Positions 1 through 64,000 of a stretch of DNA of 64,000 bases are shown in pieces. Both the position numbers and the translations under genes were made by a program. Position 1 is the stretch's first letter, and each line of letters starts with the position of its first letter. Below the pieces are notes generated by a model, which saw only the letters and a program-made list of their open reading frames with translations, did no database searches and had not been told where the DNA came from. The DNA is from Shewanella livingstonensis (GTDB lineage Bacteria; Pseudomonadota; Gammaproteobacteria; Enterobacterales; Shewanellaceae): positions 2,056,001 through 2,120,000 of the forward strand of contig NZ_CP034015.1 of assembly GCF_003855395.1 (NCBI RefSeq). The letters run 5' to 3'.

Positions 1-948
1 GCCCACGATACCGATGCCTGTGAGGCCGTTGTAGCGTGGTGTCAACGTCGGTATAACTGGAAGATTGATCCTAGTTGGCTAGTCTGGACTCCGGGCGTGG
101 TACCCGCATTCAATGTGGCTATTGCAGCATATTGCCAAGCAGGTGATACGATTATTGTGCAAACACCCAATTATCCTCCGATATTGGCGGCACCGGCAAT
201 CAATAATCTTAATCGGACGTGTATTGGCTCAATAGAAGTGGAAGGGCGCTGGACACTCGATTTTAATGCCTTAGAAGCGGCGGCCGCAGATCCTAAAGCC
301 AGCTTATTTATTATGTGTAATCCAATGAATCCGCTTGGTTCAGTTTTAAACCAGGACGAATTAGATACCATTGCAGCAATATGCAGAAAACATGGCGTCA
401 TGGTGTGTTCGGATGAAATACATTGCGATCTCATTTTAGACGACGTGCCGCATTTACCCGCCAGTGCCCACCCAGAGTTGGCGGAGCATTCAGTCACATT
501 AATGGCTGCGAGTAAAACCTTTAATATTGCTGGATTAGGTACCTCTTTCGCTATTATTCCAAACCAACAATTAAGAGCCGCTTTTAACCATGCCGCTCGT
601 GGCAGATTGTCCTCGGTAACCGTTACTGGTCTTACCGCCACAAATGCAGCCTTTAGACATTGCGATGACTGGCATCAGCAACAAGTGACTTATTTAATCG
701 CCAACCGCGATTATTTAGTGACTGAAATTAACAAAATCGAAGGGTTAAAAGCTATTTCACCCGCAGCGACCTTTTTACTGTGGGTTGATGCCAGCGGTTT
801 GCAAGTTGCTGATACGCAAGCCTGGTGTGAAGCCAAAGGTGTTGGCCCATCAGCGGGCAGAGATTTTGGTTATAAAGACTGCTTTCGCTTGAATTTTGGT
901 TGCTCACGAGATTATTTAGTCGAAGCGATTGAGAAACTCCGAGGTTGA
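1..948 (+). CDS. MalY/PatB-type PLP-dependent aminotransferase / C-S lyase (5' truncated), possible OvoB
   Basis: The reading frame is open from the first base of the window, so the N-terminus lies outside. The visible part covers most of a fold-type I PLP enzyme: a GDTIIVQTPNYPP segment, the CNPMNPLG loop, SDEIHCDL with the Asp that contacts the PLP ring nitrogen, and SKTFNIAGL with the Schiff-base lysine at 514-516. These features fit the MalY/PatB branch (cystathionine beta-lyase-like, releasing thiol, pyruvate and ammonia). It lies 121 bp upstream of ovoA on the same strand. OvoA makes a cysteine-histidine sulfoxide that needs a PLP beta-lyase (OvoB) to give 5-thiohistidine, so a role as OvoB is an attractive inference. 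A housekeeping cystathionine beta-lyase is the alternative. Confidence 0.85.
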   Translation, partial: AHDTDACEAVVAWCQRRYNWKIDPSWLVWTPGVVPAFNVAIAAYCQAGDTIIVQTPNYPPILAAPAINNLNRTCIGSIEVEGRWTLDFNALEAAAADPKASLFIMCNPMNPLGSVLNQDELDTIAAICRKHGVMVCSDEIHCDLILDDVPHLPASAHPELAEHSVTLMAASKTFNIAGLGTSFAIIPNQQLRAAFNHAARGRLSSVTVTGLTATNAAFRHCDDWHQQQVTYLIANRDYLVTEINKIEGLKAISPAATFLLWVDASGLQVADTQAWCEAKGVGPSAGRDFGYKDCFRLNFGCSRDYLVEAIEKLRG

Positions 949-1069
949 GCCGTATAACCACCAATTAAATCTGAGTTTCTGGGCAAAAAATTTCAATATA
1001 AAGTAAAAGATTAAGGCTTTATCCAGTATTTAATCGTATGACTATAGAATAAAAATTAAAGGAACGTGT

Positions 1070-3238
1070 TTGACGATGACATCACCTATACACAATGCTC
1101 AAGAAATGGCTAAACAGTCCGTAAGCTTCGTTGATTCTGAAGTGTTGCGCAGAACCCCTAAACTCAGCAGTGGCACCGTAGATGATAAGCGCCAAGAAAT
1201 AGCGCTTTATTTCACCAACACCTTCGACACCTACTCGCAACTGTTTGATTGTTTGCGCGACGATAGCGGCTTTTATCAAAAACCTATCCCCTTACGCCAC
1301 CCACTTATTTTCTATCTTGGGCATACGGCCACTTTTTTTATCAACAAGCTACTATTGGCAAAACTGATACCCGATCGGATTAATCCTAACATGGAGTCAA
1401 TTTTTGCGGTGGGCGTTGATGAAATGAGCTGGGATGATCTGTCTGAAGACAGTTATGACTGGCCCAGTGTTGCTGCGGTAAAAGACTACCGTGCAAAAGT
1501 GCGTGCCACAGTATTAAGATTAATTGATAGCTTAGACCTAGTGCTACCCATTGATTGGGAAAATACCTGGTGGCCTATCGTGATGGGAATTGAGCACGAG
1601 CGTATTCATCTTGAAACATCGTCGGTACTCATTCGCCAACATGAACTGGCTAAAGTGCAGTCATTGCCTCAATGGCACGCTTGCAAAGAGACTGGCCAGG
1701 CACCCAAAAACACACTGATAAGCGTGGCTGCTGGCTCGGTTAATCTCGGCAAATCTTTTGACAGTGACGTTTATGGCTGGGACAACGAATATGGCCAACA
1801 TCAGGCTGAGGTCGCCGAATTTAAAGCCAGCCAATATTTAGTCAGTAACCAAGAGTTCCTCGAGTTTGTTGAGGCCGGGGGTTATGAGCAAAATAGTTTT
1901 TGGAGCGATGAAGGCCTTGCTTGGCGGCAGTTTACTGAGGCGAAACACCCGACTTTTTGGCGTTGGCACAATGGCTGGCGTTTACGCCTGATGACCGAAG
2001 AAATTGATATGGCTTGGGATTGGCCTGCTGAAGTTAACTATCATGAAGCAAAAGCATTTTGTGAATGGAAAACCGTAGCGACAGGGCAACAGATCCGCAT
2101 GCCAACTGAAGATGAATGGCATCGTCTGTGCTCACAAGCTGGCGTTGAAGAATTAGGTGATAGCAAGGCCGATGCTAACTTGCATCTTGACCATTTTGCA
2201 TCATGTTGCCCGGTAACGCGCCATCAACACGGCGATTGGTTTGATGTGGTCGGTAACGTGTGGCAATGGACCGAAACGCCGATATATCCTTTTGATGATT
2301 TTAAAGTACACCCACTTTATGATGATTTCACCACGCCGACGTTTGATGGCAAACACAATTTAATCAAAGGCGGTTCATGGATTTCAAGTGGTAACGAAAC
2401 ACGACTTAGTGCACGTTATGCGTTTAGGCGTCACTTCTTTCAGCATGCAGGGTTTCGCTATATTGCCTCTAATGTTGAGGCAACATCGCCTAAGGCTTAC
2501 TACGAAAGTGATCAGTTGTTGTCAGAATATGCAGAGTTTCACTTTGGTGACACCTGGTATGGCGTAGAGAACTTTCCTAAAGCTTTAGCCGATATTGCAC
2601 TAGCAGCAATGAAGGGTAAACCTACCGCTAAAGCACTTGATTTAGGCTGTGCGTGTGGTCGAGCTAGTTTTGAGTTGGCCCGTCAGTTTGATGACGTAGA
2701 CGGTGTTGATTTTTCAGCAAACTTTACTAACCTTGCGGCTAAAATGGCGCAACAAGGCGCAGTGCGTTACGCCCGGGCTGAGGAAGGTGAGTTGGTCAGT
2801 TATCATACTCGTACCCTGCAAGAACTTGGTTTAGACGCATATGCAAACCGTGTAGCATTTCATCAAGGTGATGCCTGTAACCTTAAACCTCAATTTACGG
2901 CTTATGATTTGGTTCTCGCCGCTAATTTGATTGATAGGCTTTATCAGCCTAGCCGTTTTTTAGCGGATATCGCGCAGCGGATCAATGATGGCGGCTTGCT
3001 TGTTATTGCATCGCCTTATACGTGGTTAGAGGAGCATACACCCAAGGAAGAGTGGATAGGGGGGTTCAAAAAAGATGGCGAAAACTACAGCACATTAGAT
3101 GGCTTGAAAGATCAACTATCAAGCCACTTTACGTTAGTGGGTGAACCGCGAAAAGTCCCGTTTGTGATCCGTGAAACTCAACACAAGTTTCAGCATACCT
3201 TGTCAGAACTTACGATTTGGCAGCGTTTGCCACGCTGA
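1070..3238 (+). CDS. ovoA: 5-histidylcysteine sulfoxide synthase / 4-mercaptohistidine N-methyltransferase OvoA
   Basis: Bifunctional ovothiol enzyme. An N-terminal DinB-like part carries the iron ligands: H85 in LGHTATF, and H176/H180 in EHERIHLE (HxxxHxE). A formylglycine-generating-enzyme-like domain follows (about 220-485, ending in FKGGSWISSG and FRRHFFQHAGFRY). The C-terminal SAM methyltransferase starts near 515 with the motif LDLGCACGRASFE. The non-haem iron part couples cysteine to C5 of histidine with O2; the methyltransferase N-methylates the thiohistidine after C-S lyase action. At 722 residues it matches full three-domain OvoA. The TTG at 1070 sits 5-6 nt after AAAGGAA; an ATG two codons later (1076) is an equally possible start. 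Its 3' end overlaps the convergent downstream gene by 29 bp. Confidence 0.93.
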   Translation: MTMTSPIHNAQEMAKQSVSFVDSEVLRRTPKLSSGTVDDKRQEIALYFTNTFDTYSQLFDCLRDDSGFYQKPIPLRHPLIFYLGHTATFFINKLLLAKLIPDRINPNMESIFAVGVDEMSWDDLSEDSYDWPSVAAVKDYRAKVRATVLRLIDSLDLVLPIDWENTWWPIVMGIEHERIHLETSSVLIRQHELAKVQSLPQWHACKETGQAPKNTLISVAAGSVNLGKSFDSDVYGWDNEYGQHQAEVAEFKASQYLVSNQEFLEFVEAGGYEQNSFWSDEGLAWRQFTEAKHPTFWRWHNGWRLRLMTEEIDMAWDWPAEVNYHEAKAFCEWKTVATGQQIRMPTEDEWHRLCSQAGVEELGDSKADANLHLDHFASCCPVTRHQHGDWFDVVGNVWQWTETPIYPFDDFKVHPLYDDFTTPTFDGKHNLIKGGSWISSGNETRLSARYAFRRHFFQHAGFRYIASNVEATSPKAYYESDQLLSEYAEFHFGDTWYGVENFPKALADIALAAMKGKPTAKALDLGCACGRASFELARQFDDVDGVDFSANFTNLAAKMAQQGAVRYARAEEGELVSYHTRTLQELGLDAYANRVAFHQGDACNLKPQFTAYDLVLAANLIDRLYQPSRFLADIAQRINDGGLLVIASPYTWLEEHTPKEEWIGGFKKDGENYSTLDGLKDQLSSHFTLVGEPRKVPFVIRETQHKFQHTLSELTIWQRLPR

Positions 3239-4358
3239 TAAGCGCCTCAATTTCCACAGCAATCTCTTTGTGGTCTACCAGTTGTTCAAACCAGCTGGTG
3301 GCCACAGTATCGCTTTGCAATCCAAGTAAGGTTCCCAGCACGATGCTGCGATGTACATTGTCACCGCCTAAATTGGTATTCACTCGTAGTGCTTGCCAAG
3401 GATCATCTTGGTATTTACAAGCCAGATACAAGACGATAGGCCAGGAATCTGAAATATAACACGCCCTTGAAAACACCTGGCCGATAACCTGACTGTCGGG
3501 CACATTACGTTTTAACAGACCGGCTAAATTCGTACTCGTTAAGCCTATACTTGCTTCAAGTAAAAGTGCTTTAGTGCTGACTTCATCAGGTCCTTCCATC
3601 AGAGCACACAACAGTTGCACATAGCTATCACACACCCGCATTAAGGATTCATCTGGATGGGTTAAGGCCAAATGCGCTCGGCAGGCAATCTTTATATCAG
3701 CTTCGCTTATGCCCTTAAGCCGTTCTGAAAAAACCAAAGGCGCTATGGTTACCAATGCACCGATAGATGCGGTGTCGTGCGTTATCATGGCACAATTTTC
3801 AGGCGCGCGACCCTGCGCCAAATTAGCAAAAAATCCTCGATGGTAAGATTCTGCATAAGTATCAGGATGAGCAGCGGGGGACTTCGTCATAAAGTCAATG
3901 TAGGCATTAACAAATGCTTGTCGGTCATAGGCTTGTGACGAGCTTGCAAGGGTGCGCATCAAGACTCTAGCGCAATGGGCGTTTAGGGTGTTTTCACCCG
4001 CCTGCATGCCTTGATGATAATGCACATTCGGTGTGTCCCAAAACTGCGCTTTATCTTTTAAAATAATATCGCCAATTACTTGCGGCGCCTGAACGTGAGC
4101 TAAATGTCCCTTAGACGAATGCCCTTTAGACAAACTATTAGCCGATTGTCGCCCTCCTTTTTGTTTGGAGTGCAGCGACATAATCGATGAAGGGTGAAAC
4201 TCAGGTGCAGCTTCAAAGCGTTGAATACCACCAGTAAAAGCACGCTCTATTTCCATTGGCTGATAATACCAATGGACTGGCATGGCTAAAGCATCAGCAA
4301 TAAAACTTGTTTTTAGTGCCCAGGTTACGCGAAGTTTCTGAGAAGGGGGGGGATTCAT
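3210..4358 (-). CDS. ADP-ribosylglycohydrolase (DraG/ARH) family protein
   Basis: 382 residues with features of the ADP_ribosyl_GH fold: an N-terminal FIADALAMPVHWYY helix, a central HYHQGMQAGENTLN segment and a C-terminal GGDNVHRSIVLGTLLG motif. The family removes ADP-ribose from proteins or small molecules with paired Mg2+/Mn2+ ions, or processes related substrates. The C-terminal metal motif is GGDN rather than the GGDTD common in active DraG-type enzymes, and no clear TDDT is seen near the N-terminus, so hydrolase activity is uncertain. The start ATG has GAGG 7 nt upstream. It converges on ovoA with a 29-bp overlap of coding ends; nothing else links it to thiol metabolism. Confidence 0.75.
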   Translation of the reverse strand: MNPPPSQKLRVTWALKTSFIADALAMPVHWYYQPMEIERAFTGGIQRFEAAPEFHPSSIMSLHSKQKGGRQSANSLSKGHSSKGHLAHVQAPQVIGDIILKDKAQFWDTPNVHYHQGMQAGENTLNAHCARVLMRTLASSSQAYDRQAFVNAYIDFMTKSPAAHPDTYAESYHRGFFANLAQGRAPENCAMITHDTASIGALVTIAPLVFSERLKGISEADIKIACRAHLALTHPDESLMRVCDSYVQLLCALMEGPDEVSTKALLLEASIGLTSTNLAGLLKRNVPDSQVIGQVFSRACYISDSWPIVLYLACKYQDDPWQALRVNTNLGGDNVHRSIVLGTLLGLQSDTVATSWFEQLVDHKEIAVEIEALISVANAAKS

Positions 4359-4720
4359 AGTAATGCCTCACTCACATGGCCTAAAAACACTCGCAAATAC
4401 ATTACCTACCAAAAAATAGCTTAAAATCGATAATGAATGGGTAATTTTTTACCATGATAAGATTGATTAAAAACGTTTGTGTTCATACTGGATACGTAAT
4501 TTAAACAAGATTAGATGTTTTTTAAGGTGATAGACTAAATTTACTTCGCAACCAATATATTCACTTAGACAAGCGCAACAGTTTTTTTAGCCAGTTTTAA
4601 GCCGCTAAACCAACGCTTATTAAAGATGAACTGTATAAATTTTGATAACTTGTTGGTTTATAGTTTACCCAATTATTTGTACTGATATACTCAGCTTTAT
4701 CCCAATTGTTATCATAATGT
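4359..4720. other. Divergent intergenic region between DraG-family gene and antiporter
   Basis: 362 bp, AT-rich, between two divergently transcribed genes, so it should hold both promoters. A short inverted repeat GGTAA-N4-TTACC lies at 4440-4453. I do not recognise a regulator box. A minus-strand reading frame covering 4597-4848 looks like a shadow. Confidence 0.5.
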
Positions 4721-6133
4721 GTGCCAATGCCAGTTATCACTCCTAACTTACTCCGTAGCCCTAGTTTTTTGCAGTCTCTTATCTGTTTTAGCGTGATTAT
4801 CATCACCATTGCAGGAGGGCTTTTTGGTCTAGGGATCAGCCTGCACATACTGATGTTTTTGTGTCTTTTATGGGTAGGGCTTAACGCTTTTAGTCTTGGC
4901 TATGACTATATACACATACGTGAGTTAATGACTAATGCGTTGAGCAAAGCGATGCCTGCCATCTATATCTTTATATTGATCGGCATGGTGATTGCCAGTT
5001 TTATGCACAGTGGCACCATCGCTACGCTGATTTATTATGGCCTTAGCTGGTTGAGTCCAAGTTTGTTTTTGGCTGTTGGTTTATTACTGTGCGCCTTGAT
5101 GTCGGTTGCAACCGGAACATCTTGGGGTACCGTTGGCACGTTAGGCGTGGTTTTTATGGGCATAGGCTCAGCGATGAATATCCCGCTACCTTTAGTTGCC
5201 GGTATGATTGTTTGCGGTGCAACCTTCGGGGATAAAATGTCACCGATTTCAGATACCACAAACCTCGCCGCGATGAGTGCTGGCACCAATATTTATCGAC
5301 ATATTTACTCTATGCTGTTCACCACAACGCCTACTTTTATCCTTACATTCATCATATTTTTAGTGATCGGATTTAACTATGGTGAGCAAAATCTTGATTT
5401 AACAGAAGTCACTTCAATTCAAACTGCACTTGCCAACACTTACAGCCTTACGCCACTGATTACATTATTACCCCTGATTTTACTCGCGGTATTGAGCATT
5501 AGAAAAGTGCCTGCAGAAGTGACGATGTCATGCAGCATTATACTTGCCGTGTTTATCGCCATTTTTTATCAAGGAGAGAGTGCAATCACCGTGCTTAATG
5601 CCCTGTGGGAAAATACGCCCGAATCAACGGGTATCGCCAATGTAGATGCTTTGCTGGGTCGCGGTGGTATTAGCAGCATGAGCTGGACCTTATTGCTGGC
5701 GTTAATGGCTATCGCGCTAGGCGGCATTTTGCACGGGGCAGGATTTCTCACCGCACTATTAGCGGGCATCATAAAAAGAGTGCAACGCACCGCTACCCTT
5801 ATTGCCACGACGATTATGTCGGGCTTTTTAGGTAACATTGCCATGGGCGAAGCCTATATTTCTATTATTCTAAGTTGCCAATTGTTTAAGCCTAAATATG
5901 AACAACAAAATTTAGAGCCTGCCATTCTTTCGCGCTCAGTGGAAGAAGGAGCTACGATGACCACAGGCCTTATTCCGTGGACCACGGCCGGTGCATTTTA
6001 TACTGCAACGCTAGGGGTGGACGTGCTTGATTACGCGCCTTATGCATTTTTCAACTACCTCAATGCCATTATTGCAGTGGCAATGGCCGCTGTCGGCATT
6101 GGTCTTCTCAAACCGAAACCTGATGTGGCATAA
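4721..6133 (+). CDS. NhaC-family Na+/H+ antiporter
   Basis: 470-residue polytopic membrane protein with about 11-12 hydrophobic segments. The central block ATGTSWGTVGTLGVVFMG followed by GATFGDKMSPISDTTNLAA is typical of the NhaC/ArsB-like ion transporter family, where the Asp/Ser-rich stretch lies in the ion path. A second half-repeat (GNIAMGEAY and TTGLIPWTTAGAFYTATLGV) completes the inverted-repeat architecture. It probably exports Na+, or another amine or dicarboxylate by antiport, across the inner membrane. GTG at 4721 starts the frame and an ATG follows two codons later at 4727; neither has a strong Shine-Dalgarno. It appears monocistronic. Confidence 0.88.
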   Translation: MPMPVITPNLLRSPSFLQSLICFSVIIITIAGGLFGLGISLHILMFLCLLWVGLNAFSLGYDYIHIRELMTNALSKAMPAIYIFILIGMVIASFMHSGTIATLIYYGLSWLSPSLFLAVGLLLCALMSVATGTSWGTVGTLGVVFMGIGSAMNIPLPLVAGMIVCGATFGDKMSPISDTTNLAAMSAGTNIYRHIYSMLFTTTPTFILTFIIFLVIGFNYGEQNLDLTEVTSIQTALANTYSLTPLITLLPLILLAVLSIRKVPAEVTMSCSIILAVFIAIFYQGESAITVLNALWENTPESTGIANVDALLGRGGISSMSWTLLLALMAIALGGILHGAGFLTALLAGIIKRVQRTATLIATTIMSGFLGNIAMGEAYISIILSCQLFKPKYEQQNLEPAILSRSVEEGATMTTGLIPWTTAGAFYTATLGVDVLDYAPYAFFNYLNAIIAVAMAAVGIGLLKPKPDVA

Positions 6134-6182
6134 AGTATATTCATCTCATATTAATCTATCGGGCTTTTAGTGTTAATACGCA

Positions 6183-6196
6183 TTGATTTAAATCAA
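6183..6196. promoter_or_regulatory. FNR/EtrA-type binding site (orphan)
   Basis: TTGAT-TTAA-ATCAA matches the FNR consensus TTGAT-N4-ATCAA at every defined base, and it lies inside an 18-bp perfect palindrome at 6181-6198. Its centre at 6189.5 would place a class II start near 6231. No coding gene lies downstream on the plus strand for 3 kb. Confidence 0.6.
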
Positions 6197-6247
6197 TGCT
6201 TGAGTTGAATCGACCGCGGTGATGTTTAACAGACGTTATAGACTATA

Positions 6248-6291
6248 CCACACGTATTACTCCCCCCTTAATTAGGGAATAATATGTGTGG
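6248..6291. other. Long imperfect hairpin, possible structured RNA
   Basis: CCACAC at 6248-6253 pairs with GTGTGG at 6286-6291. Pairing continues through GTATTA/TAATAT and TCCC/GGGA, giving about 16 pairs with one mismatch and a loop near 6265-6274. No U-run follows, so this is not a simple terminator. It starts about 50 bp downstream of the FNR box. Confidence 0.45.
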
Positions 6292-6562
6292 CTAATGTCT
6301 GATTGAATCGATAAATCCGTGGTTAGAACTGGCTCCAAGATTGAGCTGTTCATCGTGGAGTGTTTTTGCTTTTCAATAGAACTGAGTTTAATTTTCTCTA
6401 CGCTAAGTATATTCAAACTCACCTAGTAACCATATTTTGAACGAACTCGTGGCGCGAGGTATTATTATTTAACGCCTATTATTTGCCAGAGGCCATAAAC
6501 TCAAACTCTGTTAGGCAGGTGATAATCGGGTAAACTCACCTAAGAGTTCGAAACTGGATCAT

Positions 6563-7207
6563 TTACTTAGTATAAGGTGATTGGCCGACTTCTTCTGCAA
6601 CTAACCATACTCGCATATCAAATTCTAATTGGTGGTAATCAGCGAGCATATAAGTGCATAACTGATAGAAAGCTTTGTTGTGTTCTTTCTCGCGTAGGTG
6701 AGCCAGTTCATGTACCACCACCATTTGTAATAATTCAAATGGAATGTGCTTTAAGTGTGAGGCAATACGAATTTCATTTTTGGCTTTAACTTTATTACCC
6801 TGGCGGCGATTAACATAAGAATGTAATCCCAGTGCATGATGGCTTAAGCTGATTTTTTCATCAAAAATAACTTTGGCTAATGGATCTGACTGCCGCATAT
6901 AGGTATTTTTTAATTCGATTGCCATAGCATACAAGGCTTTATCTGTACGTACTTCGTGTACTTTTGGATAGCGGGTTAGAAAATGTGCAGCTAATTCGTT
7001 AGCATCAACTAATTGGCGGATTTTATCAACCACGTCAGGTAGATAGCCATTTAGATAGCGTAAGGCACTCTGTTCACTTTGTTGCTTTTTGATGTCTGCG
7101 CTAGTGATTAACAGGCTAAGATCTGCTTTGGGTTTTAATGATTGGCTCGCCGACTTGACCGGCATTTTAGGTGGGGCTTTGAGCGTTTTAGATTTAGTGT
7201 CTGGCAT
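6563..7207 (-). CDS. YgjP-like (DUF45) zinc metallopeptidase
   Basis: 214 residues ending in a compact zinc-protease core: VVVHELAHLREKEHNKAF gives H166-E167-x2-H170 and a third ligand at H176, the HExxH-x5-H arrangement of the YgjP/SprT-like DUF45 family. Substrates in this family are poorly defined. The first 35 residues are Lys/Pro/Ala-rich and probably disordered. No signal peptide is seen, so it should be cytoplasmic. It is followed on the same strand by no gene; the DUF3010 gene lies upstream on the same strand with a gap of about 78 bp. Confidence 0.85.
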   Translation of the reverse strand: MPDTKSKTLKAPPKMPVKSASQSLKPKADLSLLITSADIKKQQSEQSALRYLNGYLPDVVDKIRQLVDANELAAHFLTRYPKVHEVRTDKALYAMAIELKNTYMRQSDPLAKVIFDEKISLSHHALGLHSYVNRRQGNKVKAKNEIRIASHLKHIPFELLQMVVVHELAHLREKEHNKAFYQLCTYMLADYHQLEFDMRVWLVAEEVGQSPYTK

Positions 7208-7285
7208 AGATCAACTGATTAGTTTTGGCGTTACCATTATCTTTTTACAGAATTGGTAACGCCACAATAGAACGACAGCAGTGGG

Positions 7286-7723
7286 TTACACTTTACCGAA
7301 AATGAGTCGGTTATGCTGAACATAAGCAACGTCAAAGGCATTAAGCTGGACGCGTTTTAGGTCTAATGATTCAAAATCAACTTGTGGCGGGTTGCGCTTT
7401 AATTGCTCTTTAATGGTCAAAGGAGAAATAAGCGAAACAGGAAGGTCCATTAGCTGAAGTGTTGCTTCAAGTTTAAAGCTGGTGGCACTGCCAGCAAACT
7501 TACCTTTTTGTTCACGTTCAATAATAGCAATTTCATCAACTTTGTAATCGCTCATGAGTTTTTTAAACGCAAAATCAAACTCACGAATAGATTCCGTGCT
7601 AGCCGATTGTGAAATACTGAATGAAACTTTACGACATGCTGGCACGTTATAAGTTTCGCCTTCATAGGTCAGTAAACAGATAATGGCTTCGCCGCCTTTT
7701 AATTCCATACCACAAATTTTCAT
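7286..7723 (-). CDS. DUF3010 family protein
   Basis: Small cytoplasmic protein of unknown function matching the DUF3010 pattern (starts MKICGMELKGGEAIICLL and contains IREFDFAFKKLM). The start at 7723 is chosen over an upstream ATG at 7783 because TAAGGA lies 6 nt before it (7729-7734 on the minus strand) and because family members begin at this methionine. This gives 145 residues. No catalytic motif is apparent to me. It lies between the DEAD-box helicase and the YgjP-like protease, all on the minus strand. Confidence 0.8.
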   Translation of the reverse strand: MKICGMELKGGEAIICLLTYEGETYNVPACRKVSFSISQSASTESIREFDFAFKKLMSDYKVDEIAIIEREQKGKFAGSATSFKLEATLQLMDLPVSLISPLTIKEQLKRNPPQVDFESLDLKRVQLNAFDVAYVQHNRLIFGKV

Positions 7724-7854
7724 GTTAATCCTTACTGGTTTATTCATACGAGAGTGCCGCTGGCCATACTCGTTATTGTTCATTTGTAGTAGGGCAGTTT
7801 ACTGCCCTACATTGATTATGTTGTTATCGCCGTTTATCAGCGATTCAGTGTAAT

Positions 7855-9210
7855 TTAGTCTTCTGTTGTGCCGTCTTCTTCAATGATGACAATCGGTTTC
7901 ACTTTACGACGGACAGGCGCATCACCTACATCGACACCAGTAATAAAGCGTTTATCACTTTTAGGTGCGGCTTTAGGTTTTTTAACCGCGCTAACTCTAT
8001 TGCTGACCACGGCTGCTTTTGCACTGGTACCGGCTTTGCCTGTTTGAGGCTTATCTTTTAGGCCGTTAAATTTGGCCTTTAAGCCTTCAATCACAGTGAG
8101 GTCGAAGTTTTTACGTAAAAACAATTGTACTTTTTTAAAGCTGTCCCAATCTTTAGGACCCACAAATGACACCGCATCGCCTTTAGCGCCCGCACGGCCA
8201 GTACGACCAATACGGTGGACGTATTCTTCAGCAAACTTTGGCATATCAAAGTTAATGACTAATGATACGTTGATTAAATCAAGGCCGCGTGATGCCACAT
8301 CTGTTGTCACTAATATTTTTGATTGGCCGCGAGCAAATTGATCCATAATCTGGTTACGAGCCGATTGCTTTAAATCACCACTGAGTGCTGAGGTGGCAAA
8401 ACCTTCTGCGGCTAGCAATGTCGCCAAACGGTCCGTATCTGAACGCGTAGCGGTAAATACAATCACTTGCTTGTGTTGTTCTTGACTTAAAATATGCTGT
8501 AGCAAGGCTTGTTTATGGTCTAAATGGTCAACCAAAATAATTCGTTGCTCAATATCTTTATGTTCAGTGTAAGACTCACCGATAGACACATGGCTTGGTG
8601 TTTTGAGCAATGTTGTTGCAATGTCACCGATGCTTTCATGATCTAACGTAGCTGAAAACATTAACGTTTGGCGTCGCTTATGGTCGGCTGCATCATTAAT
8701 GGCTTTTAGCTGTGGTGCAAAACCTAAATCGAGCATACGGTCAGCTTCGTCAAGAACCAGTAATTCTAAGCCATTTAAATATAAGTGACGTTGCTGTAAG
8801 TGATCTGCAATACGTCCCGGTGTGGCAACAATAAAGTGCGGGTCTCTAGATAAGGCTTTAGCTTGATCGTTAAAGTTCTCACCGCCAAGGACACTAATGG
8901 CCTTATATTGGGTATTGGCGACTAACAAACGTAATTGGCCATAAACTTGTTGGGCCAGTTCTCGTGTCGGTAGCAAAATAAGTACCCGAGGATCTTTTTT
9001 CGACAATGCTCTGGTAGATATTACCCGTTGCATTGCTGGCAATAAAAACGCTAAGGTTTTACCTGAGCCGGTTTTAGACGATGCCATTAAATCTTTACCT
9101 GATAAGGCAATGGGAAGTGCTTGCGCTTGAACATCGGTAGGCGTAGAAATGCCAAGGTGCTTTAAACTGTCAAGCAGGCGCTTGTCCAACGAAAAATCGG
9201 TAAATTGCAA
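7855..9210 (-). CDS. DEAD-box ATP-dependent RNA helicase (SrmB/RhlE-like)
   Basis: 451 residues with the full set of DEAD-box motifs: KTGSGKT (46-52, Walker A), PTREL (81-85), TPGR (120-123), DEAD (154-157), SAT (176-178) and HRIGRTGR (332-339). Two RecA-like domains are followed by a basic C-terminal tail rich in Lys, Ala and Val. Such enzymes remodel RNA during ribosome assembly or mRNA decay. The tail differs from well-known paralogues, so I do not assign srmB or rhlE firmly. Translation starts at TTG (9208-9210), supported by AGGGGA six nt upstream on the minus strand; no in-frame ATG lies nearby. Confidence 0.92.
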   Translation of the reverse strand: MQFTDFSLDKRLLDSLKHLGISTPTDVQAQALPIALSGKDLMASSKTGSGKTLAFLLPAMQRVISTRALSKKDPRVLILLPTRELAQQVYGQLRLLVANTQYKAISVLGGENFNDQAKALSRDPHFIVATPGRIADHLQQRHLYLNGLELLVLDEADRMLDLGFAPQLKAINDAADHKRRQTLMFSATLDHESIGDIATTLLKTPSHVSIGESYTEHKDIEQRIILVDHLDHKQALLQHILSQEQHKQVIVFTATRSDTDRLATLLAAEGFATSALSGDLKQSARNQIMDQFARGQSKILVTTDVASRGLDLINVSLVINFDMPKFAEEYVHRIGRTGRAGAKGDAVSFVGPKDWDSFKKVQLFLRKNFDLTVIEGLKAKFNGLKDKPQTGKAGTSAKAAVVSNRVSAVKKPKAAPKSDKRFITGVDVGDAPVRRKVKPIVIIEEDGTTED

Positions 9211-9395
9211 AGGTAAATCCCCTAAAAAATGATAGCCGACGATTATAGCTGTTTCACCTTGCTATAGCCAACAAGAGTCGCTTTAGTTATGCTATTTTTT
9301 AGCATTATATTATTGCCTGCGTTTGGCATCACGATGGGATAATTTAGCCGGATGTTGTCGTAAAAGTTTATATATCAAGTATGGAAGGAACAAAG

Positions 9396-10334
9396 ATGAC
9401 AAAGCTCACCGTGGGATTAGCGCTAGGCAGCGGAGCCGCTAAAGGTTGGGCACATATTGGGGTATTGAATGGGTTAGCCAAACTAGATATTTATCCAGAT
9501 AAAATTGCTGGGTGTTCAGTGGGTGCATTAGTGGGCGCAGCGTATGCCAATAATCATTTGGATGAACTTGAATCTTGGGTGAGTGGCTTTTCAAGTTGGG
9601 ATGTTCTGGGGTTAATGGATTTAGGTTGGCGTAAAGGTGGACTTATTAGTGGCGAAAAAGTATTTGATGTATTGGCTAATCGTATTGGTGACCTTAACAT
9701 TGAACAGCTGAATCGTCCCTTTGCTGCAGTCGCGACCGATTTATATTCAGGGCAAGAGATTTGGTTTAAAGAAGGCGACTTACGCCATGCGGTTCGGGCT
9801 TCATGTTCAATGCCCGGTTTTTTACCACCTGTGCAGCAAGGTAATCGTTGGGTTGTAGATGGCGCAGTGGTTAACCCTGTGCCGGTTTCATTGGCGCGTT
9901 CTATGGGGGTTGACGTAGTTATTGCGGTGGATTTAAACGGTCATCGCCGCGGCCATATGCACTTGATCCCTGAACAAGTTAAAAGTCGTAAAGCCAGTAA
10001 GTCAGAACCTATTGATGAAAAGCGTGAACTTGAGTCTGGCTTTATGGATTTATGGGGCAAAGGCAAAGAATACATGAGTGGTTTAACCGACAAGCTTGCT
10101 ATGGGCAGTTCAAAATCTCATCCAGGTATGTTGGCGGTGATGTCGCAATCGATGGATATTTTAGAACAACGGCATAAACGCTCGCGTTTAATGGGCGAGC
10201 CACCTGATATTTGTATTGTGCCTAATGTAGGCGAAATTGGCACCATGGAGTTTCATCGTGCCAAAGAAGCGATTAAAGCAGGTGAGCAGGCAGTAAAAGA
10301 TATCCAACACTTAATTGAAGCAACCTTAAAGTAA
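9396..10334 (+). CDS. RssA-like patatin family phospholipase
   Basis: 312-residue patatin-fold serine hydrolase. The oxyanion loop LGSGAAKGWAHIG is at 10-22, the nucleophile S41 is in GCSVG, and the catalytic Asp D155 is in VVDGAVVNP. Overall resemblance is to RssA, an inner-membrane-associated patatin of enterobacteria found beside rssB; rssB is not present here. The ATG at 9396 is preferred over 9381 because AAGGA (9385-9389) sits exactly 6 nt before it. It appears to be transcribed alone. Confidence 0.88.
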   Translation: MTKLTVGLALGSGAAKGWAHIGVLNGLAKLDIYPDKIAGCSVGALVGAAYANNHLDELESWVSGFSSWDVLGLMDLGWRKGGLISGEKVFDVLANRIGDLNIEQLNRPFAAVATDLYSGQEIWFKEGDLRHAVRASCSMPGFLPPVQQGNRWVVDGAVVNPVPVSLARSMGVDVVIAVDLNGHRRGHMHLIPEQVKSRKASKSEPIDEKRELESGFMDLWGKGKEYMSGLTDKLAMGSSKSHPGMLAVMSQSMDILEQRHKRSRLMGEPPDICIVPNVGEIGTMEFHRAKEAIKAGEQAVKDIQHLIEATLK

Positions 10335-10798
10335 CGCTTAAGCGGTAGCGATCATTGATGGTGTGTTTTTTATAAATACCCCCGTTCGCTACTGCGGCGT
10401 TAACGCTTATTATCAAATGGCCGCGTGTAATGTAGCGTAATGTATTTTATTAAATGGATGCTTGTTGCCTAACCAATACATGTCATGAAGTCTAGGTAGG
10501 TTATGCAAACAAGCGTGCCGCCTCGTCTGTGCTCATTATCGTAATTAGCCATTCACCATTTACGAACAGCAATAAATCATTATTTTGGGTTGTAAAATAC
10601 CACCGCCTAGGTGTTTACTGATAAGTTTGTTGATTAAAAATATTTTACCATCCCCCAAAGTATGCCAGAAGGTATCTTATACCCGTCAATTTTTTCTATT
10701 TTTAGCCATTGTTATTCTCGCTCAGAATTACCCACTACGCCTACAATATCTATTGCTGATAGCAAGCTTTTTTTCAATATTAAGTACTGCCGATAATT
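10335..10798. other. Intergenic region upstream of nrdD
   Basis: About 460 bp after the patatin gene. I see no terminator with a U-run and no convincing gene. An 81-codon frame at 10585-10830 runs into the FNR box and the nrdD promoter, has no good ribosome site and looks random. The regulatory part begins at 10799 and is listed separately. Confidence 0.5.
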
Positions 10799-10812
10799 AT
10801 GATCTGGATCAA
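10799..10812 (+). promoter_or_regulatory. FNR/EtrA box and class II promoter of nrdDG
   Basis: ATGAT-CTGG-ATCAA matches the FNR consensus except for the first base. Its centre (10805.5) lies 41.5 bp before a predicted start at 10847, and the hexamer TTTAAT at 10835-10840 is correctly placed as the -10. This is the classic class II activator geometry, so nrdDG should be induced under anaerobiosis. Confidence 0.75.
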
Positions 10813-10840
10813 AGTAATGCTCAGCGTTAATGTATTTAAT

Positions 10841-10887
10841 ACACATCATATTGTGTTGTTAGTAAATTAAATCGCTATATGTAGTGC
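10841..10887 (+). promoter_or_regulatory. Two NrdR boxes in the nrdDG promoter
   Basis: Box 1 (10841-10856, acacatcatattgtgt) agrees with the NrdR consensus acaCwAtATaTwGwgt at 14 of 16 positions. Box 2 (10872-10887, tcgctatatgtagtgc) agrees at 12 of 16. Their starts are exactly 31 bp apart, the three-helical-turn spacing typical of paired NrdR boxes. They overlap the predicted start and leader, consistent with repression by dATP-loaded NrdR. Confidence 0.75.
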
Positions 10888-10904
10888 TTTAAAAGGATGG
10901 TTGT

Positions 10905-13022
10905 ATGCTCGTAGTCGTGAAGAGAGATGGTTGCCGAACAGCGTTTGATGGATGTAGGATCAAAGAGGCTGTGGTAGCTGCAATGGAGTCTGCCGGTCAA
11001 GCTGATCATCAATATGCGCAGCAATTAGCGCAAATAGTTGAACAACAAATGGCGGCAAAAACCGAAGTAGATATTCACGAACTACAAGATGCAGTCGAAA
11101 ATTTATTAATGTCTGGGCCTTTTAAGTCGGTGGCACGTCATTACATTGAATATCGACACGATCGTGACACTCATCGTGAGACTCAAAGTAAATTAAATTG
11201 TGCTATTCGCGGCCTGGTTGAGCAATCAGACAGTGCCATTTTAAATGAAAATGCCAATAAAGATGCCAAAGTAATTCCCACTCAACGAGACTTGTTAGCG
11301 GGTATTGTTGCCAAGCATTACGCTAAAACTCACTTATTACCTAAAGATGTGGTGACCGCTCATGAAAAAGGTGAAATCCATTATCACGATTTAGATTATG
11401 CGCCATTTTTCCCCATGTTTAACTGCATGCTAATCGATTTGGGAGGCATGTTAACTCATGGCTTTAAAATGGGTAATGCTGAAATTGAGCCGCCTAAATC
11501 AATCTCGACGGCAACGGCAGTAACAGCGCAAATTATTGCCCAGGTTGCGAGCCATATTTATGGCGGAACCACCATTAACCGTATTGATGAAGTGTTAGCT
11601 GAGTTCGTGCAGATTAGTTATCAAAAGCACCTTAGCGTGGCTAAAAAATGGCAAGTGGCCGATGTAGAAGGTTATGCGATGACGCAAACCGAAAAAGAGT
11701 GTCATGACGCATTTCAGTCACTGGAATATGAAGTCAACACCTTGCATACCGCTAATGGCCAAACCCCGTTTGTTACCTTTGGTTTTGGTTTGGGGGTGTC
11801 GTGGGAGTCGCGGTTAATTCAGCAGTCTATGTTAACGGTGCGCATGGCTGGTTTAGGTAAAAACCGTAAAACGGCAGTGTTTCCTAAATTGGTGTTTGCG
11901 ATCAAAGATGGTGTTAATCATAAACCCGCAGATGCCAATTACGACATTAAAAAGATGGCGTTAACCTGTTCAACCATGCGCATGTATCCGGATATTTTAA
12001 ATTATGATCAAGTGGTTAAAGTCACTGGTTCATTTAAAACCCCGATGGGTTGTCGCTCCTTTTTGGGCGTTTATGAACAAGACGGTCAAATGGTACACGA
12101 AGGACGTAATAATTTAGGTGTGGTTAGCCTTAACTTACCGCGCATTGCATTAGAAGCAGGTAAAGATGAACAACGTTTTTATCAATTACTCGATGAGCGT
12201 TTGTTGATTGCTCGCAAAGCATTAGATACGCGTATTGCGCGCTTAGCGGGTGTAAAAGCCCGAGTGGCACCAATCCTTTATATGGAAGGCGCTTGCGGCG
12301 TACGTTTAAAGGCCGATGATGATGTTAGCGACATTTTTAAAAATGGCCGAGCATCAATTTCGTTAGGTTTTATTGGTCTGCATGAAACGGTTAATGCTTT
12401 ATATGACAATGCTGAACATGTGTTTGATAATGCTCAACTACGTGATAAAGCCGTTGCCATTATTACTCATCTAAAGCAAGCCACTGAATCTTGGAAGCAA
12501 CAAACCGGTTATGGTTTTAGTTTGTACAGTACCCCGAGTGAAAATTTATGCAGTCGTTTTTGTCAGCTAGATACTGCTCAGTTTGGGGTCGTGCCAGGGG
12601 TGACCGATAAAGGTTATTACACTAATAGCTTCCATTTAGATGTTGAAAAGAAAGTTAATCCATACGATAAGATTGATTTTGAACAACCTTATCCGGCTAT
12701 CGCCAATGGTGGATTTATTTGTTACGGCGAATTTCCTAATATGCAAAATAACATTGAAGCACTGGAAAATGTTTGGGACTACAGTTACAGCAGAGTGCCA
12801 TATTACGGCACTAATACCCCAATAGATGAGTGTTACGATTGTGGCTATATTGGTGAGTTTAATTGTACCAGTAAGGGGTTTGTCTGCCCCAAATGTGGCA
12901 ATCATGAGCCAAGTAGGGTATCGGTTACCCGCCGTGTATGTGGTTATTTAGGCAGTCCTGACGCTAGGCCGTTTAACTTTGGTAAGCAAGAAGAAGTAAA
13001 ACGCAGAGTGAAGCATTTATAA
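10905..13022 (+). CDS. nrdD: Anaerobic ribonucleoside-triphosphate reductase
   Basis: 705-residue class III ribonucleotide reductase that reduces NTPs to dNTPs without oxygen. An N-terminal ATP-cone (about 2-92, VVVKRDGCRTAFD) senses ATP/dATP. The large glycyl-radical barrel ends with a four-Cys zinc site (C643, C646, C661, C664) and the radical loop RVCGYLG with G680 as the likely radical site. AAGGA (10893-10897) lies 7 nt before the ATG. The stop overlaps the nrdG start by one base (TAATG), indicating translational coupling. Its promoter carries FNR and NrdR sites. Confidence 0.97.
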   Translation: MLVVVKRDGCRTAFDGCRIKEAVVAAMESAGQADHQYAQQLAQIVEQQMAAKTEVDIHELQDAVENLLMSGPFKSVARHYIEYRHDRDTHRETQSKLNCAIRGLVEQSDSAILNENANKDAKVIPTQRDLLAGIVAKHYAKTHLLPKDVVTAHEKGEIHYHDLDYAPFFPMFNCMLIDLGGMLTHGFKMGNAEIEPPKSISTATAVTAQIIAQVASHIYGGTTINRIDEVLAEFVQISYQKHLSVAKKWQVADVEGYAMTQTEKECHDAFQSLEYEVNTLHTANGQTPFVTFGFGLGVSWESRLIQQSMLTVRMAGLGKNRKTAVFPKLVFAIKDGVNHKPADANYDIKKMALTCSTMRMYPDILNYDQVVKVTGSFKTPMGCRSFLGVYEQDGQMVHEGRNNLGVVSLNLPRIALEAGKDEQRFYQLLDERLLIARKALDTRIARLAGVKARVAPILYMEGACGVRLKADDDVSDIFKNGRASISLGFIGLHETVNALYDNAEHVFDNAQLRDKAVAIITHLKQATESWKQQTGYGFSLYSTPSENLCSRFCQLDTAQFGVVPGVTDKGYYTNSFHLDVEKKVNPYDKIDFEQPYPAIANGGFICYGEFPNMQNNIEALENVWDYSYSRVPYYGTNTPIDECYDCGYIGEFNCTSKGFVCPKCGNHEPSRVSVTRRVCGYLGSPDARPFNFGKQEEVKRRVKHL

Positions 13023-13492
13023 TGTATTACAGTGCTTATCATAGTATTGATGTGATCAACGGTGAGGGCACCCGCTGTACGTTATTTGTCAGCGGCTGCG
13101 AACATGCTTGTAAGGGGTGCTATAACCAAAGTGCTTGGCGAGTAGATGCAGGACATGTATTTAGCCAAGCGTTAGAAGATCAAATTATGGCTGATTTAAC
13201 CGACAGTCGTATTTATCGTCGTGGCTTATCGCTAAGTGGTGGTGATCCGCTGCATCCAGCTAACCTAGAAGCTATATTGGCATTGGTTACTAGGGTAAAG
13301 GCGGAATGTCCCGAAAAAGATATTTGGTTATGGACTGGTTATCAACTAGGCGAGCTAACGCCACAGCAACAAGCTGTGGTTGAGTTAGTGGATGTGTTGA
13401 TAGACGGTAAGTTTGAACAAGATAAAGCCGATCCTGCGCTATTGTGGCGCGGCAGCAGTAATCAAATTATTCATCATGTTAATCGCGAGTAA
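13022..13492 (+). CDS. nrdG: Anaerobic ribonucleotide reductase activating protein
   Basis: 156-residue radical-SAM activase that generates the glycyl radical on NrdD. The 4Fe-4S cysteines are C26, C30 and C33 (CEHACKGC), the CxxxCxxC triad, followed by LSLSGGDPLHP, the SAM-contacting GGE-like element. Size and motif positions match E. coli NrdG. It overlaps nrdD by one base. Its last 14 bases overlap the 3' end of the convergent flavin oxidoreductase gene. Confidence 0.97.
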   Translation: MYYSAYHSIDVINGEGTRCTLFVSGCEHACKGCYNQSAWRVDAGHVFSQALEDQIMADLTDSRIYRRGLSLSGGDPLHPANLEAILALVTRVKAECPEKDIWLWTGYQLGELTPQQQAVVELVDVLIDGKFEQDKADPALLWRGSSNQIIHHVNRE

Positions 13493-14717
13493 TACCGAGC
13501 GTATTTCGATAGCGTTTAGTGCGTTGCTTAGTGTTAAATTGATCAACAATTAAGCTCCACACTGGCGAGTCGTTTGTCTGCGGGGTTTGCCCCTGGCTCA
13601 TGCGCCTTAATTGGCGTTTAATAATGGCCATAGTGGCTAAACCCGCAAGGGGCTTACTTTGCCAATTAACACTTGGTAGCGACGGCGTAAAATCTGGCTG
13701 GTTTTGCCATAATGTCGGCAATGCAGGGTAAAACGCTAATGCACTGGCTATGCCGCATAATGCGAACCCGGCATTAATGACCTGCTCGGCAACAACTTTA
13801 CGGCGGATCCCACCTGTTAACATTAACGGCATGGGTGAGCGGGTGACTAACTGTTCGGTTAATGTTAAAAAATAAGCTTCACGGGCTAATGTTCGCTCAT
13901 CAGCACTGCGCCCTTGCATCGCTGGCGCTTCATAACTTCCGCCCGATAATTCGACCATGTCCACTTGATACTGCGCCAGCATGTTAATCACTTTTTCTGC
14001 ATCATCAATATCAAAACCACCCCGCTGAAAATCTGCTGAGTTAAGCTTTATCGCAATATCAAAATGGGCGCCACACTTAAGCCTAACTTGCTTGATCACC
14101 TCGATTAATAACCTGGATCTGTTTTCTAAACTGCCGCCCCATTCATCGTTACGTTGATTGGTTAATGGCGATAAAAATTGCGCCAGTAAATAACCGTGAG
14201 CAGCATGAATTTGTACTCCATCAAATCCTGCTTGTTGAGCCAGTTCTGCTGTGGTGACAAAGCGAGTGATCACATCATTAATATTTGCGCTGGTCATGGC
14301 TTGTGGCTTGGAAAACATTGATGAATGCTTACCAAGGTCCAATGCTATTGCTGATGGTGCTAGGTTTTTACCACCCATAGCTTTAAAGACTTGCCTACCA
14401 GGATGATTAAGTTGCATCCACACTCTAGCCTGTTTTTGTTTGGCGATACTGGCCCATTGCTTAAATGGGGCTAAATCACTGCCAGCGTCTAATGCCACTC
14501 CGCCAGGACCTGTCATGGCAAAGCGGTCGATCATTACGTTACCGGTAATGATCAACCCCACCCCGCCTTTGGCCCATGCGCCGTAAAGCGCGAATAAGGC
14601 GGCATCTGGTTGTTGTTGTATATTGGCGAGGTTTTCTTCCATAGCCGCTTTGACAAGGCGATTAGGGATTATCCCGCCGTTAGGTAATGAATAGGGGGTA
14701 AACAGGTTATCAACCAT
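13479..14717 (-). CDS. NADH:flavin oxidoreductase / Old Yellow Enzyme family protein
   Basis: 412-residue FMN-dependent TIM-barrel enzyme. Family marks are LVKAAMEENLAN near the start, WMQLNHPGRQ, FDGVQIHAAHGYLLAQFLSP (the HAAHGYL active-site loop), NDEWGGSLENRSRLL (WGGS and ENR phosphate contacts) and MLTGGIRR near the end. These place it in the OYE/2,4-dienoyl-CoA-reductase group but without the C-terminal Fe-S and FAD domains. It likely reduces activated C=C bonds or electrophiles with NAD(P)H; the physiological substrate is not deducible. It is transcribed alone and converges on nrdG. Confidence 0.88.
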   Translation of the reverse strand: MVDNLFTPYSLPNGGIIPNRLVKAAMEENLANIQQQPDAALFALYGAWAKGGVGLIITGNVMIDRFAMTGPGGVALDAGSDLAPFKQWASIAKQKQARVWMQLNHPGRQVFKAMGGKNLAPSAIALDLGKHSSMFSKPQAMTSANINDVITRFVTTAELAQQAGFDGVQIHAAHGYLLAQFLSPLTNQRNDEWGGSLENRSRLLIEVIKQVRLKCGAHFDIAIKLNSADFQRGGFDIDDAEKVINMLAQYQVDMVELSGGSYEAPAMQGRSADERTLAREAYFLTLTEQLVTRSPMPLMLTGGIRRKVVAEQVINAGFALCGIASALAFYPALPTLWQNQPDFTPSLPSVNWQSKPLAGLATMAIIKRQLRRMSQGQTPQTNDSPVWSLIVDQFNTKQRTKRYRNTLGITRD

Positions 14718-14785
14718 GAAAGTAGATCCTTAACACTAAGGGTTGCATCAGTAGCGTCTATATTAGTGCAATTAGGCTATAAACA

Positions 14786-14811
14786 AAAACACTGCCAGAT
14801 GGCAGTGTTTT
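14786..14811 (-). terminator. Terminator of the siderophore receptor gene
   Basis: Stem AAAACACTGCC/GGCAGTGTTTT with a four-base loop (14797-14800). On the minus strand it is followed by TTGTTT, so it should end transcription of the TonB receptor before the flavin oxidoreductase gene. Confidence 0.7.
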
Positions 14812-14864
14812 AAAGTGGTCGCGGTAAGCTTATGGCTTTGCGTTCAACTCGGGCGTAAGGGGGC

Positions 14865-17342
14865 TTATATGCGATAAGTTAAGGTTAACTTAGCATTACG
14901 TTCTTCGCCGGGAAGGCCACCCAAAAACATCGCTTTGTCGTAGTATGATTTATTAAGTAAATTATTTAAGTTTAGTTGAATTTTGTAGCGTTCAACATCA
15001 TAACTAATCGCAGAATCTATCACGGTATAGGCCGGTACATAACCGTCCGGTATACCAAATGAGCTTGAGCTGGTGCTGCGCTCACCGACATATTCAGCCC
15101 CTAAGCTTACCGATACTGGCGCGGGTAAACTCAGTTCTGCTGCATAAGTCACCCAGGCACTTGCTGTAAGGTATGGCACGCCTTTCTGGTGTTGACCATA
15201 ATCACTGCTATTAGGATTTTGATTGTCACGAGCATCTTGGTAAACGCCATTAACGTTCACTTTCCACTGTTCATTTAAATTGGCATTTAAATCGAGCTCG
15301 ACGCCTTTAGTATCTTCACTGCCGTCGTAAAAATAAGGGTCTATTGTAGAGGTTACCGCACTGCTGTCGTAGTTAGGGTTACTGTAGGCAATATTAGTCC
15401 GTGATGATTTAAAAAAGACTAATGAGGCTAATAGTTGGTCATCAAACGCTTTGAAACGCACGCCTAAGTCATTACTGACCGATTCTGAGTCTTCGCGGTC
15501 GGCTTCATTGCCGGTAACATCGCCCAACACACTGTAGGCTGTACGACCTTTAGAGTGATTAACGAAAATTGAAACATCATCCGTTGGCATATACGTTAAG
15601 CCAAGATTGAAGGTAATTCCGTTATCTGTAGTGTCCGCTTCTGGTTGTGGCTCAGCTAAGCTTGAGCTGTAACGGGAATCAACGCCAAGATGTTCATAGG
15701 TTTGCTTAATTTCATTAAATGCCACCCCAATACGGCTGGTAAAGCCAGCACCAAGGTATCCGACATGTTGTACGCCTAAACCCCATGCGGTGACGGTTTT
15801 ATTGTAATTACTGGTCAGTAATGGATCGTAATCTTCAAATTCGCCTTCGGCCCAGTTGGGGTTACGAATATCGTAAATGTATGGCAGGGTACCTTGGTAA
15901 GATACATCGCCATTGCTGTCTTTTAATACGTAATCGGCATCCCAAATTGAGTATTGTTTGAAGCGAATTGTGCGGTCTTCAAAGTTAGCATTAACTAATA
16001 ATTCGTTACTGATATTGCCAATGTCAAAGTCGTAACGTAAGTCAGCAAAGTATTGCCAAGATTGTTCATCGGCAGAAACTTTACGATACTCCTGACGACG
16101 AGCTGCATAAGGATATAACACTTCATCTTCAACTAACGGCGCGCGTGGGTCTTGGTTAATGATGCCATTTCGTTCCCAATACACGTAGTTATACGCGCCA
16201 GTTTGGCGAGCAAAACTGGTTTCATAATTTCGGTATTGCAATTGTTGGTTTAAAAACAGGTTATCGGTTAAGTAAATGTTGTGAGTCAGTTTGAAACGTA
16301 ACTCTTCACCTTCGTTATCTTTTGCCATTGGTGAAATTAAGCCATTATGACCAAAATCGTAAGGTGTTTCACCATCTGATGCACTCAGTGAATTAGCCAG
16401 TTGTTGACGCTGCTCATCGGTGAGCTGCACGCCACTGCTGGTAGGGTCATTAACCAAATCTTGCCAACTTACCTGGTCTGCCGTTTTACCATCAACAGAA
16501 GCCGCATTATAAATCCGGATTGGGTGGCCAATGGAATCTACGGGAATAGAATCGTTTATGTAAGCGGTAGACAGCATGAGGTTTTGGTTGTCGTTCAACA
16601 CAAACTTTAGCGAGCCGTAGACTTCGTCGCGGTCGGTTCCTAAATCGCGGTATCCGTCACTGCGAGCACTTTTTGCTACCACACGATAGGCGACATCGTC
16701 AGTGACAGCACCTGTGCTATCAGCCATAAATGAATATGTGTCCCATTGACCCACTTCGGCTTCCATAACATGCTTACTGACAAACTCTGGCTTCTTTTCT
16801 ATTAAATTCATTACGCCGCCAGCGCTTCCCATTCCGTACAATCCGGTAGCAGGGCCTTTTAACACTTCAACCGAACTGACATTAGTGAGCGAACGGGTAG
16901 GGTTAAAGGTGTTGCCAAGTCCTGCGCCGCCATACATGCCGTCATAGGTGTAGTTTGCTCCTAGGCCTCGAATGACGAGGTTGTCACCAATACCGTAGTT
17001 GTTACCCGCTTGGGTCACACCACTGATATTACGAATTAAATCTTGCATGTTACTGACGCCTTGGGCATCGATTAATGCTTCGTCAACAATCACTACCGCC
17101 GCAGGCGTTTCCATCAGTGACATATCAGATTTAGTTGCTAAACCTGAGTTCATCACTACTTGGTTTTGTCGGCCATAAACCGTTATTCGTTCATAGTTGG
17201 CTGAGGGTGATGCATTGTCCGTATCATCTGAAGATTGCGCAGTAACCTCAGGTTGGGTAACTGGTGTTTGTGCGTGAGCATAAACGGGAAACAATACACT
17301 TTGACAAGCAAGGGCAAGTAGAGATAAACGTAATGGCGTCAT
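14865..17342 (-). CDS. TonB-dependent siderophore receptor
   Basis: 825-residue outer-membrane receptor. A signal peptide (about 1-24, cleaved after YAHA) precedes a short linker, an approximate TonB-box region (ERITVYG near 52-58), a plug domain (METPAAVVIVDEALI, LIRNISGVTQ, RGLGANYTYDG, SVEVLKGPATGLYGMGSAGGVMN) and a 22-strand barrel ending in the aromatic-last signature LTLTYRI. The plug resembles ferric siderophore receptors of the FhuE/FpvA type without an N-terminal signalling domain. A Fur box lies just upstream. No siderophore synthesis genes are nearby, so it may scavenge a foreign siderophore. Confidence 0.92.
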   Translation of the reverse strand: MTPLRLSLLALACQSVLFPVYAHAQTPVTQPEVTAQSSDDTDNASPSANYERITVYGRQNQVVMNSGLATKSDMSLMETPAAVVIVDEALIDAQGVSNMQDLIRNISGVTQAGNNYGIGDNLVIRGLGANYTYDGMYGGAGLGNTFNPTRSLTNVSSVEVLKGPATGLYGMGSAGGVMNLIEKKPEFVSKHVMEAEVGQWDTYSFMADSTGAVTDDVAYRVVAKSARSDGYRDLGTDRDEVYGSLKFVLNDNQNLMLSTAYINDSIPVDSIGHPIRIYNAASVDGKTADQVSWQDLVNDPTSSGVQLTDEQRQQLANSLSASDGETPYDFGHNGLISPMAKDNEGEELRFKLTHNIYLTDNLFLNQQLQYRNYETSFARQTGAYNYVYWERNGIINQDPRAPLVEDEVLYPYAARRQEYRKVSADEQSWQYFADLRYDFDIGNISNELLVNANFEDRTIRFKQYSIWDADYVLKDSNGDVSYQGTLPYIYDIRNPNWAEGEFEDYDPLLTSNYNKTVTAWGLGVQHVGYLGAGFTSRIGVAFNEIKQTYEHLGVDSRYSSSLAEPQPEADTTDNGITFNLGLTYMPTDDVSIFVNHSKGRTAYSVLGDVTGNEADREDSESVSNDLGVRFKAFDDQLLASLVFFKSSRTNIAYSNPNYDSSAVTSTIDPYFYDGSEDTKGVELDLNANLNEQWKVNVNGVYQDARDNQNPNSSDYGQHQKGVPYLTASAWVTYAAELSLPAPVSVSLGAEYVGERSTSSSSFGIPDGYVPAYTVIDSAISYDVERYKIQLNLNNLLNKSYYDKAMFLGGLPGEERNAKLTLTYRI

Positions 17343-17377
17343 AACAAGGTAAGCTCTTTATTAACAATGGCGCGAAT

Positions 17378-17396
17378 GATAATGATTATCATAAGT
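17378..17396 (-). promoter_or_regulatory. Fur box upstream of the siderophore receptor
   Basis: GATAATGATTATCATAAGT matches the 19-bp Fur consensus at about 15 positions, with the left half perfect. It lies 36 bp upstream of the receptor start, so iron-replete repression is expected. Confidence 0.8.
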
Positions 17397-17792
17397 ATTG
17401 CAATAGCGAGTTTTGTTATATGTGGTAAAAAATGGGTTTTGGTGATTTGGTTGCTGATAAATCAAACAATCTCAATAAACGATTAGCATGATTAACAGAC
17501 CATTGAAGGCGATCTGTCATCTATAAATTTAGCGCTTCAGCGCTATAAACGTACATTAGCGTGAGTTACCCAATGAGTGTGTCATGTGGTCGTGTTAATG
17601 GATGTTGGTAATGTGATAATTTCCAGATTGTTTGTTCTAGGTAAAAAATTTTGCCTGTACATCCATATATGAAACGTTTGCTATTCGCATCTTGAGTGCT
17701 TTTGGGTATATAATCTGCCTCCGAAACGGTGTTGTGACAAACGTATAAGCGTAAACGATTCACTAACACACCAAAGCACTTAAGGTAATCAA
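17397..17792. other. Intergenic region between siderophore receptor and yibL
   Basis: About 400 bp between divergent genes. A TATAAT at 17709-17714 is a likely -10 for yibL, though no good -35 is seen 17 bp upstream. A 101-codon minus-strand frame at 17566-17871 runs into yibL and looks like chance. Confidence 0.45.
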
Positions 17793-18149
17793 ATGAATTT
17801 AAAGCTAGAACTGCAGACATTGAATGATAAATTAGACAAGTTTCGTCGCAAGTTAGCTGCGGCTGAAGCACGTGGCGATGCCACGATTGTCCTGCAGTTT
17901 AAGAAAGAAGTGGCGACTGTGACTAAGCGAATCGCCAGCATTAAAGGCCAGCAAACTCGCGAGTTCAGCAAAGAAGGCGTGGCGTTGAAAGCGTTAGGTT
18001 TTAAGCGCGTGCTGACTAAAGCTGAACAAGCCGATATGGGTAAGTTGAATAAGTCGGTAAAAGGTTTAGTCGTTGTGCATCCTTTAACAGCATTAGGCCG
18101 TGAAATGGGCATAAAAGATGTGACGGGTTTTGCGCCTGCTAAGTTCTAA
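17793..18149 (+). CDS. yibL: YibL family ribosome-associated protein
   Basis: 118 residues. The N-terminal half (1-55) is a charged, heptad-rich coiled coil. The C-terminal half carries LTKAEQADMGKLNKSVKGL and VVVHPLTALGREMGIK, nearly the same as E. coli YibL (DUF2810), which co-fractionates with ribosomes. Its molecular role is not established. It sits 37 bp upstream of ribA and may share a transcript with it. Confidence 0.9.
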   Translation: MNLKLELQTLNDKLDKFRRKLAAAEARGDATIVLQFKKEVATVTKRIASIKGQQTREFSKEGVALKALGFKRVLTKAEQADMGKLNKSVKGLVVVHPLTALGREMGIKDVTGFAPAKF

Positions 18150-18186
18150 TATTTTCTTTTACAGTTAGTTGTCGTAAGGTTAATTC

Positions 18187-18795
18187 ATGTCGGTAAAGTA
18201 TATCGCAACATCTAAGTTACCCACTCCTTGGGGTGTTTTTGCTATGCACGGTTTTGAAGAAACTGCCACAGGTAAAGAACACGTTGCGTTGACATTTGGT
18301 CAACTGGATCCCACTCAACCTATGCTAGGTCGTATTCATTCTGAATGTTTGACCGGTGATGCATTATTTAGTTTACGTTGTGATTGTGGTTTTCAATTAC
18401 AAGCTGCAATGCAAAGTATTGCAGAGAAAGGCCAAGGCTTTTTGTTGTACTTACGCCAAGAGGGACGTGGGATTGGTTTGCTCAATAAAATTCGTGCTTA
18501 TGAGTTGCAAGATGCCGGCGCCAATACGGTCGAAGCCAATTTACGTTTAGGTTTTGAAGCTGACATGCGTAAGTACGACATGATTTTGCCGATGTTAGAA
18601 AAAATTGGTGTCACTAAAGTGAAGTTGATGACCAATAATCCGCGCAAAGTTATGGCAATGCAAAGTGTGGGTATTGAAGTGGTTGAACGTATTCCGTTAC
18701 AAGTGGGTAAAAATCGTTATAACGAATCATATTTAAAAACCAAGTCTACTGAGCTAGGTCATATGATGTCGGAATACCATTTTCACGATGAATAG
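18187..18795 (+). CDS. ribA: GTP cyclohydrolase II
   Basis: 202 residues. It opens the imidazole ring of GTP, the first committed step of riboflavin synthesis, releasing formate and pyrophosphate. The zinc ligands C54, C65 and C67 lie in [19 protein letters not shown] at the same positions as in E. coli Rib[14 protein letters not shown] and MTNNPRKV are GTP-binding and catalytic signatures. There is no DHBP synthase fusion. It lies downstream of yibL. Confidence 0.97.
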
Positions 18796-18840
18796 TCTGG
18801 CACTATAATAGTCTAAATGATGATGAAACAAGGGCAGAAT

Positions 18841-19749
18841 ATGCAGCTTATTGGGCCATCATCGTTTGATTATTTACGTTTTATACATATCCCTTATCGT
18901 TTAACTTTGGTGGTATTACTCATGCTATTGAGTCATATGAGCCATGCATCTGAATTACCTTCAACGACACCACCTGAATTAATTACCGAACCCGATGCTT
19001 CCCATTATGCGTTTGCTAATTATTTAGGCAGTGGTATTTATCGCACCTCTGGCCAAAGTGCTGCCGTTGCTAATATTCCTATGGGGTTTGAACTTGATTC
19101 AGCAGATGATTATGTATTGAAGTTACGCTTTACAGCATCATTCGGCTTTTTTGATTATTCATTTAATGATTTACCCCAAGGCAGTATTCCTAAAAATGTC
19201 GGCACCATCACCTTAACGCCAGGGCTTGAATATCACTGGCTGGTGGACGATAAGCTAACCCTAGAGAGTTATGTTGATTTGGGCTATGGGCACAATTTTT
19301 CAACTTACAGTCATGTAGGGATTTTTTCTACTGGCATTTCTGTACTTTATAAACTTGATGTACCATTGTTCACCCCCGTTTGGGTAAACCGAATTTATTA
19401 TGCCGGTTATCTAAGCAATCAAAATGACAGCACAGAGGGTTACTCGGTCTTAAAAACGGGTGTCGACTTTGGGGTTAATTATGATTGGCAGTGGAAAGAT
19501 GTCCGGGTTGAACCACGATTTTTTATTGCCGGCCATTGGTATTTCGACAAACTAAAGTTCGTCACTCCGGTGGGGGATGATGTGTTGACCTCATATACTT
19601 ATGAAATAGGTACAACGTTGGCATTTTCTAAACCCATCACCTTGAGTGCGATAGGTCTAGACAGTGTCGAAATTGAACATTTTGGATTAAGTTATCAAGT
19701 GGGTGGTGGGCTTAAAGTGTGGCGCTTAATTTTTGAATTTCCGCTATAA
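18841..19749 (+). CDS. Outer-membrane beta-barrel protein, solitary autotransporter-barrel-like
   Basis: About 302 residues. A signal peptide (hydrophobic LTLVVLLMLLSHMSHA, cleaved near ASE) is followed by alternating aromatic and hydrophobic strands and a final strand ending in WRLIFEFPL, with the terminal aromatic typical of outer-membrane barrels. The pattern suggests the solitary outer-membrane autotransporter barrel domain (Omp_AT), but this is recognition by pattern only. No passenger domain exists. The start at 18841 is preferred to 18817 because AAGGG (18830-18834) lies 6 nt before it. It follows ribA closely. Confidence 0.65.
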   Translation: MQLIGPSSFDYLRFIHIPYRLTLVVLLMLLSHMSHASELPSTTPPELITEPDASHYAFANYLGSGIYRTSGQSAAVANIPMGFELDSADDYVLKLRFTASFGFFDYSFNDLPQGSIPKNVGTITLTPGLEYHWLVDDKLTLESYVDLGYGHNFSTYSHVGIFSTGISVLYKLDVPLFTPVWVNRIYYAGYLSNQNDSTEGYSVLKTGVDFGVNYDWQWKDVRVEPRFFIAGHWYFDKLKFVTPVGDDVLTSYTYEIGTTLAFSKPITLSAIGLDSVEIEHFGLSYQVGGGLKVWRLIFEFPL

Positions 19750-19777
19750 GCCCTATCAATGTGAATAGATGAATAAA

Positions 19778-20170
19778 TTAATTTTCGCTGGTTCCCCAAA
19801 TATTGGCATTCACTGGTTCTGTCGATGCAGTCTTTGAGCTTGCCTTGGCTGAAACAACTTTATTTGCTGTAGGTTTCGTCGCGGTCACTTTGGCTTTGGC
19901 TGGCCGAGATTTAGCGGAAAATGAACCACGGCTATCTTCTTTAGGCGGCGGTAATGGCAGCTTGTTTGCTTTACGATATAAGTATTCAACTTTGTCACGA
20001 GCCCAAGGCGTTTTACGTAAAAACTTCAAGGTGGATTTTACACTCGGGTTATCTTTGAAACACTGAATGTTTATCCTAGATGCGAGTTCTTCCCAGCCGT
20101 ATTTTTCAACGAGTGAAGTCACGATAGTTTCTAGTTTTATGCCGTGAAGCGGATTGTTTGCTTGTGTCAT
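19778..20170 (-). CDS. VF530-like (DUF2132) DNA-binding family protein
   Basis: 130 residues. The first 70 ([37 protein letters not shown]) match the small helical VF530/DUF2132 domain, for which double-stranded DNA binding has been proposed. The remaining 60 are a low-complexity Lys/Ala/Ser/Pro tail, longer than the minimal family member, which could add nonspecific nucleic-acid affinity. It converges on the outer-membrane barrel gene with a 28-bp gap. Confidence 0.82.
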
Positions 20171-20242
20171 GGACCGTGCGAGCTAATTGAGTTTGATAAT
20201 ATTATACCTATATTGCTGCTAAAGTGATATCAACACAAAAAC

Positions 20243-20267
20243 GGCAGCCTAGGCTGCCATTTTTTTG
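20243..20267. terminator. Bidirectional terminator
   Basis: The 16-bp palindrome GGCAGCCTAGGCTGCC (20243-20258) is flanked by T-rich tracts on both strands. On the minus strand it follows the small disrupted ORF at 20283-20452, which suggests that this region is transcribed. Confidence 0.7.
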
Positions 20268-20282
20268 CTTCCACATTAGTGA

Positions 20283-20452
20283 TTATTGCTTGTTAGCTAA
20301 TGTAACGTTGTCTTCATCATCGGTATCAATGTCGCCTTTACCTTTAATGTTAAGAATAATTATTGCTGCAATAATTGCGGTAGTGACTAAAGTTAATGAT
20401 TTTGCTTCGAGGAGCCAATTATCATTCGTTCATAAGGTATTGTTAGACTCAT
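20283..20452 (-). pseudogene. Small membrane-protein ORF with apparent frameshift
   Basis: On the minus strand an ATG at 20452 opens MSLTIPYER and then, after an apparent missing base near 20428, the other frame continues NDNWLLEAKSLTLVTTA, a hydrophobic helix (AIIAAIIILNIKG) and an acidic tail (DIDTDDEDNV) to a TAA at 20283-20285. The second frame alone has no ATG, GTG or TTG start. The joined product would be 56 residues with one membrane segment. A strong terminator follows directly, as expected for a real gene. A true frameshift, a sequencing error or a non-standard start could explain it. I do not recognise a family. Confidence 0.4.
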
Positions 20453-20508
20453 TACAGTACAGTATTTACCAGCATCTTATTGAGAATACTTATTTAAAAG
20501 TATTACTA

Positions 20509-20859
20509 TTAACGCGATGTTTTACCCAATAATTCAGCTTGCTTAGTGCTGCCTTGTTGATAAAAATCGTCAATGAGTATTCTTAGTATTTTAGATTTAG
20601 CGACTTTACTGATTTTGGCTAGTTCATCTAGCTGTGAAATGCTTTTTTCGGTCAGGGTAAAGGTGGCATGACGATAAATTTTAGTACTTTTTTTATCAAG
20701 CCCTTTTAAGAAATCTTGAGTATTTAACGGAATAGTGCTCTGGCCATGAGCAGAATCAAGACCCAACGCATATTTGTTAGCATCTTCAATGAAGTCGTCT
20801 ACCGATACCTTAACTCGGGTATCTTTGGGTTTCTTGCGCTTAAGATCAGTTAAACTCAT
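20509..20859 (-). CDS. Small ribbon-helix-helix protein, ParB-like partner of ParA
   Basis: 116 residues when started at ATG 20857-20859, which overlaps the parA-like stop by 14 bp, indicating translational coupling. The N-terminal 20 residues are basic (LKRKKPKDTRVKV). The C-terminal part (about 62-100, RHATFTLTEKSISQLDELAK then KSKILRILIDDFY) has the strand-helix-helix form of CopG/MetJ-type DNA-binding proteins. Type Ib plasmid partition systems pair a short ParA with just such a small centromere-binding protein, and that role is inferred here. A longer frame to 20976 overlaps parA extensively and is unlikely. Confidence 0.65.
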   Translation of the reverse strand: MSLTDLKRKKPKDTRVKVSVDDFIEDANKYALGLDSAHGQSTIPLNTQDFLKGLDKKSTKIYRHATFTLTEKSISQLDELAKISKVAKSKILRILIDDFYQQGSTKQAELLGKTSR

Positions 20860-21514
20860 AGCTATTTTCTGCTGGAATCGCAAAAAGTTCATCGGCAATA
20901 GCACGAATCTCATCAGCCGCTTTACCGTTAGGATCGATTTCAAGCACAGAAGATCCACTCTCTTCGCTATCATCATAGATATTACGACTAATTGTTACAG
21001 CATTGAGTGCGCGTAAACCAAAAGACTCAACCACTTCCTTAGCTTCTAAAATACGCTTTCCTTGAGATGGCAGTGCAGGGCATTGGGTTATCACAATCGC
21101 AGCAATCATTTTTGGGTTGACCATCTTGCAGGTGCTAAGCATGTCTTCCATATGGGGTAATGTTTTTAGATCGCGACGCTTAGGCCTAAGAGGGATAACA
21201 ACATAGGTTGCAACAGACATTGCCGCTCGCATAGCAAGGTTATCTTGGCCACCACAATCAACGATGACATAGTCAAACCGCTCATTTAAGCTCAGCAGGT
21301 CATTACGTATTTTGCCATAAAGCTGAATACAATTGATGGCTTTTAAACTGGGATCATTATTGCGAGCTTGGATCCAGTCTGATGTTGTTCGTTGCGGATC
21401 ACAGTCAACCATGAGTACATTGGCATCATGTTTTTGGCTAATGTGTACGGCAATATTTTGCGCTAAACAGCTTTTGCCACTGCCACCTTTTTCTCCACCA
21501 ACAAGCAATATCAT
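20846..21514 (-). CDS. ParA-family ATPase (plasmid type Ib-like)
   Basis: 222 residues with the deviant Walker A motif of the ParA/MinD class, EKGGSGKS (8-15), including the signature lysine K9. Also present are a Walker A' segment (LMVDCDPQRTTSDW) and Walker B (YVIVDCGGQDN). There is no N-terminal helix-turn-helix, as in type Ib plasmid ParA proteins. It is followed by the small ribbon-helix-helix gene with a 14-bp overlap. Chromosomal ParA for nucleoid segregation is longer and sits by rsmG/parB, so this is an extra, plasmid-style copy. Its cargo is unknown. No clear centromere-like repeat array was seen upstream. Confidence 0.85.
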   Translation of the reverse strand: MILLVGGEKGGSGKSCLAQNIAVHISQKHDANVLMVDCDPQRTTSDWIQARNNDPSLKAINCIQLYGKIRNDLLSLNERFDYVIVDCGGQDNLAMRAAMSVATYVVIPLRPKRRDLKTLPHMEDMLSTCKMVNPKMIAAIVITQCPALPSQGKRILEAKEVVESFGLRALNAVTISRNIYDDSEESGSSVLEIDPNGKAADEIRAIADELFAIPAENSYEFN

Positions 21515-21616
21515 GTTGTGATCCTTGATACTAGGCGCTTTGTTGCACCGAAGTTTTCGATTGGTATCCTAGCTTGATTATAGAGTAGCTATAGAGGACT
21601 GCATAAAAATAATCAA

Positions 21617-21919
21617 TTAAATGAGCTGTAGAGCAATATGGTAACTATTAGTTGAGCATTCAGAGCAGCGGCAGACCTGGCCTTTAATGGTATTTTGTTT
21701 ATCGGTCTTTTCATTAAAGGTTAATGCGATTAAGTCACCTACTTTAAAAGGAGCCTTAAAGTCAAATAACACGCCTTTGCGAGCCAAATCAATGCAAATA
21801 CCATGATCAGTAGATGATTCGCCTTGTGCATTAATCCAATCTAGGCGTATCCGTTCGGCTTCCATATCTACACGTAAAGAACTGCGTTTTTCGTCGAATC
21901 CTGTTGGTTCTTGCTCCAT
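21617..21919 (-). CDS. PilZ domain protein
   Basis: 100-residue single-domain PilZ protein, a likely c-di-GMP receptor. The RxxxR motif is R12-SSL-R16. The second motif, normally DxSxxG, reads D44-L-A46-R-K-G49 with Ala for Ser, which may weaken but need not abolish binding. The rest fits the PilZ barrel (GVLFDFKAPFKVGDLIALTF). AAGGAG lies just before the ATG on the minus strand. It stands upstream of the parA-like gene on the same strand with about 100 bp between, so a shared transcript is possible but unproven. Confidence 0.85.
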   Translation of the reverse strand: MEQEPTGFDEKRSSLRVDMEAERIRLDWINAQGESSTDHGICIDLARKGVLFDFKAPFKVGDLIALTFNEKTDKQNTIKGQVCRCSECSTNSYHIALQLI

Positions 21920-22178
21920 TGTTTTTCTCCTTGAAATGGTTGATCTTTATGCATCTATTTTGTTGTTTAGTGTCGATTTATTATCGATACCACTGATTTT
22001 AATTAACCAGTAACGTTACAATATTCTGCGGCCGCTATTTATGTGTTGTTAAACTTCAGGGTTAATTTAGGTTGATTGTATCCATTTTTAGCATAACGAC
22101 TTTATTAAGCAAAACTAAATTTGTATTAATATGGCGATTAAAGATACTCAGTATTGATTAGCTAAGCCGCTAAGATGA

Positions 22179-22595
22179 TTAATTATCGTAGTCCTGGTTT
22201 TTAGGGTAAGGCATTTTCAACTGACCCCAACGGATTACAATTACCGTGCCAGCCAGTAAAATCGTTGACAGTGAAATGGCTAAAATACGCCAATCTTCCA
22301 TCGCTTTCATGTCTAAAATCAAGTATCGAGCCAATGCAACAATGGCAATATAAAGCGGCATACGAATAGGTAATTTACCGGACTCAATATAATTAACGAC
22401 CATCGCTAATACTTCAAGATAAATAAACAGTAAGAGTAAATCGGCCAGTTCGACGGTGCGAATGGCAATCATGTGGAGAATTTCTTCACCAATAGCAAAT
22501 ACCGTTGCCAGTGCGATAATTAATAACACTAAATGTTCGATATTTTTTAAGGATTTTAGTCCTACTTTTCGCAGTAATGGCATAGTCATCTTCAT
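22179..22595 (-). CDS. psiE: PsiE family phosphate-starvation-inducible membrane protein
   Basis: About 138 residues with four hydrophobic segments (EHLVLLIIALATVFAIGEE, DLLLLFIYLEVLAMVV, MPLYIAIVALARYLIL, ILAISLSTILLAGTVIV) and the GEEI and IYLEVLAM features of PsiE. Its molecular function is not known. In enterobacteria psiE responds to phosphate starvation; no Pho box was identified here. The start is ambiguous: ATGs occur at 22595, 22589 and 22583, and an upstream TTG at 22607. The Shine-Dalgarno does not settle it. Confidence 0.8.
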   Translation of the reverse strand: MKMTMPLLRKVGLKSLKNIEHLVLLIIALATVFAIGEEILHMIAIRTVELADLLLLFIYLEVLAMVVNYIESGKLPIRMPLYIAIVALARYLILDMKAMEDWRILAISLSTILLAGTVIVIRWGQLKMPYPKNQDYDN

Positions 22596-22818
22596 TAATA
22601 AAATCAAAACACTATTATTGACGACTTCAAGTAAATTTCCCAGTGATCTCGATCGATTTTGTGAGATAAATAGCGCCTATTTAAATCGATGTATAATTTA
22701 ACGGTCACATGGCATTCATTATCCTGTGATTGACCGGCTGGCTTGTTTCAATTGCTGCAGCTTGTTGGGTGAATATTAGGTTTTATAATAGATATTCGTG
22801 TTGGTCTATTGGCTGCGA

Positions 22819-22853
22819 CTTACCACTTACCACTTACCACCTACCACCTACCA
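22819..22853. repeat. Heptamer tandem repeat
   Basis: Five tandem copies of CYTACCA: three of CTTACCA and then two of CCTACCA. It is intergenic. The sequence breaks down to CTTAGAG immediately afterwards. It is a simple repeat likely to vary in copy number. Confidence 0.85.
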
Positions 22854-22969
22854 CTTAGAGCTAGAACTTAGGACGTTAGTTATTCTATGTTATTGATATA
22901 AGTATTAACTAGATGAAGGGATAAAATTTTATGCTGATGAGGTGGGGGGATAAGCTATTTAACTGATAT

Positions 22970-23006
22970 AAAAAAACCGCTAAAGCGAAACTTTAACGGT
23001 TTTTTT
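22970..23006. terminator. Bidirectional terminator after suhB
   Basis: CCGCTAAAG (22977-22985) pairs with CTTTAACGG (22991-22999) with one mismatch, flanked by A7 and T7. On the minus strand it directly follows the suhB stop. Confidence 0.8.
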
Positions 23007-23024
23007 ATTAATAAAGGTCAGCGA

Positions 23025-23828
23025 TTAACGCTTTAAGCCTTCATTTAGTAGCGGACGCATAGTCTTAACTAATTGAGAGGTTACTTTTGGGCTACCTGCC
23101 ACAATGTTACCAGAAGTCATATAGTTATGCCCACCCATAAAGTCGGTAACGGTACCGCCAGCCTCGCGACAAATTAAGTCACCTGCAGCGATATCCCAAG
23201 GCTTTAAGCCAATTTCAAAGAAACCATCTAAACGGCCTGCAGCGACGTAAGCTAAATCTAACGCAGCTGAACCTCCACGACGAATATCTGCACACAATGG
23301 GAATACTTCACCCAAAATAGCCATATAGCTTTCTGTGTGTTGACGTGCTTTGAATGGGAAACCGGTACCAATCATAGTGCTGGTTAAATCATTTACGTTG
23401 GTCACACGCATGCGGAAATCATTTAGCTTAGCGCCTTTGCCGCGAACCGCTGAAAATAACTCTTCACGTACAGGATCGTAAATAACGGCAACTTCAATTT
23501 TGCCTTTATATTGAACAGCGATAGATACCGCAAAATGAGGAATACCACGAACGAAGTTGTTAGTGCCATCCAAAGGATCAACTATCCAAACGTAGTCTTT
23601 ATCAGTACCACGGTTTTCACCGTCTTCCTCACCAATAATGGTGTGGTCTGGATATGATTTACGAATTTGGTAAGTAATAGTTGCTTCTGCTTCCTTGTCT
23701 ACACTAGTCACAAAATCATTAATACCTTTACTGCTTACCTCAACACGGTCAAGTTCAGTATAGGCGCGCATAATAGTTTGGCCAGCAGCGCGAGCAGCGC
23801 GTGTGGCAATAGTCAGCATCGGATGCAT
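23025..23828 (-). CDS. suhB: Inositol-1-monophosphatase SuhB
   Basis: 267 residues, the length of E. coli SuhB. Metal and substrate ligands are E67 and D69 in GEEDGE, D84 and D87 in WIVDPLDGTNNF, and the later WDIAAG motif. The protein hydrolyses inositol phosphates and, in E. coli, also joins the rRNA antitermination complex. The start at 23828 is chosen because AGGGGA lies about 5-6 nt before it and family length agrees; an upstream start at 23873 adds 15 unlikely residues. It is divergent from trmJ. Confidence 0.96.
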   Translation of the reverse strand: MHPMLTIATRAARAAGQTIMRAYTELDRVEVSSKGINDFVTSVDKEAEATITYQIRKSYPDHTIIGEEDGENRGTDKDYVWIVDPLDGTNNFVRGIPHFAVSIAVQYKGKIEVAVIYDPVREELFSAVRGKGAKLNDFRMRVTNVNDLTSTMIGTGFPFKARQHTESYMAILGEVFPLCADIRRGGSAALDLAYVAAGRLDGFFEIGLKPWDIAAGDLICREAGGTVTDFMGGHNYMTSGNIVAGSPKVTSQLVKTMRPLLNEGLKR

Positions 23829-23978
23829 TGCAATCCCCTGGATGTTAAAGAACGAGTAAAATAGCGCCCGCATTATACTTAATTTCAGCGTTATATCAAA
23901 TGCAGATTTTCATATAACGTAATTTTTAACGATTGTGTTAATATATCGGTAATATTTTTAGCTAGAAGAAAGTGCTAC

Positions 23979-24701
23979 ATGCTCAGTAATATTCGTGTTG
24001 TTTTAGTTGGTACTTCGCACCCTGGTAATATTGGCTCTACAGCTAGAGCGATGAAAACCATGGGCTTATCAAATTTATATCTTGCAGAGCCAAGAACTGA
24101 GCCCGATGGGCAGTCGATAGCGCTTGCTGCAGGTGCATCAGATATTCTCAAAAACTTAACTCGTGTTGATTCATTAGAAGAGGCTATTGCTGATTGTAGT
24201 TTAGTCATAGCCACTAGTGCTCGCAGTAGAACCCTTGACTGGCCGATGCTTGATCCCCGTGAAGCAGGTTTGAAGCTAACTCAGGAAAGCTTAACTGGTC
24301 CTGTTGCTATTGTCTTTGGCCGTGAAAATCATGGCTTAAGTAATGAAGAGCTACAAAAGTGTACCTATCACGTGGCGATACCAGCCAATCCAGAATACAG
24401 CTCACTAAACTTGGCTCAAGCTGTACAAATTATTTGTTACGAAACTCGAGTCGCGCACTTAGCGCAAACAGAAACACCAGTCGTTGCGGATGAATATCCA
24501 TTAACCTCTGAGCTAGAACGTTTCTTCGTTCATTTAGAGTCAACATTGTCTAAAACCGGATTTGTGATTAAAAATCATCCAGGACAAGTAATGACTAAGC
24601 TCCGTCGTTTATATACTCGTACCCGTATCGAAACCGCAGAAATGAATATTCTACGCGGTATTTTGACTTCCATTGATAAGAAAGTGGATAAACAAGATTA
24701 A
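23979..24701 (+). CDS. trmJ: tRNA (cytidine/uridine-2'-O-)-methyltransferase TrmJ
   Basis: 240-residue SPOUT methyltransferase that 2'-O-methylates position 32 of tRNAs. The N-terminal motif [21 protein letters not shown], the [13 protein letters not shown] motif 2 and [18 protein letters not shown] motif 3 form the knotted SAM site. The C-terminal helical extension (about 165-240) is typical of TrmJ. It lies 19 bp upstream of cysE and is probably co-transcribed, as in related bacteria where trmJ precedes iscR. Confidence 0.95.
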
Positions 24702-24720
24702 GCAGTAAAGGAACAACACC

Positions 24721-25542
24721 ATGGCCGTCATCGCTAGATTAAAAGAAGACATCGAATCGATTTATCATCGCGATCCTGCTGCAAACAGTACCATAGAGAT
24801 AATATTTAATTACCCGGGTATGCATGCGATTTGGATCCACCGCATTAGTCATAAACTTTGGCTCGCTAACTGGCGTTTTACCGCCCGTTGTTTATCGACA
24901 TTTTCTCGCTGGTTAACTGGTGTTGAAATTCATCCTGGTGCGACCATTGGCCGACGTTTCTTTATTGACCATGGTATGGGCGTTGTTATTGGTGAAACCG
25001 CCGAAATTGGCGATGATTGTACCTTGTATCATAGCGTTACTTTGGGCGGGACTACCTGGCAGCCAGGTAAGCGTCATCCAACATTAGGCAATAATGTGGT
25101 GATTGGTGCTGGGGCTAAAGTACTGGGCCCAATTACGATGCATGACGGTGCCCGTGTCGGTTCAAATTCTGTGGTGGTTAAAGATGTTGCTAGCGATCAT
25201 ACCGTCGTGGGTATTCCGGGACGTGTGGTGTCATCGCCGACTAATCAGTCAAAAGAAAAAACTGAACGCCGCACTGAAATGGCTAAAAAGTACGGGTTTG
25301 ATGCGTATGCGGTGTCACCAGATAACCCCGATCCAGTGGCTAATGCCATTGGGCAAATGCTTGATCACATGCATTTAATGGACTCTAAAGTACAAGAACT
25401 GTGTAATGCCATCCAACAAATGGGCGGCGAAGTCTGTACTAAAAAGTTGCCAGAGTTGAACGTTGATGCCTTCGACGAGGCGTCGCGAGCAGCAGCAACT
25501 CATCGTAAACAAGATATTGATAAGTTTGACCCGAGTATTTAA
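24721..25542 (+). CDS. cysE: Serine O-acetyltransferase
   Basis: 273 residues. It acetylates L-serine with acetyl-CoA, the entry step to cysteine. A short N-terminal helical part is followed by left-handed beta-helix hexapeptide repeats (about 65-175) with the catalytic loop [19 protein letters not shown] and the HSVTLGG turn. The C-terminal tail is longer than the minimal family form (to residue 273), a form common beside isc operons. Its position between trmJ and iscR couples cysteine supply to Fe-S assembly. Confidence 0.95.
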
Positions 25543-25684
25543 CAATCGTAAGTCATTGTAGATTCAGGTCAAAAAAATGACCGATAATATGATTAATTAT
25601 CCTGTCGGGATTGAATGTTACAAGATAAAAAGGTTAAATACCTGACTCCAAAACATGGACCTTTTTGTTATAAGAAATGCCATA

Positions 25685-25709
25685 ATACCCGAGTGTTTTA
25701 GTAGGATTA
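25685..25709 (+). promoter_or_regulatory. Second, weaker type 1 IscR site
   Basis: The 25 bp here match the type 1 IscR consensus at about 20 positions (ATACCCGAGTGTTTTAGTAGG...). It abuts the stronger site at 25710, giving a tandem arrangement as in the E. coli isc promoter. Confidence 0.55.
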
Positions 25710-25734
25710 ATACTTGACTAAATTACTCGGGTAT
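25710..25734 (+). promoter_or_regulatory. Type 1 IscR site in the isc promoter
   Basis: ATACTTGACT-AAATT-ACTCGGGTAT fits the 25-bp type 1 IscR consensus with a single mismatch (C for G in the right arm). The TTGACT at 25714-25719 inside it is the probable -35, so [2Fe-2S]-IscR bound here would block transcription of iscRSUA. Confidence 0.85.
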
Positions 25735-25773
25735 GATGAAATTACTGCATACTTTTTGGGAGCAGTACAAGTT

Positions 25774-26235
25774 ATGAAACTTACATCAAAAGGTCGCTAT
25801 GCAGTGACAGCTATGCTGGATGTTGCGATTCACTCTGCTACTGGTCCTGTGCCTTTGGCTGATATTTCTGAAAGGCAGGGAATTTCTTTGTCTTATCTTG
25901 AACAACTCTTCGCTAAGTTACGTAAAAATGGTCTGGTATCAAGCGTTCGTGGACCCGGTGGTGGTTATCGTCTTGGTTTAGAAGCCGTCGATATCTCAGT
26001 TGGCATGGTCGTGCATGCTGTTGATGAATCTGTAGACGCCACTCGTTGTCAAGGAAAAGGTAACTGCCAAAGTGGTACTCGTTGCCTAACCCATTCTTTA
26101 TGGGGCGACTTAAGTAAACAAATTTCAGATTTTTTAGATGGTATTTCTCTTGCAGGTTTAATGCAAAAGCGAGATGTAAGATTTATTTCGTTAAAGCAAG
26201 ATGAAATACAAAAGGAACATAGAGTGAGTTTGTAA
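25774..26235 (+). CDS. iscR: Fe-S cluster assembly transcriptional regulator IscR
   Basis: 153-residue Rrf2-family winged-helix regulator. The cluster ligands C92, C98, C104 and H107 ([17 protein letters not shown]) match those of E. coli IscR. The holo form represses the isc operon through type 1 sites. The start at 25774 ([14 protein letters not shown]) is the family start; an extended frame from 25714 would begin inside the promoter. First gene of the operon. Confidence 0.97.
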
Positions 26236-26316
26236 CTCGGCTATGTTGATTGATTATAATTATTATTTGTACGTTGTACGTAGCCTCATATGAGTCTGCT
26301 GAGTACGGAGTGTATT

Positions 26317-27531
26317 ATGAAGCTTCCTATCTATTTAGATTACGCCGCAACAACCCCTGTAGACAAACGGGTTGCAGAAAAGATGATGCAACACATGACA
26401 ATGGACGGCGTGTTTGGTAACCCTGCATCTCGTTCACACCGTTATGGTTGGCAAGCTGAGGAGGCGGTTGATGTCGCCCGTAATCAAGTTGCTGATTTAA
26501 TTAACGCTGATCACCGTGAAATTGTCTTTACCTCAGGTGCGACAGAATCAAGCAACCTTGCGATTAAGGGTATTGCCCACTTTTATCATAAAAAGGGCAA
26601 GCACATCATCACCAGTAAAACTGAACATAAAGCAACGTTAGACACTTGTCGTCAGTTAGAACGTGAAGGTTATGAAGTCACTTACCTTGTTCCTGATGCT
26701 AACGGCATCATCCCTATGGAACGTTTAGAAGCGGCAATGCGCGATGACACTATTTTAGTTAGCATCATGCATGTTAATAACGAAATTGGTGTTATTCATG
26801 ATATCAATGCGATTGGTGAATTGTGTCGTTCAAAAGGCATCTTTTTCCACATGGATGCGGCACAAAGTGCTGGCAAAATACCAATTGACGTTCAAACCAC
26901 CAAAGTTGATTTGATTTCGATTTCTGGCCATAAAATGTATGGACCAAAAGGTATCGGCGCATTATATGTTCGCCGTAAGCCACGTATTCGTCTTGAATCG
27001 CAAATGCACGGTGGTGGACACGAACGCGGTATGCGCAGTGGTACATTAGCGACTCATCAAATTGTTGGTTTAGGTGAAGCGGCTGTCGTTGCTAAGCAAG
27101 ATATGGCAGAAGACAGCGCTCGTATTACCCGTTTACGTGACAAGTTATGGAACGGTATTAAACATATCGAAGAAACCTATATCAACGGCGACATGGAGCA
27201 ACGCTACAGCGGTATTTTTAACGTTAGCTTCAACTTTGTTGAAGGCGAGTCGTTAATGATGGCCTTAAAAGACTTAGCCGTTTCTTCAGGTTCAGCCTGT
27301 ACTTCAGCAAGTTTAGAGCCTAGCTACGTATTACGTGCTTTGGGTTTAAATGATGAAATGGCACATAGCTCAATTCGTTTCTCTATTGGTCGTTTCACTA
27401 CCGATGAAGAAATTGATCATTCTATTAAAACGATAACTGAATCTATCGATAAGTTGCGCGAAATGTCTCCTTTGTGGGAAATGTTCAAAGATGGTATCGA
27501 TTTGGACCAAGTTCAATGGGCTCATCACTAA
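26317..27531 (+). CDS. iscS: Cysteine desulfurase IscS
   Basis: 404 residues, identical in length to E. coli IscS. The PLP lysine is K206 in [10 protein letters not shown]. The persulfide-carrying cysteine is C328 in [13 protein letters not shown]. It takes sulfur from L-cysteine and passes it to IscU and to tRNA thiolation factors. ATG 26317 has GGAG 6 nt upstream and is preferred to the frame start at 26290. It lies downstream of iscR and upstream of iscU. Confidence 0.98.
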
Positions 27532-27603
27532 TTTAATGCTATTAAATTCAGTGTAATACCATTAATCGTAAACTGATAACGACACAGATTTTGGAGTAGT
27601 ATC

Positions 27604-27987
27604 ATGGCTTATAGCGAAAAAGTAATCGATCATTATGAAAACCCACGTAACGTAGGTTCATTTGATAAGAACGATCCATCAGTAGTGACTGGTATGGTTG
27701 GCGCACCCGCTTGTGGTGACGTAATGAAGTTGCAGCTTAAAATTAATGCTGATGGCATTATTGAAGATGCAAAATTCAAAACTTATGGTTGCGGCAGCGC
27801 AATTGCATCAAGCTCATTAGTAACCGAATGGGTTAAAGGCAAAAGTGTTGATGAAGCAGCGACCATTAAAAATGCTGACATCGCCGAAGAATTAGCATTG
27901 CCGCCGGTTAAGATTCATTGCTCAATTTTGGCAGAAGATGCCATTAAAGCAGCAATTGAAGAGTATAAAAGCAGACAAGCTAAGTAA
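27604..27987 (+). CDS. iscU: Fe-S cluster scaffold protein IscU
   Basis: 127 residues. The cluster ligands C37, D39, C63 and C106 are conserved (APACGDV, YGCGSA, KIHCSIL). The LPPVK motif at 99-103 is the HscA recognition site. IscU receives sulfur from IscS and iron, and hands the cluster on with the help of HscBA. TTTTGGAG lies before the ATG. Confidence 0.98.
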
Positions 27988-28001
27988 TACCTGGAGTTAA
28001 G

Positions 28002-28325
28002 ATGGCAATTTCAATGACCCCCGCTGCGGCTGATCGAGTTAGATCGTTTCTTGCTAATCGCGGGAAAGGCCTCGGTTTGCGCCTTGGGTTGAGAACATCA
28101 GGTTGTTCAGGTATGGCATATGTCATTGAGTTCGTTGATGATCTCAATGACGATGATGAACTTTATAATATCGAAGGTGTTAATATCATCATCGATGCTA
28201 AAAGTTTCATTTATTTGCAAGGTATTGAACTTGATTTTGTCAAAGAAGGCCTAAATGAAGGTTTTCAGTTCAATAACCCTAACGCAAAAGGTGAATGTGG
28301 TTGTGGTGAAAGTTTCACTGTTTAA
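28002..28325 (+). CDS. iscA: Iron-sulfur cluster assembly protein IscA
   Basis: 107-residue A-type carrier. The three conserved cysteines C35, C99 and C101 ([15 protein letters not shown]) bind iron or clusters for delivery to 4Fe-4S targets. It is 14 bp downstream of iscU. Confidence 0.97.
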
Positions 28326-28380
28326 CCATTATCCACCTATTAAGCCGTTTTATATCAAACAGTAAGCATGATATTTGCCC

Positions 28381-28905
28381 ATGAATTATTTCGATCTGTT
28401 TAATGTAGTACCTGCCTTTGATATCGATACCGCCTTACTTGCAGAGCGCTACCGCGAGCTGCAAAGGGCGGTCCATCCCGATAAATTCGCTAATGATACC
28501 GAGCAACAAAAACGGTTATCAGTTCAGCGTACTGCACAAGTTAATGATGGCTATCAAACGTTAAAAAATCCCTTACGTCGTGCTGAACACATGTTGAGCC
28601 TACGCGGAATTGAATTAAGTCACGAAACGACTACCTTAAAAGATGGTGCATTTTTGATGCAGCAAATGGAGTGGCGTGAAGCGCTTGAAGATATTTCGCA
28701 GAGCGGCGATCCACAGTCATCAATTGATGAATTATATCAATCGTTCGGTGAATTTGAGTCGATATTATCTGCTAAATTAGTGACGTTATTGGCAACTGAT
28801 GATAATGCGGACGCATTACTAGCGGCTGATCAAATTCGTAAGCTAAAGTTTATGGCAAAATTACATAATGAATTAGCGCGTATTGAAGATGGCCTGCTCG
28901 ATTGA
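28381..28905 (+). CDS. hscB: Fe-S cluster co-chaperone HscB
   Basis: 174-residue J-protein. The J-domain HPD motif is H32-P33-D34 (VHPDKF). The C-terminal three-helix domain (about 85-174) binds IscU and brings it to HscA. The ATG at 28381 (MNYFDLF) is the family start; a TTG two codons upstream begins the longer frame. Gene order iscA-hscB-hscA is canonical. Confidence 0.96.
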
Positions 28906-28973
28906 GTTTCCTAAATTCTAAATCTTATTTATGATTAGCTTGGCTAATCGATAACACAACAAGTTGGAACATT

Positions 28974-30833
28974 ATGGCACTGTTGCAAATTGCAGAACCT
29001 GGCCAAAGCGCCGCACCGCACCAACATCGTCTTGCGGTTGGGATTGATCTTGGTACTACCAACTCACTCGTTGCTGCGGTAAGAAGTGCACAAGCATTGA
29101 CCTTACCTGATGAGCAAGGACGTCATTCGTTGCCTTCAGTAGTGCATTATGGCGATACTAATGTGCTAGTTGGCTATGACGCTCAAGAAAAATCTGCTTT
29201 AGACCCACAAAATACTATCGTATCTGTAAAGCGTTTTATGGGGAGAAGCCTGACTGATATTCAGTCTGGTGTGCATCGATTACCCTACACATTGCACGCG
29301 AGTGAAAACGGTTTACCGGTGTTTACGACGCCTATAGGGGATGTTAATCCTATCCAAGTGTCCGCCGAAATCTTAAAACCTTTAATTGCTCGAGCAGAAA
29401 AAACATTAGGTGGTGAGTTAGAGGGCGTAGTTATTACTGTGCCAGCTTATTTTGATGATGCACAACGTCAAGGTACCAAAGATGCTGCAGAATTGTTAGG
29501 TGTTAAAGTATTACGTTTACTTAACGAGCCCACTGCAGCTGCCATTGCTTATGGATTAGATTCAAAGCAAGAAGGCGTGATAGCGATTTACGACCTTGGC
29601 GGTGGCACTTTTGATATCTCGGTGTTGCGTTTGAATCGAGGTGTATTTGAGGTACTGGCTACCGGTGGCGATTCCGCTCTGGGTGGAGATGATTTTGATC
29701 ATCTACTTGTGAGCCATTTACAAACAACGTGGAATATTACTGAGCCTAACAATCAACTTGCACGACAATTACTGATTGAAGCGCGTCGAGTTAAAGAAGC
29801 ATTAACCGATAATAACAGTATTGAAGCATCCGTTGTTATTGGTGAAAAAACGCTAACCTGCACTGTTGATAAAAAGTTATTTAATGAGTTAATCGGCGCG
29901 TTGGTGAAAAAAACCATTGGTAGCTGTCGTCGTACTTTACGTGATGCTGGTGTTAGCGTAGATGAAGTCATTGAAACCGTAATGGTCGGTGGGTCTACTC
30001 GAGTACCATTAGTGCGTGACCAAGTTGAAATCTTTTTTAAAAAAACTCCGTTAACAGCTATCGATCCCGATCGAGTGGTTGCTATTGGCGCGGCTATTCA
30101 AGCTGATATTCTAGTAGGTAATAAGCCCGAATCAGATTTACTATTGTTAGATGTTATTCCATTATCGCTAGGTGTTGAAACCATGGGCGGTTTGGTTGAA
30201 AAAGTGGTTACGCGTAATACCACTATCCCAGTTGCTCGGGCACAGGAGTTTACCACTTTTAAAGACGGTCAAACAGCAATGGCATTTCATGTGGTACAGG
30301 GCGAGCGAGAGCTTGTTGACGACTGCCGTTCTTTGGCCCGCTTTACCTTACAAGGTATTCCGCCATTGGCCGCCGGCGCAGCCCATATTCGAGTGACATT
30401 CCAAGTCGATGCCGATGGTTTGCTGAGTGTTACTGCGATGGAGAAATCCACCGGAGTTAACACCTCTATCCAAGTTAAACCTTCATTTGGTTTATCGGAT
30501 ACTGAAATAGCTACAATGCTAAAAGATTCGATGAAATATGCTAAAGAAGACATTACTCTTCGTATGCTAGCAGAGCAAAAAGTGGAAGCTGCGCGAGTGA
30601 TTGAATCGCTTAATGCTGCCTTAGCTAAAGATGCTGCATTGCTCGATGAGCAAGAGCGTGAAGGGTTAGTGGTTGCGATTGCACATCTTAGTGCCGTAGC
30701 ACAACAAGACGATATTGAGGCCATTGAGAAAGCGATTGCAAATCTCGATGACAAAACTCAAGATTTTGCGTCAAGACGCATGGATAATTCTATTAGAGCG
30801 GCGCTAAAAGGGCAGTCGGTCAACAACTTATAG
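28974..30833 (+). CDS. hscA: Fe-S assembly Hsp70 chaperone HscA
   Basis: 619-residue specialised Hsp70. Actin-fold ATPase motifs are [26 protein letters not shown] and [16 protein letters not shown]; the substrate-binding domain follows from about 390 ([16 protein letters not shown]). It acts on the LPPVK motif of IscU to speed cluster transfer. It is followed 8 bp later by fdx. Confidence 0.98.
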
Positions 30834-30841
30834 GTGAAATA

Positions 30842-31177
30842 ATGCCACAGTTAGTATTTTTACCCCATCAAGAGCTTTGTCCTGACGGCGCTGTACTTGA
30901 AGCAGAAGTGGGTGAGACCATTTTAAACGTTGCACTGCGTAACGGTATTCATATTGAACATGCGTGTGAAAAGTCATGTGCTTGTACCACATGTCATATT
31001 ATAGTGCGCGAAGGCTTTGACCAGCTTGAAGAAAGTGATGAGTTAGAAGATGACATGTTAGATAAAGCATGGGGTCTTGAGCCTGAAAGTCGTTTATCTT
31101 GCCAAGCTAAAGTTGTCGATTGCGATATGATTATTGATATTCCTAAATACACCGTTAACATGGTAAGCGAAGGCTAG
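30842..31177 (+). CDS. fdx: ISC-type [2Fe-2S] ferredoxin
   Basis: 111 residues. Cluster ligands C42, C48, C51 and C87 (ACEKSCACTTC and RLSCQAK) match E. coli Fdx; C46 is an additional conserved cysteine. It donates electrons for cluster formation on IscU. It ends the operon: a terminator follows and no iscX frame is seen after it. Confidence 0.97.
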   Translation: MPQLVFLPHQELCPDGAVLEAEVGETILNVALRNGIHIEHACEKSCACTTCHIIVREGFDQLEESDELEDDMLDKAWGLEPESRLSCQAKVVDCDMIIDIPKYTVNMVSEG

Positions 31178-31239
31178 TCTTTGCTAAGCGTTATCTGCTC
31201 AACGTGGTAATTTATACCGAGTAGTTGATCACATTAACA

Positions 31240-31271
31240 AGAGTCAATCTATTAAGATTGGCTCTTTTTTT
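31240..31271 (+). terminator. Terminator of the isc operon
   Basis: Stem AGAGTCAATCT/AGATTGGCTCT with an ATTA loop and one G-U pair, followed by T7. Confidence 0.85.
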
Positions 31272-31348
31272 ATCTGCGCTCATTCCAGTCATTGATTTTA
31301 AATAAACTCAGCGTATGATGCCGGAAAATCCCTATTTTGGAGCACTCT

Positions 31349-32245
31349 GTGCGCATCGCAATACTGTCTCAAGGCCCGCAATTATATTCCACTAAACGCT
31401 TAGTCGAAGCTGCATTAGCCAGAGGACATGAAGTCAAGGTTATCAATCCATTAAAGTGTTATATGAATATCAATATGACCAAACCGAGCATTCATATGGC
31501 CGGTAAAGATCTCGGTCATTTTGATGCCGTGATCCCGCGGATAGGTGCATCGGTCACGTTTTATGGCTCAGCAGTGCTACGCCAATTTGAAATGATGGGC
31601 GTATATGCGGTTAATGGTTCAATTGGAATTGCCCGTTCACGAGACAAATTGCGTTCAATGCAGCTGTTATCGCGTCAAGGGATTGGTTTACCTATTACTG
31701 GCTTTGCCAATAAACCTAGCGATATCCCCGATTTAATTGATATGGTCGGTGGTGCTCCTTTAGTGGTTAAGTTACTCGAAGGCACCCAAGGTATTGGAGT
31801 TGTATTAGCTGAGACCCGCAAAGCAGCAGAGAGCGTGCTTGAAGCCTTTATGGGGCTCAAAGCCAACATTATGGTGCAAGAATATATTGCTGAAGCAAAA
31901 GGCGCGGACATCCGCTGCTTTGTACTTGGCGATAAAGTGATAGCAGCGATGAAACGCCAAGCCAAACCTGGTGAGTTCCGCTCTAATTTACATCGTGGAG
32001 GCAGTGCTACTTTGGTTAAGTTATCACCCGAGGAACGTTCAGTTGCTCTTCGCGCCGCAAAAACCATGGGGTTAAATATTGCTGGGGTTGATTTATTACG
32101 TTCAAATCATGGTCCAGTGGTGATGGAAGTCAATTCCTCTCCTGGCTTAGAAGGCATTGAAAAATCGACTCAAAAAGACGTTGCCGACGCCATAATATGC
32201 TTCATGGAAAAGAGTATCGGTAAGACGGTAAAGTCAGCTGAGTAA
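31349..32245 (+). CDS. rimK: ATP-grasp glutamate ligase RimK
   Basis: 298-residue ATP-grasp ligase. RimK adds glutamates to the C-terminus of ribosomal protein S6 and can make poly-glutamate. Motifs are the N-terminal [17 protein letters not shown], the ATP-binding [15 protein letters not shown], and [18 protein letters not shown] with the downstream metal-binding [12 protein letters not shown]. The GTG at 31349 is preceded by GGAG at 6 nt, and this gives the family length; the frame extends to a TTG at 31337. No rimB-like protease gene is adjacent. Confidence 0.92.
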
Positions 32246-32373
32246 GATTTATCTTTACTCATAGCGCACATCTTTAAAGCATATATTGCGCCATGTTAAT
32301 AAAAATGATGCCACGAATTGATCAAATATCAGCTCCAAAGCGGATAAGGCTAGGAATATACGTTTAAATTACG

Positions 32374-32379
32374 TATAAT
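32374..32379 (+). promoter_or_regulatory. Likely -10 of the ndk promoter
   Basis: A perfect TATAAT lies 43 bp before the ndk start codon. A matching -35 is weak. Confidence 0.5.
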
Positions 32380-32422
32380 CCGCGCGAATTTTTTAAACTT
32401 GCTCACATTAAGGAAGCTAGTT

Positions 32423-32854
32423 ATGGCGATCGAACGCACATTTTCTATTATCAAGCCAGATGCAGTTGCTAAAAACCACATTGGCGCTATTTATAACCGT
32501 TTTGAATCAGCTGGTCTTAAGATCATCGCTTCTAAAATGGTACACCTATCTAAAGAACAAGCTGAAGGTTTCTACGCTGAGCACAGCGCACGTCCTTTCT
32601 TTGGTGCTTTAGTTTCTTTCATGACTTCTGGTCCAGTAGTGGTTCAAGTGTTAGAAGGCGAAAACGCTGTCCTAGCTAACCGTGAAATCATGGGTGCAAC
32701 TAACCCAGCTGAAGCTGCACGTGGTACTTTACGTGCAGACTATGCGGCAAGCATCGACGAAAACGCCGTTCACGGTTCTGATGCTGTTGAATCAGCAGCT
32801 CGTGAAATTGCTTACTTCTTCAGTGCAGATGAAGTGTGTTCACGCACTCGTTAA
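32423..32854 (+). CDS. ndk: Nucleoside diphosphate kinase
   Basis: 143 residues, the standard bacterial length. The phosphorylated histidine is H117 in [12 protein letters not shown]; the N-terminal [18 protein letters not shown] is the family signature. It balances NTP and dNTP pools by ping-pong phosphate transfer. The ATG at 32423 has AAGGAAG upstream and is preferred over 32399. It is monocistronic with its own promoter and terminator. Confidence 0.98.
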
Positions 32855-32872
32855 TTGTTACTGTAAGTTGAT

Positions 32873-32899
32873 AAAAAGGAGCTTCGGCTCCTTTTTTTG
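32873..32899 (+). terminator. Terminator of ndk
   Basis: Stem AAAAAGGAGC/GCTCCTTTTT capped by a UUCG tetraloop and followed by more Ts. Confidence 0.9.
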
Positions 32900-33660
32900 T
32901 GTCTGCTGTTCAGAGATGAATGTTCTCTTATGATTTATGTTGTTAAAGCCGATGAGTCTAAGCATTGGTGATTAATACTTACGATTAATATTGCAACCTT
33001 GGGATGTTACGGTTGTTAACATTTAGCCGCTAAACTGAGTATTAATACTTTGCTTAACATAGCCCATGCATTCTTCACCAAGTTGAAGATTTCTGTCTGC
33101 TATATAAACAATTTTATTTTTGTTGTGATCCAAACGATGGTATCTATTAGAGGCAATATTAGAGCTGTTTTGAATAAAATCAGCCTAAAAAAATACGAAT
33201 AAGTAATTTTCTGAATAAATACTCAGTAATTTTGAAATGTCATTCTGATGTTTTTTACAACAATTAAAATTTTTTTTAAAAAAAATTACGAATTAATTTT
33301 TGATGCATTTTATGATCGATTGACTTTAAATTGTTAACAATGTTTGTTTTTTGTTTAACCTTGTGGATCTACTTGTGTATTAATAGTCTTTAGTTTGTAT
33401 TTTTATTTGCGTTTTTAAATGTTAAGAATCTTGATAAATAGCGTTAAATCTAGTAACTGATTGATTTTAAATGGATCAGTTTAAGTCAAATTAATTATCC
33501 ATCCACATGTTAAGTGTGATGTTGTTCACATGTTGCTCTTATTGACTAAAGGTTTTTTATTCATTAATAATGTTTTTCAATAATTGGCACTGACCAATTA
33601 TTCATAATTAAAAATATAACGACTTGGTTTATTTTATTACAAGTTATAGGGAGTTTATTC
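32900..33660. other. Long AT-rich leader upstream of TonB receptor
   Basis: About 760 bp with no convincing ORF. It holds a 12-bp palindrome AGTATTAATACT (33038-33049) echoed by nearby ATTAATACT/GATTAATA copies, a T/A block near 33267-33287 likely to be curved or stiff, and the CRP site at 33515-33530. The size suggests complex regulation or an unannotated RNA. Confidence 0.5.
33515..33530 (+). promoter_or_regulatory. CRP (cAMP receptor protein) site
   Basis: TGTGA-TGTTGT-TCACA matches the CRP core TGTGA-N6-TCACA perfectly. It lies 131 bp upstream of the TonB receptor start, so that gene is probably under CRP control (which in Shewanella also governs anaerobic respiration). Confidence 0.75.
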
Positions 33661-36189
33661 ATGAGTTCAGTCACATTAACTGCTAAGGCAATTCGCCGTA
33701 GTTTACTAGCGGTAGCAGCAACAAGTGTCGCGACAACAGGCTTATTTTCTTCAGCAGCATTTGCTGCCGATGAACAGAAAGTTGAAAGAATCGAAGTAAC
33801 CGGTTCTCGTATTCAGCGTCAAGACATGGAAACTGCTTCTCCAGTTACCATTATCTCTGCAGAAGCTATTCGAGCAGAAGGTTTCACTTCAGTTGATCAA
33901 CTACTTCAAGCTCAAACGTCAATGGCCGGCGCTGCTGTTGGTTCTAGCACAAACAACGGTGCTGGCGGTGTTGCACAAGTTGACTTACGCGGTATGGGAG
34001 CTCAACGCACTCTTGTGCTGTTAAATGGCCGTCGTATGGTTAACTCTGGTTCAGGTGCTGACAGCTCTGTCGATTTGAACTCTATCCCTGTCGCGATGAT
34101 CTCTCGCGTTGAAATCTTGAAAGATGGCGCCTCAGCAGTATACGGTTCTGATGCAATTGCTGGTGTCGTTAACATCATCACCAAAAAAGATTTCGAAGGT
34201 TTCCAACTAGACCTTAACGGAAGTACAACCAGCGAAAGCGATGGTGATACTGGCGAAATTAGTGGTTTATATGGTTTTAATACAGATGGTGGTAACTACA
34301 CTGTCGGTGCAGCATATTCAAAGCGTGAAAGCGTTATACAGTCAGATCGTAGCTGGACAGAACCTGGCTACAGCTCATTCTTACCGACTGGTTCACTAGG
34401 CGGAAAAGTGCGCAATGACGCTGGAGAATGGGTTGCTCGCTCTACTGGTTATGATTACACCACTAGCAGCTATTATCAAACACCAAGCGAGCGTTACAGC
34501 TTGTTTGCTAACATGGTCCAAGAGCTAGATAATAATTTAGTGTTAACTGGTGATGCACTCTACACCAAACGTAAGTCTGATCAGCAATTAGCACCACAAC
34601 CTGCTGACGTTATGCTAAATGTATGTGGCGCTCCAGGCGTTGCTGCTGGTGCAGCATGTATTACAGTTGATCAAGCAATGACAACTGGCGGCATTGCTGC
34701 CGATGATACAGGACGAGTTAATTATCGTCGCCGTACTACTGATGCCGGTCCACGTATGTATTCTCAAGATACTGATACATTACGTCTATCTGCCGGTCTT
34801 GCCGGTGAAGTTGATATTAACACTGGTATGAACTGGGATGTTGCTTATACCTATGGTAAAAATAAGGCAGATTCTAAAGTAGAGAACTCAATCAATGCCA
34901 CTAATCTTAAGCAATCTGTTTATGCTAACCAAGATGCATGGTTCACAGGTGTTCCATTAACAGGTGAAATTGTTAATGACATTAGCTTTACTGACAATTC
35001 TGATGGCGGTAATGAGCAACATGTTGTTTCTGCTGGTTTAACAGGTGAATTGTTTGACGTAAGTGCGGGTGCTGTTGCCTTTGCTATTGGTGCTGAATAC
35101 CGTTATGAAAGCGGTTATTTTAATCCTGACCCAGTAACCGTTGCTGGCGATAGCACTGCTGCACAACAAGATCCTACAGATGGTAACTATAATGTTATGT
35201 CTGTATTCCAAGAAGTCAGTGTTCCTTTTACTGAAAAATTAACCGGTGAATTTGCACTGCGTTATGACGATTATTCAACATTTGGTAAAGCGTCAACGTG
35301 GAAAGTCGGTTTAACGTATGAAGCCACTGATGATGTAATGCTTCGTGGTGTTGCTGCAACTGGTTTCCGCGCGCCTAGTATCAGCGAGTTATTTGGTGGT
35401 GATACTGGTTCTTACGACTACTTAGATGATCCTTGGGGAAATGCACAAGATCCACAGATTCTAGTTCGTTATACTTCTGATGATGATCTAAAAGCTGAAG
35501 AGTCAGACTCTTACACTGCTGGTATTGTGTATTCACCAAGCTATGTTGAAGGTTTATCATTAACCCTAGATTACTGGCGTTTTAAAGTGAGTAACGCTAT
35601 TACCCGTTTAGACGTTCAAGCTGGCCTAACTGAGTGTTTCGCGAATGCATCTGCTGCAGCATGTGAAACCTTTAATATTGGTTCAAATGGTGATTTGTCT
35701 AACTTAACTAACTCGTTAACCAACGTAGGTAGCCAAGACACTAGTGGTGTAGACTTCAACTTAGCGTATAACTTTGAAGCATTATCTCTAGATTGGAAAA
35801 TCAGCAATGATACTACGTATTTGTTGAACTTCGAACAAGAAGACAATGATTACACTAACAAGATTGACGGTAACTTTGGTGCGTATGCTGAAGTTCGTAA
35901 CAACTTCAGTATTCAAGCCGGTCAAGACAGCTGGAGTGTTAACTACTTCAACCGTTACATTGGTGAAATGGACGACCTAAATACAGGCGATAAAGTGGAT
36001 GCGATTCTGTATCACAACTTAGCTGGTACTTATTATGTGTCTGACATGATTAGCTTAAGTGCTGGTGTGAAAAACATCACTGATGAAGAGCCTTCAGGCG
36101 TATCTAACGGTAGTGATGGTGGTACTGTACCAGAAGTGTATGACACTATTGGTCGTCAGTACTACGGTGGCGTAACGGTTAAGTTCTAA
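33661..36189 (+). CDS. TonB-dependent receptor, organic-nutrient type
   Basis: 842-residue outer-membrane receptor. A signal peptide (1-35, AFAADE) is followed by a TonB box-like VERIEVTGSRI, a plug (SPVTIISAEAIRAEGF, VDLRGMGAQRTLVLLNGRRM, VEILKDGASAVYGSDAIAGVVNIIT) and a 22-strand barrel ending YYGGVTVKF. The LVLLNGRR and DSSVDLNSIP plug form is typical of receptors in Shewanella and relatives that import carbohydrates, peptides or nucleosides more often than siderophores. CRP control fits that. AGGGAG lies 7 nt before the ATG. Substrate cannot be named from sequence. Confidence 0.92.
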   Translation: MSSVTLTAKAIRRSLLAVAATSVATTGLFSSAAFAADEQKVERIEVTGSRIQRQDMETASPVTIISAEAIRAEGFTSVDQLLQAQTSMAGAAVGSSTNNGAGGVAQVDLRGMGAQRTLVLLNGRRMVNSGSGADSSVDLNSIPVAMISRVEILKDGASAVYGSDAIAGVVNIITKKDFEGFQLDLNGSTTSESDGDTGEISGLYGFNTDGGNYTVGAAYSKRESVIQSDRSWTEPGYSSFLPTGSLGGKVRNDAGEWVARSTGYDYTTSSYYQTPSERYSLFANMVQELDNNLVLTGDALYTKRKSDQQLAPQPADVMLNVCGAPGVAAGAACITVDQAMTTGGIAADDTGRVNYRRRTTDAGPRMYSQDTDTLRLSAGLAGEVDINTGMNWDVAYTYGKNKADSKVENSINATNLKQSVYANQDAWFTGVPLTGEIVNDISFTDNSDGGNEQHVVSAGLTGELFDVSAGAVAFAIGAEYRYESGYFNPDPVTVAGDSTAAQQDPTDGNYNVMSVFQEVSVPFTEKLTGEFALRYDDYSTFGKASTWKVGLTYEATDDVMLRGVAATGFRAPSISELFGGDTGSYDYLDDPWGNAQDPQILVRYTSDDDLKAEESDSYTAGIVYSPSYVEGLSLTLDYWRFKVSNAITRLDVQAGLTECFANASAAACETFNIGSNGDLSNLTNSLTNVGSQDTSGVDFNLAYNFEALSLDWKISNDTTYLLNFEQEDNDYTNKIDGNFGAYAEVRNNFSIQAGQDSWSVNYFNRYIGEMDDLNTGDKVDAILYHNLAGTYYVSDMISLSAGVKNITDEEPSGVSNGSDGGTVPEVYDTIGRQYYGGVTVKF

Positions 36190-36251
36190 ATAACCATCCA
36201 GCGATTATAAGCAGAACATAAGACAGTGTGACCATTACACTGTCTGATACG

Positions 36252-36281
36252 AAAAGGCCTACATTCTTGTAGGCCTTTTTT
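36252..36281 (+). terminator. Terminator of the TonB receptor
   Basis: Stem AAAAGGCCTACA/TGTAGGCCTTTT with loop TTCT and a following T-run. Confidence 0.9.
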
Positions 36282-36312
36282 ATTGGATAATACTAATTCG
36301 ATAATAGAGTGA

Positions 36313-36684
36313 TTAGTGATTTAAGCGTAATTCATGTCGATGTTCTCGACGGAATTTCTGTTCACAGTCTGTACAACGTTGTTCGGTCGGATCGGCGATT
36401 AAGCGGGGCGGCTCTATGTCTATTTCACAATCTGAACAAAGACCATATAAACCCAATTCAAGCTGGCAGTAAGCAGCATCTAGCTTCATGAACTTAGTGA
36501 AAATATCAGTATTGATTAGTTTTACTTGTGGTAAGTAGTCAATCACTTTTCCAAGAGGGGTTTCCATCGAAATATGAGCAACTTCAGTAGCATTTAATGA
36601 ATCCCTTATAAGTCGCATTAACTCATATCTCAAAATAAGTTCGAGTTGTTGAAGTTTTTGCTGTTTGTCCTGAGTGTTGTGCAA
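36313..36684 (-). CDS. TraR/DksA-family zinc-finger protein
   Basis: 123 residues. The C-terminal C4 zinc finger is C83-x2-C86-x17-C104-x2-C107 (LCSDCEIDIEPPRL, RCTDCEQKFR), as in DksA/TraR proteins that enter the RNA polymerase secondary channel. The N-terminal 60 residues are helical but shorter than the DksA coiled coil, and I do not see the DxxDxA tip motif, so effects on transcription may differ or be absent. It is on the minus strand, alone. Confidence 0.82.
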   Translation of the reverse strand: MHNTQDKQQKLQQLELILRYELMRLIRDSLNATEVAHISMETPLGKVIDYLPQVKLINTDIFTKFMKLDAAYCQLELGLYGLCSDCEIDIEPPRLIADPTEQRCTDCEQKFRREHRHELRLNH

Positions 36685-37016
36685 CTGAGATAACCTTAAC
36701 TGACTATGCTAATGTAGAAATCCTATTTTAGGCACAAATAAAGCAGACGTTATGACTAAGATCAATTCAGGATAAGATTTCTACGATAAAAACATGAATC
36801 ATAATTTAACTTTTATTCATGTTAACATTCATTATTGTCTGTCTGGGCGTTAAGCTAGGGTTGATTGCGGCGTCAACATGGTCACTGAATCACTGTCGAT
36901 GGTAGGCTAGGAAATGTTTACTATTGAATAGGATTAACAGGGTATATAACCTTGATGACACATTATCAACAAGGTTAATTTAAGCCTAGGTATACAGTTG
37001 GTGTGTTGTTGCAAGC
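36685..37016. other. Intergenic region downstream of dusC
   Basis: 332 bp. It carries an inverted repeat AACATGAAT (36791-36799) / ATTCATGTT (36815-36823) with a 15-bp spacer, which could be an operator or weak hairpin upstream of the zinc-finger gene. Nothing else is recognised. Confidence 0.4.
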
Positions 37017-37961
37017 TTATATAAGCGACCTGTGAGCATGCTGTAGAACCTTAACGATTTCTTCAGTTGTTTTGAACACTCTTAGCTCTCTAAATAGAGC
37101 ATCCGCTTCGGGATATTGACGATTCAAGTAGCTAAACCATTGTTTTATACGTGAAGGATAATAGTCAGACTTACGCCCATTAAGTTCTTTGTCGGTATAG
37201 GCCATAAGTAAGCTTAAGGTTTGTAGCCAACTAAATGGCGTCGCACCCGTTTTGATGGTATCGCCTAGATTAGGCAGCGATATGGCTCCTCGACCAATCA
37301 TTATACTGTCACAGCCAGTGACATCCATGCATCTGTGAGCATCAGCGGCATTCCAAATCTCTCCGTTAGCGATAACAGGAATTGGCAGGCGCTTTTTGAC
37401 TTCAGTAATATATTCCCAATATGCTGGAGGCTTATAACCGTCAGTTTTACTGCGAGCATGGATAGCGAGCTCTGTTGCACCTGCTTCATATACAGCTAAA
37501 GCATTTTCCATAAATAACGACTTATCCTCATAACCTAAACGGATTTTAGCGGTTACTGGGTGCTCTACAGGTACGGCATCACGCATGGCTTTGACGATAT
37601 TATAAATATTCTCAGGATATTGCAGTAATACTGCGCCGCCTTTGCTTTTATTGACAGTTTTAGCTGGGCAACCAAAATTTGCATCAACACCATTTGAGCC
37701 TAGCTCTATGGCTCTGATGGCATTTTGTGCCATCCACTCTGGTTCTTGACCTAACAGCTGAACACGTACAGGTGTTCCTGATGCGGTTAGCCCTTGATGA
37801 AGTAGCTCAGGGCACAATTTATAGAACACTTTATCTGGTATGAGTTGATTGACGACCCTGACAAATTCAGTCACAACCAGGTCAAATGGATTGATGGCAG
37901 ATAATATTTCACGCATATGGTCATCAACCACACCTTCCATTGGAGCTAAAATAACGCGCAC
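37017..37961 (-). CDS. dusC: tRNA-dihydrouridine(16) synthase DusC
   Basis: 314-residue FMN TIM-barrel enzyme that reduces a uridine in the tRNA D-loop. The catalytic cysteine is C98 in VDANFGCPAKTVNKSKGGA. The N-terminus RVILAPMEGVVDDHMREIL and FVRVVNQLIP resemble DusC rather than DusA or DusB, and the C-terminal RIKQWFSYLNRQYPEA helix is DusC-like. It is transcribed alone, divergent from the hvf operon. Confidence 0.93.
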   Translation of the reverse strand: MRVILAPMEGVVDDHMREILSAINPFDLVVTEFVRVVNQLIPDKVFYKLCPELLHQGLTASGTPVRVQLLGQEPEWMAQNAIRAIELGSNGVDANFGCPAKTVNKSKGGAVLLQYPENIYNIVKAMRDAVPVEHPVTAKIRLGYEDKSLFMENALAVYEAGATELAIHARSKTDGYKPPAYWEYITEVKKRLPIPVIANGEIWNAADAHRCMDVTGCDSIMIGRGAISLPNLGDTIKTGATPFSWLQTLSLLMAYTDKELNGRKSDYYPSRIKQWFSYLNRQYPEADALFRELRVFKTTEEIVKVLQHAHRSLI

Positions 37962-38289
37962 AAGTACACCTTGCTGAACTCAAAAGTGCGCTATTTTAGC
38001 GTGTTTATTATTTGATATCAGTACTAAATTACGATACGAGTTCTTTTGTCGATTAACTAAACAAATTCTTGCTAATAATCATATTGATAGCACTTTTGTT
38101 GTATTTATGTTAAATGTAGGTGGCATTAGTTTTGAGGCTTGCCTAGCAAGTATTTGTGTTAAATAAATAGATATTTTTCACATTTTTTTAATTTTTTTGC
38201 AATAAAATTTACTGACAGCAGGTCTCTTTAACCAAGCCGGCAATGATGTTGGTCACCCTACACAATAAAGATATAGGAAGATAATTATT
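37962..38289. other. Promoter region of the hvf operon and dusC
   Basis: 328 bp between divergent genes. It contains an inverted repeat CTTGC-CTA-GCAAG (38138-38150) and an AT-rich stretch just before the precursor gene. I do not recognise a CueR box or a specific sigma-factor promoter. AGGAAG (38275-38280) is the precursor ribosome site. Confidence 0.45.
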
Positions 38290-38772
38290 ATGAATTCAAT
38301 CAAACAAACTACTTTAGCGGTTGCATTAGGTTCTGTTGTAATGACTGCAGGCTTTTCTGCTCAAGTAGAAGCTAACCCATTTGGTTTTCAACAATTAACT
38401 TCTGGTTATCAAATTGATGGCGGAGAAGGCAAATGTGGTGAAGGCAAGTGCGGCGGCGACATGAAAAAGTCAGCCGAAAAAGCAGCTGAAGGTAAATGTG
38501 GCGAAGGCAAGTGCGGCGGCGACATGAAAAAGTCAGCCGAAAAAGCAGTTGAAGGTAAATGTGGCGAAGGCAAGTGCGGCGGCGACATGAAAAAGTCAGC
38601 CGAAAAAGCAGTTGAAGGTAAATGTGGCGAAGGTAAGTGCGGCGGCGATATGAAAAAGTCAGCCGAAAAAGCAGTTGAAGGTAAATGTGGCGAAGGCAAG
38701 TGCGGCGGCGACATGAAAAAATCAGCTGACAAAGCAGCAGAAGAGATGAAAAAATCTGTTGAAATAAAGTAA
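38290..38772 (+). CDS. hvfA: HvfA/bufferin-type RiPP precursor with ten EGKCG motifs
   Basis: 160 residues: a Sec signal peptide (1-28, cleavage after VEA), a short linker (NPFGFQQLTSGYQIDGG), then five 21-residue units, each starting EGKCGEGKCGGDMKKSA, and a short EEMKKSVEIK tail. There are ten cysteines, all in EGKCG. In Haemophilus influenzae HvfA, cysteines in EGKCG motifs are converted by HvfB/HvfC to oxazolone-thioamide pairs that bind copper; bufferins are a related secreted class. The same chemistry is inferred here. The modified peptide would end in the periplasm and chelate copper. The gene is followed by a hairpin and then by the DUF692 and DUF2063 genes. Confidence 0.92.
   Translation: MNSIKQTTLAVALGSVVMTAGFSAQVEANPFGFQQLTSGYQIDGGEGKCGEGKCGGDMKKSAEKAAEGKCGEGKCGGDMKKSAEKAVEGKCGEGKCGGDMKKSAEKAVEGKCGEGKCGGDMKKSAEKAVEGKCGEGKCGGDMKKSADKAAEEMKKSVEIK
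38425..38739 (+). repeat. Five 63-bp tandem repeats inside hvfA
   Basis: Units at 38425, 38488, 38551, 38614 and 38677, each exactly 63 bp (21 codons). They are almost identical in DNA, differing mainly at the last codon (gct/gtt/gca), a few third positions and one gat/gac. This implies recent duplication or gene conversion, and copy number may vary in frame. Confidence 0.95.
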
Positions 38773-38843
38773 GGTAAATATGTGGTCAGAATAATTGACT
38801 ACTGTCTTTTGATACTATCTTAATTTATGTTATTTACTGCAAC

Positions 38844-38880
38844 TAAGGCCTGATAATCAGGCCTTAATTTTATCTATTTT
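38844..38880 (+). terminator. Intercistronic hairpin between hvfA and hvfB
   Basis: Stem TAAGGCCTGA/TCAGGCCTTA with a three-base loop (38854-38856), followed by a T-rich but interrupted tract. It is likely a partial terminator or a 3' stabiliser, letting the precursor be made in excess of its modifying enzymes. Confidence 0.7.
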
Positions 38881-38900
38881 TTACGGTTAAAGGACGCATT

Positions 38901-39764
38901 ATGTCTATTCAGCATCACAATTTTCTTGATCCGGCCAAGGTTGGGTTAGGGCTTCGTCGCGAAATGCTGGATGAATTTTGCCAGCATGTACCATCAGCAA
39001 TTGAGTTTTTTGAGGTTGCGCCTGAAAATTGGATGACATTAGGTGGTAAGTTTGGCCGCCAGTTTACACAATTAACCGAGCAGCATACTTTTTTTTGTCA
39101 TGGGTTATCATTGTCTATTGGCAGTCCACAAGCATTAGATATTTCGTTCGTTCAAAATATAAAACACTTTTTAGACCGTCATAATATTAATATTTATTCA
39201 GAACACTTAAGTTATTGTTCCGGAACGGGGCATATGTACGATCTTATGCCTATCCCATTTACCGATGACGCGGTAATCCATACAGCAAAAAGAATCAAGC
39301 AGGTTGAAGACATACTTGAGCGACCATTTATTTTAGAGAATGTTTCTTTTTATGCTGCTCCCGGTGCACAAATGAGCGAGGTCGAGTTTGTTAATGCTGT
39401 TTTACAGGAAGCTGACTGTAAACTGCTACTTGATGTGAATAATATCTATGTTAACTCGATTAACCATCAATACGATGCCAGTGCCTTTTTGGCCGCCATG
39501 CCAACCGAGCGAATTGAATATTTACATATTGCTGGACACTACCAAGAAGACGTTGATTTAATGGTGGATACTCACGGTGCCGATGTTATCGATCCTGTGT
39601 GGTCTTTATTACAGCAGTGTTATCAATTACATGGCGTGCACCCAACATTGCTAGAGCGTGATTTTAATATTCCTAAAACTGAAATCTTGTTAAATGAAAT
39701 TAATAAAATCCATCAGTATCAACAAAATGCATTAGCTCAACAGTCATCATTGAGGAAGGCATAA
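38901..39764 (+). CDS. hvfB: MNIO (DUF692) multinuclear iron oxidative enzyme, HvfB/BufB type
   Basis: 287-residue TIM-barrel enzyme of the DUF692 family. Conserved metal-site residues are visible in order: H67 (FCHGLSLS), E101 and H102 (SEHLSY), E146 (ENVSFY), D178 and N181 (LLDVNNIYVN), H209 and H213 (HIAGHY), D223 and H225 (DTHG) and E252 (LERDFNIP). Family members use a di- or tri-iron centre and O2 to rearrange peptidyl cysteines. With HvfC it should act on the EGKCG cysteines of the upstream precursor in the cytoplasm. AAGGA lies 6 nt before the ATG. Its stop overlaps the hvfC start (TAATG). Confidence 0.95.
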   Translation: MSIQHHNFLDPAKVGLGLRREMLDEFCQHVPSAIEFFEVAPENWMTLGGKFGRQFTQLTEQHTFFCHGLSLSIGSPQALDISFVQNIKHFLDRHNINIYSEHLSYCSGTGHMYDLMPIPFTDDAVIHTAKRIKQVEDILERPFILENVSFYAAPGAQMSEVEFVNAVLQEADCKLLLDVNNIYVNSINHQYDASAFLAAMPTERIEYLHIAGHYQEDVDLMVDTHGADVIDPVWSLLQQCYQLHGVHPTLLERDFNIPKTEILLNEINKIHQYQQNALAQQSSLRKA

Positions 39765-40528
39765 TGGATTTCATTGAAGTACAACAACAATTTATGGACT
39801 ATATCCGTGATCCTCGTTTGCCATTGCCCGAGGGGATTGAGCCTAGACGTATGAAAATCTATCGAGAATTATTTTTTAATAATATTGCAGGTTTTGTGTC
39901 GAGTGCGTTTCCGGTGTTGAAAAGTGTATATCAGGACGACCAATGGCAGGCCTTAGTACAACAATTTTTTGTAAGCCACGATTGTAAGACACCAATATTT
40001 GTTGAAATTGCCGGTGAGTTTTTAGCGTTTTTACAACATGAATACCAGATGACAGAAGATGATCCTGTTTTTATGTTGCAGTTAGCGCACTATGAATGGC
40101 TAGAATTATGTGTAGCCGTTGCCCCTGACACGCCAACGGCTCAATTGATCAATATTACCGAGCTAAGCCAACACAGATTATGTCTAGCGGCTTGTGCCAG
40201 AGTAGCGCAATATGCTTTTGATGTTCAACATATTAGTATTGATTACCAGCCGATTAAACCTACACCGCAAGCACACTTTTTCTGTGTATTTAGAGAGCTA
40301 ACTGACGAGGTGGCATTTTTGCAACTGACACCGTTAAGTGCTCAAGTATTGGCTTACATTGAACAAATGAGCTATTCGCAACAAAGTGTTACCGTGGATG
40401 CAATTATTATTTGGTTAAGTGAGCATTATCCACAAATGCTCAGTAAAACTTTGTTGTCAGGTTGTTTACCTTTATTACAACAGTTGGCTCAAAAGGGCAT
40501 TATTATTTCGTCACTTGATACAGAATAG
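39764..40528 (+). CDS. hvfC: DUF2063 partner protein, HvfC/BufC type
   Basis: 254 residues. The N-terminal DUF2063 helical domain (about 4-95, MDYIRDPRLPLPEGIEPRRM and FPVLKSVYQDDQWQALVQQFF) precedes an alpha/beta HvfC_C domain. In studied systems this partner forms a complex with the DUF692 enzyme and is needed for modification, probably by recruiting the precursor. It overlaps hvfB by one base, so the two are translationally coupled. Despite a historic 'putative DNA-binding' label, the context argues for a RiPP role. Confidence 0.93.
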   Translation: MDFIEVQQQFMDYIRDPRLPLPEGIEPRRMKIYRELFFNNIAGFVSSAFPVLKSVYQDDQWQALVQQFFVSHDCKTPIFVEIAGEFLAFLQHEYQMTEDDPVFMLQLAHYEWLELCVAVAPDTPTAQLINITELSQHRLCLAACARVAQYAFDVQHISIDYQPIKPTPQAHFFCVFRELTDEVAFLQLTPLSAQVLAYIEQMSYSQQSVTVDAIIIWLSEHYPQMLSKTLLSGCLPLLQQLAQKGIIISSLDTE

Positions 40529-40698
40529 TCTTATTAAATTTAAGGTTTTTATTTTGTGGATATAGGTCTAAAATAAGCCACTTTTTGCGATAAGCCTCAC
40601 GCCTATATTCGTTAAGTTAACCGTAAAGTTGACTCATCATAACGGATGAAAGATGTAAGCGATTGCAGTTACAACACCATCTTAATGTAGGAATAATC

Positions 40699-40818
40699 AT
40701 GAGTCAGCCTTTCAAAGACCCGTTTAACATTTTTTATTTTATCGGTTTTATTTTGGTTTTATTAATCCCAACATTACCAGCGAGTCTTTCATGGTTAAAA
40801 GCAACAGGATTAATTTAA
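40699..40818 (+). CDS. 39-residue single-pass membrane microprotein
   Basis: ATG at 40699 with TAGGAA 5 nt upstream. The product begins MSQPFKDPFN, continues through one strong membrane helix (IFYFIGFILVLLIPTL) and ends SLSWLKATGLI. A terminator follows 40 bp later. A possible -35 TTGACT occurs at 40629-40634, so it may be a separate unit rather than part of hvfABC. I do not recognise a family. The start signal, composition and terminator make it a credible small gene, but coding is unproven. Confidence 0.6.
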   Translation: MSQPFKDPFNIFYFIGFILVLLIPTLPASLSWLKATGLI

Positions 40819-40857
40819 CGCTTACTTCAGGTTAACCTGTCATGATATCGTCTTAAT

Positions 40858-40884
40858 AAACCACTCTTATAGAGTGGTTTTTTA
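40858..40884 (+). terminator. Terminator after the microprotein gene
   Basis: Stem AAACCACTCT/AGAGTGGTTT with a TAT loop (40868-40870), followed by TTTATTT. Confidence 0.85.
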
Positions 40885-40902
40885 TTTATTGCGAGGACGG
40901 TT

Positions 40903-41268
40903 ATGGCGGTAAAACGCGGTTTTTTTCTGATTATCGGTTTGTGCAGTCTTGCTCTAGGCTTAATTGGCATTGCATTGCCTTTATTACCGACAGTGCCATT
41001 TATTCTCCTGGCAGCATTTTGTTTTGCCCGCTCTAATGATCGACTTCACCATTGGTTAGTTACTCATCCTTGGTTTGCTGAAGGTATTAATCAGTGGCAA
41101 TCGAAACGAGCATTAAGTCGACCATTAAAGCAAAAAGCCATGTTAATGAGTTGCCTTAGCTTTATGGTGAGTATTATTATTGTGCCAATAGTTTGGGTGA
41201 AAATTATGCTGCTGTGTATGATGTTCGTATTATTATTTTTCTTGTGGCGGATCCCAGAGTTAGAATAA
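40903..41268 (+). CDS. ybaN: YbaN (DUF454) family inner membrane protein
   Basis: 121 residues with two to three membrane helices. The N-terminal half has the DUF454 signature GIALPLLPTVPFILLAAFCFARS followed by HPWFAEGINQW. Its function is unknown. It sits directly upstream of apt as in E. coli, where the order is ybaN-apt-dnaX. GAGGA lies before the ATG. Confidence 0.9.
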   Translation: MAVKRGFFLIIGLCSLALGLIGIALPLLPTVPFILLAAFCFARSNDRLHHWLVTHPWFAEGINQWQSKRALSRPLKQKAMLMSCLSFMVSIIIVPIVWVKIMLLCMMFVLLFFLWRIPELE

Positions 41269-41342
41269 TAAACTGCCAGTTAATGCAAGCTTGTTGCAAC
41301 TGTGATTAAACGGGCATAAGATCACATTAGTATTTTTACCAG

Positions 41343-41370
41343 AGTCCACCCGTAACGTGGACTTTTTTAT
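41343..41370 (+). terminator. Terminator between ybaN and apt
   Basis: Stem AGTCCAC/GTGGACT with a seven-base loop, then TTTTTTA. It lies just upstream of the apt coding start. Confidence 0.8.
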
Positions 41371-41405
41371 TGCGTAATCACTTTTATACAGAGTTAACTA
41401 AAATT

Positions 41406-41954
41406 ATGATGAACCAAGACAGTTTAGCGCTTATTAAGCAGAGCATTAAAACCATTCCTGATTATCCAAAACCAGGCATTATGTTCCGTGATGTGACCAG
41501 TTTATTAGAAAACGCAGAAGCTTATAAAGCGACTATTGCTATTTTAGTGGCTCATTATCAATCAAAAGGCTTCACTAAAGTGGTCGGTACCGAAGCGCGT
41601 GGTTTCTTATTTGGTGCGCCATTAGCACTTGAACTAGGTGTTGGTTTTGTGCCGGTGCGTAAACCAGGTAAATTACCACGTGAAACGATTAGCCAGACCT
41701 ATGAATTAGAATACGGTAAAGATACCTTAGAAATTCATGTCGATGCGATTAATGCCAATGATAAAGTACTGGTTATTGATGACTTACTTGCAACGGGTGG
41801 CACGATTGAAGCCACTGTAAAGCTTATTCGTCAATTAGGCGGTCAAGTGAGCCATGCTGCATTTGTTATCTCATTACCAGAAATTGGTGGAGAAAAACGC
41901 TTACAAGGAATGGGAATTGAAGTATTAAGTTTATGCGAGTTTGACGGCGAGTAA
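41406..41954 (+). CDS. apt: Adenine phosphoribosyltransferase
   Basis: 182 residues. It salvages adenine with PRPP to give AMP. The type I phosphoribosyltransferase motif [18 protein letters not shown] (about 119-136) binds [22 protein letters not shown] contacts the base. The start at 41406 gives the E. coli length; an extended frame from 41370 would start in the terminator's T-run. An adjacent ATG at 41409 is also possible. Confidence 0.96.
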
Positions 41955-42021
41955 TCATAGTAAAATAAACTGCTATTTTATTAGGCAGTTAACTGCATTA
42001 TGCGCTATCAAATGCTTGCTC

Positions 42022-42056
42022 AACAATAGCATGCCAGCCCTTGGCATGTTATTGTT
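42022..42056 (+). other. 15-bp hairpin in the dnaX leader
   Basis: AACAATAGCATGCCA pairs with TGGCATGTTATTGTT with one G-U pair and loop GCCCT (42037-42041). No U-run follows. A second self-complementary element (CCCTTTAAAGGG, about 42060-42071) lies between it and the dnaX start. Confidence 0.6.
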
Positions 42057-42103
42057 AACCCCTTTAAAGGGATTACTCCCGATAGCTCCGTGTGGGGAAT
42101 CTC

Positions 42104-44977
42104 ATGTCTTACCAAGTACTCGCCCGCAAATGGCGTCCAGCCAAATTTGAACAAATGGTTGGTCAATCCCATGTATTAATGGCATTAACCAATGCATTGA
42201 GCCAGCAACGTTTACATCATGCTTACCTGTTTACCGGCACACGTGGTGTAGGTAAAACCAGTTTGGCGCGTTTATTTGCTAAAGGTCTCAACTGTGAGAC
42301 CGGCGTGACAGCGACCCCATGTGGTGAATGTTCTAGTTGTATTGAAATTGCTCAAGGTCGATTTGTTGATTTAATTGAAGTCGATGCTGCGTCGCGTACC
42401 AAAGTCGATGATACCCGCGAACTCCTAGACAATGTGCAATATCGTCCTTCCCGTGGCCGTTTTAAAGTGTACTTAATTGACGAAGTACATATGTTGTCGC
42501 GTAGCAGTTTTAACGCACTGCTAAAAACCTTAGAAGAGCCTCCAGAACACGTTAAGTTTTTACTGGCGACTACCGATCCGCATAAACTGCCTGTTACTGT
42601 GTTATCTCGTTGTTTACAGTTTAATTTGAAAAGTTTGTCGCAAGACGAAATTAGCAAACAACTTGAATATGTCATCACCCAAGAGCAATTACCTTTTGAG
42701 CAACAAGCACTGAAATTATTAGCTAAAGCGGCTAATGGCAGTATGCGTGATGCACTCAGTTTAACTGATCAAGCAATAGCCTTTGGCAGTGGTCAGGTGA
42801 TGTTGACACAAGTACAAACCATGCTGGGCAGTATTGATGAGCAACATGTGCTCGCATTATTAAAAGCCTTGTGTGATGCCGACGTTGGGCCGTTAATGCA
42901 AACGGTGGCAAAAGTATTAGCCTTTGGTGCTGATGCTGAAGAAGTACTGCGCAGTTTATTAGAATTACTGCATCAAATTACCTTAACTCAGTTTGCGCCA
43001 GCGGCTGCGCAACAATCGTTATTCAGTGAGCAAATTTTAGCATTCGCACAGCAATTAGGGCCTGAACAAGTACAGCTATATTATCAAATGTTATTGAATG
43101 GCCGTAAAGATTTAGCTTTTGCTCCTGACCCTAAATCCGGCTTAGAAATGGCTTTACTTCGCGCGGTTGCGTTTACACCAGAAAAACAAGTCAAACGTTG
43201 GGTAACCACTACTGCCGCAGATATTGATTTAAGCGTTATTGATCATTCATCACCTCCCGCGCAAGAGGTCATTGAAACAGGCCCAAAGTCTGATACCCAG
43301 CCTCTAGCTGACAAAGAGTTAGCGACATTCGCTATTCAAGCAGAAGCAGCTATTACGGGTTCTGAGGCCGAAACGGATGACTTTTTCGATGATGAAGACG
43401 TTGCTGCAACATTAGTTGCCGAGCAAACTTTATTATTAGACCAAGCGCAAAGCTTAGGCTTTAATTCATCAATGCCCCAAAATGCTGATAAGCAGGCTAT
43501 AGATAGTATTAGCGGGGTTACCCGTAATGATGTTGCACACGATGTAAGTCATGTTACAGACGATGAGACTGATGCAGGTATATTTCATCGTACAACCGTT
43601 GATAATGTTACTATTAGCGCTGAAGCTGACGCACAAACAACGAGTATTAGTACTGAAGAAGCAAAAAATGATATTACAGCATCAGAAGCGGTTGCTGAAC
43701 AACAGACATTAACGTCGAGTCATACAAGTGCAGTAACTGATCGTCAATCGAATGATAGTGCAGAAAATAGTTCATTAGATGCCTACTCTTTTATGGATTA
43801 TGACGTGTCTGATGAAGCATCCATAGAATATCAACCATCTGATCACGATGAATATATTGCGTTTTCGGCTTTAAATGAGACTCCTGAAGCCAATAATATT
43901 AATGTTGCTACAGGCTCTATTTCTGAGCAGACAGAGTCTCGTCAAGGCAATGATGACTCCAGTGACAATATAAATGACAATGCTGACAATAGTATTTACC
44001 CAGATGTCAGTAGCACCGAAGATAATCTAGATGACTTTCTTGATGAAGTTCTCGCCAGCCGTGATTCTCTTATTGCTGATGTTGGGGCGTTACAGCAAAA
44101 AGAAGAACTTGCTAAAAAAGAAGCGACAAAAACGGTGACGTCAAGAGTCATTAAATCTGCCACCTTGCCACTAGTCAACGCTGATGAGTCGCACACTGTC
44201 TCTAACGCACCTGAATATAGTGCACCTAAGATCAATGCTACGTTACCGACCTTGGCCAGTGAAACCAATAACACTCCGATCCTGGCCGAGTATGATAGAC
44301 CGCCCTGGGTTGCCCCCAAAGCTGGTGAGCAAGTTAATGCCTTTACAGCGAACAATCAGGAAAATAAACCTGTAGTTGAAGCCACGATTGAGCAGCCGAG
44401 TTCTGTCAGTCACCCGATCGATAATCAACTCTCTGCAAATGCAAAAATAACCCGTTCATTAACGGCTAATCCACTCAGTGCAGAGCCAACATTGACTCAA
44501 TTGCCTGCAGTGGCCAAGTTTGAGCCACATAGCATTCAAGGCGACGAGGTTGATTTGCACTGGTATAAAGTGATGACCAATGTGTCTGTGGGCGGCCGAG
44601 TGCGACAATTAGGGGTGAACTCAGTGTGCTCAGCATTGACTAATCCAGTAATATTGGTGTTAAAACCAGATCAAAAGCATTTGTCAGCACAAACTGCTAT
44701 TGATCAATTACAAGTGGCATTAACTGACTATCTTGAGCAACCCACTCAAGTGCAGATCCAGATTGGGATTGTGCCAAAACGAGAAACTCCGCTTGAGTTA
44801 CGTAAGCGTTTTCATCGCGAACTCATAGCACAAGCACAACAGTCTATTTTAGTTGATGATAAAGTACAGTGGATGATACAACATTTATCGGCGCAGTTAG
44901 ACAGTGATAGCATTGAATATCCATCGGAGCAACTAGGGCAAATAGCGCAAGATATTGCTTTGATTAATGCTTCATAA
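42104..44977 (+). CDS. dnaX: DNA polymerase III tau (gamma/tau) subunit
   Basis: 957 residues, far longer than E. coli tau (643). The AAA+ clamp-loader core (1-365) has Walker A GTRGVGKT (45-52), a zinc site C64/C73/C76/C79 and LIDEVHML Walker B. The C-terminal 140 residues (from about 815, VDLHWYKVMTNVSVGG) form the polymerase-binding tau domain. Between them lies a linker of about 440 residues rich in Asp, Glu, Ser and Thr. GGGGA precedes the ATG at 42104. A possible slippery heptamer A-AAA-AAT at 43663-43669, with a -1-frame stop immediately after, could yield a gamma-like product. Confidence 0.96.
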   Translation: MSYQVLARKWRPAKFEQMVGQSHVLMALTNALSQQRLHHAYLFTGTRGVGKTSLARLFAKGLNCETGVTATPCGECSSCIEIAQGRFVDLIEVDAASRTKVDDTRELLDNVQYRPSRGRFKVYLIDEVHMLSRSSFNALLKTLEEPPEHVKFLLATTDPHKLPVTVLSRCLQFNLKSLSQDEISKQLEYVITQEQLPFEQQALKLLAKAANGSMRDALSLTDQAIAFGSGQVMLTQVQTMLGSIDEQHVLALLKALCDADVGPLMQTVAKVLAFGADAEEVLRSLLELLHQITLTQFAPAAAQQSLFSEQILAFAQQLGPEQVQLYYQMLLNGRKDLAFAPDPKSGLEMALLRAVAFTPEKQVKRWVTTTAADIDLSVIDHSSPPAQEVIETGPKSDTQPLADKELATFAIQAEAAITGSEAETDDFFDDEDVAATLVAEQTLLLDQAQSLGFNSSMPQNADKQAIDSISGVTRNDVAHDVSHVTDDETDAGIFHRTTVDNVTISAEADAQTTSISTEEAKNDITASEAVAEQQTLTSSHTSAVTDRQSNDSAENSSLDAYSFMDYDVSDEASIEYQPSDHDEYIAFSALNETPEANNINVATGSISEQTESRQGNDDSSDNINDNADNSIYPDVSSTEDNLDDFLDEVLASRDSLIADVGALQQKEELAKKEATKTVTSRVIKSATLPLVNADESHTVSNAPEYSAPKINATLPTLASETNNTPILAEYDRPPWVAPKAGEQVNAFTANNQENKPVVEATIEQPSSVSHPIDNQLSANAKITRSLTANPLSAEPTLTQLPAVAKFEPHSIQGDEVDLHWYKVMTNVSVGGRVRQLGVNSVCSALTNPVILVLKPDQKHLSAQTAIDQLQVALTDYLEQPTQVQIQIGIVPKRETPLELRKRFHRELIAQAQQSILVDDKVQWMIQHLSAQLDSDSIEYPSEQLGQIAQDIALINAS

Positions 44978-45120
44978 ATAAACAAACATGGCGATTTAGC
45001 TTGAGATGAATATATCTTCATCTCAAAAATGTATCGGCAAGATTGCCAATCAATTTTATTTCAGTAAGATTAGCGTCATTATGGCGACTTGCTAACAACC
45101 TTAATTAGAGAGAGATGACT

Positions 45121-45453
45121 ATGTTTGGTGGAAAAGGCGGTATGGGCAATTTAATGAAACAAGCCCAAATGATGCAAGATAAAATGGCTAAAGTGCAGGA
45201 AGAAATAGCTCGCACAGAAATGACGGGTGAAGCGGGTGCAGGCTTGGTTAAAGTAACCATGACAGGTAACCACAGTGTGCGTAAAGTTGAAATTGATCCA
45301 AGCTTAATGGAAGACGATAAAGAGATGTTAGAAGATCTTATCGCTGCCGCATGCAATGACGCAGCTCGTCGCATTGAAGAAAATCAAAAGACTAAAATGG
45401 CCGAAGTCACTGGTGGTATGCAATTACCTCCAGGGATGAAAATGCCGTTTTAA
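45121..45453 (+). CDS. ybaB: YbaB/EbfC nucleoid-associated protein
   Basis: 110 residues. It begins [22 protein letters not shown] and ends [11 protein letters not shown], both nearly identical to E. coli YbaB. A dimeric DNA-binding protein of the nucleoid, often coupled to recR. The start at 45121 matches the family; another ATG at 45115 is two codons upstream. The GAGAG tract is 8 nt before the chosen start. A terminator follows. Confidence 0.96.
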
Positions 45454-45474
45454 TTGTTGTTTTATACCACAGTT

Positions 45475-45509
45475 AAAAAAGGCTCAAGCATTATGCTTGA
45501 GCCTTTTTT
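45475..45509 (+). terminator. Terminator after ybaB
   Basis: Sixteen-base arms AAAAAAGGCTCAAGCA/TGCTTGAGCCTTTTTT with a TTA loop (45491-45493). Confidence 0.92.
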
Positions 45510-45928
45510 ATTATATTGCTGTCAAGTTATCTTGCAGTGATTTTAGATAACATAACTCTGCGATGGATAATAATAGAATCTTATATGGATTAAATAGCAA
45601 GGTGATTGCTCTCAATTTTTGATAAAATTACTTGTTTTATCGGTTTGAACTCACTAAAGCAGAGTCGATATCGTTTGGTCGTTCAGTGACCTATTTATAT
45701 ATATCGGTGTCACTATTGCCTTTAATGTGTAGCTAAAAAAATTAACAAATATGCTTTAAATTGATTGTTGGCTTCATTTATTGTCATAAAAACATTAATC
45801 TTTGCATTCGTGCGCAGCACAGACAATAATCGCACAACTTCGGCGTAGTATAATGTGGTTCTGCTGATCACAGGCCTGTTTCACCGATGACATCACAATG
45901 AGTTTAGTTATAAGGTATTGACAAATTT
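45510..45928. other. Intergenic region before recR
   Basis: About 420 bp that separate ybaB from recR, which are adjacent in E. coli. A TATAAT at 45849-45854 is the probable recR -10; no good -35 is seen. No ORF is credible. Confidence 0.5.
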
Positions 45929-46528
45929 ATGAAATTTAGTCCTTTGGTCGATGAATTAATTCAATCTTTACGCGCACTACCCGGCGTCGGCCCTAAGTCT
46001 GCACAGCGTATGGCATTTCAACTACTTGAGCGTGAACGAAAAGTAGGCCTTAAGCTTGCCGATTCGTTACAAAAAGCCATGTCTGAAGTGGGCCATTGCC
46101 AAAGCTGTCGTACGTTTACCGAACAAGATTTATGCCCTATATGTAGCAGCCATCGCCGTATTAATACAGGAATAATTTGCGTGGTAGAAACGCCCGCTGA
46201 TGTACTTGCTATAGAAGCAGGTGGACATTTTAATGGTCGTTATTTTGTGCTGTTAGGGCACTTGTCACCGCTAGACGGTGTCGGCCCTGAAGAGCTTGGT
46301 TTGGCTTTACTTGAAAGCCATTTAGTTTCTGATGAAGTCAGTGAACTTATTCTTGCCACGAACCCTACCGTTGAAGGCGATGCAACCGCACATTTTATTG
46401 CAGATATGGCCAGAAGACATAATGTGGTGATTAGTCGTATTGCTCACGGAGTACCTGTAGGGGGTGAGCTTGAATACGTAGATAGCACCACCTTAGCGTT
46501 GTCATTTAATGGGCGTATTCCTTTGTAA
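45929..46528 (+). CDS. recR: Recombination mediator RecR
   Basis: 199 residues. A helix-hairpin-helix ([17 protein letters not shown]) is followed by a C4 zinc finger C57/C60/C69/C72 and a Toprim domain ([14 protein letters not shown]), then the C-terminal strand-swap region. With RecO it loads RecA on SSB-coated gaps. The ribosome site is weak (AAGG 13 nt upstream). Confidence 0.97.
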
Positions 46529-46557
46529 TAATCCTATTATTGAACGAGCACACCTCT

Positions 46558-46597
46558 ATGCCAGTAGAACGTGAATAACGTTTACTGGCATTTTTTT
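46558..46597 (+). terminator. Terminator of recR
   Basis: ATGCCAGTAGAACGT pairs with ACGTTTACTGGCAT (one bulge), followed by T7. Confidence 0.8.
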
Positions 46598-46704
46598 ATC
46601 TTATTAAGGCTGACTTACTCAGGTAATACACGGGCAATAATCTGCCTTATTTAACTGATTTGAGCCTAACTGATGATTTATTCTTCAACAAGGTGGTGTT
46701 GCCC

Positions 46705-46733
46705 CTTGAAAATATTGTAACGTCCCCCCATCT
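46705..46733 (+). promoter_or_regulatory. Sigma-32 heat-shock promoter of htpG
   Basis: CTTGAAA (46705-46711) and CCCCATCT (46726-46733) separated by 14 bp match the RpoH consensus CTTGAAA-N13-15-CCCCATnT. The start codon of htpG is 78 bp downstream. Confidence 0.9.
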
Positions 46734-46811
46734 CTTGGTTAACATAGATTTTTAAGGCGAGTTGATTTTTCGACTCGTGATCGATTTAACGTAACACCAA
46801 GGAAATTATTC

Positions 46812-48725
46812 ATGTCACAACAAGAAACTCATGGCTTTCAAACCGAAGTAAAACAACTTCTGCAATTGATGATCCACTCTCTGTATTCAAATAAAGAGAT
46901 TTTCTTACGTGAGCTTGTCTCAAATGCCGCCGATGCAGCAGATAAACTACGTTATTTAGCCTTAACCGATGATGCCTTATATGAAGGCAACGGCGATTTA
47001 CGCGTTCGTGTTAGTGCCAATAAAGAAAAGGGCACAGTAACCATTTCTGATAATGGTATTGGTATGACCCGCGATAGTGTTATTGAGCATTTAGGCACTA
47101 TTGCTAAATCGGGCACTAAAGAGTTTTTCGGTAATCTTTCTGGCGAAGCATCAAAAGACTCACAATTGATTGGTCAGTTTGGTGTGGGCTTTTATTCAGC
47201 TTTCATCGTAGCGAAAAAAGTCACTGTGCGCACTCGTGCAGCTGGCCATGCGGCTAATGAAGGCGTGTTGTGGGAGTCTGAAGGTGAAGGTTCATTTAAT
47301 GTAGAAAGTATTACTAAAAATGAACGTGGTACTGAAATCGTGCTGCATTTACGTGATGAAGAAATGGAGTTTGCTGACGATTATCGTTTACGTTCAATTA
47401 TCACTAAGTATTCTGATCATATTTCTGTTCCAGTGCAAATGTGGAATGAAGGTACGCCAGAGTCAGATGGACCAGATGACGAGAAAGTGGCAGCTACTGA
47501 AGGTGAGTGGAAAGTGATGAACAAAGCCACCGCGCTTTGGACTCGTAATAAGTCAGACATCACGGAAGAAGAATATCAAGAATTTTACAAGCATATTTCT
47601 CACGATTACAGTGATGCATTAAAATGGTCACACAATCGTGTAGAAGGTAAACAAGAATATACCAGCTTATTGTATATCCCAGCTAAAGCACCTTGGGACA
47701 TGTGGAATCGCGACCATAAACATGGCTTGAAATTATTTGTTCAACGTGTATTTATTATGGATGAAGCGGAACAGTTTTTACCGACTTACTTACGCTTTGT
47801 TCGCGGCTTAATCGATTCAAATGATTTGCCATTAAACGTTTCTCGCGAAATCTTACAAGACAACCAAGTGACCACAGCAATGCGCGTGGGTATCACCAAG
47901 CGTGTGCTTGGTATGCTTGAAAAGCTGGCTAAAGATGAGCCTGAACAATATCAGTCTTTCTGGGCTGAGTTTGGTCAAGTATTAAAAGAAGGCCCAGCAG
48001 AAGACTTCGCTAACAAAGAACGCATTGCAGGTTTATTGCGTTTTGCTTCTACCCATGACAACTCTGCCGCTACAACCGTGTCACTAGAGGCGTATATTGA
48101 GCGCATGAAGGAAGGCCAAGATAAGGTTTACTATATTGTTGCCGACAGTCATGAAGCTGCAGCCAACAGTCCTCATCTTGAGTTGTTGCGCAAAAAAGGC
48201 ATTGAAGTATTATTAATGTCTGAGCGTATTGATGAATGGTTAGTGAACCACTTAACCGAGTTCAAAGGCAAGACGTTACATTCAGTTACCCGTGGTGATT
48301 TAGAATTAGGCGAACTTGAAGATGCGGCTGATAAAGAAGCTCATGACAAAGTGGCTGAAGAATCAAAAGCACTTGTTGAGCGGGTTAAAGCTGCGCTAGC
48401 GGATAGTGTATCAGAAGTTCGCGTGACATCTCGTTTAACTGACACGCCAGCGTGTGTGGTTGCCGGTGAAGGTGAAATGTCGACGCAGATGATTAAACTG
48501 ATGCAAGCTGCTGGTCAGCCAGTACCAGAATCTAAGCCAACGTTTGAGATTAATCCAACGCATCCTCTGGTTGAGCATCTGAATAAAGAAACTGACGAAA
48601 AACTGTTTGCCGATTGGGCTAACTTGTTATTACAACAAGCATTGTTATCGGAAAAGGGCAGTTTAGCAGACCCTTCAGCATTTATTAAACTAACCAATCA
48701 AATGTTATTGGCAAGTGTAAAATAA
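46812..48725 (+). CDS. htpG: Hsp90 chaperone HtpG
   Basis: 637 residues. The N-terminal GHKL ATPase holds [23 protein letters not shown] and [11 protein letters not shown]; the middle domain has the [10 protein letters not shown] motif; a C-terminal dimerisation domain completes the cytosolic Hsp90 form. AAGGAA lies upstream of the ATG, and a sigma-32 promoter drives it. It is followed by a terminator and then a CnoX-like gene. Confidence 0.98.
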
Positions 48726-48740
48726 ATTCGATTTAAGCAG

Positions 48741-48772
48741 CAAAAGCGGACAATAAGTCCGCTTTTGTTTTT
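48741..48772 (+). terminator. Terminator after htpG
   Basis: Stem CAAAAGCGGAC/GTCCGCTTTTG with loop AATAA, then TTTTTG. It lies just upstream of the next gene. Confidence 0.85.
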
Positions 48773-48791
48773 GTCATTCTGCGGAGGCAAT

Positions 48792-49655
48792 ATGGACTAC
48801 CTCATCAATCTTACCAAAGATAATATTCAACAAGTTGTTGATACCTCAATGCAAAAAATGGTGGTATTGGCATTTTGGACTCAACAGCAGCCCGAAAGTG
48901 TGCAGATGTTGCACACCCTAGAACATTTGGCTAACACTCAAGCTGGGCGTTTTATTCTTGCCAAAGTGGATTGTGAAACCGAGTTAGAAATTGCTAACTA
49001 TTTTCAAATTCAAAATGTACCAACCACATTAATTTTAGATAAAGGAAGACCAATTGACGGTTTTTCTGGGCTACAAAGCCAAGAACAGATTAGTGACTTA
49101 CTCGACAAGCATTTACCACCTATGTGGATACAAGAGTTTGATGACGTTAAGCAACAGTTGGCTCAAGGTGAGTTATCGTCACCAGATTTGATCACAATAG
49201 CTGAACAATTAAAAACCATTTATATCGACGCACAACAGATAGCTGAAGTGGCATTAGTCATGACAGATGTGGCGTTACAGCAGGGGTTATTAGCAGAAGC
49301 TAAAGTGCTACTTGCCCGTATAGGCTTAGCGGATCAAGACAGTTATTATCATAATTTAGTCGCTAAATTAGCCTTAGCAGAAGATGCGGCTGATACACCT
49401 GAAATTCGTCAGCTGCAACAAAATGTTGCCGACCAACCTGACAATATGGATGCGGTGTTAATCTTAGCTAAAGCATTAAATGTTGCTCAACGTAACGAAG
49501 AAGCTCTTGAATTACTGTTCGCTATTTTACAAAAAGACCTGAACGTTGCCGATGGCAAAGTTAAACAAGTGTTCATGGAAATTTTAACCGCGATAGGTCA
49601 GGGTAATGCCTTAGCTAATCAATATCGCCGTAAATTATATACTTTATTGTATTAA
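48792..49655 (+). CDS. cnoX: CnoX/YbbN-like thioredoxin-fold co-chaperone
   Basis: 287 residues. A thioredoxin-like domain (1-110) is followed by a TPR-like helical domain (about 125-287). The usual CxxC position after W29 reads T30-QQ-Q33, so it cannot act as a dithiol oxidoreductase; the cis-Pro strand NVPTTLI is kept. CnoX proteins hold unfolding proteins under oxidative stress and pass them to GroEL or DnaK. The start at 48792 has GGAGG 4 nt upstream and is preferred over 48765. Its place after htpG fits a chaperone role. Confidence 0.82.
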   Translation: MDYLINLTKDNIQQVVDTSMQKMVVLAFWTQQQPESVQMLHTLEHLANTQAGRFILAKVDCETELEIANYFQIQNVPTTLILDKGRPIDGFSGLQSQEQISDLLDKHLPPMWIQEFDDVKQQLAQGELSSPDLITIAEQLKTIYIDAQQIAEVALVMTDVALQQGLLAEAKVLLARIGLADQDSYYHNLVAKLALAEDAADTPEIRQLQQNVADQPDNMDAVLILAKALNVAQRNEEALELLFAILQKDLNVADGKVKQVFMEILTAIGQGNALANQYRRKLYTLLY

Positions 49656-49776
49656 ACAAGTTGATGCGTTTTTGTTACAACCCTTATTAGATTTAGGTCT
49701 AATGTCATAACAAAAGCGCTATTAAAAGTGTGGTAGATGTGCGAAAATCGCCGCCCTAAAAAGAACATAAACTTAA

Positions 49777-50436
<660 letters not shown>

Positions 50437-50898
50437 TAGCTGCTTAGCGTTACTCAATAAAAAGCCTGCAACGCAGGCTTTTTTTATGGCTAAAGAAAAC
50501 CGCATGGTTAAGTCTCATTGGCTTATGGCTCGAAGGTTATATCCATTCAGTGACTACGCTCTCTACACTGGAGTCAGTAACCAGTTGCTGTCATGCTATC
50601 TGCGTTACATTAATGACAACCAGTACCAAGCTGGCACGTATTTATGCCTTGTAAGTAAAATACAGAGTAAGTTTTATCACGTAAACTGGCAATAAACTCG
50701 TTTCTATCGATGTATCCCGTCTCTTATTGTTCATTAAGCGTGTTTAGGCTACGAATATGATAAAAGTGATATAGAATTAACGCGTACCTATGATAAAATT
50801 TGCCGCCATTTTCGCGGATGATGACTTTTTCAAATTGAATGAGTGTCAGTGGTAATTAATTTCACACTTGCATGGACGCCAAGCTATGAGAGCCCAAT
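50437..50898. other. Intergenic region between adk and gsk
   Basis: About 460 bp. It starts with the adk terminator. A 69-codon frame (50486-50695) begins inside the terminator T-run and has no family resemblance. AT-rich elements such as TATGAT near 50755 may serve the gsk promoter. hemH, which follows adk in E. coli, is absent. Confidence 0.5.
50459..50486 (+). terminator. Terminator of adk
   Basis: Stem AAAAAGCCTGC/GCAGGCTTTTT with an AAC loop and following Ts. Confidence 0.9.
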
Positions 50899-52203
50899 AT
50901 GAAGTTTCCTGGTCAACGTAAGTCCAAGCACTATTTCCCTGTAAACAGTCGTGATCCGTTATTGGCTCAACTTACGCAGCAGCCTCAACCTTTTTCTACT
51001 TATATTTGTGGTATTGATCAAACTTTGGTTGATATAGAGGCTAAAGTAGAAGATGAATTACTTGAGCGCTATGGCTTGCCTAAAGGCAACTCAACTCTGA
51101 TTAATGATGAGCAAGCCCATAACTTGTACCTTGAACTTAAATCTAATGAGATGATCAGCGATGAATTTGCTGGTGGTACTATTGGTAACACAGTACACAA
51201 TTATTCTATTTTAGCCGATGACCGCTCAGTACTTTTTGGTGTAATGAGCCAGCATATTATGGTCGGCAGCTACGCTTATCGCTATTTATGCAATACTTCA
51301 TCAAAGGTTGACCTTAACTTTTTACAACCTGTCGACGGCCCTATTGGACGTTGTTTTACTCTGGTTTCTGATTGTGGTGAGCGCACGTTTGCTATCAGCA
51401 AAGGGTGTATGGATAAACTCACCCCTGAGTATATCGACAAAGAAGTGGTGCAGGGCAGTTCAGCGTTAGTGTTAACGGCTTACTTGATGCGTGCCAGCGA
51501 TGGTGATGGTATTACTGATGCTGCCATGACAGCGATTAATTATGCTAAAGAAGCGGATGTCCCCGTGGTGTTAACTTTAGGGACACGTTTTTTAATTCAA
51601 GAAGACCCACAGTGGTGGCAAAACTTTATTAATCAACATGTTACCATTTTAGCTATGAATGAGGATGAAGGCGAAGCGTTAACCGGTTTTAAAGACCCAT
51701 TACTTGCCAGTGAAGCTGCGCTTGAATGGTGTGACATGGTGTTAACGACCGCGGGTGCCATAGGGCTTTATACCGCAGGTTACACCGATAATAATGAAAA
51801 GCGTGAAACTAGCCATACCTTGTTACCAGGTGCTATTCCTGAGTTTAATCGTTATGAGTTCTCTCGCCCTAAATTACAAGCCGATTGTGACACGCCGATA
51901 AAAGTGTACGCACACATTGCGCCTTATATGGGTGGTCCGGAATTAATCCGCAATACTAATGGTGCTGGTGATGGCGCATTGTCTGCACTTTTACATGACT
52001 TATCTGCCAATACGTTCCATAAAACTAATATACCTGGCTCAAGTAAGCATAAACGAGATGGTTTATGTTATTCATCATTTTCACAATTATGTAAATACGC
52101 CAATCGTGTTGCATACGAGGTGTTAGCGCAGCATAGCCCACGTTTGTCGCGTGGTTTACCTGAACGTGAAGACAGTTTAGAAGAGTCTTATTGGGAACGA
52201 TGA
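50899..52203 (+). CDS. gsk: Inosine-guanosine kinase
   Basis: 434 residues, matching E. coli Gsk in length and along its full sequence (MKFPGQRKSKHYFPVN at the start, GLPEREDSLEESYW near the end). PfkB/ribokinase-fold enzyme that phosphorylates inosine and guanosine for purine salvage; the anion-hole motif NTNGAGDGALSALLHD (about 352-367) carries the catalytic Asp. GAGAG lies 6 nt before the ATG. Confidence 0.97.
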   Translation: MKFPGQRKSKHYFPVNSRDPLLAQLTQQPQPFSTYICGIDQTLVDIEAKVEDELLERYGLPKGNSTLINDEQAHNLYLELKSNEMISDEFAGGTIGNTVHNYSILADDRSVLFGVMSQHIMVGSYAYRYLCNTSSKVDLNFLQPVDGPIGRCFTLVSDCGERTFAISKGCMDKLTPEYIDKEVVQGSSALVLTAYLMRASDGDGITDAAMTAINYAKEADVPVVLTLGTRFLIQEDPQWWQNFINQHVTILAMNEDEGEALTGFKDPLLASEAALEWCDMVLTTAGAIGLYTAGYTDNNEKRETSHTLLPGAIPEFNRYEFSRPKLQADCDTPIKVYAHIAPYMGGPELIRNTNGAGDGALSALLHDLSANTFHKTNIPGSSKHKRDGLCYSSFSQLCKYANRVAYEVLAQHSPRLSRGLPEREDSLEESYWER

Positions 52204-52215
52204 TCAGCGGCATAT

Positions 52216-52255
52216 AAAAAAAAACGATAATGAAGCATCATTATCGTTTTTTTTT
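52216..52255 (+). terminator. Terminator of gsk
   Basis: Eighteen-base perfect arms (A9CGATAATGA and its complement) with an AGCA loop at 52234-52237. The A/T flanks could work on both strands. Confidence 0.92.
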
Positions 52256-52318
52256 GTGTAGATTTTTATAGAATAGGTATCGAAAGTCAGAATCTTAACC
52301 AGTAATCAGGAGCGTCAC

Positions 52319-53149
52319 GTGAAAGGACAGATCTTAAGAGAGATGCATGTACTCAAGGCCATTGAGCCTGAGTTTGAAGTTCAACGTCGTGTTGCTTTTA
52401 TTAAAGCTAAATTAAAAGAGGCTCAGACTCGTAGTTTAGTATTAGGGATCAGCGGTGGTGTTGATTCATCTCTAGCGGGTCGTTTGTGTCAATTAGCGGT
52501 AGATTCTCTTAATCAAGAGCACTGTGGCTCATCTTATCAATTTATTGCGGTTCGTTTACCTTATCAAGTTCAAAAAGATGAACATGAGGCACAAATGGCT
52601 TGTCAGTTTATTCAGCCTTCAAAACAAGTCACGGTCAATATTGCTCAAGGCGTTATCGGTGTGCATCAAGCCACGTTAGCAGGCTTAGCAGAAGCTAATA
52701 TCGCTTTAGCAGATGAAAACAAGGTTGATTTCGTTAAAGGTAACGTCAAAGCCAGAATGCGGATGATTGCACAATATAACATTGCTGGCTTAGTCGGCGG
52801 ATTAGTTGTTGGCACCGATCATAGTGCGGAAAATATTACTGGTTTTTATACCAAATGGGGTGATGGTGCATGCGATTTAGCACCATTATTTGGCTTAAAT
52901 AAACGTCAGGTACGTCAATTAGCAGCCCATTTAGGCGCGCCAGAGATATTGGTTAAAAAGGCCCCTACCGCGGATTTAGAAGACAATAAACCTCAACTTG
53001 AAGATGAAGTTGCTTTAGGGCTAACCTATGATCAAATAGATGACTTCTTAGAAGGTAAAGATGTGGCTAAATCAGTAGAAGAAAAACTGGTGAGTATTTA
53101 TAAGCGCACTCAACATAAGCGTGAACCTATTCCGACTATTTACGATTGA
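52319..53149 (+). CDS. nadE: Ammonia-dependent NAD+ synthetase
   Basis: 276 residues. It amidates nicotinate adenine dinucleotide to NAD+ with ammonia. The PP-loop is [15 protein letters not shown] (S45-GGVD-S50); [20 protein letters not shown] is the NaAD-binding region. There is no glutaminase domain. GTG start with AGGAG 6 nt upstream. Confidence 0.96.
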
Positions 53150-53157
53150 TAGGTTTA

Positions 53158-53721
53158 TTATTTGGCTAACGCAATCTGTTGTCGTGTCAATTCAATAAGC
53201 GCATTAGAATATTGCCGATAATCTAAATATGGTGTCAGTAACACAGTTTGCTGATGCTGTATTTTTTGCTTTTCATCTAGTGATGTATAGTACTGTTGAT
53301 CTACTACCCCCATACGTAGCTGGGCTTCTTTACCACATAAAATATGCCAAGATTCAGGTGAAAATGCTATCTCGTCGTGATGTTCAACCTTTGAATTAAC
53401 AATACGTAATTGGCAATGCAAACGTGATGGAGTATTGATGTGTTTATTGGTTTGTTGATTATGAGATTCATTAAATAATTGGTCACGGATCTGTTTCCAG
53501 TCAATCCCTTTGTTAGCATTGATATCGTGCTCTAAACAGCAAATTTTTGCCATAATGGTGACGATTTTACGCCAGTGGTTGCCATTCAATGTAACCAGTT
53601 GGGTAATTGCATCGGGGTGAGCGGCTTGCCAATGTGCGGGTAGCTCTGGAGGCGTAGGTAAATAAAATATGATATCGGGATTCATCGGTCCCCATACATA
53701 GCTAAATAAATCTGATGACAT
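53158..53721 (-). CDS. Hypothetical protein, 187 residues
   Basis: I do not recognise a confident family. It is a soluble, His/Gln-rich protein with no signal peptide or membrane helix. Notable segments are NPDIIFYLPTPPELPAHW near the N-terminus and ESWHILCGKEAQLRMG near the middle, and a helical end (YSNALIELTRQQIAL). GGGAAG lies before the ATG on the minus strand, supporting the start and coding. It converges with nadE, whose stop is 9 bp away, and is divergent from the hydrolase gene. Confidence 0.7.
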   Translation of the reverse strand: MSSDLFSYVWGPMNPDIIFYLPTPPELPAHWQAAHPDAITQLVTLNGNHWRKIVTIMAKICCLEHDINANKGIDWKQIRDQLFNESHNQQTNKHINTPSRLHCQLRIVNSKVEHHDEIAFSPESWHILCGKEAQLRMGVVDQQYYTSLDEKQKIQHQQTVLLTPYLDYRQYSNALIELTRQQIALAK

Positions 53722-53841
53722 ATTACTTCCCAGGATAGTTAAGGATTGTTATTACTTGGCTTTTTTGCTGCTTTTTACGTTAAATGGTTATTACATTGAG
53801 GGTTTATATTTGAGTTTATTTTTGCTTATTACAAGGTTGTT

Positions 53842-55341
53842 ATGCGCGCAATTGTGATTGGGTCGACTAAACATTTTTTATTCGCTGCATTTTATGGTGC
53901 TTTGGGTATTGCCCTTGCATTGATTATTACTGCCGTTTGGTTGCTTAATGCGCGGCCTAATTTATCATTGTGGCACACAACACATCTTACTTCTGAATAC
54001 CATCAACAGTCAGGGTTAACTGATTTTAGTCAATATTTGCAATTAGAAGATAAACTTTTTGCTGAAGTAGAACAACAAGTTTACCGACAATATCAGCCAG
54101 AAATCGCATCTCCTATTAACCGTTACGAGCGCCATAGCTTATCTGATCCTGGATTATGGCAGCAAAATTGGAACCGTTCATTTGAATGGCAAAACCCACA
54201 AGCTGAGTTCGGCTTATTATTGCTACACGGTATGTCTGATTCCCCCTATATGATGTCGCATTTAGCACAGCATTATCAGCATCAGGCATATGTTTTAGGT
54301 TTACGTTTACCTGGCCATGGCACAATTCCTTCTGGATTAACCGACATTACCTGGCCTGATCTTGCCGGTGCGGTATCACTGGCTGTCGCGCACTTATCAT
54401 CGCAATTGCCGGGTAAACCGATATATGTGGCGGGGTTTTCAACTGGGGCGGCATTAGCATTAAATCACGAGCTTGAAAATATCAGTTTAGATAAGCCTAC
54501 AAGCTTTGATGGCATCATTATGTTATCACCAGCCATCGGTCTCGATCCTATTGCCGCAGGCGCATATTGGCAAGCAAAACTGGGAAAATTACTCGGGCAA
54601 GATAAATTGTATTGGAACAGTATTCAAACAGAATATGACCCATTCAAATATCAATCATTTGCGGTTAATGCTGGCGATGTTGTGTATGAGTTAACGCAAC
54701 GTAATCAGACGTTATTAGCGACACTGACACCGCAACAGTTTACAGCTATCCCGCCAATATTAACCTTTCAGTCTGTTGTCGATGATACCGTCTCTTCGCT
54801 TGCTGTGGTGGATTTGTTATATCAAAGATTACCAGCAAATAAACACCATCAATTGGTGTTATTTGACGTGAATAGGACTAAGAGTAACAACCAATTACTT
54901 TACCAAGATCCATTGGCATCCTTTGCCCCATTTTGGCTACCCCAAAAATTGCCTTATCGGTTAAGTTTGGTTGAAAATGATCCACAACACGACAATCACG
55001 TTCAAGTAAAAGAGTTAGCTGATAAATCGATAACCAATGATGTACTCGCATTAAGTTTGACTTGGCCTCAAGACGTGTATTCTTTATCTCATGTGGCATT
55101 AAACTTTCCGATTGAAGATACGCTTTATGGACCACTTCCGGTGGATAATCCACAAAAAATTCAGATAGGAAGAGCGATTTACCAAGGCGAGCGTGGCATT
55201 TTTAGCATACCTGCCGATGATATGTTACGGCAGAAATGGAACCCATTTTATCCATATATGATGACTCGAATTGATGAGTTTACTCAAGAGCGCCATTCAG
55301 AGTCACCAATGGATAAAAAACAACTAAAGATTAATCAGTAA
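53842..55341 (+). CDS. Membrane-anchored alpha/beta hydrolase
   Basis: 499 residues. An N-terminal hydrophobic helix (about 12-36) should anchor it in the inner membrane facing the periplasm or act as an uncleaved signal. The alpha/beta hydrolase core follows: the oxyanion loop LLLLHGMSDSPY, LRLPGHGTIPSG, and the nucleophile elbow GFSTG with S200. The aspartate and histidine could be D in VVDDTVSS and H in DVYSLSHVAL. Esterase or lipase activity on an unknown lipid is inferred. Its 3' end overlaps the convergent diguanylate cyclase by 11 bp. Confidence 0.8.
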   Translation: MRAIVIGSTKHFLFAAFYGALGIALALIITAVWLLNARPNLSLWHTTHLTSEYHQQSGLTDFSQYLQLEDKLFAEVEQQVYRQYQPEIASPINRYERHSLSDPGLWQQNWNRSFEWQNPQAEFGLLLLHGMSDSPYMMSHLAQHYQHQAYVLGLRLPGHGTIPSGLTDITWPDLAGAVSLAVAHLSSQLPGKPIYVAGFSTGAALALNHELENISLDKPTSFDGIIMLSPAIGLDPIAAGAYWQAKLGKLLGQDKLYWNSIQTEYDPFKYQSFAVNAGDVVYELTQRNQTLLATLTPQQFTAIPPILTFQSVVDDTVSSLAVVDLLYQRLPANKHHQLVLFDVNRTKSNNQLLYQDPLASFAPFWLPQKLPYRLSLVENDPQHDNHVQVKELADKSITNDVLALSLTWPQDVYSLSHVALNFPIEDTLYGPLPVDNPQKIQIGRAIYQGERGIFSIPADDMLRQKWNPFYPYMMTRIDEFTQERHSESPMDKKQLKINQ

Positions 55342-57499
55342 TGATATTAATGATTGTTCGGTTACGTCCCTGCTGCTTTGCCTGATAAAGATTATCATCA
55401 GCAACTTTAATCCATTTATCGAGCTCTATCTCATAGTCAGCATTGGCTGTAATTGCGCCAATGCTGACCGTCACTTTAAAGGTCTGTTTATCTTCCGGTG
55501 AAGTGATTTCTAATTGTGACAGTGCTTCTCTGAAACCATTGAGGTGGTGTTCAATATGTAAGGTGTTAGATAAAGGTAAAATGAGCAAAAACTCTTCCCC
55601 GCCGTAGCGAGCGACAACATCAATATCTCGTTTAAAATACTTCTGCAGTAGTAGAGAGACGTTACGTAAGCATTCATCTCCAGCCAAATGACCATAGTTA
55701 TCATTAACCTGTTTGAACAAATCTAAATCAAGTACGACAACCGTAATCGCTTGATCGCTTTGCAAACAAAAATCCAATAACTCAGAGAATTTACGTTCAG
55801 CATAACGGCGATTATATAATCCGGTTAACGCATCTCTATCAACCAACTCAGTCAGCTTTTTGTTGGCTTTCTCTAACTCAGCTGTTCGTTTGGCTACGGT
55901 CTCTTCTAATTCAACTTGATGTGCAATAAGTTGTTGTTTACTAGCCGCTAATCGTTGGTAAAGGCTGAATACTTCTCTGGGTGAGTTATCATCTATCGCT
56001 GAGGTTTTTCCTGAAGCAGAATAAGCTTGACTGAATTGATTCGCTACCGCTTCTAATGGCACTGTTAATAGTGCACTGAGTTTTGTTGAGATATAAAAAG
56101 TACACAGTAATGACACTAACAACATAATAAAACTAGCAAACATTTGTTCTTCGGCCAGTTTCAATAGCGGTGAAAATTCTTTTAAAATATACACTGTCCA
56201 ACCATTATTTAATTCACGATGAGCATACATATACTCAGGCACAATTGAAGTGGTATTGTGAATATTAATGAGCTCAAGGTTAGCACGATAGACGCCTTTA
56301 TTTACTGCAAAATTAAATTGTGATAGTGGTTTTAGATCAAGTTTTTCTGAGGCGTAAATAATTTGGTTTTGCTCATCAACCATCACAATAGATTCATCAT
56401 CAGTATATTCATTGACTTGATCAATATGTGAGAAATGGGTCAAATCAAGCGACCCTTCTACAATTCCAGCTACTTGTGTGTGTTGTTGATCGAGATAAAA
56501 TGGTGCACTCATGGCAATAATTGCATCATTACCAAAACCACGCCCCAGAAAAACAGATGAGATGAATAGACGATGATTATAAAATGATTCAATAAAATAA
56601 TCGCGATCTTTAATGTTGATATCTTGCTCTGGTAATTGCTGTTTTATTAGTCTTGATGCTGGGCTTGCTGCCACAATATCGGCCGTTGGATTGGCAATCA
56701 ACATACTAATAAAACCAGGATAGCTTTGATGTAAATTAGATAGAATAGCTTGCCACTTCTCGGGTTTGTCGGCAACTAAACCCAACTGATTGGCAGTGTT
56801 TTTGATTACTATTTGGTGATTATCGATATAGTTCTGAGCAGAGATAGACAGATGTGCAACCGCTTCATTCATGTTCTGCTTTAACATAACTTGTTGTCGT
56901 TCTAGAAAATAAAAATTAAAAATTAATGCGGTAAATAGTAACGTTAATGTCACCATTAACGTGAAAAAATACGTTAATTGTGCGCTTAATTGTCTGCGAT
57001 GGCGGTCTTTTACTTTGTCTTTTAAAAACCACAGCTTTGGAATAGCTAAAATTAATAGCGATGCAATACTGGTATATATCAGTCCGTTGATCCCTTGTTT
57101 GGAAATGATAAAGCCTAAGTGAGAAGGAGGAATATCCATCAAAAAGACCACATATAAATACACCATTGGTGCACCAATCAATAACCAATAAGCCGCATCA
57201 GCATATAAAGCATAAATATCTCGACGTCTTGCATAGCCTAAAAAAAGGGCTTCTAGTCCAAAAAATAAGTACACATGTGGACTATCCCATATCAACATTA
57301 ATCCTGTCGATGCCATCATTGCCGTCAAAAATGCGTACCAAGGTCCTAATAAAACGGCAGCAATCACTGTCATCGTATTCCCTAATACAAATTGCACATT
57401 GGCAAAAAACTGTATCGGATAACAATTTATTAGTAGTCCGGCTACTCCCAAGATAATTGAGAATAAAAGGTGTTGTTGATTTATCCGTGGCAACGTCAA
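55331..57499 (-). CDS. Membrane diguanylate cyclase with extracytoplasmic sensor domain
   Basis: 722 residues. About six N-terminal helices (1-160) form an integral membrane sensor. A further helix (about 175-200) leads to a periplasmic dCACHE-like region (210-440), a transmembrane helix (ASFIMLLVSLLCTFYIST), a short coiled coil (ETVAKRTAELEKANKKL) and a C-terminal GGDEF domain. The active site is GGEEF at 633-637. The inhibitory I-site RxxD is present as R624-DI-D627, with the correct spacing. It should make c-di-GMP from GTP and be subject to feedback control. No EAL domain is present. Confidence 0.9.
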   Translation of the reverse strand: MTLPRINQQHLLFSIILGVAGLLINCYPIQFFANVQFVLGNTMTVIAAVLLGPWYAFLTAMMASTGLMLIWDSPHVYLFFGLEALFLGYARRRDIYALYADAAYWLLIGAPMVYLYVVFLMDIPPSHLGFIISKQGINGLIYTSIASLLILAIPKLWFLKDKVKDRHRRQLSAQLTYFFTLMVTLTLLFTALIFNFYFLERQQVMLKQNMNEAVAHLSISAQNYIDNHQIVIKNTANQLGLVADKPEKWQAILSNLHQSYPGFISMLIANPTADIVAASPASRLIKQQLPEQDINIKDRDYFIESFYNHRLFISSVFLGRGFGNDAIIAMSAPFYLDQQHTQVAGIVEGSLDLTHFSHIDQVNEYTDDESIVMVDEQNQIIYASEKLDLKPLSQFNFAVNKGVYRANLELINIHNTTSIVPEYMYAHRELNNGWTVYILKEFSPLLKLAEEQMFASFIMLLVSLLCTFYISTKLSALLTVPLEAVANQFSQAYSASGKTSAIDDNSPREVFSLYQRLAASKQQLIAHQVELEETVAKRTAELEKANKKLTELVDRDALTGLYNRRYAERKFSELLDFCLQSDQAITVVVLDLDLFKQVNDNYGHLAGDECLRNVSLLLQKYFKRDIDVVARYGGEEFLLILPLSNTLHIEHHLNGFREALSQLEITSPEDKQTFKVTVSIGAITANADYEIELDKWIKVADDNLYQAKQQGRNRTIINIITD

Positions 57500-57854
57500 A
57501 AAAATATCCTTATTATCTGTATTCTAAAAAGATTTATTTTTACAGGAGTACTTATCTCAGGAAATAGAACAGATTTCAACGCAAACGAAGAGTTTTTTGC
57601 TAGCAAATATTACTTTTTGCCTTTTGTGATACAGATCTCAAACTCCGCAAGCGCTTATTCTTGTTCGACCTTGGTCTAATTATGTAGAACAAGGAATATA
57701 TTTTTTTGTCAGATATTTACCTGATTAATAACAACTTTATCTATGAAGTGTTAACTCTTATTAATTAAGTACGACTAAGGTCTTGATTGTGGTGCCCCCA
57801 TGAGTTGCTAAATTAACAATGGCTTTACAAAAAAATAACTTACGGGGAGTCGCA
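57500..57854. other. Intergenic region between diguanylate cyclase and symporter
   Basis: 355 bp between divergent genes, AT-rich. A short palindrome GACCTTGGTC lies at 57667-57676. I see no clear CRP, FNR or two-component box. Confidence 0.4.
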
Positions 57855-58121
57855 ATGAGTTTTGAAAATAACGATAAGGCAGCGGGATATTGGCGTGAGA
57901 ATTTACGCTTAGTACTTAGCTTGCTTGCAATTTGGGCTGCAGTGTCATTTGGCTGCGGTATTTTATTAGTAGATGTGTTAAACGAATTTACTTTTATGGG
58001 ATTCAAACTGGGTTTCTGGTTTGCGCAGCAGGGTGCAATGTATGTATTCGTGGCGCTGATTTTTGTTTATGTAGCGAAAGCTAATACATTAGACAAAAAA
58101 TACAATGTTCAGGAAGACTAA
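57855..58121 (+). CDS. DUF4212 sodium/solute symporter small subunit
   Basis: 88 residues with two membrane helices (LRLVLSLLAIWAAVSFGCGILL and GFWFAQQGAMYVFVALIFVYV). It matches the DUF4212 family, encoded just before a large SSS-family symporter. The ATG at 57855 has GGGGAG 5 nt upstream; an upstream frame from 57819 is unlikely. The large subunit starts 11 bp downstream. Confidence 0.88.
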   Translation: MSFENNDKAAGYWRENLRLVLSLLAIWAAVSFGCGILLVDVLNEFTFMGFKLGFWFAQQGAMYVFVALIFVYVAKANTLDKKYNVQED

Positions 58122-58132
58122 GGGGCACTAAG

Positions 58133-59851
58133 ATGGATGTACAAACACTAACTTATTTAATTGTCGGCGCGACCTTTGCGCTGTACATCGGGATCGCCAT
58201 TTGGTCTCGAGCTGGTTCTACCAAAGAGTTTTATGTTGCAGGCGGTGGCGTTCACCCAGTGCTTAACGGTATGGCAACAGCAGCAGACTGGATGTCAGCT
58301 GCATCGTTTATCTCACTAGCCGGTATTGTGTCTTTTACTGGCTATGATGGCTCTGTTTATCTAATGGGTTGGACTGGTGGCTACGTTTTATTAGCGCTAT
58401 GTATGGCACCTTATTTACGCAAATTTGGTAAATTTACGGTACCAGACTTTATTGGTGACCGTTTCTACTCACAAACAGCAAGAACAGTAGCGGTTATTTG
58501 TGCCATCTTTATTTGTTTTACTTATATTGCGGGGCAAATGCGCGGTGTTGGTGTGGTGTTCTCTCGCTTCTTAGAAGTTGACGTAGAAACCGGTGTGTAT
58601 ATAGGTATGGCGGTGGTGTTCTTCTATGCTGTTTTAGGTGGCATGAAAGGGATTACGTACACCCAGGTAGCACAGTACTGTGTGCTTATTTTTGCCTTTA
58701 TGGTTCCCGCTATCTTTATCTCGGTAATGATGACAGGTCATATCTTCCCTCAAATTGGTTTTGGTGCCGAGATGGTGGATGCCGCAGGTAACGGTACGGG
58801 AGTTTACTTACTTGATAAACTCGATGGATTATCGGCAGAGCTTGGGTTTTCCCAGTATACCGAAGGTTCTAAATCGATGATCGATGTGTTCTTTATTACC
58901 GGTGCATTGATGTTCGGTACTGCAGGTTTACCGCATGTGATTGTACGTTTCTTTACGGTCCCTCGAGTAAAAGATGCACGTATTTCTGCAGGTTGGGCAT
59001 TAGTATTTATCGCTATTATGTATACAACGGTTCCTGCATTGGCAGCGTTTTCTCGCGTAAACATGATTGAAACCATTAATGGACCAGATTCAACAGGGGT
59101 GCCTTATGAAACTGCACCAACTTGGATTAAAAACTGGGAAAAAACCGGTTTAATTACTTGGGAAGACAAGAACAACGATGGCAAGATTTTTTACACCAAT
59201 GGTGAAAAAAATGAGATGAATATTGACCGCGATATTATCGTTCTCGCTACGCCTGAAATTGCCAATCTTCCTGCTTGGGTTATTGCTCTTGTTGCTGCTG
59301 GTGGTTTAGCCGCTGCATTGTCAACATCAGCAGGCTTACTGTTGGTTATCTCAACGTCGGTATCGCATGATTTACTCAAGAAAAACCTCATGCCAGACAT
59401 TTCTGATAAGAAAGAGCTGATGTATGCACGTATAGCCGCTGGTTTTGGGGTGGTTATGGCTGGCTACTTTGGTATTAATCCTCCTGGCTTTGTCGCCGCG
59501 GTGGTGGCCATTGCATTTGGTCTTGCTGCAGCGTCATTATTCCCAGCCATTATCATGGGTATTTTCTCTAAAACCATGAATAAAGAAGGTGCTATTGCGG
59601 GTATGGTGATCGGACTATTATTTACTGCGGGTTATATTGCTTACTTTAAGTTTATTAATCCTGCATCGAATACATCCGAAAACTGGTTGTTTGGTATTTC
59701 ACCAGAAGGTATTGGTATGGTGGGAATGATGGTTAACTTTGGCGTCGCTTTTGCTGTTAGTAAAGTTACCGCTAAAATTCCTGACGAAATTGTGGCGATG
59801 GTAGAATCGATTCGTTTTCCTAAAGGATCCGGTGAAGCGAGTGATCACTAA
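58133..59851 (+). CDS. Sodium:solute symporter, VC_2705/ActP-like large subunit
   Basis: 572 residues, about 13 membrane helices, LeuT-fold SSS family. Signatures include AGGGVHPVLNGMATAADWMSA near the start, KFTVPDFIGDRFYS, TYTQVAQYCVLIFAF and GLAAALSTSAGLLLVIS (the conserved Na+ site). It is closest by pattern to the cation/acetate symporter branch with a small DUF4212 partner; acetate or another small carboxylate is the likely substrate. A terminator follows, then the DUF294 gene. Confidence 0.9.
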   Translation: MDVQTLTYLIVGATFALYIGIAIWSRAGSTKEFYVAGGGVHPVLNGMATAADWMSAASFISLAGIVSFTGYDGSVYLMGWTGGYVLLALCMAPYLRKFGKFTVPDFIGDRFYSQTARTVAVICAIFICFTYIAGQMRGVGVVFSRFLEVDVETGVYIGMAVVFFYAVLGGMKGITYTQVAQYCVLIFAFMVPAIFISVMMTGHIFPQIGFGAEMVDAAGNGTGVYLLDKLDGLSAELGFSQYTEGSKSMIDVFFITGALMFGTAGLPHVIVRFFTVPRVKDARISAGWALVFIAIMYTTVPALAAFSRVNMIETINGPDSTGVPYETAPTWIKNWEKTGLITWEDKNNDGKIFYTNGEKNEMNIDRDIIVLATPEIANLPAWVIALVAAGGLAAALSTSAGLLLVISTSVSHDLLKKNLMPDISDKKELMYARIAAGFGVVMAGYFGINPPGFVAAVVAIAFGLAAASLFPAIIMGIFSKTMNKEGAIAGMVIGLLFTAGYIAYFKFINPASNTSENWLFGISPEGIGMVGMMVNFGVAFAVSKVTAKIPDEIVAMVESIRFPKGSGEASDH

Positions 59852-59870
59852 GTATTAATCAACACCGTTT

Positions 59871-59896
59871 AAAAAGAGCGCTTCGGCGCTCTTTTT
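59871..59896 (+). terminator. Terminator of the symporter operon
   Basis: Stem AAAAAGAGCGC/GCGCTCTTTTT with a TTCG loop. Confidence 0.9.
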
Positions 59897-59979
59897 GTTG
59901 GGCTTTAGTCCTATAGCAGGTAGGTGAAACGCTTTGCTATAGTGATAATGATAACCCACGTACAGTAGGGAAATAATTA

Positions 59980-61827
59980 ATGGATGCCAGTGAATTACAA
60001 CCTGTAGAGCAGTTTTTAGCGATCCATTCTCCTTTTGATACGCTTGCGAAAGATATCATTCAGTATTGTGCGAAAAAAATTACAGTGGGTTATTACAGTA
60101 AAGCGTCGGCTTTTGTCGAGTTCGACACTGACAACCCTAAGCTATATCTTGTACGCAGTGGTGCGTTTGAAGTTCGCGATCCGGAAGGTGTTTTAGTTGA
60201 TCGTGTTGGCGAAGGGGAGTGTTTTGGTTTTTCGACCTTATTATCCGGTGAGAAGGTAGTGAATAAGGTGGCGATTCTAGAAGATAGTTTAGTGTACCAT
60301 TTGCCGCAATCGGTATTTGCTAAGTTACGTTCTGATCACCGAGGCTTTGATCAGTTCTTTGCTCGTGCTTTTGCTAAACGTTTACGCAATGAAGCTAAAT
60401 TTACCGCTAAAGACCTCACCACCACCAGTCGCATCACTTCCATCATGTCATCCAAACCTATTATCATAGATGCATACGCCAGTGTTATGGATGCCGCTAA
60501 ACTGATGCGTGAACATCGGGTTTCATCAGTGTTAGTTATTGATAATAAAAAATTAACTGGTATTTTGACTGACAGAGATCTACGTAATCGTGTTATTGCT
60601 GAAGGGTTAGGTGTTAATGCGCTGGTGAGTCAAGCGATGACAACCAATCCTGTGACAACCCATGCCAATGCATTAGTGTTTGAAGCTATGTTAGCGATGA
60701 GTGAGCATAATATTCATCACTTGCCTGTGGTTGATGGTAGTCACGCATTAGGGATGATCACCAGTACTGATATATTGCGATCACAAAGCTCACAACCTTT
60801 ACTTTTGATAGGCGAGATAGGGCGGCAGAACAGCATAGAAAAGCTTATCCAAGTCAGTAAGCAAATCCCGTTACTATTACAAAACCTGATCAGTGCAGAT
60901 GCTAGAGCAGAAGAAATTGGCCGTGTATTAACGTCGGTAACTGATGCATTAACACGTCGGCTAATTGAATTGAATCAACAAATTTTAGGTCAGGCGCCAA
61001 TGGCGTTTTGTTGGCTGGCCTTTGGTTCACAAGGTCGCCAAGATCAAGTAGCCTGTTCGGATCAAGATAATGGTTTATTGCTTGCCCATGAGCCAGATGA
61101 ATTAGCCGCGGTCTATTTCGAAACCTTAACCAAAGCTGTATGCAAAGGGTTAGATGAATGTGGTTATATTTATTGCCCGGGTGACATTATGGCGCAAAAC
61201 CCCAAATGGCGATTGTCGTTAGCGAAGTGGAAAGGGCTTTTTTCTAAATGGGTAAATACACCTGATCCGAAAGCTTTAATGCACGCCAGTATCTTTTTTG
61301 ATATGCGGCCGGTATTTGGGCCCCTAAGTTTGTTTAGCGAACTGCAAGATGATGTTTTAGCGTCCACAAAAAATAATGATATTTTCCTTGCTGGAATGGC
61401 GGGTAACTCGTTAACAGAATCGCCTCCGTTAGGATTTTTTAGAAAGTTTGTTCTTGAACGCGATGGTACAGAAGTCAAAGGCATGGATTTAAAACACAAG
61501 GGCAGTGCGTTGATTAATGACATTGCCAGAGTGTATGCCTTAAGTGCAGGAATAAAAGAGGTTAATACCGCTAAGCGGATCAGAGTGTTAATGGACGCTA
61601 ATATTATTAATCGCAAAGATGCGCTAAATTTGGCTGATGCACATGAGTTTATCGCGCATATGCGATTGTCGAATCAAGGCTATCAGGCGACCAATAATCT
61701 GCCTGTGAATAATTTTTTAAAACCCCAACATCTTTCTTCATTAATGCGCCATCAATTGCGTGATGCTTTTAAAGTAGTCCATGATGCCCAAGCAGGTATA
61801 AAGCTTAAGTTTCTGAGGAGTTTTTAG
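59980..61827 (+). CDS. cNMP-binding / CBS / DUF294 nucleotidyltransferase-like regulator
   Basis: 615 residues in four parts: a cyclic-nucleotide-binding-like domain (about 15-140), a CBS pair (about 150-270, VMDAAKLMREHRVSSVLVID and VFEAMLAMSEHNIHHLPVVD), a GlnD-like DUF294 nucleotidyltransferase core with GSQGR then D361-Q-D363, and a DUF294 C-terminal domain. The GSxxxR...DxD pattern is intact, so nucleotidyl transfer is possible. Such genes accompany DUF4212/SSS symporters and may regulate them; this is inferred. AGGGAA precedes the ATG. The next gene overlaps its stop by one base. Confidence 0.88.
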   Translation: MDASELQPVEQFLAIHSPFDTLAKDIIQYCAKKITVGYYSKASAFVEFDTDNPKLYLVRSGAFEVRDPEGVLVDRVGEGECFGFSTLLSGEKVVNKVAILEDSLVYHLPQSVFAKLRSDHRGFDQFFARAFAKRLRNEAKFTAKDLTTTSRITSIMSSKPIIIDAYASVMDAAKLMREHRVSSVLVIDNKKLTGILTDRDLRNRVIAEGLGVNALVSQAMTTNPVTTHANALVFEAMLAMSEHNIHHLPVVDGSHALGMITSTDILRSQSSQPLLLIGEIGRQNSIEKLIQVSKQIPLLLQNLISADARAEEIGRVLTSVTDALTRRLIELNQQILGQAPMAFCWLAFGSQGRQDQVACSDQDNGLLLAHEPDELAAVYFETLTKAVCKGLDECGYIYCPGDIMAQNPKWRLSLAKWKGLFSKWVNTPDPKALMHASIFFDMRPVFGPLSLFSELQDDVLASTKNNDIFLAGMAGNSLTESPPLGFFRKFVLERDGTEVKGMDLKHKGSALINDIARVYALSAGIKEVNTAKRIRVLMDANIINRKDALNLADAHEFIAHMRLSNQGYQATNNLPVNNFLKPQHLSSLMRHQLRDAFKVVHDAQAGIKLKFLRSF

Positions 61828-62516
61828 TGGTCAATCTGTGGTGGGTAAAAACCGTGTTGTGGCGTAAAAGAATGGTCTCGTTACCTTCGCCACTAGATGC
61901 TTACTTAGAAGCTATCTCTACTGCGCTAACCAAACCATTTCTCGATGCACCACTAATGGCAATTGATCTTGAAATGACGGGGCTAGATCCCTTTCATGAT
62001 CAAGTCATCAGCATCGGTATTGTGCCTATTACCAAAGGGGTTATTCCGCTTGAAAAAGCACAACATGTCATGATTGCCATAAGTGGCAGTGTTGGTCATA
62101 GTGCGACGGTTCACGGTATTGTAGACAATCAATTGTATATGGCCTTATCCCTTCAAGAAGCTATGACGTGGTTTTTGGCACAAACTAAAGGTTATATTTT
62201 GGTGGCGCATCACGCACCGTTAGATATCGAGTTTATTCAACAGCAATTAGTACGCTGTTTTGGTCAATCTATCCCGTTAGTGTTTATTGATACGCTAGCA
62301 ATAGAGAAGAAACGCTGTTTAATGCAACAATCTATATTAAAAGAAGGTTCGCTACGCTTAGGTGCGAGTCGTGAACGTTACCGTTTACCCGTTTATTCAG
62401 CCCACAATGCACTTATAGATGCATTATCTTGTGCAGAATTATTATTGGCTCAGGTGGCGGCTATGGGCGACATTAAAACATTGTCGGTAAAAGACTTGAT
62501 CAATGTATTTCGCTAG
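61827..62516 (+). CDS. DEDDh 3'-5' exonuclease (DNA polymerase III epsilon-like)
   Basis: 229 residues. Catalytic residues are D47 and E49 in AIDLEMTGLD, an Asp in AHHAPLDIEF, and His/Asp in AHNALIDALSCAELLL, the DEDDh set. It is related to, but distinct from, the DnaQ replicative proofreader. The GTG start at 61827 overlaps the DUF294 stop (TAGTG), with GAGGAG 6 nt before it, so the two are translationally coupled. The role may be RNA or nucleotide turnover; unknown. Confidence 0.88.
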   Translation: MVNLWWVKTVLWRKRMVSLPSPLDAYLEAISTALTKPFLDAPLMAIDLEMTGLDPFHDQVISIGIVPITKGVIPLEKAQHVMIAISGSVGHSATVHGIVDNQLYMALSLQEAMTWFLAQTKGYILVAHHAPLDIEFIQQQLVRCFGQSIPLVFIDTLAIEKKRCLMQQSILKEGSLRLGASRERYRLPVYSAHNALIDALSCAELLLAQVAAMGDIKTLSVKDLINVFR

Positions 62517-62521
62517 ACAAG

Positions 62522-62546
62522 AAAAAGCCAGTCATCGAGACTGGCT
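62522..62546 (-). terminator. Terminator of the ketoacyl-ACP synthase gene
   Basis: Stem AGCCAGTC/GACTGGCT (62526-62533 and 62539-62546). The T-run lies on the minus strand, so it serves the minus-strand gene. Confidence 0.7.
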
Positions 62547-62569
62547 AGTTATCAAGTAATGATTAGTGT

Positions 62570-63652
62570 TTACTGAGCATTTTTGGCTTTATTGAAAAAA
62601 TAATCAACCGCAGGCTTAATCAATTCTAGTGCGGTTTTATCGCAAGGGGGTAATTCAGCATCACTGATATTAATAGGCGTGGTTCGTTCGCCCCATTGTA
62701 ATAACATCGCCGCAGAGGTTAACCCTGCACCAAATGCACATGACAAAATCGTTTGTCCTGGGACAATTTTACCTTGAGATAATGCATCACAAATGGCGAT
62801 TGGGATAGTTGCTGCAGAAGTATTGCCATAATCAGCGATATTAACGAATGCTTTTTCTTTAGGAATTTTCATTCTACTGACGAGAGTATCTATAATACGT
62901 TCATTTGCTTGATGTGGAATAACAAAGTCGACATCATCGATAGCAATACCGCATTTTTCTAATACCTTATTGCTTAAACTTCCCATGCCATGAATCGCAC
63001 GTTTAAATACATCTTGACCGTTAATGTGGATGTAAAAGTCTAATGAATCATTATCAAATCGGTCCATCTGTGTGCCAAAATTAGACTGTAAAATATCGCG
63101 GCCTTCAGGGTCGTTGTTTAACTCATAACCTAATACGCCACCTGGTTGGTCGCTGGCCTCAAGTACAATAGCACCGGCACCATCACCAAATAGCACCGCG
63201 GTTTCACGCCGAGACCAATCGAGGTAAAAAGAAAGGCGTTCGGCTCCAATGATAAGAATTTTCTTACTTTGACCACTCTTGATCATTGAGCTGGCTAAAC
63301 CAACGCCATACAAAAAACCACTGCAAGCAGCGTTAATATCAAATGCACCGCATGTCGCGCCAATATTGGCTTGCACTGTTGAAGCAATGTTGGGGATCAA
63401 GGTATCAGGGCTGGCGGTCGCTAAAATAATTAAATCTAATTCACTGCCATCAATCCCTGCCGCAGCAAGAGCATGCTTAGCTGCAACCGATGCCATTTCA
63501 GACGTATTAACGTGGCTAATGTTACGCTTGCTGATCCCCGTACGAGTTTTAATCCATTCATCGGTAGTTTCCATGAATGTGGCTAAATCGTCATTGGTTA
63601 ATGTTGCGGGCGGAACAGACTTACCCCAACCGGTAATGTGTGCATACTGCAT
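62570..63652 (-). CDS. Beta-ketoacyl-ACP synthase III-like protein
   Basis: 360 residues, thiolase fold. The catalytic triad is C110 (NAACSGFLYG), H247 (PHQAN) and N277 (YGNTSAA), as in FabH. It is 40 residues longer than typical FabH, with a C-terminal tail (NISDAELPPCDKTALELIKP...). It is not in a fab operon: no plsX, fabD or fabG is nearby. It may therefore be a paralogue for special acyl starters or another condensation. The ATG at 63652 has GAGAGAA upstream; a TTG at 63667 starts a longer frame. Confidence 0.85.
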   Translation of the reverse strand: MQYAHITGWGKSVPPATLTNDDLATFMETTDEWIKTRTGISKRNISHVNTSEMASVAAKHALAAAGIDGSELDLIILATASPDTLIPNIASTVQANIGATCGAFDINAACSGFLYGVGLASSMIKSGQSKKILIIGAERLSFYLDWSRRETAVLFGDGAGAIVLEASDQPGGVLGYELNNDPEGRDILQSNFGTQMDRFDNDSLDFYIHINGQDVFKRAIHGMGSLSNKVLEKCGIAIDDVDFVIPHQANERIIDTLVSRMKIPKEKAFVNIADYGNTSAATIPIAICDALSQGKIVPGQTILSCAFGAGLTSAAMLLQWGERTTPINISDAELPPCDKTALELIKPAVDYFFNKAKNAQ

Positions 63653-63785
63653 AAGAAATTCTCTCAATATGTTGCAATAGTTAATTAAATTTATTTACAA
63701 ATTCAAGAGTTAAGTATTCATTTTATGATACAAAACTATTGATGTTAAATTCTTAAATAGTCATGGCTAAGATTTATTATTGTTA

Positions 63786-64000
63786 TTATGACTTAATTTT
63801 TTGTGCTACCAATTTCTTTATCGAAGCAGAAGCATGCAAGATATGCTCGCGCAATAACGTTGTCGCTTTCTCAATATCTCGTTTTTTACACCATTCGAGT
63901 AACACTCTATGCTCTCTTTCAGCGATAGGTATCCCGCCAGTGAACAATAACTGTAGGCGAATATAGCGATCACAGTTAGTGTTTAAACCATTAACCACTT
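63786..64000 (-). CDS. GntR-family transcriptional regulator, FCD domain (5' truncated)
   Basis: The frame is open to the right edge, so only the C-terminal 71 residues are visible. RYIRLQLLFTGG, AEREHRVLLEWCKKRDIEKATTLLREHI and SASIKKLV match the last helices of the FCD ligand-binding domain of FadR-type GntR regulators; the His of REHRVLLE is a usual metal ligand. The DNA-binding part is outside. It reads toward the ketoacyl synthase gene on the same strand. Confidence 0.75.
   Translation of the reverse strand, partial: VVNGLNTNCDRYIRLQLLFTGGIPIAEREHRVLLEWCKKRDIEKATTLLREHILHASASIKKLVAQKIKS

Follow-up and report, generated by a model that had tools for sequence, protein, structure and literature searches.

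The hvf-like operon in this stretch of the Shewanella livingstonensis genome (64 kb in all, hereafter the window) raises the question whether a precursor crowded with paired EGKCG motifs departs from the known copper-binding peptides or is an ordinary member of their family, and from what kind of promoter such a peptide would be made. The earlier note had described a secreted precursor with ten EGKCG motifs in five 21-residue units, followed by a DUF692 (MNIO) gene and a DUF2063 gene overlapping by one base. The motif layout and the gene order were borne out. The ten motifs are exact and form five EGKCGEGKCG pairs, and the end of hvfB and the start of hvfC have a single base in common (39764). 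The positions of all features are collected in Table 1.

Table 1. Features of the hvf locus, in window coordinates.
Feature	Position	Strand	Basis
Putative ECF-sigma-type promoter: TGCAAT, 17-nt spacer, GGTCT	38198..38225	+	Block conservation in 62 loci
Conserved 5'-leader block (CCAAGCCGGCAA ... TGTTGGTCACC), partly inverted repeat	38232..38257	+	MAFFT, 62 upstream regions
hvfA-like RiPP precursor gene, 160 aa, ten EGKCG	38290..38772	+	ORF, family models, motif count
Five 63-bp tandem units, each EGKCGEGKCG plus 11-residue spacer	38425..38739	+	Repeat analysis, unit comparison
Conserved hairpin in the hvfA-hvfB gap; possible leaky terminator or 3'-end stabiliser	38844..38866	+	Conservation, covariation
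hvfB: MNIO (DUF692) RiPP maturase, 287 aa	38901..39764	+	Family models, 3BWW match
hvfC: DUF2063/NGO1945_C partner protein, 254 aa	39764..40528	+	Family models, 3DEE match

The precursor begins with MNSIKQTTLAVALGSVVMTAGFSAQVEA, which resembles a signal peptide as judged by eye only, and continues through a short linker into five EGKCGEGKCGGDMKKSA(E/D)KA(A/V) units and a charged tail. The first pair lies at residue 46 and the last at residue 130. The tail that follows is 21 residues long, whereas most close relatives end no more than four residues after their last pair. At the DNA level, repeat analysis gave 5.0 copies of a 63-bp period at 38425-38737, with 96% matches. Two of the units agree at 63 of 63 bases and the least similar pair of units at 56 of 63, indicating that the array was copied recently or has been kept alike. 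Across the 72 genes with at least three pairs, the 30 nucleotides encoding a pair differed at a mean of 3.3 sites within a gene and 4.18 sites between genes; within the window's own hvfA the mean was 1.2.

Family models placed all three proteins in the HvfABC family, as had been claimed. The precursor scored 102.5 bits with NF050137 (NCBIfam KCGExKCG_twice), against a cut-off of 19.5. With the HvfA equivalog NF050188 it scored 85.9 bits, below the cut-off of 95, and was therefore placed in the wider EGKCG family and not in HvfA proper. Since only two of the ten relatives tested reached this cut-off and eight missed it, such a miss is usual in the group. The MNIO reached 440.3 bits with NF003818 (HvfB; cut-off 360) and 349.7 bits with PF05114 (cut-off 25), the latter also counted toward membership of the HvfB family, and HvfC reached 279.8 bits with NF050145 (cut-off 142). 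The scores with NF050137, NF003818 and NF050145 are well beyond what chance would give. By sequence comparison, HvfB matched the solved protein 3BWW (E 1e-70) and HvfC matched 3DEE (E 3.5e-10). The H. influenzae HvfB is inactive after alanine changes at N175, D242 or H244 of its site 3 (PMC13419390); these residues correspond to N180, D223 and H225 here, mapped by hand through the 3BWW alignment with their identities checked. The label "bufferin-type" holds for the presumed function only, since no BufA model of the NCBIfam scan matched the precursor and the MNIO scored 263.5 bits with the MNIO_BufB model, below its cut-off of 310.

We then compared the window precursor with those of 79 of its 80 named relatives, each taken as the ORF ahead of hvfB (L051 was left out for a run of N). 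Cysteines were counted from the end of the signal region, except in L059 and L060, which have no such anchor and were counted whole. Cysteines at a five-residue spacing formed 479 runs in these 80 precursors; of these runs 395 were pairs, 74 were single, 9 were triple and one was quadruple. At least one pair was present in 79 of the 80 precursors; 50 had pairs only, and 75 carried the exact EGKCGEGKCG. Compared with the ten cysteines of the window precursor, 47 of the 79 relatives have more, 16 an equal number and 16 fewer, with a maximum of 24. Successive runs, measured from the last pair of one to the following run, stood 17 residues apart in 176 and 21 residues apart in 55 of 342 cases; 16 of the 80 precursors, mostly those of close relatives, have one or more 21-residue steps.

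Published sequences give the same picture. H. influenzae HvfA has three AEGKCGEGKCG motifs. About 2,000 EGKCG-type proteins of 31-506 residues, with up to 58 cysteines, have been reported, one type having a 17-residue repeat with two EGKCG each (PMC12452194), for which a beta-helix is the published model. In vitro, modification was seen with a FonA peptide of two EGKCG repeats and not with a one-repeat peptide (PMC12668002), which offers a plain reason for pairs. We therefore reject the view of the earlier note that pairing without a spacer makes a notable variant. As the name of the model KCGExKCG_twice, the HvfA motifs and the counts above attest, the claimed peculiarity is the norm and hallmark of the family, and precursors of this layout beside DUF692 genes, for which a search had been proposed, are common. 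Nor is processivity along adjoining sites an open question peculiar to this locus, as sequential processing, with the threading of a long precursor through the enzyme, has already been raised in print (PMC12452194).

Judged by its genes and motifs, the operon is a member of the EGKCG/oxazolin group (captophorins, Lys-Cys group). The oxazolin system HvfABC(X) of nontypeable H. influenzae also has a paired-EGKCG precursor, secreted there and predicted to be so here, and an MNIO with a DUF2063/RRE partner, but its precursor has six modifiable cysteines against the ten, in 21-residue units, found here; its operon contains a DoxX gene (hvfX), whereas in this genome DoxX is remote and has the same promoter block. 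The captophorins fontiphorin (FonABC) and gonophorin also combine EGKCG repeats with an MNIO-PME1 pair, and from this likeness 5-thiooxazoles would be expected here; FonA, with seven modification sites by the account of its paper, differs from the window precursor in repeat layout (PMC12668002). The bulbicupramide operon mmrABC of Microbulbifer is similar in its two-cysteine EGKCG cassettes, its MNIO and DUF2063 genes and its genus-wide conservation, but has five to eight cysteines and belongs to a different genus. In the Buf_EGKCG/oxazolin family (PMC12452194) each repeat has two EGKCG and the number of repeats varies, as here, although those repeats are 17 residues long and ours 21. Bufferins BufA1 and BufA2, multi-cysteine copper peptides with a signal peptide that are made by an MNIO and a DUF2063 protein, resemble what is predicted for this operon, but they belong to other precursor families.

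As to the chemistry, the earlier note had named oxazolone-thioamide pairs, a structure that reportedly stands in the title of a 2024 report. This assignment is outdated, the HvfA product having been reassigned to 5-thiooxazole (PMC12668002, PMC13419390). Copper binding has been reported for oxazolin, gonophorin and bulbicupramide. For the window peptide, both modification and copper binding are predicted by analogy with these homologues.

The operon is well conserved. An HvfB match was found in 95 of 97 Shewanella genomes, the best-scoring named relatives being S. sp. SG41-4, S. basaltis and S. frigidimarina, with HvfB identities of 87-89%. A precursor ORF ahead of hvfB and hvfC after it were present in 81 of 81 loci, the window counted; dusC lies on one flank in 80 of these and apt-dnaX on the other in 76, the misses including short contigs. 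Given this constant synteny, the operon is an old resident of a fixed site, in Pseudoalteromonas as well. The same genome has a separate operon for a two-domain BufA2 precursor, a BufB maturase and a divergent partner protein, so that two peptide classes are probably made.

The 128-bp gap between hvfA and hvfB contains a terminator-like hairpin that was absent from the earlier account. Of 81 A-B gaps, 68 have a perfect stem of eight or more pairs, G-U counted, around a loop of 3-6. Dinucleotide shuffles had such a stem in 64 of 810 cases, and the regions ahead of hvfA in 15 of 81. With MAFFT we aligned 37 of the 54 distinct A-B stretches that measure at most 170 nt, and all nine invariant columns fell inside the hairpin. 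Across its ten pairs 93.2% of cells are paired and 43 are double-changed, where shuffles gave 14.5 (sd 2.8); the covariation was 0.399, as against 0.180 in shuffles and no more than 0.097 in slid registers. These values are biased toward the hairpin by the drawing of the structure from the window and by the relatedness of the loci, kinship being ignored by the shuffles. Five pairs showed at least one double change, a count not above that of the shuffles (mean 4.1; reached in 99 of 500). The T-tails are modest, and an Rfam scan of 37900-41000 gave no element at gathering score. The hairpin may act as a leaky terminator or a 3'-end stabiliser, which would raise the precursor over the enzymes.

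A second conserved feature lies upstream of hvfA. In 62 Shewanella and Parashewanella loci, TGMAAT-N17-GGTCT was found exactly in 58 and with one mismatch in four, while six of 1240 mononucleotide shuffles came within one mismatch, a control that overstates significance because the pattern was derived from the same related hvfA loci; the independent places are those that follow. Among 18 outgroup hvfA loci, 11 had at most one mismatch at spacing 17, a level that no shuffle out of 360 reached; six of the remaining seven showed, by eye, TGAAAG at spacing 16. Locus L101 is in neither set. Promoters of the sigma-70 type were not enriched: the count was nine, where shuffled sequence would give 9.7. 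The shape of the block and the homologous systems make an ECF promoter likely.

The same block occurs elsewhere. Its own genome has 11 sites that match without mismatch, against five for the reversed control. For five of the 11 sites a start codon follows within roughly 200 nt, namely that of hvfA, of a DoxX gene, of an OmpR-type response regulator (followed by a kinase-like gene, by eye), of a cupredoxin-like gene whose Pfam score is below cut-off, and of thioredoxin; the other six are not so placed. DoxX is encoded at two places in this genome, both outside the window and the operon, and it is the nearer gene, about 1.06 Mb from hvf, that has the block. Of 30 DoxX loci, 29 have the block upstream with at most one mismatch (shuffles 4 of 600). 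The DoxX site is a telling one, as DoxX (HvfX) belongs to the H. influenzae operon and is missing from this one. A longer pattern gave 224 matches across 94 genomes, against 80 for the reversed control. Of 30 scan loci fetched, 18 preceded hvfA (nine), doxX (two), the response regulator (three) or a periplasmic peroxiredoxin-like gene (four, by eye), and 12 did not; a glutathione-reductase-like gene, also assigned by eye, was preceded by the block as well. This distribution suggests that hvfA, remote DoxX, redox and two-component genes form a split ECF-sigma regulon. No such regulon was described in the available text of the literature on Shewanella peptides, ECF/DoxX or DUF692/DUF2063, among the matches listed, nor was one found in that on DUF3379 or SO_3551; the regulon is not established as new.

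Which sigma factor might read the block was approached through homologous operons and through gene distribution. The genes of H. influenzae that match the hvf operon are RpoE2-dependent and induced under hypochlorite (PMC7907618), and DUF692/DUF2063 operons of Caulobacter are sigma-F-dependent under dichromate (PMC3511200). Across the genus we profiled three ECF genes, L202, L204 and L215, of a set that also has RpoE (L200), L201, L203, L205 and L206. L202, in 5 of 94 genomes, proved too rare, and L215, in 83 of 94, is missing from seven genomes that have hvfB. L204, which has a DUF3379 partner, is present in 90 of 94 genomes. In the four genomes lacking it, hvfB is missing (G037, G055) or represented only by a divergent 53-56% copy (G005, G073). 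L204 was also found in 15 of 15 further genomes (Parashewanella, Pseudoalteromonas, Algicola, Paraferrimonas, Marinifaba and Shewanella sp. OPT22), which cover 15 of the 21 loci made up of L058-L060 and the 18 outgroup loci, and a relative of the DUF3379 partner adjoins it in 23 of 23 fetched loci. This pair is the best candidate for the block, although unproven. L215 is missing from the same four genomes, plus seven others, so the agreement between L204 and hvfB may reflect shared ancestry in a distant clade rather than function. As a guess, L204 is the counterpart of SO_3551 of MR-1; the role of the SO_3551/SO_3550 pair is described as not clear (PMC8458880). The guessed sigma factor would differ from H. 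influenzae RpoE2, which has a small ZAS anti-sigma (PMC7907618) in place of a DUF3379 partner.

On these grounds hvfABC of Shewanella and its relatives may belong to a split stress regulon in which the ECF sigma factor, of a little-studied kind and with the DUF3379 protein as its anti-sigma, reads TGMAAT-N17-GGTCT and co-induces hvfABC with the remote DoxX gene, periplasmic peroxiredoxin, thioredoxin and the two-component system; we put this forward tentatively, with the odds somewhat against it. That the block is read instead by RpoE, another ECF factor or a non-sigma activator has close to an even chance. GGTCT is similar to the -10 element of RpoE, and the distribution of L204 may be a clade effect, as noted. 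A search that included L201, L202 and L205 found no ECF gene downstream of any of the 11 exact sites, so that autoregulation left no sign; among the ECF genes passing a crude DxxQE filter (L200, L203, L204, L206 and L215), the best upstream block has two to four mismatches each. Against RpoE and RpoE2 stand the published S. oneidensis sites, GAACTT with a TC-type element at spacing 16 or 17 and TGATCC with CGTAAT, respectively (PMC4336711); the hvfA block, at spacing 17, is unlike both, and unlike the sigma-F site GTAACC-N16-CGAA of Caulobacter (PMC3511200).

Taken together, we favour, at a probability of roughly 80%, the reading that the operon is a Shewanella HvfABC/oxazolin (captophorin) system for a modified, periplasmic, copper-buffering peptide, made in an excess set by the hairpin and expressed from an ECF-type promoter of the kind found at DoxX. 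The operon would be turned on from TGMAAT-N17-GGTCT, probably by an ECF sigma factor and jointly with the remote DoxX gene, and the hairpin after hvfA would end or protect most transcripts, leaving precursor in excess over the enzymes. HvfC would recognise the precursor in the cytoplasm and there, together with the iron enzyme HvfB, would turn as many as ten cysteines per chain, those of the EGKCG pairs, into 5-thiooxazoles. A Sec-type signal peptide would then take the chain to the periplasm, to bind copper and buffer it during envelope stress.

Three other functions were weighed against copper buffering. The modified peptide could serve mainly against periplasmic oxidative or thiol stress, with copper binding secondary, as the block before the DoxX, thioredoxin, glutathione-reductase-like and peroxiredoxin-like genes and the hypochlorite induction in H. 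influenzae might suggest. We regard this as unlikely, since the three characterised relatives are reported to bind copper and the cupredoxin-like gene has the block too. Copper by itself causes thiol stress, which makes the two roles hard to separate. A methanobactin-like chalkophore, released and retaken for copper acquisition, is improbable: a distant similarity to MbnB (36.3 bits) and the TonB receptor genes in the window (33661-36189, by eye; 14865-17342, by Pfam) would fit it, but the MbnB score is far below the cut-off of 325, MbnA and MbnC had no match among the seven proteins scanned, and the block is absent near either receptor gene. That the repeat gene encodes an unmodified metal-storage protein and hvfBC act on a different substrate is very improbable, because, although the hairpin may let hvfA be transcribed largely alone, a two-repeat EGKCG peptide is a working Fon substrate (PMC12668002), a precursor ORF precedes hvfB at every locus, and the genome's second MNIO has a BufA2 precursor of its own.

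The operon itself is a further, well-conserved example of a family already known to be large, and it comes from a genus that is genetically tractable. What is new in this analysis is the conserved block before hvfA, its recurrence at the remote DoxX gene and the covarying hairpin between hvfA and hvfB. The common promoter block makes a regulon of an ECF sigma factor open to test and gives a handle on when the peptides are made and whether DoxX works alongside them; this regulatory layer is the aspect that may interest specialists. If the ECF/DUF3379 assignment is true, MNIO copper peptides would stand under at least three envelope-stress ECF sigma factors, namely sigma-F of Caulobacter, RpoE2 of Haemophilus and the ECF/DUF3379 factor.

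The closest HvfB found (92%) lies in genome G049, at locus L003, and the precursor encoded beside it consists mainly of single EGKCG units rather than pairs, which shows that the repeat layout varies among near relatives. In the precursors of two other hvf loci (L021 and L051), a run of N breaks the repeat array, and repeat copy numbers taken from draft assemblies may therefore be unreliable.

Further features of the source genome are collected in the table below. The conserved block in the 5' leader of hvfA is a possible hairpin. Family model scans of the hydrophobic ORF gave no match over cut-off. In the second MNIO system, the same kind of scan assigned the precursor to BufA2 (NF050166, 139.2 bits against a cut-off of 60, in two matched stretches) and the MNIO to BufB (387.2 against 310), whereas the divergent partner protein reached 37.7 on the HvfC model, below its cut-off.

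Features of the source genome (G000; L, fetched locus; C1, contig)
Feature	Location	Remark
Conserved block GCAAGCC(A)GCAA ... TGTTGGT	window 38232-38257	hvfA 5' leader; Shewanella alignment
Hydrophobic ORF, 39 residues	window 40699-40818	between hvfC and DUF454 gene
Cupredoxin-like protein gene	L132:2186-2857	Pfam below cut-off; hvfA promoter block upstream
Thioredoxin gene	L133:1935-2285	hvfA promoter block upstream
Second system, BufA2/BufB type	L118:4688-7042 (G000:C1, about 1434.7-1437.0 kb)	

Among the other genomes, the hvfB match of G035 (C1:2993984-2994830) is split into two segments that overlap, apparently because the copy is disrupted or the sequence was misassembled. Divergent hvfB copies (43-56%) were found in G003, G010, G005, and G073. 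A divergent DoxX gene lies on the same strand as hvfB in all four, at about 0.8 kb in G003, G005, and G073 and somewhat farther in G010, an arrangement that looks like the four-gene layout.
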